In this document: piece by piece, positions 1 to 31,852 of the stretch
Layout of the letters: each line of letters starts with the position of its first letter
Position numbering within the stretch: position 1 is the stretch's first letter
IMG/VR virus record: IMGVR_UViG_3300030382_001523
Coordinates: 1-31,852 of that record
Direction: 5' to 3' (one strand)
Source of the DNA: a virus
DNA: 31,852 bases
Notes under the pieces: model-generated
Databases searched by the model: none
Told to the model about the DNA's origin: nothing
Seen by the model: only the letters and a program-made list of their open reading frames with translations
Position numbers and translations under genes: made by a program

Positions 1-152
1 AGTTCTGAAATCGGAGCGTCAGGTACAGTAGCAAGAAACGACACCATGAACGCCCTAGCAAGTTCCTCTATGAACTCCTCGGCAAACTTGTCACTCCAGT
101 TCCAATCGTATCCGTCAATGTCTCCAGCTTCTATCTTGGTACGTATGACCAT
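1..152 (-). CDS. Hypothetical protein, 3' end cut by window edge
   Basis: The first 50 codons of a gene that runs off the left edge. The ATG at 152 follows an AGGAGA ribosome-binding site that sits inside the end of the preceding gene. The visible protein begins MVIRTKIEAGDIDGYDW and is acidic, with a predicted amphipathic helix (KFAEEFIEELARAF). It lies just downstream of the portal, where a prohead protease or minor head protein is usual, but no protease motif is visible in this fragment. If the right end of the window were joined to position 1, this frame would stop two codons later, giving a 52-residue protein. Confidence 0.6.
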   Translation of the reverse strand, partial: MVIRTKIEAGDIDGYDWNWSDKFAEEFIEELARAFMVSFLATVPDAPISE

Positions 153-155
153 AGC

Positions 156-440
156 CTATCTCCTTGCTTCCTCTAGTCCTTTTGAGCAAGATTCGGGGTC
201 GTGAGTAATGATATCCCCATAAGAGATTCCCACTCCGCCACTACCGTAGACAAGCGTGTCGGAATCTGAGTAAAAACCACCATACCCAACGAAGTATCTC
301 CCTTCCATGTGTACGCCATGGCCATCACAAAATGAATGCCATGTGGCATCCGGGTCATATTGGAATATGATGCGCCCGTGGCCTATCCCTTGATCGCACG
401 CCATACCATATATAGTGGGCCACTTAAATTCTCTCTTCAT
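156..440 (-). CDS. Hypothetical 94-residue protein downstream of portal
   Basis: I do not recognise this protein. The ATG at 440 overlaps the portal stop codon (TGATG) and is preceded by GGAGGTGGGTTG, a good ribosome-binding site; an upstream in-frame TTG is less likely. The product is rich in Gly, Tyr and Asp (GYGGFYSDSD, YGSGGVGISYGD) and has two cysteines far apart, which suggests a compact beta-rich fold. No membrane segment or enzymatic motif is visible. Position and translational coupling to the portal suggest a minor head role, but this is inference only. Confidence 0.7.
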   Translation of the reverse strand: MKREFKWPTIYGMACDQGIGHGRIIFQYDPDATWHSFCDGHGVHMEGRYFVGYGGFYSDSDTLVYGSGGVGISYGDIITHDPESCSKGLEEARR

Positions 441-1780
441 CAACCCACCTCCTCAAGATAGGCAACCAATGCGTCTCGTTCGTTTCTGAACCTTCTAGCC
501 CAGTGGGCTTCCATCGAATCTTCCTCGTCGTTTATCTCGTCATCCCGAAGATCGTTTGCAGCCTTTAGAACCATATCCTCTATCGACGCAGCGAGAGGGG
601 CTGGCGATGGCTGTGCGAATTCATCTCCACCGTCCAACGCCTGCCCATACCCTAGCAACTCCCTGCTCTCGTTACGTGTCAGGAACCCCCCCTTGTAGCC
701 TGTGTCTGCTATCTTCAGATGCAGTTCCTTGTTCTCAGGTCTAGGGTCTGAGTAATCAAGGAACAAGGTTCGGTCTGCCTTAGAAACAAGGCGTTCATTG
801 ACGGCCTGCTTGATCCTCTCAAGTAGTGGTTTGAGTATCCAGCGTCCAAACATAACATCGCCTGCTTCAGCATTTGCCCGGTTCACTGATTCTGTGACAC
901 CCATTACTGAAGCAGGGATACCAAAGGCTCCTAGAATAATGTCCCGATTCAGCTTTCGTAGCTGTTCCATTTGCATATCTCTCTGGCTAAACTTGCGATC
1001 GACCCACTTGCCTCGCTCTAAAACAGCGACTCGGTGAGCATTCGCCACTCCTTGGTGTTGCTCCGACCAGCGAGATACCAAGCGTTCAAAGTCTGCGTCT
1101 GACATTCCCTCGTCGAATTGTAGAATGCCCCCCGGCATGGCTCCGTTACTGAAGAAGTTTCTCGTCCATTGAGCAGCCATTTGCTCTGCACCTAAGTCCA
1201 GCAGCAGTGATTGAACCGTCCCGATCCCCCTGTATGGGTCGAGCGGACTCGGCCTTCGGATGAAGATAACATCATCACGCAGAAGAGGTATCTGTAGAGT
1301 GCCTATCGAGTAGACATATCCAGCGACGAATTCGGTCGGGTGCGGTACTGGGCGGATTCGATCTGGTCGGATCGGCCAGAGTTCCAGAGGAATACCGCCG
1401 GGGGAACGCACAACCAACCACCACATTTCCCCGGTCAGTTCAAAATGCTGTACTGATGTTTCTATGAATTCGTGCCTTGTATAGAATGGGTTCACCGATT
1501 GCCAGAGATTTAGAAACGGGTGACTAGGTACAGTCCTCACTTCTCCATTCGGCATTCGCCTGTACAGGTTCCAAGAGACCGCAGCTGTAGAAGCTGCTAT
1601 TCGATCCACTACAGCAAACAGCCACGAGGTCTGGGTCATTGCCTGCATCTGTGAGAGGTGATTTGCTACGCCTGTTCCTCCAGCAAACCCTCCTAGATTC
1701 AGCCCGGACGCTAAAGCAAGGGGAGGTCTTTCAGTGTTTACCTTAAAGACCGACTCAAAAGAACGTCTCAACAATGTCAT
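440..1780 (-). CDS. Portal protein (HK97 family)
   Basis: This 446-residue protein matches the HK97-type phage portal family in length and pattern. The portal forms the dodecameric ring at one capsid vertex through which DNA enters and leaves and to which the connector binds. Seen in the sequence: the N-terminal SWLFAVVDRIAASTA helix with VSWNLYRR, a GEMWWLVVR and LWPIRPDRI core, the DVIFIRRPSP strand followed by GIGTVQSLLLDL, the long-helix region around residues 255-290 with GKWVDRKFSQRDMQ, and FGIPASVMGV followed by RANAE. The C-terminus is acidic. The start overlaps the stop of the upstream membrane-protein gene by four bases (ATGA). It lies directly after terminase and the small membrane protein, as is usual. 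Confidence 0.93.
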   Translation of the reverse strand: MTLLRRSFESVFKVNTERPPLALASGLNLGGFAGGTGVANHLSQMQAMTQTSWLFAVVDRIAASTAAVSWNLYRRMPNGEVRTVPSHPFLNLWQSVNPFYTRHEFIETSVQHFELTGEMWWLVVRSPGGIPLELWPIRPDRIRPVPHPTEFVAGYVYSIGTLQIPLLRDDVIFIRRPSPLDPYRGIGTVQSLLLDLGAEQMAAQWTRNFFSNGAMPGGILQFDEGMSDADFERLVSRWSEQHQGVANAHRVAVLERGKWVDRKFSQRDMQMEQLRKLNRDIILGAFGIPASVMGVTESVNRANAEAGDVMFGRWILKPLLERIKQAVNERLVSKADRTLFLDYSDPRPENKELHLKIADTGYKGGFLTRNESRELLGYGQALDGGDEFAQPSPAPLAASIEDMVLKAANDLRDDEINDEEDSMEAHWARRFRNERDALVAYLEEVG

Positions 1781-1992
1781 GATTCGTCACCCCCTGTCGC
1801 TAATCCTTGCGCTAGGACTATACACGTAATTCCAGCCACGATAATGAATGCCAATGGATGTATCCTATACAAGCCATATAAGACCAAGCCTATCCCTGCG
1901 AGTTCCATTGCCCCTGCAAGTACGACCCTGCTCCTCACTGGATGGAGCATAGCCCTCCACCACGATCGAAGAGTTCTGCTTGTCAGCATCAT
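1777..1992 (-). CDS. Small two-helix membrane protein between terminase and portal
   Basis: A 71-residue protein with a basic N-terminus (MMLTSRTLRSWWRAML) and two hydrophobic stretches, roughly residues 24-43 and 46-65, connected by a short polar turn; the end is acidic. The ATG at 1992 overlaps the terminase stop as ATGA, so it is translationally coupled; an upstream GTG would lengthen the overlap to 16 bases and is less likely. Two helices and small size fit a holin-like or membrane-anchoring protein. The location inside the packaging module is unusual for a holin, so the function is left open. Confidence 0.75.
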   Translation of the reverse strand: MMLTSRTLRSWWRAMLHPVRSRVVLAGAMELAGIGLVLYGLYRIHPLAFIIVAGITCIVLAQGLATGGDES

Positions 1993-3230
1993 AATGTGAT
2001 CCACCTGATGTTCGGCTTCCCCTTCTGACTTAATTCAGTTAGACCCCAGACCAAGGCATCCAATCGGTCAGGACTTGATCCGCTGTCGGGAGTCCAAGAT
2101 ACCAGCTGCTCCTCCAGTATATTCAAATCCCCGATATGCCAAACCTTGCCCTGCTCGTACAGCGCAGCTATCGGCTCGGCTCTTATCCGCTTCCCCCTGC
2201 TCGCATGAACTGCTGTATACGGTAAATCAGAACGAACAGTCCGCAAAGTATGCTCAACCATATCACCGCCATTGTTGACCTCCCCTATAACCCGGTCAGC
2301 CTGATGGGTTTCATACGCCTCAATGGCCTTCTCGGCCCATGCGTCAGGACTGTATTTCCCACTGTAATCAGCCAGAACATAAAACTGGTCGTCCTCTGCT
2401 CTCCCTACCACTACGATCCCTGTCTCGTCTGAGTCTTTATTCGTGGTAACTGCCGGGTCAATTGCCACCACAACTCGTTCCATATCAGGCACTTCTAGCA
2501 AAGGTTTCGATCGGATCATACTGTTTGTCCACAATGCGCCGGGTACATCGTCCAGCCATTCAGCCATTATTTCCTGACGGCCTATACGTGTCCCACCATA
2601 TTGCTGACGCAAGCGTTCCTGCACAGACTCAGATAACGTCGGGTTATCATAGGTCGTCGCCCTGATTGTCCTCGTACTAGGTAACTCAGAAAGCACCCTG
2701 ACAAAGTGTCGGTTCTTTGGGGTCGTGGTGACTATGGCTTTGGGGTGTTCTCCTAGCCTCAAACCGAACTGCGCCTGATGCCAGCTGGCCTCATTCCATA
2801 ACGCCAGTTCATCAGCCCAGAGCAACGACCATTGTGGCCCGTTCCACCGTGCTGGCTCCTCGCTTCCTAAGAACTTCACATAACCACCATCCTTGTGATG
2901 GGCTTCCCCTATCGATCGGTTATACCTGAACTCGGTCGGGGCTAGATTAATCAGCCCAGTGATACCTTCCGCACATACGTCCCGAGCATCAGCTATCGTG
3001 GGTGCGCCTATTCCTACTCTGGCCTTCCTCCCATATTGGCGAAGATGATCTAACACCGCATGGGTTCCTGCCATCGTCTTTCCAGACCCTCGACCACCTA
3101 GCAACAACCAGACATCCCATACGCCATCAGGTGGAACCTGATGCGGTAACGGCTGCCACTTGTTGACGTTATCATCCCAATAATCAAGGGCCGACAATAA
3201 ACTTGATGTACTATTCCCGATCTGTGTCAT
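1989..3230 (-). CDS. terL: Terminase large subunit
   Basis: The ATP-driven DNA packaging motor, 413 residues. The N-terminal ATPase domain has a Walker A motif GGRGSGKT at residues 45-52, a Walker B LLWADE at 136-141 and a coupling motif TTTPK at 168-172. The C-terminal RNase H-like nuclease domain, which cuts the concatemer, shows Asp258 in VVVAIDPA, Glu317 in IGEVNNGGD and Asp391 in DRLDALVW, the expected acidic triad. Length is typical of siphovirus enzymes. The start overlaps the stop of the ParB-methyltransferase gene by four bases. Both catalytic sites look intact. Confidence 0.96.
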   Translation of the reverse strand: MTQIGNSTSSLLSALDYWDDNVNKWQPLPHQVPPDGVWDVWLLLGGRGSGKTMAGTHAVLDHLRQYGRKARVGIGAPTIADARDVCAEGITGLINLAPTEFRYNRSIGEAHHKDGGYVKFLGSEEPARWNGPQWSLLWADELALWNEASWHQAQFGLRLGEHPKAIVTTTPKNRHFVRVLSELPSTRTIRATTYDNPTLSESVQERLRQQYGGTRIGRQEIMAEWLDDVPGALWTNSMIRSKPLLEVPDMERVVVAIDPAVTTNKDSDETGIVVVGRAEDDQFYVLADYSGKYSPDAWAEKAIEAYETHQADRVIGEVNNGGDMVEHTLRTVRSDLPYTAVHASRGKRIRAEPIAALYEQGKVWHIGDLNILEEQLVSWTPDSGSSPDRLDALVWGLTELSQKGKPNIRWITL

Positions 3231-4750
3231 ACCTTGACCGCCTTCTGCCCCGTGTAATTCTGCCAGCGTTCAATGGCTACCTGTACATATCGTGGTTCTA
3301 TCTCCATCCCGTTACAGATGCGGTCTACCTTCTCGCAAGCAATGAGCGTTGTGCCAGAACCGAGGAAGGGGTCTAGGACGGTTCCGCCGACCCTGCAAGA
3401 CGACTTGACCACCCGAACTACCATGTCCACTGGTTTCGGCGTCTCATGCCCATATCTGTCTTCACCCACTACCCTGTGGAACATCCAAACATCGGTCATG
3501 TTGTCATGGGTATTATCAAAATACGCACGGGTTGCATAGAACTCGCGCTTGAGGTCGTCATAATCGCGCTTGAAGGCTTCATAGTCATGCTTGAAGGCTT
3601 CATAGTCATGCTTGAAGGCTTCATCCCTTGCTGCCTTCTGTAGCTTCTCGTAATGCTCTTGGGTGATAAATCCCCATTGGGATTTCGTGAACCAATGCGA
3701 ATACATACCCACACCACAGATACGCTCGATATCCTTCGGCCCCCACCCCATCTTCTCGCAGTCGGCCTCTAGCTTTGAGCGTATAGGCTCCCAGCCTTCC
3801 CAGTAACTGTCTGCATTGTTGTTGAACCCTTGCTCCCCAAGCATGAAAAACAAACACCGCTCTCCCATTTGTGCATACATTCTCAAGCCTGACATACCAT
3901 CTCTTCCCCACGAAACTCCAGTTACTTGGTTCCAAATAATTTCATTCCTAAACGTCAGACGCTCCGAATCATTCAACCCACCCTGATACCATAACCGCCA
4001 CAAATCCTCAGAATTGCCCCAGATATAAGCACTCGCATTGTCGTCCACATAAGGGCGCAATGCGTTCCACCACAGCATCTGAAACTGGTCAAGGTTCCGG
4101 GCGTGCAAATTGTCGTTCTCGAAATCTTTGTTCATTCCGTATGGTGGGTCTGCATGAACAAGGCTCGCCGTTCTCCCTCCCATAAGTGTCTCGATATCCA
4201 CGGGATTAGTGCTATCCCCACACATCACCCGATGCTCCCCCAACTGGAATAAATCGCCCACCTGTACCCACGCCTCCTCTGGCTCTGGTGGCACTTCGTC
4301 AGGGTCGGTCAACCCGATCTTGGGCTTCGGTATCGCCTCCAATGACTTGAGGCTCCCACCTGCTATAGCGTCCAACATCTCCTGTAAAGCACCGCTCTCT
4401 ACCGTGGTTATCTGGCGCAACGCATCAAATATATCCGTGTCAGCACTAGCCATCGCAGACAATGGGTCTAATGTCATCAAGAGCTTGTTCGCTTCTTCCT
4501 CATTTAAGTCAGTTACCAATACAGGCACTTCAATATCAGGGGTCGTCTCAGCCCTTAAATGCCCATCTATTAGCATTAACCCATCCGGGGTTTCATAAGC
4601 TATCAAAGCGTCTGCATACCCAATCTCCGATAACGCTCCCCTTAAAGCATTCGCCTGACCCACTGGATGCCTCCTCCAGTTCTTAGGATTCGGTAACAAT
4701 TCCGATGCTTTGACCTGCCTGAGTTCCTTGATCCTATTCTTGATCTGCAT
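3227..4750 (-). CDS. ParB-like domain fused to a DNA methyltransferase (N4/N6 type)
   Basis: A 507-residue fusion. Residues 1-115 form a ParB/sulfiredoxin-like nuclease domain with ELLPNPKNWRRHP and IDGHLRAE (61-68). Residues 160-500 form an adenine- or cytosine-N4 methyltransferase of the beta class: the catalytic motif DPPY is at 201-204 and the AdoMet-binding motif DPFLGSGTT at 460-468, the catalytic one first. A CGDS motif precedes DPPY (177-180). Such fusions are common in phages and may protect DNA from host restriction or mark packaging sites. Between the motifs sits an unusual heptad insert (about 377-404) with EAFKHDY repeated. AGGAG lies six bases before the ATG. It sits between the terminase subunits. 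Confidence 0.93.
   Translation of the reverse strand: MQIKNRIKELRQVKASELLPNPKNWRRHPVGQANALRGALSEIGYADALIAYETPDGLMLIDGHLRAETTPDIEVPVLVTDLNEEEANKLLMTLDPLSAMASADTDIFDALRQITTVESGALQEMLDAIAGGSLKSLEAIPKPKIGLTDPDEVPPEPEEAWVQVGDLFQLGEHRVMCGDSTNPVDIETLMGGRTASLVHADPPYGMNKDFENDNLHARNLDQFQMLWWNALRPYVDDNASAYIWGNSEDLWRLWYQGGLNDSERLTFRNEIIWNQVTGVSWGRDGMSGLRMYAQMGERCLFFMLGEQGFNNNADSYWEGWEPIRSKLEADCEKMGWGPKDIERICGVGMYSHWFTKSQWGFITQEHYEKLQKAARDEAFKHDYEAFKHDYEAFKRDYDDLKREFYATRAYFDNTHDNMTDVWMFHRVVGEDRYGHETPKPVDMVVRVVKSSCRVGGTVLDPFLGSGTTLIACEKVDRICNGMEIEPRYVQVAIERWQNYTGQKAVKV
3547..3624 (-). repeat. 21-bp tandem repeat encoding a heptad coiled-coil insert
   Basis: Three copies of a 21-base unit are near identical (3568-3588, 3589-3609, partial 3610-3624), with a diverged fourth copy at 3547-3567. 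Each unit encodes seven residues (EAFKHDY, EAFKHDY, EAFKRDY, DDLKREF), in phase with an alpha-helical heptad. The two full copies are identical at the DNA level, so they are recent or prone to slippage, and copy number may vary between relatives. Confidence 0.93.
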
Positions 4751-4764
4751 GAGAGACTCCTAAA

Positions 4765-4953
4765 TTAGGCAACCCAAAAATTTGGAAAAATCTGTGGGGC
4801 AAATTGATCCCGTGGTATCTGGTTCGCTGTGTAACTTAATATATGTCCGGCCCTGTGGATTCCTTTTGTACAGTGGCTAGAACGCTCACTACGGGCGTTG
4901 TTACTGTTCTTCAATGGTTTGATACCACATTTATCTTTGAAGTAGTTTCTCAT
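4765..4953 (-). CDS. Hypothetical small protein, 62 residues
   Basis: A short open frame between the small terminase candidate and the methyltransferase. The ATG overlaps the preceding stop (TAATG) and a GGAG lies about nine bases upstream, which supports translation. The product is basic (MRNYFKDKCGIKPLKNSNN) with no motif, membrane segment or recognised family. Its composition is less typical of a folded protein than its neighbours, so it may be a minor peptide or a spurious frame. Confidence 0.45.
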   Translation of the reverse strand: MRNYFKDKCGIKPLKNSNNARSERSSHCTKGIHRAGHILSYTANQIPRDQFAPQIFPNFWVA

Positions 4954-5459
4954 TAGACCACTCCTGCAAACCTCTCCTGTCCTAGCTTGTCTAAACTAGA
5001 CAGAAGCATCGGTGCTTCTGGTGCAGCACTGTGGTACTGCCTGTAGATATCGATGAAGTCCTTGATTGCTTGGTTCCACGAGATGACGTCAACCCTGATC
5101 CTTGCCTCGATTTGCTTCGGTGCATCAAGGCCCATAAGAGAAGCCCTACGCTCTTCTATACGTAGGGCTGTACTGATAGCAGTAAGGTCGCCTGTCTGCA
5201 CCTGTGGCTGGATCGACAGGAGCATCCTGTCAAGTCTTCCTAGTGCTACCTGTCGTTCGGCCTCGTGGCCCCCGGTAGCAAAGGCAGAGGCAGTTAACTC
5301 TCGCATGATGGCCTTGTATGCGCCACCCTCATTAGCGTAGCCAAGCTGTTGTGCTATCTGGGATAGCGTAGCTCCTGCTTGTCTTAGGTTGATTGCTTGC
5401 TGACCCTTGAGCCTTACAGCTACGCTTTGCCTGCGACTTGCGCCTGTTTTCCTAGCCAT
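4953..5459 (-). CDS. Terminase small subunit candidate (helix-turn-helix)
   Basis: A 168-residue protein with an N-terminal helix-turn-helix at about residues 20-52 (QAINLRQAGATLSQIAQQLG) followed by a helical region containing RRASLMGLDAPKQIE. From memory, the RRxxLxGLDAP motif after an HTH is common in small terminase or DNA-recognition proteins encoded near phage terminases. Its role would be recognising the packaging site and recruiting the large subunit. The start codon lies inside the end of the upstream nuclease gene (40-base overlap). The large terminase is two genes downstream rather than adjacent. It could instead be a transcriptional regulator. Confidence 0.7.
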   Translation of the reverse strand: MARKTGASRRQSVAVRLKGQQAINLRQAGATLSQIAQQLGYANEGGAYKAIMRELTASAFATGGHEAERQVALGRLDRMLLSIQPQVQTGDLTAISTALRIEERRASLMGLDAPKQIEARIRVDVISWNQAIKDFIDIYRQYHSAAPEAPMLLSSLDKLGQERFAGVV

Positions 5460-5929
5460 AGTCTTTCCTCACCGACGATAGATTGAATCTGCGAGATGGT
5501 TCCATTGATACATTGAAGTGCCACCCAGTGACCAGAAAGATGCACGTAGCATAGCACCTTAGCCCCGTTTGGTACACTTGTGAGCGTCTTAGCACTAGTC
5601 TTGAACACTGACTTAACCCTAGACAGGGCATCGGGCTGATAGGTGCGTGACTTCACTTCTATAAGCATAAGTTCGTCTTCAGACCATGCGATGATATCCG
5701 GGTAAGCAGACAGGTGAGTCCTTCTCACTTCATAGCCTTTTTCCTCTAGCAGTTGTTGAAGTAATGCTTCGGCCTTATTGCCTTTGCTTCTTGCTGACCT
5801 GTTGGGAGTTTTCTTTTTAGGTTGTTTTGGTTTTATTTCATCGGGAAACAACTGCCTAAGGGTTTGAGGGCTATAGGTATCATATAATAGCCCTATTTGG
5901 TGACTCTTCGTATAACTAGGTTTTCTCAT
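5420..5929 (-). CDS. PD-(D/E)XK nuclease, Holliday junction resolvase-like
   Basis: A 169-residue protein with a lysine-rich N-terminus (KPKQPKKKTPNRSARSKGNK) and a compact nuclease core. Seen motifs: KGNKAEALLQQLL with Glu54, a strand ending in YPDIIAW with Asp78, and LIEVKSR with Glu91 and Lys93, the classical E...PD...ExK arrangement of archaeal Hjc-type resolvases and related nucleases. It may resolve branched DNA before packaging, which fits its place upstream of the terminase genes. An AAGGA lies about eight bases before the ATG. It is the first gene after the iteron/hairpin region. A structure-specific nuclease other than a resolvase is possible. Confidence 0.8.
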   Translation of the reverse strand: MRKPSYTKSHQIGLLYDTYSPQTLRQLFPDEIKPKQPKKKTPNRSARSKGNKAEALLQQLLEEKGYEVRRTHLSAYPDIIAWSEDELMLIEVKSRTYQPDALSRVKSVFKTSAKTLTSVPNGAKVLCYVHLSGHWVALQCINGTISQIQSIVGEERLWLGKQAQVAGKA

Positions 5930-5964
5930 AATGCGGTTTCCTTCAATCCTTATATATATATTAT

Positions 5965-6113
5965 GTTGAGATGTTGTTGAGAGAAGGGGTCTTTAAGAGA
6001 CCCCATCTCAACAACAATCTCAACAATTAAATTTAGATACAAATATTGCTGTTACGTTGTTGAGATTTTAAGACGTTGAGATTTGTTGAGAAATGTTGAC
6101 GTTTTGTTGAGAT
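5965..6113. repeat. Iteron-like cluster of GTTGAGAT repeats
   Basis: Six exact copies of the octamer GTTGAGAT lie here: plus-strand copies at 5965-5972, 6059-6066, 6075-6082 and 6106-6113, and inverted copies at 6005-6012 and 6017-6024. Near copies are at 5976-5983, 6085-6092 and 6095-6100. The region is AT-rich and has an ATATATATATTA stretch next to it (about 5950-5962). No gene occupies 5930-6129. Clustered short repeats plus an AT-rich segment are typical of a replication origin, of an operator array or of a packaging site. Confidence 0.85.
5973..6015. other. Large imperfect hairpin inside the iteron region
   Basis: The arm GTTGTTGAGA (5973-5982) pairs with TCTCAACAAC (6006-6015), and the inner arm GGGGTCT (5986-5992) pairs with AGACCCC (5998-6004), with a five-base loop and a small asymmetric bulge. 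Seventeen base pairs form in 43 bases. There is no T-run at either side, so a simple terminator is unlikely. The outer arms are themselves iteron copies, which suggests a protein-binding dyad or an origin hairpin. Confidence 0.8.
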
Positions 6114-6129
6114 GCTATTTTAGGGTTGA

Positions 6130-6507
6130 TTAGGCATCTATTCTCTCCGAATTATTCGTTACCATTTTTGCCTCCCTCCAGTACATAAAAGGAAGCGCAT
6201 ATTGCTCCCCCCATTCGGTAGTATGCAGCCTTCCTGACGAATCCCTCCAAGATAGTTCCCTAATAAGTGATGTTGGAGCGATATATGACTTGCTGTGCGT
6301 TCTTTCCCAGATCATCACCCACTCGCACTCAGGGTAATACTCATCGAGATACATCTTGTCCACTGTGAAGGCTCCTCCTGCCTTCCACAGACGATGGCTC
6401 TGGTATACCCACTTAGTATAGGTCTTCGATTGGGGGTCGTACTCGCCGATGGGTTTCATGCCGTGAATAGTGCTGATCGCTCGTCTTCGTCCATACCCTG
6501 CTTTCAT
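6130..6507 (-). CDS. Hypothetical protein, 125 residues
   Basis: Not recognised. The ATG at 6507 follows GGAGG with a five-base spacer, a strong site. The protein is basic at the N-terminus (MKAGYGRRRAIST), rich in Trp and Tyr (KWVYQSHRLWKAGG, EYYPECEWVMIWER), and has no membrane segment. The density of aromatic residues suggests a folded globular domain, perhaps binding nucleic acid, but nothing identifies it. It lies between the structured non-coding stretch and the iteron region, and probably belongs to the replication/accessory transcript. Confidence 0.75.
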   Translation of the reverse strand: MKAGYGRRRAISTIHGMKPIGEYDPQSKTYTKWVYQSHRLWKAGGAFTVDKMYLDEYYPECEWVMIWERTHSKSYIAPTSLIRELSWRDSSGRLHTTEWGEQYALPFMYWREAKMVTNNSERIDA

Positions 6508-6539
6508 ATTGGCCTCCTACATACGTTAATTAAATTAGT

Positions 6540-6690
6540 GGGGGCAGACAGCCCCTCTTCTGGTAGCTATAGCCTTGCATCGCTTTGCTACCTCGGTGCG
6601 ATTAGTCGGGTGAACCCTCTGGATGGGACTTTCCAGAGGTGGAGAGCGGATGGTGACCGCACCCTATGCAAGTTTGCCGTGCCTGCCCCC
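6540..6690 (-). ncRNA. Candidate structured RNA (nested helices), unassigned
   Basis: The gap between genes at 6508-6695 can fold, on the transcribed strand, into four perfectly nested helices: 6683-6690 with 6540-6547 (GGGGGCAG/CTGCCCCC), 6666-6672 with 6574-6580 (CTTGCAT/ATGCAAG), 6658-6663 with 6595-6600 (GGTGCG/CGCACC), and the hairpin 6633-6639 with 6616-6622 (CCTCTGG/CCAGAGG). Competing pairings exist: a local hairpin 6541-6555, one at 6562-6592 (GGTAGC/GCTACC) and one at 6646-6660. No tRNA or RNA family I know fits. It could be a small RNA, a leader that controls the next gene, or a DNA-level element. Confidence 0.45.
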
Positions 6691-6695
6691 GGTGA

Positions 6696-7016
6696 TTACT
6701 CCTCGTTTCCGTAGATGATCGTATCCCACTTACAGGGATTCACGACCTTGCCTGTCTCATCACCTAGCCCAATTTCGATAGCACGTAAGAGGGCCTTTCT
6801 TCCCTTCATAGTCTCAGGTTCTGGTGGCAACTCTGGATCAGACGAGAATATGCGTATCAGGTCGACGTTTAGTTTATCTCGTGCCTTCCCAGACGGGACA
6901 GAGGTCGTTTCTACGTAGACCTTGTTACCGTAAGGGTCGCTAAAATCATTCAGCCACGCTGTCTCTTGGAAAAACAGCTGGAATATATTTACCTGTGGCG
7001 TTGTTCGTGATGCCAT
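6696..7016 (-). CDS. Hypothetical protein, 106 residues
   Basis: Not recognised. Two adjacent ATG codons follow GGGGAGAGG; the second (7016) has the better spacing. The product begins MASRTTPQVNIFQLFF and contains a proline/glutamate-rich link (SSDPELPPEPETMKGRK) and a helical end (KALLRAIEIGLGDE). It is soluble, with no cysteine pair or nuclease motif. Its place just after the helicase gene suggests a replication accessory role, which is inference from context only. Confidence 0.7.
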   Translation of the reverse strand: MASRTTPQVNIFQLFFQETAWLNDFSDPYGNKVYVETTSVPSGKARDKLNVDLIRIFSSDPELPPEPETMKGRKALLRAIEIGLGDETGKVVNPCKWDTIIYGNEE

Positions 7017-7065
7017 CATCCTCTCCCCTTCGTTTTCGTTATTCTGGTACTGTAGGGCTGGGAAA

Positions 7066-7098
7066 CACTCTAGAAGCGTGTAGCGAGCATTCTAGAAG
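7066..7098. repeat. Two 11-bp direct repeats spaced 22 bp, centred on TCTAGA
   Basis: The plus strand has CACTCTAGAAG at 7066-7076 and CATTCTAGAAG at 7088-7098, differing at one base, exactly 22 bases apart, which puts both on the same face of the helix. Each contains the palindrome TCTAGA. They lie in the 98-base gap between the ATPase gene and the next gene, so they may be operator sites. Confidence 0.6.
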
Positions 7099-7114
7099 GC
7101 ATAAACCCCATATC

Positions 7115-8596
7115 TCACCATGCTATGTCCGTTCTCCTATTTGGACGCAAGTCAGCGGACGGAATTACCTGAAAACCTGTTCCTTCGTTTTCTGGTATCG
7201 GCTCCTCTTCGATATATCCGTCTTCGGCAGGGTCTTCCCACCCTGCAGGGCTGTTGGAGCAGAGCCAGATCGGTTTCGGTATAGGGTCGCCCTCGTTTTT
7301 GGCGTAAGGGTATACATGAAGCACTTCTGGGAGTCTTTTGTATGTCCCGGTGTTGTACCGCAACGCCCAGACGTAGTTACGCAAAGTTTCGCTCTTTGAC
7401 TTGTTCAGGTTGAGCAATTCTTCAATCTCGTCTATCCTAACCTTGTTAGTGGGCGTTTCTCTGACGAGTTTGTCTATCTGTTGCCACAACCGGGCGAATT
7501 TCCTGAGTTCTGGGATGACTGCCGGGTCTTCAGGGCTGAGAGTTACGCTCTCAGGATCGTGCAACTCGTCTCCTTCAAAGGTCAGTCGGAAACCGAGCAT
7601 CCCCATCGCAGGGCCGTCGTTCTCCTTCTGTTGTTCAAGCTGCAAGGACAACACCCCACGGCCTTCGCTTGGCACGCTTCGTAATCTCCACATATTCCTT
7701 GCATTGGCCCTGATATAGGTACTGCCAAAATACTCATCGCCCTTATTGGTATGGTGGATGATCAGACACGGCAAATTGATCTGCCTGATCGCCTCAAAAA
7801 ACAGACCCACCCCTTCTTCATCGGTGATGCTGCCACCAACTGCCCTCGCCAGAGAGTCGATAATCAAGAACTGGACATCATAGCGGACGATGTAGTCTTG
7901 CAGTGCGTCCTTGCTATCATACAACGAGACCTCCCCTATTCTATACAGGATGGGGTCACCCTCAAGATTCAACCCTTTATCGACACGTTTCAAGCGTCGC
8001 ATCATGTTGCTTTTTTTCGTCTCGTAGTCGATCAGGAGAACGTTGCCCTTTACCGTATCAAGTCCGCAGATCGGAACACCGTGCTGGATGGCCTGTCCTA
8101 AGATGATCGAAAGATACGATTTGCCACTTCCTGAGTCGCCGTAGATCATATTAACCTCCTCAGACAGCAACCCCAGCACCCTCCACGCCTCTTCGTCGTA
8201 CAACCCCTCTTCTTTGTACAAGTTAACTGGTGGGTCACCTGCTTGCCGGGTCTCAAGGATTTGCTCCATAGCGTCTGAGATCGTGGCCTCCCAGTCATTG
8301 GTTACCACTGCCGACGTTATCCCGAAAACCCCCTGCATCCCGGTGTCTCCCGTGCGTTTATCACCCCTGACCCTCTCTTCGATAGATTTGCCAATCTTTT
8401 TCCTGCTGGCCTCTGTCGTGATCTGGGTACGCCCCTTGAATACGGTATACCGATCTCCGTCGAGTCCTTTTGCGGTGACCGTGATATGCCCTCCACCTTC
8501 AAAGTGCCTTAGATGTATCTGCTTGGCTATAACGTGAACCCCAATGGATTCGTCCTCGTACGTATAAACATCGTATTTTTTTGTAACGCTGCTCAC
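7115..8596 (-). CDS. RepA-like RecA-fold ATPase / replicative helicase
   Basis: A 493-residue protein with a RecA-type ATPase core of the RepA/AAA_25 kind. The Walker A motif GDSGSGKS is at residues 153-160, a VLLIDYE strand at about 186-192, the Walker B FLIIDSLAR at 243-251 and the sensor-like LIIHHTNK at 278-285, followed by GSTYIRANAR. The N-terminal 120 residues look beta-rich and may bind DNA; the C-terminus has a helical, winged-helix-like part (about 370-410) and an acidic tail. It probably unwinds DNA at the phage origin, relying on a host polymerase. The start is a GTG after AAAGGAG, overlapping the preceding stop by four bases (GTGA). Confidence 0.85.
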   Translation of the reverse strand: MSSVTKKYDVYTYEDESIGVHVIAKQIHLRHFEGGGHITVTAKGLDGDRYTVFKGRTQITTEASRKKIGKSIEERVRGDKRTGDTGMQGVFGITSAVVTNDWEATISDAMEQILETRQAGDPPVNLYKEEGLYDEEAWRVLGLLSEEVNMIYGDSGSGKSYLSIILGQAIQHGVPICGLDTVKGNVLLIDYETKKSNMMRRLKRVDKGLNLEGDPILYRIGEVSLYDSKDALQDYIVRYDVQFLIIDSLARAVGGSITDEEGVGLFFEAIRQINLPCLIIHHTNKGDEYFGSTYIRANARNMWRLRSVPSEGRGVLSLQLEQQKENDGPAMGMLGFRLTFEGDELHDPESVTLSPEDPAVIPELRKFARLWQQIDKLVRETPTNKVRIDEIEELLNLNKSKSETLRNYVWALRYNTGTYKRLPEVLHVYPYAKNEGDPIPKPIWLCSNSPAGWEDPAEDGYIEEEPIPENEGTGFQVIPSADLRPNRRTDIAW

Positions 8597-8916
8597 AGGC
8601 CTCTCCTTTGTATGGTCGCTTGTGTTGGTGCTGGTTCTGGTGTTGGAGCCTTGTAGCGAGGCGTATAGACACGGTCTGAAGGGTTGTACGAACTATCGTA
8701 GAGTCGTTCTACGACCCATTCTAAAAGGTTGGCTATCCTGTCGAACTTGTCGTCCACATTAGCGACAATCTGGCCCAATCCTTCGATTGTTGTGTTTGTA
8801 TCTGCTGCAATGGCCCTGTCGTACTTGTAATCGCATTGAACAGGATCGTGTTCATAGTCCTTGTCGCATCGGTCGTCACAAAACGGGTTGTGGTCTAAAT
8901 AGGCTCGGTTAAGCAT
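8593..8916 (-). CDS. Hypothetical Cys-containing small protein, 107 residues
   Basis: The ATG at 8916 follows AAGGGGG and overlaps the end of the nuclease gene by eight bases; a longer frame from 9015 would run deep into that gene and is unlikely. The N-terminal part has CDDRC and a third Cys after YEHDPVQ, resembling a small metal-binding knuckle. A helical middle (LGQIVANVDDKFDRIANLL) may be a coiled coil, and the C-terminus is Pro/Thr-rich. Not recognised. It lies between a nuclease and the helicase-type ATPase, so a loader or adaptor role is possible. Confidence 0.75.
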   Translation of the reverse strand: MLNRAYLDHNPFCDDRCDKDYEHDPVQCDYKYDRAIAADTNTTIEGLGQIVANVDDKFDRIANLLEWVVERLYDSSYNPSDRVYTPRYKAPTPEPAPTQATIQRRGL

Positions 8917-9670
8917 AGAAACCCCCTTCTGGTTTGAGTGCTTTGTACAAATAATTGCAATAAACGAACGCATTGACGGCGTTCTCCAGATTGATCTCCT
9001 GCCACAGCACTTCAAATGTGTCTTTGAAGACGTAGCAGAGAAAAGCCCTCGTGGGCTGGGGCCACTCAGGGAAACGCTGCTTCATGTCCCGAAGCGCAGC
9101 GACGTACCCACCTAGCTGGACAGCGTACTTGGTGCTATCGAACCGCTTTGCCTCCCGGATAATCTCTCTGGTCTTCGGGTCTGTTTTGACCCTGAATTGA
9201 TCGGTCGTTTTCCAATCGAGCAAAACAGGCTCGTCGTCAAGATATCCAAGCGCATCGAGCGTCCCACCGAAAGGCGGTATCTTTAGCTTCTTGTCTCCTG
9301 CGTGGTACACCTTCAGTTCAGACCCAAAGAACCTGATACCAAGTTCGTTGACCGCTGCATACCAAGCACCAAAGAGCGGAGTCGCTCCTTCAGGCTCCTC
9401 GCCTGTTTCTAGGTACTCGTAAATCTGGTCGTGCAGTTGCTGACCGACCTTCATGCTGTTTTTGCCAGACTGTACAAACTCACCGGGATTCCCTGTTTGC
9501 CTGTACAAATTAACCGCCCACCACAAAAGGCCGTCTCCTCCTCGATCTGAAGCACCAGCAATACCGCTGACAGAAGGAAGGGGCTGAGCGGAATCAATCC
9601 GCTCATCCCCCTCTACGAAATACAGGTGCTGTTTGCGTATCGTCTCCATCCGTACTACTGGGGAAGTCAT
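8909..9670 (-). CDS. Cas4/RecB-like PD-(D/E)XK nuclease
   Basis: A 253-residue nuclease of the RecB/Cas4 superfamily. In order: His80 in GQQLHDQIYEYL, Glu118 in FGSELKVYH, Asp139 in FGGTLDALG, the catalytic Asp152-Trp-Lys154 in LLDWKTT, and Gln185-Tyr189 in AVQLGGYVAAL, which is motif QxxxY of this family. The usual iron-sulfur cysteine cluster of Cas4 is not apparent, so this is more like the RecB-type phage exonucleases. It probably processes DNA ends for recombination. The start overlaps the preceding stop by four bases. No Cas genes or CRISPR arrays are present nearby. Confidence 0.88.
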   Translation of the reverse strand: MTSPVVRMETIRKQHLYFVEGDERIDSAQPLPSVSGIAGASDRGGDGLLWWAVNLYRQTGNPGEFVQSGKNSMKVGQQLHDQIYEYLETGEEPEGATPLFGAWYAAVNELGIRFFGSELKVYHAGDKKLKIPPFGGTLDALGYLDDEPVLLDWKTTDQFRVKTDPKTREIIREAKRFDSTKYAVQLGGYVAALRDMKQRFPEWPQPTRAFLCYVFKDTFEVLWQEINLENAVNAFVYCNYLYKALKPEGGFYA

Positions 9671-10362
9671 GATCCAGACCCCTGTTTGAAAAAGTCTTCT
9701 GGGATGTAGTCCTCTTCGCCAGTTCGGGTATCGGCGAGGAATCCCCAGCTATCCACTGGCCTGTGTACAAGAATCTCTCGCCAGTACGCATCTGTATGCC
9801 GTTTGAACCATTCCACCATGTCGTCTATGTTCAGTGGGGTGCCTGCGAGAGTGTTCCCGTTGTTGTCGCACAGCAATCCAGCAATGTGCAAGTTCACCAT
9901 TAGCGTAACCATAGCGGTTGCGTGGCGCGGTGCTTCCCTGTTGGTGATGAAATATTCTCGCATTCTCATCGAACTGTCGGGGTTCAGATACGTTGGCTTC
10001 GGTGCGTCCGTTGTCTCCACAGGTGGAGCCACTGCAACTGGAGCAGCAACTGGTGCAGGGGTAGGTTGAGCCTGTACTGGAGCCTTTACTTGGGGAGGAG
10101 GAGTTGCTCCGTGAACCTCTCCAATCACGTTCCAGATGCTGGCCTTGCCGTCGGGATAATCAGAACTCGTCGGCCTGATTAGTAGGTTGTACGTTTTGCC
10201 CTCCTCCAGTTTTGCTACATGAAAACTGAAAGCGGAATATGACACTGCTGTGTCCCCAACCTGTGTCTCGACATCAGCGAGTTGCTTTGGCTTATCAGGC
10301 GAACCGACTTGCCTGAATTCACCAATGCTCAGAATAGTTGCTCTGACTTCGTAGTCACTCAA
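9667..10362 (-). CDS. Possible OB-fold / ssDNA-binding accessory protein
   Basis: A 231-residue protein starting at a TTG preceded by GGGAGG at proper spacing; no ATG is near. The N-terminal 85 residues look beta-rich (ATILSIGEF, VSYSAFSFHV, KTYNLLIRP), compatible with an OB fold but not proven. A Pro/Ala/Val-rich linker follows at about residues 88-122, then a helical domain with HATAMVTLMVNLHIAGLL. A folded domain plus flexible linker recalls single-strand binding proteins. It is coupled to the RecB-like nuclease by ATGA. No specific match can be claimed. Confidence 0.7.
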   Translation of the reverse strand: MSDYEVRATILSIGEFRQVGSPDKPKQLADVETQVGDTAVSYSAFSFHVAKLEEGKTYNLLIRPTSSDYPDGKASIWNVIGEVHGATPPPQVKAPVQAQPTPAPVAAPVAVAPPVETTDAPKPTYLNPDSSMRMREYFITNREAPRHATAMVTLMVNLHIAGLLCDNNGNTLAGTPLNIDDMVEWFKRHTDAYWREILVHRPVDSWGFLADTRTGEEDYIPEDFFKQGSGS

Positions 10363-10377
10363 GATGGCCTCCCTTAT

Positions 10378-10611
10378 TTAGTGATTTAGTAGAACCCACT
10401 GCCTCTCGGCAGGGGTGAGTGTATCGAGTGATTTCGGTATACCTGAAATCATCATTCGGCGGATCAAAACATCGTAGGGTTCATTGTTCCGCTTGTACTG
10501 GCTTAGAAATTCCTTCGTTGACCTTGAACAAGGTATCCGTGCTTCTGCCCTTCCAGAAAGCTCCGACGGACTATCCTCGATACAACTTGATCCGTATATA
10601 GGTCGTCCCAT
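10378..10611 (-). CDS. Ribbon-helix-helix-like small protein, 77 residues
   Basis: The ATG at 10611 has AAAGGAGG eight bases upstream; a GTG nine bases further upstream overlaps this site and is unlikely. After an N-terminal arm, RIPCSRSTKEFLSQYK...NEPYDVLIRRMM follows the pattern of a ribbon-helix-helix DNA-binding domain (strand with alternating residues, then two helices with a YDxxIRR motif). Such proteins are repressors or antitoxins. No toxin partner is recognisable next to it. It is the best candidate here for a small regulator that could bind the nearby operators. Confidence 0.6.
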   Translation of the reverse strand: MGRPIYGSSCIEDSPSELSGRAEARIPCSRSTKEFLSQYKRNNEPYDVLIRRMMISGIPKSLDTLTPAERQWVLLNH

Positions 10612-10672
10612 GCACCGCACCTCCTTTCTGCATAGATGAAATTACTTTACAACAAACTAACTTGGCGAACAA

Positions 10673-10702
10673 GAGAAGGGGCAGGAGAAGCCTGCCCCTC
10701 TC
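10673..10702 (-). terminator. Terminator-like hairpin after the DUF932 gene
   Basis: GGGGCAGG (10678-10685) pairs with CCTGCCCC (10691-10698) across a five-base loop, extended by GAGA/TCTC. It begins eight bases after the stop codon. On the minus strand it is followed by TTGTT, a short U-rich run, so termination or partial attenuation is likely. A weak promoter-like TTGTTC-17-TAAAGT follows towards the next gene. Confidence 0.6.
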
Positions 10703-10710
10703 CGATCCTC

Positions 10711-11682
10711 TTAGTTTGTCAGCAGGGAATATGCTCTCTGCCGAATGTCGGCCCCTACTCCAAACCATGTTCCGTCTAGTCGCCTGTCATCCTGTTGCTC
10801 TAGGCTGCCCCTGACGACCCTCTCGTGATCTACGTAGTACGTTACTGCATTGAATGCAGCCCACGCAGTGCCAGCCATTCCCCCGACGGTATTGCTCGGA
10901 TGGCCTAGCAAATCAAGCGTCGTCTCGTAGGCTTTGACTACCCGGTGGTCTTGGTCTGCATACGGCTTGTCAGACTTGAACTTGTACACCTGTTGCAAAT
11001 ACCTCTGTACGTCGATGACCGTCATCTTGGTGTTAAGGAGTTGATCTGCCTGCTTCGCAAATATCTCGTAGTAAGCATGGGCCAGATCAAGCTCCTTGCG
11101 AGCGTCCTCCGCCCTGCTTAGTATGTTCCTCGTATGCTTGCCGTAAAACCCTCCGCTTCCCCTAGACATGGCGTAGTTGAGGGTATTCCAGCAGACGACT
11201 CTGATAGGGGTCGTCTGCATGCGCACTGCCTTGCTCCCATCGTGAGAGTTACTCAGTAGAATATAGGGTTCTACCTTGTCCCCGTTACCGATAGTAATGT
11301 CCTCTGGGAGTTTTGCTAGTATCCATATCCTGCGCCCACCAAACAGGCTGCCTGCCGTATGGTAGATGGCTTCCCCTTGTGCGATTACATCGTCAAAGAA
11401 TCCGAATGCGCTAATGTTTTGCAGAGGTTCGTACCCTTTCCCCAAGACAGCGAACACCTCGTTCGTATCCTGCCTGACGATGGCTAACTTGTTATCGACC
11501 GGGCGAAAGACCCCAGATTCCTCACGTACGTAAACAGGCTTCTGGACTACGCTCCACCCAAGGTTCGCAGCAGCAATGGCCTCTGCTGCTGTAGCCGGGG
11601 CATCAAGAGCAATCCCCTGCCTGTGCCAAGGAACCTTTCCTGTATACATCATCTGGTCGTTAGCGGTTAATCCTGCTGGCAT
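10711..11682 (-). CDS. DUF932 phage/plasmid-like protein
   Basis: A 323-residue member of the DUF932 family (phage/plasmid-like protein). The N-terminal WHRQG and ALDAPATAAEAI, the VLGKGYEPLQN motif, ILLSNSHDGSKAV and RVVCWNTLN with ARKELDLA-like helices match the family, as does the length. The biochemical function is not established; members occur in phage and plasmid replication regions and are often abundant in early expression. AAGGAGG lies seven bases before the ATG. A terminator-like hairpin follows the stop. Confidence 0.9.
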   Translation of the reverse strand: MPAGLTANDQMMYTGKVPWHRQGIALDAPATAAEAIAAANLGWSVVQKPVYVREESGVFRPVDNKLAIVRQDTNEVFAVLGKGYEPLQNISAFGFFDDVIAQGEAIYHTAGSLFGGRRIWILAKLPEDITIGNGDKVEPYILLSNSHDGSKAVRMQTTPIRVVCWNTLNYAMSRGSGGFYGKHTRNILSRAEDARKELDLAHAYYEIFAKQADQLLNTKMTVIDVQRYLQQVYKFKSDKPYADQDHRVVKAYETTLDLLGHPSNTVGGMAGTAWAAFNAVTYYVDHERVVRGSLEQQDDRRLDGTWFGVGADIRQRAYSLLTN

Positions 11683-11780
11683 TCTTCGGCCTCCTTATAT
11701 TCCATATACCGCCAAGCTTTGGCGATTCGATAATGCAAGTCTCGCTTCTTGCAGATGAGAGCAAACCCCGATTTCTCCAT
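11667..11780 (-). CDS. 37-residue leader-like small protein before DUF932
   Basis: An ATG at 11780 with AAGGA upstream opens a frame of 37 codons, MEKSGFALICKKRD onward, rich in charged and aromatic residues, ending 16 bases inside the DUF932 gene. The good ribosome-binding site and overlap suggest real translation and coupling; the gene is too short for standard callers. Function unknown. Confidence 0.55.
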   Translation of the reverse strand: MEKSGFALICKKRDLHYRIAKAWRYMEYKEAEECQQD

Positions 11781-11810
11781 AGTGCTTTCCTTTCTAACCG
11801 ATGCTGTATT

Positions 11811-11864
11811 GGCTCGACTTGAGGTACGAGCCTTGTCGGTTACCCACGGAGCCGAAGCTCCGTG
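11811..11864 (-). other. Two hairpins in the gap before the 37-residue ORF
   Basis: CACGGAGC (11845-11852) pairs with GCTCCGTG (11857-11864) around a tetraloop that reads TTCG on the transcribed strand, an exceptionally stable loop. Nearby GGCTCG (11811-11816) pairs with CGAGCC (11827-11832). There is no T-run behind either, so they may be transcript stabilisers, processing sites or protein-binding sites. Confidence 0.65.
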
Positions 11865-11874
11865 TTACCTCTCC

Positions 11875-12156
11875 CTAAACCCCTTGGCAGTTCCAGCAGA
11901 AGGTCTTGTCGTCGTTAAGGTTGGATCGTAAGCATTCTGGGCAGATTGTTTCCTCTTCAAAACTCGCACAGTAGCAGTCCAAGCCTTTGCACGTTGCCAC
12001 CACATACTGACCGCTGATGGACTTGATTGGATGAAGGTGGCTTTGCCTTGTATGCCCACAGTCGCAAGCTACTCGGAACCATTTCGTAACTTCTTCACAA
12101 AGCAACTCCTCCGCAACGTCTCTCCAATCGCTGAGTTCCTGTTTGAGTGTCGCCAT
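11875..12156 (-). CDS. Zinc-ribbon protein, 93 residues
   Basis: The ATG overlaps the preceding stop (TAATG). After an N-terminal helix (ELSDWRDVAEELL) come several cysteine knuckles: CDCGH, CKGLDCYC, CPECLRSN and CWNC. Nine or so cysteines with His suggest one or two zinc-binding sites of ribbon type. The function could be DNA, RNA or protein binding; none can be assigned. It is part of the replication/accessory module with two other cysteine-rich small proteins. Confidence 0.8.
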   Translation of the reverse strand: MATLKQELSDWRDVAEELLCEEVTKWFRVACDCGHTRQSHLHPIKSISGQYVVATCKGLDCYCASFEEETICPECLRSNLNDDKTFCWNCQGV

Positions 12157-12548
12157 TAGTTGGCCTCACTTTCATCTGTTTTTTCCGACAACTCTTCTAA
12201 ATCCCGGCCTTGATCGTCATACCACTCGTAGTATTCACCATCATCCTCTAGTTCTACCAGCCCAAGCATTGAGCATCCTGTAATCCTCTTGGCGATTGCT
12301 ATAGCCATCTCAGGAGACGCAACATCAAGGTTGAATGTGCTAATGCATTCATCGTTATAGATGAGGTATTTTTCGACTTCAGTGAGTACAAGAAACTCGC
12401 CATCAACTAACGCCCTACCTCCACTGACCCAAAGGACATATCGTGGGCGTGGTGGCTTTGGCTCTATTTTCTCCACTGAAGGTCGATCACGTATCTCCTG
12501 ATACCGTGGCTCCATCCATAGTTTCCATCTATTGCTTGTCGGGTTCAT
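12156..12548 (-). CDS. Hypothetical acidic protein, 130 residues
   Basis: Not recognised. The ATG follows GGGGAGAAAG within the end of the upstream gene (20-base overlap). The N-terminus is basic and proline-rich (EPKPPRPRYVLW), the middle probably alpha/beta (ISTFNLDVASPEMAIAIAKRI), and the C-terminus strongly acidic (EDDGEYYEWYDDQGRD, EELSEKTDESEAN). An acidic tail may mimic DNA or be a binding surface, but this is speculative. Confidence 0.75.
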   Translation of the reverse strand: MNPTSNRWKLWMEPRYQEIRDRPSVEKIEPKPPRPRYVLWVSGGRALVDGEFLVLTEVEKYLIYNDECISTFNLDVASPEMAIAIAKRITGCSMLGLVELEDDGEYYEWYDDQGRDLEELSEKTDESEAN

Positions 12549-13233
12549 CTTTCTCCCCTCGTGATTCGTTAATTTGGCGAACTGTCGCCAGAACTACCTT
12601 TGCCTGTTCAACCGTGAGGCCGTTGATGCTTAGAGCGATCTCTTCCTTCTGGAGATCGAAAACCGAGGCAAAGACTCCAGTATCCATACAGTAGCTTCCT
12701 TGGTATATTGCGTTATATTTGGAGGGGGGAATATCTCCAAGATTTTTCAGCAAGGCAGTTGTTCTGTAGTAAAGCTCGTCACGTGCTGCTTCTGCCTCTT
12801 CACGCTTTCTGAGCGTCTCTGCTTGCTGCCTCTTGCGCTCGGCATCTATCTCGTCGAGCAAAGCCTGAAGTTCTGCGACCTTGCTCCTCAAATCACGTAT
12901 GGAGAACGTGTCGTCCTTCTTCACCATTACTCGCCTGTAGTAAGGTGGGTACATCCCTGCGCTTAACTGGACACCTTGAAAGGTATAGTCGAAACGCATT
13001 TCGACCGAAACATCTCCGACCATATATTGGCTATAGCCTGTATTGTCGCCAACTTCTCCGAATGCTGTTTGACGAATCAGGGTGAATACCTGACTTGGGG
13101 ACAAAATATCTCTGAAGAGGTCTCCAGCAAATATTGTTCCATTGCGCCTACGATCGTTCCGGGGCACGATAACCCTTTCCTGCTCATCCATCGGCAGTGT
13201 TTTGATTTCCGTCACCATTCGTATTGTTGCCAT
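12529..13233 (-). CDS. Hypothetical protein with central coiled coil, 234 residues
   Basis: The start is the ATG at 13233, with AAGGAGAG at the right distance; an upstream in-frame ATG at 13248 would place the site inside the gene. The N-terminal half has MATIRMVTEIK, VIVPRNDRRR and a region ending MRFDYTFQGVQLSAG. A coiled coil spans roughly residues 110-155 (SKVAELQALLDEID, RKRQQAETLRKREEAEAARDEL), then a folded C-terminal part. Not assigned to a family. Position suggests an early gene; recombination accessory roles are possible. Confidence 0.78.
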   Translation of the reverse strand: MATIRMVTEIKTLPMDEQERVIVPRNDRRRNGTIFAGDLFRDILSPSQVFTLIRQTAFGEVGDNTGYSQYMVGDVSVEMRFDYTFQGVQLSAGMYPPYYRRVMVKKDDTFSIRDLRSKVAELQALLDEIDAERKRQQAETLRKREEAEAARDELYYRTTALLKNLGDIPPSKYNAIYQGSYCMDTGVFASVFDLQKEEIALSINGLTVEQAKVVLATVRQINESRGEKDEPDKQ

Positions 13234-13257
13234 TTTTCTCTCCTTCAAATGTGTTTA

Positions 13258-13291
13258 GGTGGGGGGTCAGTACCCCCCACCGTAGTGGGGG
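13258..13291 (-). other. Two mutually exclusive GC-rich hairpins (attenuator-like)
   Basis: GGTGGGGGGT (13258-13267) pairs perfectly with ACCCCCCACC (13272-13281). The same CCCCCAC (13274-13280) can instead pair with GTGGGGG (13285-13291). The two structures cannot coexist. They lie between the first and second genes after the promoter. No T-run is present on the transcribed side (CACCTAAACAC). Confidence 0.75.
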
Positions 13292-13300
13292 TGGCTCACC

Positions 13301-13627
13301 TTATCGGAATGCCATCCTTACTTGTATATATCCGTCATACTCACCTGTCCGTCCCGTCTGTGCCTTGGCTTCTGTCTTGATTTGGCTGTAGGCTGCTTGC
13401 CATACTTGGGAGCAGTTCTGGCATCGTCCCATGTTGCGAGGTACATCGGCGCAGAAGCAATCGGTTGGTGTTGGTATGGATGTTTCAATGTCCAGCCAGC
13501 CGTGGCCGCTGTGGCCGACCTTGATGTCGCTGTACCCTAACCCTTGCAGCAGGGTCTTGACCTGTTTGTTTTCGTTTCTCTTGGCTGCTGCCCTGTTCAT
13601 TTTGGCCTCTCGGATTTCGTTGTTCAT
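13301..13627 (-). CDS. First gene of the early transcript, Cys-rich small protein (108 residues)
   Basis: The ATG at 13627 has GGAGAAAG upstream; a longer frame from 13690 would begin upstream of the promoter start point, so it is rejected. The N-terminus is highly basic and polar (MNNEIREAKMNRAAAKRNENKQVKTLL), then GYSDIKVGHSGHGWLDIET and a cluster CFC...CQNC, likely a zinc site, before IKTEAKAQTGRTGEYDGYIQV. Not recognised. As the first gene after a strong promoter, it is probably abundant early in infection, as host-takeover or anti-defence proteins often are. Confidence 0.75.
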   Translation of the reverse strand: MNNEIREAKMNRAAAKRNENKQVKTLLQGLGYSDIKVGHSGHGWLDIETSIPTPTDCFCADVPRNMGRCQNCSQVWQAAYSQIKTEAKAQTGRTGEYDGYIQVRMAFR

Positions 13628-13650
13628 TGTCTTTCTCCTTCGGTTTGTGT

Positions 13651-13690
13651 CTACATCCCCTACTATAGCGATGTAGTTATTACTTGTCAA
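13651..13690 (-). promoter_or_regulatory. Near-consensus sigma70 promoter with dyad operator over the -10
   Basis: On the minus strand the -35 is TTGACA (13685-13690), exactly consensus, the spacer is 17 bases and the -10 is TATAGT (13662-13667), one mismatch to TATAAT. AT-rich sequence upstream resembles an UP element. An inverted repeat CTACATC (13651-13657) and GATGTAG (13670-13676) brackets the -10, the layout expected of a repressor operator. Transcription would start at about 13655 and run into the early genes. Confidence 0.88.
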
Positions 13691-13751
13691 GTATTTATTT
13701 AGACCAATTTATACAATTTAACTCTACATAAAAAAGGGGACGTATTTAGAC

Positions 13752-13790
13752 AAAAAAATAGACCCGAATCGAAGGGAATTCGGGTCTATT
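13752..13790 (-). terminator. Strong rho-independent terminator of the late operon
   Basis: AATAGACCCGAAT (13757-13769) pairs perfectly over 13 bases with ATTCGGGTCTATT (13778-13790) with an eight-base loop. On the transcribed strand it is followed by a run of seven T. It lies about 85 bases after the stop of the last tail gene and about 60 bases ahead of the early promoter, and so separates late from early transcription. Confidence 0.95.
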
Positions 13791-13874
13791 CTCCAAGTGG
13801 GGCGTATATTGGGAGGCCACCTATATACACCGACGTAACCGTACCAGAATTATTTTGCTGTGAATACTGCTTTT

Positions 13875-14981
13875 CTACTGAATTGCAGCCAATGCCATTT
13901 CCGCTTCAACATTTTCTATATTCGTGAAGGATTTGTAAATTACACTTGTCGCTACGGTGAACGCCTTGGTAGCTAAATCTTCGTCGCCACCAATTTCATT
14001 GAATGAGATATCCATCGTTCCGGCTTTCACCCTGTCTATGACGCAGTTACCCCTGTTGTACAGGTTACTCAGTTGGAGGACATCAACCTTGCCATTAACT
14101 CCTGAACTAGCAGCTGTGATCTTCAATTGGTCATAGTAACCGCCTGACGTCAGCATATCGTCAGCACGATTACCGCCTCCAATTCCTCTATCTCTAGGCG
14201 TTCCTGCAACGGCCGAGATTGATTGGCCGTCACTGGTATTGGAACGGATTATCAAGTTGTGTACCTCAGAGTTAGTGATCGCCAACGTACCGCATCGCCA
14301 TCGATCTATGATAAGCGTACCGACCTCTAGGTACGTTTCTGTGAACGCAGGGTCAACCACGGCAGGCAACCCTCCAACGATAACTACTTTCGTTTCCCCG
14401 TTTGGCAGTGCTGAATCTGTGTACGCTGTACCGAGAGTGATATCCTCTATCGTTATATTTCCAACGCTCGTCGAACCTAAGTCCAATCGTAGCGTGTTGA
14501 AATTCTCTTCATAGAAAACGGGAGCGTCAAGCGGTGCTGTGTAGACGCCTGCATCCCCTCGCGCAAAAGATCGACCTTCCATCACCTCGTTTACTACAAC
14601 ACCACTAGTTACCGCTGTGGCCCCGAATAACATAGTAGCTGCCATCTGGGGCGAGAACCCCATAGCCCGAAGTAGGGAAAAAGGACTTTTCGCTATGTTA
14701 AAAACAGTCCTCCACTTCTGGCTTTCAGAATTCAAATACTCGACTTTAGCAAGTAGCCAATCCCTACCAGATCGAAGCGACTCGTAGGTGGCTCGTGGAG
14801 ATCGCCCAATGGATTTGGCAACAGCAACAATCCCTCGCCACAAGAGCCTCGGAGGAACTGATAGCAAATAGGGTATCCGTCTAATCCCTCGCCAGAGGCT
14901 ACGTGATCCAGCTACAGTGCTACGCAATACCATACGGAACGGCCTCAACAATAGATTAGCCAGCCTGTTTAGTTTTTTCAT
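13875..14981 (-). CDS. Basic, membrane-anchored protein of the late operon (368 residues)
   Basis: Not recognised. The N-terminal 100 residues are extremely basic (RPFRMVLRS, SLWRGIRRIPYL, RLLWRG, SIGRSPRATYESLR), followed by a hydrophobic segment at about 110-130 (MAATMLFGATAVTSGVVV). The remaining 235 residues look beta-rich with repeating short strands (NITIEDITLGTAY, VGTLIIDRWRCGTLAITNSEVHNLII), compatible with a beta-helix. It is the last gene before the terminator. A basic helix and membrane segment could contact the envelope during entry or lysis; this is inference. GGAGTGAT precedes the ATG. Confidence 0.7.
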   Translation of the reverse strand: MKKLNRLANLLLRPFRMVLRSTVAGSRSLWRGIRRIPYLLSVPPRLLWRGIVAVAKSIGRSPRATYESLRSGRDWLLAKVEYLNSESQKWRTVFNIAKSPFSLLRAMGFSPQMAATMLFGATAVTSGVVVNEVMEGRSFARGDAGVYTAPLDAPVFYEENFNTLRLDLGSTSVGNITIEDITLGTAYTDSALPNGETKVVIVGGLPAVVDPAFTETYLEVGTLIIDRWRCGTLAITNSEVHNLIIRSNTSDGQSISAVAGTPRDRGIGGGNRADDMLTSGGYYDQLKITAASSGVNGKVDVLQLSNLYNRGNCVIDRVKAGTMDISFNEIGGDEDLATKAFTVATSVIYKSFTNIENVEAEMALAAIQ

Positions 14982-14995
14982 TTATCACTCCGATC

Positions 14996-15190
14996 CTAGT
15001 TGTCGTCAACAGAAGGGGCCGAATCAACAGCTAGCACATCCTTCGCTAACGCTATCACGCCTGCGATGCATCCGACAGATATCTCCGTCATGTCTGCGCC
15101 GATCCCCAACACTGCGATAACACCTAAAATGCACAGAGCTAAGAATATCTGAGGGCGTATTTTCCCAAGGAACAAACTCAAAGTCTTCAT
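14996..15190 (-). CDS. Two-transmembrane small protein, holin candidate (64 residues)
   Basis: A 64-residue protein with GGGGTG upstream of the ATG. Two hydrophobic stretches at about 14-31 (IFLALCILGVIAVLGIG) and 37-55 (ISVGCIAGVIALAKDVL) flank a short polar turn; the N-terminus has basic residues and the C-terminus is acidic. Size and topology fit a class II holin, which would open the membrane at lysis. No endolysin is recognisable next to it, so the call rests on topology and late-operon position only. Confidence 0.6.
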   Translation of the reverse strand: MKTLSLFLGKIRPQIFLALCILGVIAVLGIGADMTEISVGCIAGVIALAKDVLAVDSAPSVDDN

Positions 15191-15215
15191 ATCACCCCTC
15201 TCGTATTTTTCCTAT

Positions 15216-16082
15216 CTACTGACCAACCATCGCTCCACAACCAAGACCGCCCGCAACGTCGGCGCTGTACCCATCTGGCGCACCTCCCCCAGCCGTTTGC
15301 CTGATTCTTATAAGAGCGATTCGTGAACCAGAACTTACGTTGTATTCGCCAGCAAGCGCAGCAGTGGTGACAGTCGTACCGCTGTCACTGGTGTATAGCG
15401 TCTCGCTGTCGACGGTATTTCCGTCGATGAGCAATTCCGCTACCATCGTACAACTGGTGAAAGACACGGGTTGCACCACAAGAAAACCAGCTGCCCACAT
15501 ACGTGCCGAGGTAGCTGGGGAGATTGTTTGCGTCGCTACCGTATGCGACCCACCAAATGCCACTGACCCGGTGTTGTCGCCAGTTATTATGGGGATCGCT
15601 GCACTGTCAGAATCCGAATGTTCTGCTGATACACCTGCAACACTTTCAACAGCAGTATGGGTATGATTCCCGGCAGCAGCAGATGTGGAAGTTGTTGAGA
15701 GTGTTCGTAATGATCCTACGCCTGCCCCTGCGTCCACTGCCATAGTATCAGCACCGCCCGGCTGATGAGCCGAAGCGTGCGTCTGGGCGTGTACGTCGGC
15801 GAGAATAGCAAGCTGCGTACTCGCCCCTCCTGACCCTGCCCTGTAGTACGGTCTCCCCCCTACGGTATATAAAACTGTCAGACCAGACCCCGGCGCAGCG
15901 GGTGCTGAGGCATCCGTGAAAGTAGCTTTGACGAGATTCCCCAATGTGCTGCTACCTTGCCCAGCAGAATTTGTATGGGCGTGAGTTGAGAGCACATTAA
16001 AATTATCTCTGTGATCTGTGTTGAAAATCGTGGCAGTCAGGATTTCGTTAGAAACGTAATCCCTCGGCGTAGTCCAAGCCAT
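15216..16082 (-). CDS. Tail fibre / receptor-binding protein, copy A (288 residues)
   Basis: A 288-residue protein beginning MAWTTPRDYVSNE, rich in Gly, Ala, Ser and Thr, with HxH motifs (HAHTNSAG, NHTHT) of the kind that bind metal in trimeric phage fibres. Residues 1-145 are clearly homologous to the neighbour at 16092-16520. The C-terminal half (VESVAGVSAEHSDS onwards) is unique and ends with a compact beta-rich domain (TVTTAALAGEYNV, SRIALIRIRQ), probably the tip that contacts the host. GGAGGACGAC precedes the ATG. The role as receptor-binding fibre is inferred. Confidence 0.75.
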   Translation of the reverse strand: MAWTTPRDYVSNEILTATIFNTDHRDNFNVLSTHAHTNSAGQGSSTLGNLVKATFTDASAPAAPGSGLTVLYTVGGRPYYRAGSGGASTQLAILADVHAQTHASAHQPGGADTMAVDAGAGVGSLRTLSTTSTSAAAGNHTHTAVESVAGVSAEHSDSDSAAIPIITGDNTGSVAFGGSHTVATQTISPATSARMWAAGFLVVQPVSFTSCTMVAELLIDGNTVDSETLYTSDSGTTVTTAALAGEYNVSSGSRIALIRIRQTAGGGAPDGYSADVAGGLGCGAMVGQ

Positions 16083-16091
16083 GTCGTCCTC

Positions 16092-16520
16092 CTAGTGAGT
16101 ATGATTCCCAGCTGCAGCCTGTTGGCTGCCAGTGCCAAGCGTTCTAAGGCTGCCAGTGCCAGCCACAGCGTCGACTTCCATCACATCCCCACCTGATGGC
16201 TCGTGCGAGGAGTCGTGGCTTTGAGCGTGTACGTCAGCCATTATTAACATCTGGGTACTAGCCCCTCCAGCAGCCCGGTAGAATGGCCTTCCTGATATGG
16301 TGTAAATAGTGGTTAGACCTGTACTTGGGGCGGTAGGTGCAGAGCCTTGGTCGGAGTACGTTTTTTTCACTAGATTGCCAAGGCTTGACGATCCATCCCC
16401 TGCTGCGTTTGAGTGACCATGCCCACTCAGTGCGTCAAGGTTCGCTTTATGGTCTGTGTCCATTATAGTTTCAGTCACCATTTCTCCAGTGACCCATGTT
16501 CTCGGCGTAGTCCAAGCCAT
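16092..16520 (-). CDS. Tail fibre N-terminal paralogue, copy B, ending at the HTH motif
   Basis: A 142-residue protein that starts MAWTTPRTWVTGEM and aligns along its whole length with residues 1-142 of the next gene (shared TPR, TDHKAN/TDHRDN, SLGNLVK, GRPFYRA/GRPYYRA, ADVHAQ, GNHTH). It stops precisely after GNHTH, where copy A continues into its tip domain. The stop TAG is fused with the GGAGG of the following gene. It could be a truncated fibre left by duplication, a collar or attachment domain, or a chaperone form. Its sequence has diverged well beyond a recent error. Confidence 0.78.
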   Translation of the reverse strand: MAWTTPRTWVTGEMVTETIMDTDHKANLDALSGHGHSNAAGDGSSSLGNLVKKTYSDQGSAPTAPSTGLTTIYTISGRPFYRAAGGASTQMLIMADVHAQSHDSSHEPSGGDVMEVDAVAGTGSLRTLGTGSQQAAAGNHTH

Positions 16521-16529
16521 CTGTTTCTC

Positions 16530-18092
16530 CTAGATTGCGAATCGTGTACTTGCGCCTAACTTCCCTACATCTAGCACCCAGAACCCACCATATGCAGTAG
16601 CGTCGGAGCATTCGTAGGTGACTGAATATCTGCCTTCCATGTCCATCGAGTGGCGCATATACTCGATGAAGAAGTCGGTGTTGATTCCTAGCCCTGATCT
16701 ATTAGATGCGACTACGGTGATTCGGTCTGAAATATCAAGTTCTCTCGCCTTGGTTTTGTGCGTATCGTCTTTGTTGCCATCCCACGTAACCGACAACATT
16801 TTCATCGGGTCTTTGTGAATGGATAGCAGGAACTTCATATAGTCCCGAGCGTCCTGCTCAGAGGGGATAAACGGCCCCTCTAGTGGGAACGTGCGCTTGC
16901 CAAAGCTTGCTTGGCTTGTTGCGTCCTGCTCGACGATCTTTAATGGATCGTCGGCTGTAACCGGGGTTCCCCTCGCTTGCAGCTTGGTGATGAAGGCATC
17001 TGTAGTGGAGCCATTCGTAAGAGTGATCTCCATGCTTTCAGCGTACTTAGCAACGCCAATCGTTATCGAAGAGGTCAGGTTTGTTCCTGTGCCGTCTGCA
17101 GCTGCATTCGCAAGCATATCCGTTGTCGCTGCTGTGGTCGTCCAAGCGTTTACGTGGCTGGCATTTGTAACAGAGGCAGCACTTGGGAATTTGGCTATGA
17201 AAATCTTCGTCGCACCAGCCAGTAGCGGAGGGCTGTTAGCCCCACTTTCTGCCAGTGTCCATAGCACTGCCAAGCTCCCAACAGTATAAAGCTGGACGAT
17301 GGCGTTCATAGTATTGTAGGTTTCGGATAGAGGATCAAGCTGCACTATATCTGCATATGTCAGGGTGGCATCCACTGCATCGGAGAACGTCCCTTGGCTA
17401 ACAGTATGTGGAGACTTTAATCTACTTTGTCTTGATTCAAATACGATTTCTCCGTCTGGAGATTCTCCCACATATCCAATTTCAGTTTCTTCGATAGCAC
17501 GGACAGCGTCCAAGGCTGGCTGTGCTGATGTCCACCATCTCGTCATAGTGGTTTCGCCTGTATCTATGTCTGTCGGGATTGAACTGTCTGCGTCGTTAAT
17601 GACCAGCGTAATAGCTGCCCCGGTGCGGATGGAAGTGGAGGTCACGATCTCGGCAGTCTCTCTGGCTGCAATACGTGCCAGAGAGCCAGTGGCCCTCAAA
17701 ACTAATTCCTTCCCACTATCCCTGAGAAACGAAGGAGATACGCTATCAAGATACCCCCTCCACGCTGGCTCCTGTTCCGAAAACGTCAAGGGGAATGTGT
17801 ATGGAAACACCACATCTGCCACAGAACTAATCCTTAGTCTTACAGCTAGCCCCGGCAGGATTTTCCCATACAGATCGCCACCGCTGTTAAAACTGTTATA
17901 TAGGTTGTCTTCGTTTTTGAGGGTCGCTTCCAGTTCGCCAGCAGTGGCCCTGCCTGTCAGCTGGCTGGCACTGTCTCTCCCACGACTCCAATCAAGGGTT
18001 AGGACGTTGCCAGATACGTTTGAATTGGCGTTGGCGAAATTGCCGTCCGCGTCCCAATCAACTTCCAGAGTTACTCCTATCCCGACCGCCAT
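16530..18092 (-). CDS. Minor tail / baseplate-hub-like protein (520 residues)
   Basis: A 520-residue protein preceded by GAAGGAAG. The N-terminus (VTLEVDWDADGNF, VLTLDWSRGRDSAS, GELEATLKNEDNLY) is a pattern I recall from phage minor tail or hub proteins, followed by WRGYLDSVSP and SLARIAARETAE. A middle segment has WWTSAQPALDAVRAIEE and DGEIVFESRQSR. The C-terminal part includes PSEQDARDYMKFLL and DRITVVASN. It is probably part of the distal tail at the tape measure tip, on the way from tape measure to fibres. Specific function is unproven. Confidence 0.75.
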   Translation of the reverse strand: MAVGIGVTLEVDWDADGNFANANSNVSGNVLTLDWSRGRDSASQLTGRATAGELEATLKNEDNLYNSFNSGGDLYGKILPGLAVRLRISSVADVVFPYTFPLTFSEQEPAWRGYLDSVSPSFLRDSGKELVLRATGSLARIAARETAEIVTSTSIRTGAAITLVINDADSSIPTDIDTGETTMTRWWTSAQPALDAVRAIEETEIGYVGESPDGEIVFESRQSRLKSPHTVSQGTFSDAVDATLTYADIVQLDPLSETYNTMNAIVQLYTVGSLAVLWTLAESGANSPPLLAGATKIFIAKFPSAASVTNASHVNAWTTTAATTDMLANAAADGTGTNLTSSITIGVAKYAESMEITLTNGSTTDAFITKLQARGTPVTADDPLKIVEQDATSQASFGKRTFPLEGPFIPSEQDARDYMKFLLSIHKDPMKMLSVTWDGNKDDTHKTKARELDISDRITVVASNRSGLGINTDFFIEYMRHSMDMEGRYSVTYECSDATAYGGFWVLDVGKLGASTRFAI

Positions 18093-18270
18093 TTTTCACT
18101 TCCTTCGATCCGTTCAGGTTCTTTGCTTGCTCCTCTACCAGTTGGGCTTCCAGTTCGGAAGCGCGTCGTTGCCATGTAATAGTTTGTAATTGTTGGGCAG
18201 CTATCGGGTTCACCCTGAGTAGCTCCTGTATATCTGCAACCGTTGCCTGAACTTCTACTTCGAGTGCCAT
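18058..18270 (-). CDS. Small helical protein overlapping the hub gene (70 residues)
   Basis: A 70-residue protein with GAAGGGAG upstream of the ATG and a 35-base overlap with the next gene. It is helical with heptad character (LEVEVQATVADIQELL, QRRASELEAQLVEEQAKN) and a basic, disordered C-terminal tail. Helical small proteins at this place often act as tail assembly partners. Function unknown. Confidence is moderate because of the overlap, but the ribosome-binding site is convincing. Confidence 0.65.
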   Translation of the reverse strand: MALEVEVQATVADIQELLRVNPIAAQQLQTITWQRRASELEAQLVEEQAKNLNGSKEVKNGGRDRSNSGS

Positions 18271-18283
18271 ATGTCTCCCTTCA

Positions 18284-19474
18284 TTAGAAGGTTATCGTAT
18301 TAATTTTCTCCGCATTCGCAGAGGTGATTCCGTTGAACTTTTCAATGTCCGACAGGGCAAGTCCATTTATTTTCTCCACATTGCTGGATACGTGAGTAAC
18401 TACTAGCTTGGGGTCTTTAGAGGTTCCTGTATAGTCTTCGGAACGTGCCTTACAGTTGTTGTCGAGAGTTGTGGGCCGATCTGCATGGTCTGGGAAATCA
18501 ACGTCGTGGGAGTCACGCCATAGAAACTTCGAGATACCGTCTTTGTCAACTGCTGAACGCCCATTGTCGTTCAGTGTAAAGACATTATTATAGGCAGTAT
18601 CATCGTCATCAAAGTTTCTTGGGTTAATGTTACGAGTCACAAATTCTGTCGGGCTATTTAAGGCAGTCATAGCAGAGTAATCGGCAGCCACGATAGCGGT
18701 GTTTGATGCCGGTGAGCCACCTGTAATAGTCACGTAGTGATATTCTTCATTTGCGTCCCAAGCGTCGTTTACGTAGTACCCAGTTACAGAAATTACGGCT
18801 GCACTAACTACATCTCCAGTACTGATACTGGAGGTGTCAAACAAAGTCCACGCACGGTTAATGCCGGGAGAGTCATCGCCAACTTGCCATTGAGGATACC
18901 AATAATCATTGGTGTCACTTCCGCCATCTGCATCAGATTCAGCACGGTTTAAGTACCAATAACCACCGTATACATACCCATAACCTCCAACTGAAGTTGA
19001 TTCTGGGTGGGGGTCTGGGTACACAGTTGCCGTGGCATGGGCTGGAACCGCACGGCCATCGATATTTAATAACGTGAAGAAATTAGGCATATCATAGAAA
19101 AACCTAGCATACCTCTTGAACTCAGGCCATCTGTACCTGATGACGTTAGCCCACTTAGCCCCCATGTGAAACTGCGACTGCCACTGACCATCACCCAAGG
19201 GATACCGAATAGTGTTCTTTGTAATAAGATCGATCAACGGCAGTGCAGGGCTTATCCCCATCAGTTGCCTACCATACCCAGTATTGATAACCCTCAGCAG
19301 AAGTGGTTGAAACGCCTTGAACCACTCGTTTTCATTCATCGGCCTTGCGGTACCAATATCGTCTGGGTGCCAGAGGTACCAATGTTTGCCGTGATGAGGC
19401 CCTTGGTAAAACGCACTGTAAGGATCACGCACATCTAGCACTGAAGGTGATTGGTGCGAATTTATTCTACCCAT
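18284..19474 (-). CDS. Tail protein with DNRLRE/CBM-like region and EKINGI repeats
   Basis: A 396-residue protein. The N-terminal 130 residues (WYLWHPDDIG, LPLIDLI, WPEFKRYARFFY) look like an adaptor domain. The central part, about residues 130-355, with ATVYPDP, AWTLFDTSSISTGDVVSAA, ISVTGYYV and DPKLVVTH resembles a DNRLRE/carbohydrate-binding fold from memory. The C-terminus has three copies of the short repeat EK(I/F)N(G/T) (NVEKINGLALS, DIEKFNGITSA, NAEKINTITF), a motif I know from several phage structural proteins. It probably binds a surface glycan. The start overlaps the upstream stop by eight bases. Confidence 0.72.
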   Translation of the reverse strand: MGRINSHQSPSVLDVRDPYSAFYQGPHHGKHWYLWHPDDIGTARPMNENEWFKAFQPLLLRVINTGYGRQLMGISPALPLIDLITKNTIRYPLGDGQWQSQFHMGAKWANVIRYRWPEFKRYARFFYDMPNFFTLLNIDGRAVPAHATATVYPDPHPESTSVGGYGYVYGGYWYLNRAESDADGGSDTNDYWYPQWQVGDDSPGINRAWTLFDTSSISTGDVVSAAVISVTGYYVNDAWDANEEYHYVTITGGSPASNTAIVAADYSAMTALNSPTEFVTRNINPRNFDDDDTAYNNVFTLNDNGRSAVDKDGISKFLWRDSHDVDFPDHADRPTTLDNNCKARSEDYTGTSKDPKLVVTHVSSNVEKINGLALSDIEKFNGITSANAEKINTITF

Positions 19475-19760
19475 CGGTCTGCCCCTCTAGTGGAGTATGC
19501 CCTAGTTCGGTGGCCTTGGTAGCTAGTGCAGTATTCAGGTCGCTTAACATTGCGTCATGACTATGCGTCCCTGATTTGGTTACTGTTTCTGTGCCAACCG
19601 TTGCAGTCCTGCGGTATCGTGTCACTGCAACAGTTGATCCGGGCTGATCCGGGTCTTGCTCGTTTTCCGTAGTGACTGCACCTGTGTAATAACGCAGATT
19701 CGCCACAGTTGTACTGCCGTTAGAAGTCATTGACGTTATATGGTAGCTAATTATTGCCAT
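19467..19760 (-). CDS. Small tail-associated protein (97 residues)
   Basis: A 97-residue protein, polar, with a beta-rich start (MAIISYHITSMTSNG, TVANLRYYTGAV) and a helical end (MLSDLNTALATKATEL). An HSH motif (THSHDAM) is present. The ATG overlaps the stop of the repeat-rich fibre gene (TAATG). Not recognised, but its location between two tail-fibre genes suggests a fibre adaptor or chaperone. Confidence 0.7.
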   Translation of the reverse strand: MAIISYHITSMTSNGSTTVANLRYYTGAVTTENEQDPDQPGSTVAVTRYRRTATVGTETVTKSGTHSHDAMLSDLNTALATKATELGHTPLEGQTDG

Positions 19761-21487
19761 TATGCGTGCTCGATTACATCTAGACTTGGGTTAATGAAAA
19801 CAACGTCAGGCTCAAGGGCAATACCAACAGCCTGTACGAATGCCCCGTCAGTGGTAGGAGCCGTATGCGTCATAGCTCCTGCCGTCTCTGATAGAAACAG
19901 AACCCCACCAGTAGTCCAACCCCATGTATCATCTCGGATAAACCCATGAAGCAGAACCGTACCAGTGGCTGTGTCGCTGATCGCAGCAGGAGCAATCCCA
20001 ATGACTCTTGAGGTTGCTGCTGCACTGGCATCTGCCTCCACCACCTCACCCGTTACTGTATGGATACATACTAAATCAAAGGCGGATATAGCACCCCCTG
20101 CAAGCATTTGCGCTGTAGTGCCTGAGTACGTATGGTCAGTGCCTGCAAGCAATGGGGCAGATATATTTACCGAACTACCATCACCTAAAACAACATTCTT
20201 CCCTGCCGTCATGGTTACGTCTTGCGCAAATGTCACTCCCCCACCAAATGTCGCCGACAGATCGTCAGAAAGCGTCAAAGCTGTAGCAAGTGCATTCAAC
20301 GACGAGCCTGATCCCCCTGCATTTGCTGTGCGGAATATGATATCTCCACCTGCTCCGCTTCCTTTTCCTCTACCGCCCTCCAGTGTCAAAGAGCCACCAG
20401 CGATATTGTCGGTCGTCCCTGCGGTGGTGGTTCCTGCCGAAATACTGATCGCCGTTCCTGCTGCGTTGTGCGCTGTTGCAACTGGAACGACTACCCCGGC
20501 ATCGACGGTCAGAATTCCATCAAGGAGGATCACTGACCCAGAAGCAGGCTCAAGGTTTATCGCAGCACCTGAGTCCAAGGTAAGTGCGCCAGCGGAGTCT
20601 ATATCGACTGTGCCATCTGCCACTAAAGACAAATTGGCAGCTGCACCGCCAGCGTCAACGGTCGTAATGCTCAAAGCTCCGTTAGTGGCTCCTGCAATTG
20701 TGATCGTGTCACTCGCACTAGGAACCATTACGATACTACCGCCAAATGTCGCTGACAAATCATCACTAATCGTGAGAGCGGTTGCGAGTGCGTTTAGCGA
20801 CGAACCAGAGCCTGCTGCATTTGCGGTTTGGAATACAATGTCACCGCCAGCACCCGATCCTTTGCCGCGACCGCCAGCGATGGTCAGCGTACCGCCAGCA
20901 ATATTGCTGGTGGTTCCGGCGGTCGTAGTTCCACCAGAAATGCTTGCTGCTGTGCCTGCCACGTTGTGGGCTGTTGCGACAGGAGTAGCAACTGATCCAT
21001 CGAACGTCCAGACCCCATCCAGCAATATGGCAGAGCCAGCAGCTGGTTCGATATTTATAGCTGCGCCAGAATCAAGAGTCAGAATCCCTGCCGAATCGAT
21101 GTCCACTGTGCCATCAGCTACTATAGAAATATTTGCTGCTGCTGCTGCTGCGTCTACGGTGACAAGACTGAAAGTTCCGTTCGTCCCGGCGGTCATTGTG
21201 ATCGTGTCACTTGCACTCGGAGTGAACGTGATTACATCATCTGTAAAAACCCCGGTTCCAATCGTCAGAGATGTAAGCGTCGGGGTCGCCGTCCATGCAG
21301 GAATATTGGACGACAACGTGAGGATAGTATTGTCTGCTCCCTTTGCGAGTCGGCTCAATTGGCTAGAACTAGAGGCGTAGACAATATCGCCTGTAGCTTG
21401 AGAATTGAACACGTGGGAATCGGTAGCCTCAAATTCTCCCTGCGTGAGGATCGTACCAACAGCTTTATGCTTGAATTCATTTGCCAT
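19760..21487 (-). CDS. Repeat-rich tail fibre-like protein (575 residues)
   Basis: A 575-residue protein, very rich in Ala, Gly, Ser and Thr, almost without charged clusters. The start (EFKHKAVGTILTQGEFEAT) and GDIVYASSSSQLSRLAKG...PAW resemble phage fibre modules seen in many tail proteins. Residues 90-250 and 256-416 are two copies of one long repeat, offset 166 residues: PSASDTIT, VADGTVDIDSAG, LTLDSGAAIN, GGRGKGSGAGG, SSLNALATALT, DDLSATFGG occur in both. The end (AGTDHTYSGTTAQML to VVFINPSL) is a C-terminal head. Likely a long elastic, beta-structured fibre. GGGAGGG precedes the ATG. Confidence 0.8.
   Translation of the reverse strand: MANEFKHKAVGTILTQGEFEATDSHVFNSQATGDIVYASSSSQLSRLAKGADNTILTLSSNIPAWTATPTLTSLTIGTGVFTDDVITFTPSASDTITMTAGTNGTFSLVTVDAAAAAANISIVADGTVDIDSAGILTLDSGAAINIEPAAGSAILLDGVWTFDGSVATPVATAHNVAGTAASISGGTTTAGTTSNIAGGTLTIAGGRGKGSGAGGDIVFQTANAAGSGSSLNALATALTISDDLSATFGGSIVMVPSASDTITIAGATNGALSITTVDAGGAAANLSLVADGTVDIDSAGALTLDSGAAINLEPASGSVILLDGILTVDAGVVVPVATAHNAAGTAISISAGTTTAGTTDNIAGGSLTLEGGRGKGSGAGGDIIFRTANAGGSGSSLNALATALTLSDDLSATFGGGVTFAQDVTMTAGKNVVLGDGSSVNISAPLLAGTDHTYSGTTAQMLAGGAISAFDLVCIHTVTGEVVEADASAAATSRVIGIAPAAISDTATGTVLLHGFIRDDTWGWTTGGVLFLSETAGAMTHTAPTTDGAFVQAVGIALEPDVVFINPSLDVIEHA
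20240..21220 (-). repeat. 166-residue internal duplication in the fibre gene
   Basis: The gene has two tandem copies at about 20723-21220 (residues 90-255) and 20240-20722 (256-416), offset 498 bases. Protein similarity is high, with identical stretches such as VADGTVDIDSAG and GGRGKGSGAGGDI, but there are many differences at DNA level, so the duplication is not very recent. Confidence 0.88.
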
Positions 21488-21490
21488 ACG

Positions 21491-23821
21491 TTAAGCCCTC
21501 CCAAGGAACGGCAGACCGCCTCTGCGATGCGAGTCTGTGACTGCTTTCACTACTAATCTTTTGAAATCCATTTCGCCAAATACGGTATTGCCAGAGATCG
21601 TGACGTTGATTGTAGGAGCCATTCCACCGCCTTTGCCCAGAGGTATAACTGCCTCTGGCCCTGCCTCTCCTATCAGTGCCATCGTGGGTCTGGTAACGAC
21701 CCCACCCTTAGCCAATCCTCTCATTGCCCACCAATCAACATCCCCTGACAAACTTGCGCCTAGTTTGTCGATAGGCATATAGTTTTCAGATATCCATTTC
21801 CTGTTCGCTGCTTCTTGCACATGGTGCATCGCCTCAAGAGCCAACCGGGTGTCTTTCCCACTCAATCCTTTCCCAAACGACCGTGTTGGATTTGAGTCAG
21901 AGGATGAAGCACGGTTAAACAATTTACCCAATCTTGAGTCAATGTTCGACTTCCCCCCCACATCATTCAGGAACTGAGTCAACGCCTTTGTCCTGTTGGT
22001 CTGATTGGACATTGAAGCAATTTCTATCAACGCTGATTCTTGCTCTCTTGCCCAATTTGCTTGTTTCTTATGGAAATCAGCTATCCTTTTTGCAGCCTCT
22101 GCCTCAGTCTCGCCGGGCTGTCGTCCAGCAGGATCAAAAGAGGCTTTCAAAAACTTAGCACCAGCACCTCTCTGTGCCTCCAACTGTGGAATGGCAGAGA
22201 ATGCGTCCGTTACCACTCCGGCCTTAGTAGTAAGCGTAGTCACTCCTCCTTCACGAGCGAAATGCCGGGTGCCACTTCGTGGGCCAGACATTCCTCCTCC
22301 TCCTCCTCCTACTGCTGCTGCCCCTGCTGCACCGGGCGCAGTTGGATCAGTTGGCCCACCGGGTACAGTTGGCGCACCGGGCGCACCGGGTGCAAGCATC
22401 CCACCAACCAATCCCTCTTCGATACCTCCAAGCTGGTTAAACTCCCCAAGTATTTCCTGTGTTTTGCCAGCAAGTTTCAAGATTTCGTCGAACCCCTGTT
22501 TCGCCCCTTCTTTGATATCATCAACGGCATCAGTCGTAAAAGTTTTTACCTCTTCCACAACCTTCGTTAATCCTTCTTTGGCCTTATCTGCCATTTCTAT
22601 AGCTTTGCTCCCAACGGATTCGACCATATCATCGAAACTCAGTTCGAATTCGTCCAGCCTAGCAACGTCCTTCAGCAATCCAATATTGTGCGCTGCGTCG
22701 ATGATCTTGTTCACCATTCCGATAAAACCATTGGCGATATCTTCAATGCCACCTGTAATCATTCGCCCAATCTTAAAGAACCAATCTTTCATGCTCTGCC
22801 AAGTATTGTTCCATAAGTTTTTGAGTTCTTTGATTGACTCTGGGAGTTTACCGCCCGGAAATAGCCATCCGAATTGTTTATTGAGACGGCCTCTTACGAA
22901 CTCAACAATCTTGTCCCAGTTCTTCCACGCCAAAATACCAAGAGCAATAGCCCCTGCAATAATTCCAAGCCCTATCGTTATTGGCCCCATCGCAGTTGCT
23001 AGCACCCCAAATCCCATAGCGAGCATGGGCAAGAGTCCTATTAGAATAAGTATTGGCCCACCAATCAACGCAAATACCGCAGTTGCCCCGGCGATCAAAC
23101 TGATCAACTTCATCATCCTTGGGTCGGCGTTGTTTATCTTGTCCGACAGCCTCTCTAGAAATCCTGCTGCCCTATCTATAAATGGGGCAAGATGTTTCCC
23201 GAATTCTTGAGCAGTGTCCCCGACCCTATTGCCTAGCTGCTTCATAGGGTCTGCTGCTGCCTCTGCCATTCCACCGAATTGCTCGGTGAGGGCAGTCATT
23301 ATTTCAGTCTGTGTCGCACCTTCTGCCAACTTGATTCCGTATCGAGATAAAGAACTTGTTTCCCCGGCTATTGCCTTTGCCAGCAATAGCGACGCACCCT
23401 CCAGAGACATATTGGCTCCAACCGCCATGTCCGTTGCCACTTGCAAAGCCTGAAGCGATCCCTCGTACTTCCCCCCAATAGTGATGAGGGTCTGTAGCGA
23501 TTCTCTTTGCGCCTCGTCTCCGAAGTTGGTCTTCCGTTGAATCGCATCAATAACCGTTTCTATGGACGCTGCATTGCCTTGATACGTATGACCGACGTTA
23601 ATCAGAGACTGATTCAGCTTGGCGATCCCAATTTCCTGATCCTTGTAAGAAGCCACAACCTTCCCGATTGCGATTGCGCCCCCAACCCCTACGGCTGTGA
23701 GCGCAGCACCAGCAACCCTAGCACTCTTCCCCAAACTATTTAGAGAACCACGTAACCCCTTCAGCCCTCGTTCTGCTTTGGAAGCGTCAGCAGTTACTCG
23801 TATTTCTACTTCATTTGCCAT
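21491..23821 (-). CDS. Tape measure protein
   Basis: A 776-residue tape measure protein, which sets tail length and is extruded into the host envelope on infection. N-terminus: VTADASKAERGLKGLRGSLNSLGKSA, typical of these proteins, then AALTAVGVGGAIAIGKVVASY. A large hydrophobic region at about residues 239-297 (LIAGATAVFALIGG, ILILIGLLPMLAMGFG, LGIIAGAIALGILAW) is usual. A helical part at 390-460 precedes a Gly/Pro-rich, collagen-like link at about 477-510 (GAPGAPTVPGGP). The longest gene here, right after the chaperone pair. The ATG overlaps the preceding stop (TAATG). Confidence 0.93.
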   Translation of the reverse strand: MANEVEIRVTADASKAERGLKGLRGSLNSLGKSARVAGAALTAVGVGGAIAIGKVVASYKDQEIGIAKLNQSLINVGHTYQGNAASIETVIDAIQRKTNFGDEAQRESLQTLITIGGKYEGSLQALQVATDMAVGANMSLEGASLLLAKAIAGETSSLSRYGIKLAEGATQTEIMTALTEQFGGMAEAAADPMKQLGNRVGDTAQEFGKHLAPFIDRAAGFLERLSDKINNADPRMMKLISLIAGATAVFALIGGPILILIGLLPMLAMGFGVLATAMGPITIGLGIIAGAIALGILAWKNWDKIVEFVRGRLNKQFGWLFPGGKLPESIKELKNLWNNTWQSMKDWFFKIGRMITGGIEDIANGFIGMVNKIIDAAHNIGLLKDVARLDEFELSFDDMVESVGSKAIEMADKAKEGLTKVVEEVKTFTTDAVDDIKEGAKQGFDEILKLAGKTQEILGEFNQLGGIEEGLVGGMLAPGAPGAPTVPGGPTDPTAPGAAGAAAVGGGGGGMSGPRSGTRHFAREGGVTTLTTKAGVVTDAFSAIPQLEAQRGAGAKFLKASFDPAGRQPGETEAEAAKRIADFHKKQANWAREQESALIEIASMSNQTNRTKALTQFLNDVGGKSNIDSRLGKLFNRASSSDSNPTRSFGKGLSGKDTRLALEAMHHVQEAANRKWISENYMPIDKLGASLSGDVDWWAMRGLAKGGVVTRPTMALIGEAGPEAVIPLGKGGGMAPTINVTISGNTVFGEMDFKRLVVKAVTDSHRRGGLPFLGRA

Positions 23822-24431
23822 TATTCATTCCTAAAAGAAACATTAGCCAAGCTAGATTCTATGTCCGTTGGTTCACTAGGTTGCGTACCACCTTCAGAAG
23901 ATGGGTTCAGTTCCCCAGCTTCTGACAGGATATTGAGAGTGCGGATCAGGGCTACATCCTCTTCTAAAACCTGAGACGGGAGACAGCTGTACCTCTGACA
24001 CATACGGTCAATCATCCTTGCCTTCTGTAATGTCCAAGGCTCCCTGACTACGACGCCATCACGCCCAACTGCTCCTCCAACGTGCTTCCATTTCTGGATG
24101 GCTGCTCTAAAGGGTTATCAACTTGGGTAACAGCCTCCATCCATAGCGTCATCAATGCTTCGGCAAACCCAGCTGTAACTCGCTTCATCCCCTTGCCATT
24201 AGCAGGAAGAAGGTTCCCTTTCTGATCCTCAAGATTCCACTCGACCAGAATAGCGTCGCCGAATACCTCATACGCATGAGCGTGCTTCGACGCCTCAATT
24301 AGGTCTTGGATGTCGGTTACCATGCCGATTTCTACATCGAGTCGGCATTTAACCTCGGCCCCTTCAAACGCAGTTCCTGCCTCAAATATTATCCGTGCAT
24401 CCCTCATCGGGAGCCTAAAACGACCAGCCAT
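23821..24431 (-). CDS. Tail assembly chaperone, -1 frameshift fusion (G-T type, about 203 residues)
   Basis: The frame at 23821-24015 has no obligate start of its own: it is open upstream to just past the TAA next to CCCTTTA, and the -1 frame gives an unbroken helical extension (AIQKWKHVGGAVGRDG, VVVREPWTLQKARMIDRM). A slip at 24108-24114 would join 108 residues of the chaperone to 95 residues ending LANVSFRNE. The extension has the REPW and RMIDRMCQRY...LPSQVLEEDVALI pattern I know from T-like tail chaperone extensions. The fusion binds the tape measure. An internal ATG at 24015 with AAGG upstream could also give a separate product. Confidence 0.85.
24048..24431 (-). CDS. Tail assembly chaperone, G-like (127 residues)
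   Basis: A 127-residue protein starting at the ATG at 24431, which has GGAGGAG upstream; a longer frame from 24608 enters the upstream tail gene and is rejected. It contains MRDARIIFEAGTAFEGAEVKCRLDVEI and a helical C-terminal part (KRVTAGFAEALMTLWMEAVT), fits the size and place of lambda gpG-like chaperones, lies between tail tube and tape measure, and carries a slippery heptamer near its end. The unshifted product ends at 24048 with LGVMAS. Confidence 0.87.
   Translation of the reverse strand: MAGRFRLPMRDARIIFEAGTAFEGAEVKCRLDVEIGMVTDIQDLIEASKHAHAYEVFGDAILVEWNLEDQKGNLLPANGKGMKRVTAGFAEALMTLWMEAVTQVDNPLEQPSRNGSTLEEQLGVMAS
24108..24114 (-). other. Programmed -1 frameshift site CCCTTTA
   Basis: The heptamer reads C CCT TTA in frame 0 of the chaperone, a canonical X XXY YYZ slip site. 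In the -1 frame a TAA lies immediately upstream and the open frame that follows encodes the T-like extension to 23821. Position between tail tube and tape measure matches the known lambda G/GT arrangement. Confidence 0.9.
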
Positions 24432-24457
24432 AACTCCTCCTTCTGCAGTGTTGGTTA

Positions 24458-24480
24458 GGAGGGGCCATTTAAGCCCCTCC
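24458..24480 (-). other. Hairpin between tail tube gene and chaperone
   Basis: GGAGGGGC (24458-24465) pairs with GCCCCTCC (24473-24480) around a seven-base loop. There is no T-run after it on the transcribed strand, so it may be a partial attenuator or transcript end protector. It would let the abundant tail-tube gene be expressed above the genes after it. Confidence 0.65.
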
Positions 24481-24499
24481 CAGAGCCTACACGCACTTC

Positions 24500-24901
24500 T
24501 TATGCCCACGTTGGCACTGCACCACCAGACAACGCACCGGGAGCCGACCACGTAAGTTCTCCGCTTTGCGCCCTGCTGAGTGAGTAGTCCGTATAGAATG
24601 CTTCGCACGCTAAGGTCTGCCCAGACATAACAATCGTAGTAGTTCGTGCCACGCTAGTGCTTGGCACGGTTTTGAATACGTCGTGGCTGAGATTGCTGGC
24701 GTCGTTAAATACGCCGTTCAAGGTGACCGAAAAGTCTGCGAGGAGTAGCAATCTTTCAATCGCTGACTTATTTACCCCTGTGACATCCTGCACTGCTCTT
24801 GGTGTAGCGAAGTCGAGATTCGTAATGTCGTTCTCTATGCTCCTTGCAGAGCCTCCAGAATCATCAACCGCCACAGTAAGCGTAGGTGCTTCTTTTGCCA
24901 T
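24500..24901 (-). CDS. Tail tube-like protein, short paralogue (133 residues)
   Basis: A 133-residue protein with GGAGG upstream of the ATG. It shares a pattern with the N-terminal half of the larger protein at 25278-26027: RAVQDVTGVNKSAIERLLL against RGVQEITGINASGVERIMP, and FNDASNLSHDVFKTVPSTS against FNDAALQEHVILSSLPTTD. Both are beta-rich and Ser/Thr/Ala-rich. Directly before the chaperone pair, where the major tail protein is expected. Either may be the main tube protein, the other a minor or decorating form. Confidence 0.75.
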   Translation of the reverse strand: MAKEAPTLTVAVDDSGGSARSIENDITNLDFATPRAVQDVTGVNKSAIERLLLLADFSVTLNGVFNDASNLSHDVFKTVPSTSVARTTTIVMSGQTLACEAFYTDYSLSRAQSGELTWSAPGALSGGAVPTWA

Positions 24902-24903
24902 GG

Positions 24904-25275
24904 TTACCTCCTATGTTTTTCCATTGATTCGTTAAAGTCCCACATCCAGCGGTCAGGCTCTAAAATCTGTCGCTGACCATTTGACTCCCTAAGTAATAAA
25001 TGACCCTTATCCTCAATCTTTTTGGTATGGGTTGTGAAACATTGCTGCCCCGGCGAGAAACTAAAGATCACAATTCCCTCGACATCCATACGTTCAGTAA
25101 ATCGCCTGCCACTTTTCCCAGACCTAAGATACTCAACTTGCATCCTTCCTAGTTCTGATCCGACGTTGCAATGCGTCTGCCATCCAGTGGTATGTTTGCG
25201 ACAATCCACCTCCTCGCACGTAGCCTCTCTCCAGTGGGTGGAGACAGGTGCTTTTATTGAATAGCGATCATTCAT
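24904..25275 (-). CDS. Conserved tail-region protein with CxxxxC and GRRFT (123 residues)
   Basis: The protein begins MNDRYSIKAPVSTHWREATCEEVDCRKH and contains GWQTHCN, SGRRFTERM and FSPGQQCFTTH. From memory this pattern (STHWR-ATC-VDC, GRRFT, F-F-PGQ-CF-H) matches a conserved protein of unknown function in the tail region of many actinobacteriophages. The cysteines and histidines may bind metal. It lies between the two tail-tube paralogues. The start has no strong ribosome-binding site and probably depends on coupling. Confidence 0.8.
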   Translation of the reverse strand: MNDRYSIKAPVSTHWREATCEEVDCRKHTTGWQTHCNVGSELGRMQVEYLRSGKSGRRFTERMDVEGIVIFSFSPGQQCFTTHTKKIEDKGHLLLRESNGQRQILEPDRWMWDFNESMEKHRR

Positions 25276-25277
25276 GA

Positions 25278-26027
25278 CTACGTGTAAGCGACATCGTCTT
25301 GGGCTGTGCCAACTCTAATAGCTGCAGCAAAAACGCAATCGCTGAATGTACCTGTTGAAGCGACAGAGATATACCGCCTGACAGTGCCTGTCATACTTAC
25401 ACGCTCGGCTTTTGGTTCTGCACCGTCTGCTACTGTGCTAAACCCAATAATGGATGCGAAACTGGAATTGTTCGCACTATCTTGAATGGTAAAGCTAGGT
25501 GAGCCAGAGCTGATATCCATGATATGCAGCATACCTACAGCACCACTGGATGTCGCTGCTCCCTGATCGAAGCTAGTCCCACTACCTGCTGCTGTGGCAC
25601 TACCATGCGTGATCTTCCCTGCGGTGAGCATTACGCCCCATTCCAACGGCTCTCCATTTCCTTGGCAGTCAATAGTCGCAGCAAGTGAACCGTCGGCAGC
25701 TTTTGTGACAGGGTAATCAAGTTGCTTGGAAACTAGCATCGCAGCTGCATCCCCTATAGACCCTCCCAATGCCCAAAGGACAAGGGAGTCAGTGGTCGGC
25801 AGGCTGGATAGAATAACGTGTTCTTGCAGTGCAGCGTCATTGAACCACGTGTTGTAATTGATAGCCCCATCAGTCCTCGGCATGATCCGCTCAACCCCAG
25901 AGGCGTTGATTCCAGTTATCTCCTGAACACCTCTGGGAGAAGAAGCGTTGTTAATCGCACTTACGTCTCCAGATAAGTCGTACCCCTGCACGAAAATCTG
26001 TTGTGCCAGCCCGGCCTTTTTTGCCAT
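25278..26027 (-). CDS. Major tail protein candidate, long paralogue (249 residues)
   Basis: A 249-residue protein with GGAGG upstream of the ATG. The first 130 residues align with the shorter neighbour (see 24500-24901). The second half (GAVGMLHIMDIS, SPSFTIQDSANNSSFASIIGF, VADGAEPKAERVSMTGTVRRYISV) is a beta-sandwich-like extension that I recall from phage tail or decoration proteins. Length suits a siphovirus major tail protein. Likely forms the tail tube, or covers it; the choice between the paralogues is open. Confidence 0.8.
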   Translation of the reverse strand: MAKKAGLAQQIFVQGYDLSGDVSAINNASSPRGVQEITGINASGVERIMPRTDGAINYNTWFNDAALQEHVILSSLPTTDSLVLWALGGSIGDAAAMLVSKQLDYPVTKAADGSLAATIDCQGNGEPLEWGVMLTAGKITHGSATAAGSGTSFDQGAATSSGAVGMLHIMDISSGSPSFTIQDSANNSSFASIIGFSTVADGAEPKAERVSMTGTVRRYISVASTGTFSDCVFAAAIRVGTAQDDVAYT

Positions 26028-26224
26028 TACAAAACCTCCTCAATAAAACCTGACTCTAACCAATCTTCTACGTCGGCTGCATCCATGCCGTCTGGAGGAA
26101 TAAACGTATCCCCCTCGTACCAATCCTGTGTTTCGTCTGGCTTCCCTTGTGGTCGCCATGACAGGATCATGATTCCTTTGGGTATCCCTCGTGGGTTTCT
26201 CACTATGTACGTCTTTTCGCTCAT
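26027..26224 (-). CDS. Hypothetical protein, 65 residues
   Basis: Small protein with MSEKTYIVRNPRGIPKGIMIL and DWYEGDTFIPPDGMDAADVEDWLESGFIEEV. The middle GDTF and C-terminal helix with WLESGFI resemble short phage proteins in the connector/tail region that I have seen between tail completion and major tail genes. Start overlaps the stop of the upstream gene (ATGA). Function unknown. Confidence 0.75.
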   Translation of the reverse strand: MSEKTYIVRNPRGIPKGIMILSWRPQGKPDETQDWYEGDTFIPPDGMDAADVEDWLESGFIEEVL

Positions 26225-26676
26225 ACCGTTACCGTTCCAGAATCATCGACGATTACGGGAACGAGCATATCAGCGACCCGGTACATAGTACCGCCAACAT
26301 CTACATGGCCCCAGCGGATATTGAGAGCAGGGCCATGCATTCCACCTACGTCAATGGTCATCACTGTGCCTCTCTGGTCAGCATCTCCTATGAGATCACT
26401 TGTAACTTTGGATACTACTTCAGCCATTCGTTTTTCAATATCCTCTTCTGGGAGAGAAAGCATATTCAGATAAATCCTGACCATAATTTGATGATTTTCT
26501 CGTGTTCCACCATTGGCAAACACTAAAACCACATTAACGCTAGACATATAAATTGCAGCAGCAAGTTCCCCGGCTGGCGGTTGTTTGGGTTCTCCAATCT
26601 GGACATCGTGAAAGTACCCAGAAGCTGCGAGGTATCCTTGGATAGATTCCAGAGTGGTTTTAATTGCGAACGCCAC
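26221..26676 (-). CDS. Tail terminator / completion protein candidate (151 residues)
   Basis: A 151-residue protein beginning at a GTG that overlaps the preceding TAG (TAGTG), with GGGGGAG upstream. It contains LESIQGYLAASGYFHDVQIGEP, then a beta-alpha-beta pattern (SVNVVLVFANGG, QIMVRIYLNML, IEKRMAEVVSKV) and MYRVADMLVPVIVDD. Size, place after the gp10-like gene and pattern fit tail terminator or neck proteins of siphoviruses, which cap the tail tube for joining. The assignment is inference from position and fold pattern. Confidence 0.65.
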   Translation of the reverse strand: MAFAIKTTLESIQGYLAASGYFHDVQIGEPKQPPAGELAAAIYMSSVNVVLVFANGGTRENHQIMVRIYLNMLSLPEEDIEKRMAEVVSKVTSDLIGDADQRGTVMTIDVGGMHGPALNIRWGHVDVGGTMYRVADMLVPVIVDDSGTVTV

Positions 26677-27110
26677 TATCTCCCCCTCATCCTTCTCACA
26701 GCCTTGCTAATGTTCTTTTTAAGGACATCGTCACTCTGTTTTTCCAGCCATTGTGCAGTCATCCGAAATGCTCCGTAACCCGGAAACCTAGTTGTTTGGT
26801 TTCGGCTACTCGTGCCTTCCAGCCAAGGGCCATATATCACGCCATCATCGTCGATACGCCCCTTTAGCCCTTGAACTACATTCCCCTCTATAACTCGTCT
26901 CCTGTAATTCCCAACAGATGCTCTCTTTGGCCTAGCTTCACCAGTTGACAAAAACAAGCCAGCTGGGCTTCGGCGCAATCCTCTATCGAGGCGGTCTTCA
27001 CCCAACTCGATGAGTTCTTGCACAGCGTCTTCCATTGCTTCTCTCGCAAAACGACCGCCATGCTTAAACAGTGGCCCAGATATGTCGATGTCAATACCCG
27101 GCCTTGTCAT
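26676..27110 (-). CDS. HK97 gp10-like head-tail connector (144 residues)
   Basis: A 144-residue protein with N-terminal PGIDIDISGPLF, a helix (REAMEDAVQELIELGEDRLDRGL), and the region YGPWLEGTSSRNQTTRFPG followed by YGAFRMTAQWL, a pattern known to me from connector/tail-completion proteins of many siphoviruses. A basic tail (KKNISKAVRRMRGR) is typical. It joins head to tail in the connector complex. The start overlaps the stop of the connector gene upstream (ATGA). Confidence 0.82.
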   Translation of the reverse strand: MTRPGIDIDISGPLFKHGGRFAREAMEDAVQELIELGEDRLDRGLRRSPAGLFLSTGEARPKRASVGNYRRRVIEGNVVQGLKGRIDDDGVIYGPWLEGTSSRNQTTRFPGYGAFRMTAQWLEKQSDDVLKKNISKAVRRMRGR

Positions 27111-28165
27111 ACAGTTGCCACCCTGACCCGGCTGTAATATCCAACCGTGCGATGTTTTCGGGCAGCCAGATCAAGGGTCGTGAATTCTCTTGCTGAATCA
27201 CCGGGGCCAACAGCCCTGCCCCACTGCGCTTCCTCTTGGGCAAACATCGCCAAAGTCTCTCCAAGGCAAAGGCTCTGAATATCCAGTGGTGGTTCATAGG
27301 GAGTGATAGCGGTGGCATCGGCATGGACAGCTGCGGTCGTGCCATTCACCCCTCTCTCTACGGTGAGGGTGCGATTGATATGGACTGCCGTATCGTCGTT
27401 ATGTGCAGCGAGAACCGAGCCGTTATAAGCCCTGATAACCGTCAGGTCATTCGTGGCTACGCTGACGACATACATCTGCTCAGATTCCACCCTGATGGTT
27501 TCGCCTGCAACTATCCCATGGCTACCATCTACAGTGACCGTGACGTTAGATTGGTTGGACGTTAATGCGCCATTTAAGAGAATCGAACCACGAGCAGCGA
27601 AATCTCGTTCACTGACGAATAACTGTTCGCTCTGTATTAAGAGGGTATCTCCAACACCGATCAGCCCTGCATTTGAGCAAACCATAGTCGTGGCTGTCGC
27701 ATCGGAATCCAGACCGCTCGCAACAGTTCCACCAGATCGAGTGTTGCTCGTATATCCCCAAGACCCTGCAACGCTTATCGAGCGTTGTGGACTATCACCA
27801 GCTTGATACGCAGCTGTACTGGATAAATCTATTTCGATTCTGTCGTAGGGTGGGCCTTGATTATTTGGCTCTAGGAAATAATCACTGGATGCGATTGTAG
27901 TCGGGGAAGTGTTCTGGGCTTCACTCTGGAGAGTGGTAACAGAAAGCAAGTCCTGATCGAGCCACAGAACCGTAAGCAAAGAGGTCTGGCGAGGAGGCCA
28001 GCGGAACAATCTGGTTTCTGTTTTAGGGATGAAAAATCTTCGTGTAGACAAATCAATCTGACGACTGCAAGATTCGATAATCCTGTCAATCCTCAGATCA
28101 GACAAAACGCCATTAATCCTACCCGCTCGCTTTACAGCTTCACGGGTGGTGTACCAGTTCGACAC
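27107..28165 (-). CDS. Head-tail connector (gp6-like) with inserted repeat domain (352 residues)
   Basis: A 352-residue protein starting with GTG after AAGGAGG. The N-terminal part (WYTTREAVKRAGRI, IDRIIESCSRQIDLSTRRFF) and the C-terminal LDIQSLCLGETLAMFAQEE helix match gp6-like connectors, which are usually 100-180 residues. The excess is a beta-rich insert at about residues 144-292 with internal copies: VGDTLLIQSEQLFV and AGETIRVESEQMYV, and LTVIRAYNGSVLAAH and LTVERGVNGTTAAVH. Such GT/RGVNGT modules occur in other phage structural proteins. It forms the adaptor ring below the portal. Confidence 0.8.
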   Translation of the reverse strand: MSNWYTTREAVKRAGRINGVLSDLRIDRIIESCSRQIDLSTRRFFIPKTETRLFRWPPRQTSLLTVLWLDQDLLSVTTLQSEAQNTSPTTIASSDYFLEPNNQGPPYDRIEIDLSSTAAYQAGDSPQRSISVAGSWGYTSNTRSGGTVASGLDSDATATTMVCSNAGLIGVGDTLLIQSEQLFVSERDFAARGSILLNGALTSNQSNVTVTVDGSHGIVAGETIRVESEQMYVVSVATNDLTVIRAYNGSVLAAHNDDTAVHINRTLTVERGVNGTTAAVHADATAITPYEPPLDIQSLCLGETLAMFAQEEAQWGRAVGPGDSAREFTTLDLAARKHRTVGYYSRVRVATV

Positions 28166-28212
28166 GTTTGCCTCCTTGCTTTCTAGAAGGTGGGTGTCAC
28201 CTATTTAGTTAT

Positions 28213-28254
28213 GGTGGGCAGGGCAGGAAGAAAGGTAGACCTACCCTACCCACC
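28213..28254 (-). terminator. Long hairpin at the end of the CPxDG gene (terminator-like)
   Basis: GGTGGGCAGGGCAGG (28213-28227) pairs with CCTACCCTACCCACC (28240-28254): on the transcribed strand all 15 positions pair, two as G-U. The stop codon of the 54-residue gene lies inside the stem. No T-run follows (ATAACTAAATAGG), so it may be a partial terminator or a transcript end protector. Confidence 0.5.
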
Positions 28255-28405
28255 GAAAATTACCGAGAGGACAATTCCTTGCGCCTCTTAACCCTATGTC
28301 CAGAATCGCTCCGTCTATAGGGCAAGCCACTGGAGGAGTTGTGTTCGCATCTATCTGCGTCTGCTTGTTTTCCTTCAGTATCGCCTGCAACTGTTCCCAC
28401 GACAT
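28241..28405 (-). CDS. Small CPxDG protein (54 residues)
   Basis: The ATG at 28405 follows AGAAGG. The protein begins MSWEQLQAILKEN and has PPVACPIDGAIL and NCPLGNFRW, two cysteine knuckles. From memory, this MSWEEL...CP-DG...G family of 45-60 residues lies in the head-connector region of many actinobacteriophages and related phages. Its function is unknown; the cysteines may bind zinc. It is too short for usual gene callers here. Confidence 0.8.
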   Translation of the reverse strand: MSWEQLQAILKENKQTQIDANTTPPVACPIDGAILDIGLRGARNCPLGNFRWVG

Positions 28406-28417
28406 GGACACCTTCTT

Positions 28418-28825
28418 CTATACACCTTCGGTGTAGTAAATCTTGATCGTGATCCCTGCACTGTTGACGTTGTTATTAGAGATGCTCAACGTCAGCGTAT
28501 CAGTCCCACTGTAGACAGCGTGGGTTCCATTGCTTTCGATAACCGCTACCTCGGAACTTGACGTATGTCGATTCGCTCCCACCCCTAGTAGAAGATCTGC
28601 TCCCCCACCTTCTGTCAAGACTATGTCGTAGTTCGCTTGAGGAGCGGTATCGCCACTAGGATCTGTTGCAATCTGCAATAACCGACCACCGATTTCGTTA
28701 TGCGGAATATTCGTCAAGGCCGTCGAGGGAAACGAACCATCGGAAGCGTCAGCGGTGCAGGTAAGGGTTATTACCTTTACTGGTGGTCGACCAGAAGTCA
28801 GGGCTTCTGTGATTGTCCCTGCCAT
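28418..28825 (-). CDS. Structural/decoration protein candidate (135 residues)
   Basis: A 135-residue protein, strongly beta (VKVITLTCTADAS, NYDIVLTEGGGADLLL, DTLTLSISNNNV, ITIKIYYTEG), with AAGGAGA upstream of the ATG. Low cysteine, high Ser/Thr/Asn and few charges fit a phage capsid decoration or tail structural protein. No family is recognised. It lies with other small structural genes after the capsid gene. Confidence 0.7.
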   Translation of the reverse strand: MAGTITEALTSGRPPVKVITLTCTADASDGSFPSTALTNIPHNEIGGRLLQIATDPSGDTAPQANYDIVLTEGGGADLLLGVGANRHTSSSEVAVIESNGTHAVYSGTDTLTLSISNNNVNSAGITIKIYYTEGV

Positions 28826-28828
28826 CGC

Positions 28829-28948
28829 TTATTCTCCTTCAGCTTCTTCTTCGGAAGCTTCTTCCTCAGTGGTTTCCTCGGCAGCCTCTTCAGCTACCTC
28901 TTCCTCGGTGGTTTCTTCTTGATTGTTTTCTTCGGTTTCAGTTGTCAT
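28829..28948 (-). CDS. Very acidic 39-residue protein
   Basis: The ATG at 28948 follows GAGGAG. The product is almost only Glu, Thr, Ala and Ser (TETEENNQEETTEEE, VAEEAAEETTEEE). It ends just before the next gene, whose own ribosome-binding site it carries (GAAGGAGAATAAGCGATG). Such poly-Glu peptides may be intrinsically disordered; a role in capsid assembly or as a DNA mimic is speculative. Confidence 0.6.
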   Translation of the reverse strand: MTTETEENNQEETTEEEVAEEAAEETTEEEASEEEAEGE

Positions 28949-28965
28949 TGATTACTACTCCTCGG

Positions 28966-29433
28966 CTATGCCGACGCTACGGTTGCACCTGTGTCGATTG
29001 GATAATAAAACATCGTCCAACTCACAGACCCGGTGTTCGACGCAGCACAGTTTAACTCTATGTCACCCTCTGACAGTATCATCGGGTAGGTCATGCTAAT
29101 GCCAATATGAAGATCGTCACGAAGTGCATCACCTACGGTACCACTTATCGTGTACAAAGTGCCTACTGCATCCCCGGTCGTGTTTAGCACGGCGCACATA
29201 TCCTGATCTGCACCTGTCGCAGACGGATTGAAAACCAACTTTGTGTTGTTAGCCTGAGTCTGCATCACCGTGGTAACTTCACCGATAATGGCGGTCAAAT
29301 ATATTCGCCCACCAGTTATCGTAAAAAGTGCGCCATCGGTGGTCTGAGGAAGGGAAGCTGTTGCCCTGTCCACTCGGAACCCAAGCTGCCCGACTTCAGT
29401 TAGTCGTTGGCGGTTCGTATTTGTATCAGCCAT
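28966..29433 (-). CDS. Hypothetical structural protein (155 residues)
   Basis: A 155-residue protein, beta-rich (GALFTITGGRIYLTAIIGEVTTVMQ, NTKLVFNPSATG, GTLYTISGTVGDAL, GDIELNCAASNTGSVSWTMFYYPID), resembling a jelly-roll-like phage decoration protein. AAGGGGG lies just before the ATG, which follows the preceding stop directly (TAGATG). No family is recognised with certainty. It is flanked by other small structural genes. Confidence 0.72.
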   Translation of the reverse strand: MADTNTNRQRLTEVGQLGFRVDRATASLPQTTDGALFTITGGRIYLTAIIGEVTTVMQTQANNTKLVFNPSATGADQDMCAVLNTTGDAVGTLYTISGTVGDALRDDLHIGISMTYPMILSEGDIELNCAASNTGSVSWTMFYYPIDTGATVASA

Positions 29434-29640
29434 CTATACCCCCTTGTTACGAGATTGTTTGACCATTTTGTCTACCGCTGGCTGCTCCTCTGATTTCTCA
29501 TAACGAGCAGCCACGATAGTTTTTGCTTCGCTCTCAGTGACCCCAAGTTCGTCCATTGTGTTCCACACCTCATTTGCCCAAGCAAGCGGAGGCATATCAC
29601 TCGGAATCAAATACTTGCTGCCTGAGATTGTCCTACCCAT
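29434..29640 (-). CDS. Hypothetical small protein, 68 residues
   Basis: A helical, polar protein: MGRTISGSKYLIPSDMPPLAWANEVWNTMDELGVTESEAKTIV, followed by a basic tail (MVKQSRNKGV). The helix pattern LGVTESEAKTIVAARY might bind a partner. Start close after the upstream stop (TAG G ATG), so it is coupled; its own ribosome-binding site is weak. Not recognised. Confidence 0.65.
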   Translation of the reverse strand: MGRTISGSKYLIPSDMPPLAWANEVWNTMDELGVTESEAKTIVAARYEKSEEQPAVDKMVKQSRNKGV

Positions 29641-29641
29641 C

Positions 29642-30124
29642 CTACGTATTTATGTCCACATAGACTTGAGAACCAGTGCTGGCTGCGCCTTGCAGTTCCT
29701 TCTTGGGGTAGGCGTAACCGTAGCGGATCAATACACCCATCACGTTATCTACGCCAGAGTTTCCACCTTCTGCGACATAGCCCCGGATAAAGTCGAAACC
29801 ATTATCAACATCCATATCCTCGGCACGTATCTCGATGATGACGAAATCGCCGTCTGCGTCAATTGGATTGTCTGTATCGTAGTTCCCTCCAGAGGCATCG
29901 GTAGTTAGGTCTTTGGCAGAGGTTCCAGATGAGTCGGTTGCCTGCTGAATTCTCGCTTCATCGAGGTCGTCGCCGGAATCCCATGTCCCCAATTCTATGT
30001 AGAACAATGCTCTAGCGTAGTTCTTCATCGACAACCAACCGCCGTCATTGGAGGCATTTGTACCTCCGATATCCTGCTCGACCATGAGGTCGATATCGGC
30101 GTGTTCACTTAACCTTTGAGACAT
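29642..30124 (-). CDS. Hypothetical structural protein (160 residues)
   Basis: A 160-residue acidic protein with GGAGGAAG upstream of the ATG. It has MSQRLSEHADIDLMVEQDI, GTWDSGDDLDEARIQQATD, DFVIIEIRAEDMDVDNGFDFIRGYVAEG and IRYGYAYPKKELQG. I recall proteins of this type near the capsid gene of some siphoviruses, where they may decorate or stabilise the head. No direct functional motif is visible. Confidence 0.72.
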   Translation of the reverse strand: MSQRLSEHADIDLMVEQDIGGTNASNDGGWLSMKNYARALFYIELGTWDSGDDLDEARIQQATDSSGTSAKDLTTDASGGNYDTDNPIDADGDFVIIEIRAEDMDVDNGFDFIRGYVAEGGNSGVDNVMGVLIRYGYAYPKKELQGAASTGSQVYVDINT

Positions 30125-30146
30125 TACTTCCTCCTATTGCTCGTGT

Positions 30147-30168
30147 CAGAAGCTAAGTTTTGCTTCTG
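30147..30168. other. Small hairpin between the zinc-ribbon and structural genes
   Basis: CAGAAGC (30147-30153) pairs with GCTTCTG (30162-30168) with an eight-base loop. No T-run follows it, and the stem is short. A weak attenuator is possible. Confidence 0.4.
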
Positions 30169-30178
30169 CACCACTAGG

Positions 30179-30358
30179 TTATACGATCCCTTTTGAGTTC
30201 CTGAGTTCAGCCCACTCCTTGGCTGCCTTGTTGTCCATAGGGGCTTCGCATCGCTTGCAGCTGCGAGGATATTCGATTTGGTCGTAGTCACTCTTGCCAC
30301 AATGAGGGCAAACTGCCTTTAGTCCTGCTCCACCGGGGGCTTCAACTGTGTTAATCAT
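30179..30358 (-). CDS. Small zinc-ribbon protein directly after the capsid gene (59 residues)
   Basis: The ATG at 30358 follows AAGGAGAA that sits just after the capsid stop. The product (MINTVEAPGGAGLKAVCPHC) has two CxxC knuckles: CPHC and CKRC, 14 residues apart, a typical zinc ribbon, then a polar helix (NKAAKEWAELRN). Function unknown; it may bind nucleic acid or a capsid partner. Too short for many gene callers. Confidence 0.8.
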   Translation of the reverse strand: MINTVEAPGGAGLKAVCPHCGKSDYDQIEYPRSCKRCEAPMDNKAAKEWAELRNSKGIV

Positions 30359-30366
30359 ATTTCTCC

Positions 30367-31659
30367 TTATGACCTTGTGGCCAGATTTACGAATGGGCTG
30401 AGCGTGTTGCTGCCGTTTCGTGGGGTCAATGCAGACTCAAGCCACGGACGACCATCCACTCGTTGGGTGAATCTCCATACAGTCTCGTCGTTCTGGAAAC
30501 GAACGTGAGGGGAAGCTGCCATGCTGATTGATTGCCGATCCCCGATAACGTAGTAGCCAAAGTCGACAAAGAAGAGATCTCCGGCGGTTCCTAGCGTCTG
30601 GCATTTCTCAGTAAGGATCAACGGCCTTCCGTAGAGGGAGGCTGGTGCTGCGCCTGCCATTGAATTCATCATTACGGCAGATCCACCAGTACCAACGCTT
30701 CGGCTCATCGAAACGATCTGTGGGAGGGTGTCTGGATGGGCAAGCCAGACGGCCCGGCTTCGGCTGCTTGGTAGCATCCGACTGTACATCTTGTCGATGT
30801 TCTCTGCGACGATAGTGGTCGCTGCTTGCCCGGTCTCCTTGGCTACCGTGACCAAGGCGTCCGCATTGAGGATACCCACGGGCTGCCCTCCACCCACCCC
30901 ATTGACAAAAGAATCGTCTTCAAAGTAGGCGAGTGCTTGTGGGAATAACCGCATCAGTAATGCTTCAAGAGAGATGGCCGAGTCTGCAAGAAGCTCATTC
31001 GCTGCGCTTGTGTACGCAGTGAGTTTCTTTGCAGTCAGTTGGACTCGACCAAAGCTTGGCTCGGAAGCTGTGTAGGAACCGCTCTCTGGAGTCCAGTACC
31101 CTCGCACCCCACCATAGACGGTCGTGGCATGGGTGGAATCGACAATGGTCGGAAGCGCAAGATTGAGAGAGGTCATCGGGAGCCTGAAGGCTCTTGGCCT
31201 GACTACTGAATCCTCTAATGCCAATGCGAGTAGTTGGGCAGTGAACTGCTCCGGTACAAGGAACCCGCCTTGGTCGCCTTGACCTTCACCTAGTACCTTA
31301 AGTCTTGCATCAAATCCGCTTCGGCTGATCGTTCCGGGAGCCATCGTGGTAAGGAACTCACCGAAAGACTTAAACTGCCCGTCCATGCTTTTAGCTTCAC
31401 GAGCGAGGTCTATCTTGGTCTCGTCCTTGCCTGACCATCCACCACCGTATTCCTTGCCCATCACTGGGGTTGCCTCGGCTGCTGCCTCTTCAGACATCGG
31501 AGGTCGACTAACGGCCCCTACTTCTTTCAGGGCTTGTTCCATTTGTTCTTTGACGGTTTCGCCAAGAACCTCTTTGGACTGACTTGCCACGTAGTCCTTA
31601 AACTTCTCCGGGTTATTCAGCAGTTCTTCCAACTGCGCTTGGCTTTCTATCTCCGACAT
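30367..31659 (-). CDS. Major capsid protein (HK97 fold)
   Basis: A 430-residue HK97-type capsid protein. The start is the ATG at 31659, nine bases after GGAGG; an upstream in-frame ATG at 31674 overlaps that site and is rejected. N-terminal 100-110 residues are helical (EKFKDYVASQSKEVL, TVKEQMEQALKEVG) and probably act as a cleaved scaffold (delta) domain. The body has GGFLVPEQF, ALALEDSVVRPRAFRLPM, the LTAKKLTAYTSAANELLADS strand-helix, EDDSFVNGVGGGQPVGIL, VWLAHPDTLPQI and FVDFGYYVIGDR, all usual in this fold. Confidence 0.94.
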   Translation of the reverse strand: MSEIESQAQLEELLNNPEKFKDYVASQSKEVLGETVKEQMEQALKEVGAVSRPPMSEEAAAEATPVMGKEYGGGWSGKDETKIDLAREAKSMDGQFKSFGEFLTTMAPGTISRSGFDARLKVLGEGQGDQGGFLVPEQFTAQLLALALEDSVVRPRAFRLPMTSLNLALPTIVDSTHATTVYGGVRGYWTPESGSYTASEPSFGRVQLTAKKLTAYTSAANELLADSAISLEALLMRLFPQALAYFEDDSFVNGVGGGQPVGILNADALVTVAKETGQAATTIVAENIDKMYSRMLPSSRSRAVWLAHPDTLPQIVSMSRSVGTGGSAVMMNSMAGAAPASLYGRPLILTEKCQTLGTAGDLFFVDFGYYVIGDRQSISMAASPHVRFQNDETVWRFTQRVDGRPWLESALTPRNGSNTLSPFVNLATRS

Positions 31660-31661
31660 TT

Positions 31662-31852
31662 TTATAACCTCCATGTTGGTATATGCATTGGGATGCTTTG
31701 CCTGATTGCACGTTTGATAATTTCTTCCGTGTCGAGAGAGTTCTTCTTCGGGGTTTCCTGCCCAGACTGTGATTTGAGTTCTTGGAAGACACTGTGCAGT
31801 TCGTCTTTGACGGCTCTCACAATTTCTTCCACCAATGCAACTCTTTCAGTAA
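31662..31852 (-). CDS. C-terminal part of an unknown head gene, cut by window edge
   Basis: The last 62 residues of a protein, starting within the frame at the window edge (TERVALVEEIVRAVKDELHS) and ending MHIPTWRL. The stop lies two bases before the capsid ATG. It is helical with a heptad-like pattern (VALVEEIVRAVKDELHSVF, LDTEEIIKRAIRQ). It might be the C-terminus of a prohead protease or scaffold protein, as these precede the capsid gene in HK97-type phages, but nothing visible proves this. It does not join in frame with the fragment at the left window edge. Confidence 0.7.
   Translation of the reverse strand, partial: TERVALVEEIVRAVKDELHSVFQELKSQSGQETPKKNSLDTEEIIKRAIRQSIPMHIPTWRL

Follow-up and report, generated by a model that had tools for sequence, protein, structure and literature searches.

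The window analysed here, meaning the whole stretch of DNA, comprises the 31,852 bases of an IMG/VR virus record, and essentially all of its genes lie on the minus strand. In the direction of transcription, the upstream part encodes a DUF932 protein (TIGR03299), a small ribbon-helix-helix (RHH) candidate, a protein that we read as SSB-like, a PD-(D/E)XK exonuclease, an AAA_25 ATPase, and the products of two small genes. A non-coding gap follows (Table 1), after which come the genes for an Hjc-like resolvase, the small terminase (TerS), a ParB-methyltransferase fusion, the large terminase (TerL), and the portal. This agrees with an earlier note on this DNA, which had placed the repeats described below between the accessory genes and the resolvase and terminase genes. 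The ParB-methyltransferase fusion (3227-4750) carries a tandem repeat of the EAFKHDY type at about residues 370-395, and the middle part of the gene is variable or broken up in several relatives. Relative to L011 and G008, the contig ends (1-440 and 31674-31852) lack about 1.2 kb from between the portal and capsid genes, and the record therefore probably represents a permuted genome that is almost but not quite complete.

Table 1. Features of the iteron-and-hairpin element and of the neighbouring genes in the window.
Feature	Position	Strand	Remarks
Whole-element gap, non-coding, 67% AT, 200 bp	5930..6129		Between orf125 (6130-6507) and the Hjc-like nuclease gene (5420-5929)
Direct-repeat array, minus strand reading ATCTCAACA	6059..6113	-	Exact copies 6059-6066, 6075-6082, 6106-6113; near copies 6085-6092, 6095-6102
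AT-rich spacer, array to inverted copies	6026..6058		35 nt motif to motif
Hairpin 5' arm, two inverted iterons	6005..6025	-	6005-6012, 6017-6024
Hairpin tip, GC-rich, GGGGTCT-CTTAA-AGACCCC	5986..6004	-	Letters vary among relatives, palindrome kept
Hairpin 3' arm	5964..5985	+	Iteron 5965-5972 and near copy 5976-5983
Hjc-like Holliday-junction resolvase, PD-(D/E)XK	5420..5929	-	Directly downstream of the element; Hjc structures matched by profile, E 1e-6 to 1e-3
AAA_25 ATPase, RepA-like hexameric-helicase fold by model	7115..8596	-	AAA_25 family; C-terminal region predicted helical
Small protein, ribbon-helix-helix candidate	10378..10620	-	Candidate from sequence pattern; homologues in four relatives
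Small terminase subunit TerS	4953..5459	-	Homology to annotated small terminases of Arthrobacter phages

This gap, bounded by the flanking ORFs, is richer in AT than the record as a whole (67% against 50%), and it contains six exact copies of the octamer GTTGAGAT in both orientations, at 5965(+), 6005(-), 6017(-), 6059(+), 6075(+), and 6106(+). Positions 5976 and 6085 hold copies with one mismatch, and GTTGACGT, read from the sequence at 6095, is a weaker one. A search of the whole record found no exact copy outside the gap; the chance expectation for the record is 1.28, and six copies were reached in none of 100 shuffles. When the gap itself was shuffled 2000 times, no 8-mer attained the count of the octamer. 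Outside the gap, copies with one mismatch showed no enrichment, the total being 21 against an expected 28. The six exact octamers and three near copies that the earlier note had reported from a 200-base AT-rich non-coding gap are thus real, with counts and shuffles in agreement, and the search for further copies that it had proposed leaves all exact ones confined to this gap. In the direct-repeat array, the copies lie 10-16 bp apart. By folding positions 5961-6030 as DNA, an imperfect hairpin of 26 pairs was obtained on the minus strand (5964-6025; MFE -23.4 kcal/mol, z -8.9), the arms of which are iterons in opposite orientation and the tip of which is a 7-bp stem (GGGGTCT/AGACCCC). An imperfect hairpin with iteron arms had been described before as 17 bp long; the arms are as described, while the length has to be revised, because that stem belongs to the longer hairpin of about 26 bp.

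Relatives were sought in IMG/VR by a scan with the large terminase, which gave 25 related contigs, and by alignment-based scans with TerS, the nuclease, the ATPase, and TerL, which gave further relatives. Single-sequence scans of IMG/VR with the window nuclease and with the window ATPase returned no relatives, nor did megablast of the phage collection, and tblastn of the L006 nuclease gave no match in the phage collection. Alignment-based scans of 84,980 species genomes revealed no prophage relative. The set used for conservation comprises ten distinct IMG/VR relatives with the nuclease gene, together with near-duplicates, and hence 11 distinct copies of the element including that of the window. 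In the ten distinct relatives, the same kind of element is found directly upstream of the nuclease gene or with one or two small genes between, and in the window as well as in the relatives there is one repeat cluster per genome, in a single non-coding region. An IMG/VR scan with a narrow DNA pattern (inverted arm and G-run) matched only within this clade, and a hairpin-plus-repeat screen of the TerS-adjacent or end regions in the records of cultured relatives (Prairie, Sonali, Jace, Blett, Rizwana, Pam4) found no such element. An open-access literature search gave no description of this element, under another name either.

The exact octamer is absent from the elements of the relatives. Their iteron unit is ATCACAACA or ATTACAACA in place of ATCTCAACA, with TGTTGTGAT on the opposite strand, and the variants TTACCACAACA (L013 and L016), ATCACAA (L019), and CTACAACA (L024) also occur. 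Within each genome, all iteron copies share that genome's own version, as is expected if one protein must recognise all of them. Judged from these sequences, the conserved recognition unit is different from the octamer named in the earlier note. The conservation of the gap among relatives, which that note had made a point to check, is therefore to be answered for the architecture and not for the octamer itself. The common order in the direction of transcription is a direct-repeat array, a short AT-rich spacer, two inverted copies, a hairpin with a GC-rich tip, further direct copies, and then the gene. The spacing of the CAAC array (12-5-5-9) is identical in five relatives (L006, L023, L022, L008, L011). 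Six relatives have 22-23 nt from the array to the first inverted copy, compared with 35 nt in the window and 13 nt in L019. As these distances differ by about one helical turn, they suggest that the two groups of sites would have to face the same side of the helix. Given that ten relatives keep the layout with different letters, the iteron-and-hairpin element is, on comparative grounds, a real functional site. Two near-identical phages (L005:1-523 and L006:1-520) carry a different small gene between the element and the nuclease gene, so accessory genes are swapped right beside the element.

The hairpins of all 11 elements beat their shuffles, with z from -5.3 to -9.5. Among seven distinct 7-bp tip stems, 49 of 49 positions are paired, against 37 when the arms are dealt anew; this value is somewhat overstated because the stems were picked for pairing, but they occupy the same place in every element. 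Both sides have changed at four of the seven pair positions. When the hairpins were folded as RNA, G-U was found in only 6 of 290 pairs. An Rfam search of the element gave no family above the gathering score, and no T-run follows the GC stem on either strand. A structured RNA element was rejected on the first two of these results and an intrinsic transcription terminator on the third. Because the tip stems change and yet stay paired, with almost no G-U, selection acts on the DNA structure, and we read the locus as a DNA element, given also the Rfam and T-run results.

A homologue of the resolvase follows the element in 11 of 11 distinct copies, and in the window a palindrome capable of forming a four-way junction adjoins the resolvase gene. 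The ATPase gene is found upstream in every element-bearing contig that reaches it (the window, G006, G009, G010, L008, L016, L033, L023), and the longer of these contigs also carry the exonuclease, SSB-like, RHH-candidate, and DUF932 genes. The model of the ATPase (pLDDT 73) has a RecA/DnaB-type core, and its top structural matches are three entries of RSF1010 RepA with Z of 18.5-19.0, tied with Rad51, RadA, and DnaB within about 1.5 Z; the C-terminal region, predicted to be helical, may form a winged helix. A profile search of solved structures with the ATPase or the TerS alignment gave nothing significant. The model of the RHH candidate has two helices, as expected for this fold, and a fold search with it gave no match at Z of 2 or more. 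The RHH candidate is a possible binder of the iterons, and TerS is an alternative candidate reader of the element. TerS falls in PHROG 645, which is labelled 'Rnase E'; its members here and in Arthrobacter and Gordonia phages are small terminase subunits, judging from their position and from the annotations of others.

In the window and its relatives, the element lies 0.5-1.4 kb upstream of TerS, and comparing lineages with similar terminases shows how it is distributed. A 41-kb contig (G002) whose TerS and TerL are 59 and 67% identical to those of the window is without the helicase and resolvase genes, and a search of it found no CAACA-type cluster and no comparable hairpin with repeats. This relative (L064-L066) carries sugar-nucleotide, aminotransferase, radical SAM, and transketolase-like genes. 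The element is absent in the 4 kb upstream of a TerS that is 59% identical to that of the window (L036-L038), whereas it is present in L060, with a TerS that is just 34% identical. This points to an element that tracks the helicase/resolvase module rather than TerS, the negative side comprising one lineage. In L040 and L039 (TerS 50%), another AT-rich gap with a different hairpin, CCCTATAC-GTTA-GTATAGGG (z -3.6), occupies the same place, so a link to the packaging module may exist. In L040 (3060-3150), the gap is AT-rich and 500 bp long, with the hairpin CCCTATACgttaGTATAGGG, between divergent genes and TerS, and the L039 contig, of the same kind, begins beside it. A more distant clade (L129, L130, and L137; TerL 53%) has a remote AAA_25 homologue, directly after which TGCGYA repeats in both orientations and a hairpin are found (L129:4140-4662, L130, L137:1014-1166; z -4.5 in L129 and -2.2 in L137). 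In L129, a typical SSB gene and more TGCGYA repeats come after the hairpin, the repeats flanking the SSB gene in both L129 and L130, and the probable TerS gene lies more than 1 kb beyond the cluster. If analogous, this cluster would tie such elements to the helicase gene; it may not be homologous and is suggestive only.

We hypothesize, with a probability of about one half, that the element is the replication origin of the phage, of the type that combines iterons with a stem-loop. The earlier note had offered an origin, an operator array, or a packaging site. An iteron-and-hairpin DNA element does recur in the ten relatives; the origin is the best supported of the three readings because the element appears to track the helicase/resolvase module and not the small terminase, and packaging has been weakened. 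The origin reading draws on the anatomy, the compensatory conservation, the place between the replication and packaging genes, and the co-occurrence with the helicase and the resolvase. Moreover, the concerted change of the iteron from ATCTCAACA to ATCACAACA across the 11 copies is as expected for the sites of one binding protein, and the array-to-arm distances of about whole helical turns also count in its favour. So do the top structural matches of the ATPase to RepA, the helicase of an origin made up of iterons and ssi stem-loops (PMC4234260), although the tie with Rad51, RadA, and DnaB counts against this point. We infer that a phage DNA-binding protein, either the RHH candidate or the C-terminal domain of the helicase, would coat the phased ATCTCAACA iterons on both sides, that the adjacent AT-rich DNA would open, and that the palindrome would be exposed as a hairpin on the single strands. 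The RepA-like AAA_25 helicase could be loaded at the exposed hairpin, to be followed by host primase and polymerase, and the neighbouring Hjc-like resolvase would handle the branched products of replication. The element lies 0-0.6 kb from the resolvase gene but about 1-5 kb from the helicase gene, and it occupies the usual place of packaging sites, both of which count against an origin. Neither a RepC-type initiator nor a primase was identified, and no initiator was found with Pfam. The GC-skew analysis suggested in the earlier note did not show a clear switch at the element, either in the window or in relatives; third-codon skew rises weakly after it in several genomes, mixed with gene content.

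The location before the resolvase-TerS-(methyltransferase)-TerL genes in all relatives would also suit a packaging start site (pac or cos), at which TerS would bind the iterons, the large subunit would make the initial cut within the hairpin or close to it, and headful packaging would then proceed. The pac site of P1 likewise clusters short repeats, seven TGATCA/G hexamers in 161 bp (PMC10028697), and the L040 lineage has its own hairpin at the corresponding place. Among the relatives, 23 contigs hold TerS, and 10 of them stop no more than 1.1 kb upstream of it where 2.9 would be expected (p 1.6e-4); three of these ten begin inside or at the element (L005, L006, L060). However, this excess takes in element-free lineages (L035, L037) and would arise just as well if assemblies broke at a variable region that holds a long hairpin, and many contigs pass straight through the element, which argues against a fixed end. 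Together with the way the element parts from TerS in L036-L038 and L060, this makes the packaging reading possible but doubtful. The palindrome of 25-30 bp, which is under selection, and the resolvase homologue directly after each copy could instead mean that the palindrome extrudes as a four-way junction, driven by the bound iterons, and is cut by the phage nuclease for concatemer resolution or as an entry point for packaging or replication. A relative of Hjc, SIRV2 Hjr, cuts plasmid-borne hairpin four-way junctions to give linear DNA with nicked hairpin ends (PMC3157427). Such a role would leave the one-sided repeat array unexplained, and contigs cross the palindrome into different genes on either side, which means that most molecules do not acquire ends there. 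In addition, Hjc-type enzymes act on any four-way junction, which makes a dedicated site unnecessary, and phages commonly carry resolvases for debranching. We regard a cruciform target of this kind as unlikely. The fuller scheme, in which the resolvase would cut a dedicated cruciform extruded via iteron-bound proteins, one site would couple replication or concatemer resolution to packaging, and resolvase, palindrome, and iterons would co-evolve, appears quite unlikely.

An operator array with a leader hairpin that controls the resolvase-terminase (late) operon is likewise improbable. It would fit an element placed directly before the first gene of the packaging operon, within 10-30 nt of the ribosome-binding site of that gene in several relatives, and in two relatives (L005:152-523 and L022:1-240) accessory genes next to it code for proteins that resemble the RNA polymerase alpha-CTD (Pfam E 1e-7) and sigma-70 region 4 (E 1.5e-14). 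On the other hand, no promoter was found above shuffle expectation and no T-run terminator, other genes separate the element from the operon in L005, L006, L008, and L011, the near absence of G-U pairs and the Rfam result speak against an RNA element, and the length and symmetry of the palindrome exceed those of a normal operator. A protelomerase site was also considered from the palindrome.

Initiation sites of uncultured phages are almost never identified, and the element described here is a testable candidate for a whole clade. The candidate rests on three features taken together, namely iterons, fixed spacing, and a palindrome whose shape persists although its letters change, and it provides an instance of a repeat unit altered concertedly in every copy (ATCACAACA to ATCTCAACA). 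As an origin, it would add a phage case tied to a RepA-like helicase to the iteron-plus-stem-loop kind; a resolvase or packaging site would imply a more unusual mechanism. The lambda-type origin, with O-protein iterons and AT-rich DNA, is alike in having iterons beside an AT-rich stretch in the replication region of a phage. The iterons of lambda are longer, lie inside the O gene, and are without a large hairpin. The origins of geminiviruses and circoviruses also have iterons next to a hairpin, but their loop carries a conserved nick nonamer and they use an HUH Rep protein. Here no HUH gene was recognised among the families scanned, and a geminivirus-like nick origin was set aside because the loops are 3-5 nt long and variable. 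In oriV of RSF1010 (IncQ), RepC acts on iterons, RepA opens the DNA, and the stem-loops ssiA and ssiB are exposed for priming (PMC4234260). The likeness lies in iterons beside stem-loops and, by the model, in a candidate RepA-fold helicase in the same replication module; the iterons here are short (8-9 bp) and flank a single palindrome in both orientations, neither a RepC-type initiator nor a RepB' primase was found, and the genome is that of a tailed phage. The stem-loop origin of pRN1, which is experimentally required, lies beside a replication gene and is conserved in shape and not in sequence (PMC4234260), and so resembles the long stem-loop found here near a replication gene; its authors propose such origins for some phages too. 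pRN1 is without iterons and has a primase-helicase fusion, whereas the repeat array is always present here. By comparison with P1 pac, where short repeats are clustered over about 160 bp near the small terminase gene, the repeats of P1 are Dam sites inside pacA and the available part of the account describes no conserved hairpin (PMC10028697), whereas the element here lies two genes upstream and does not appear to track TerS.
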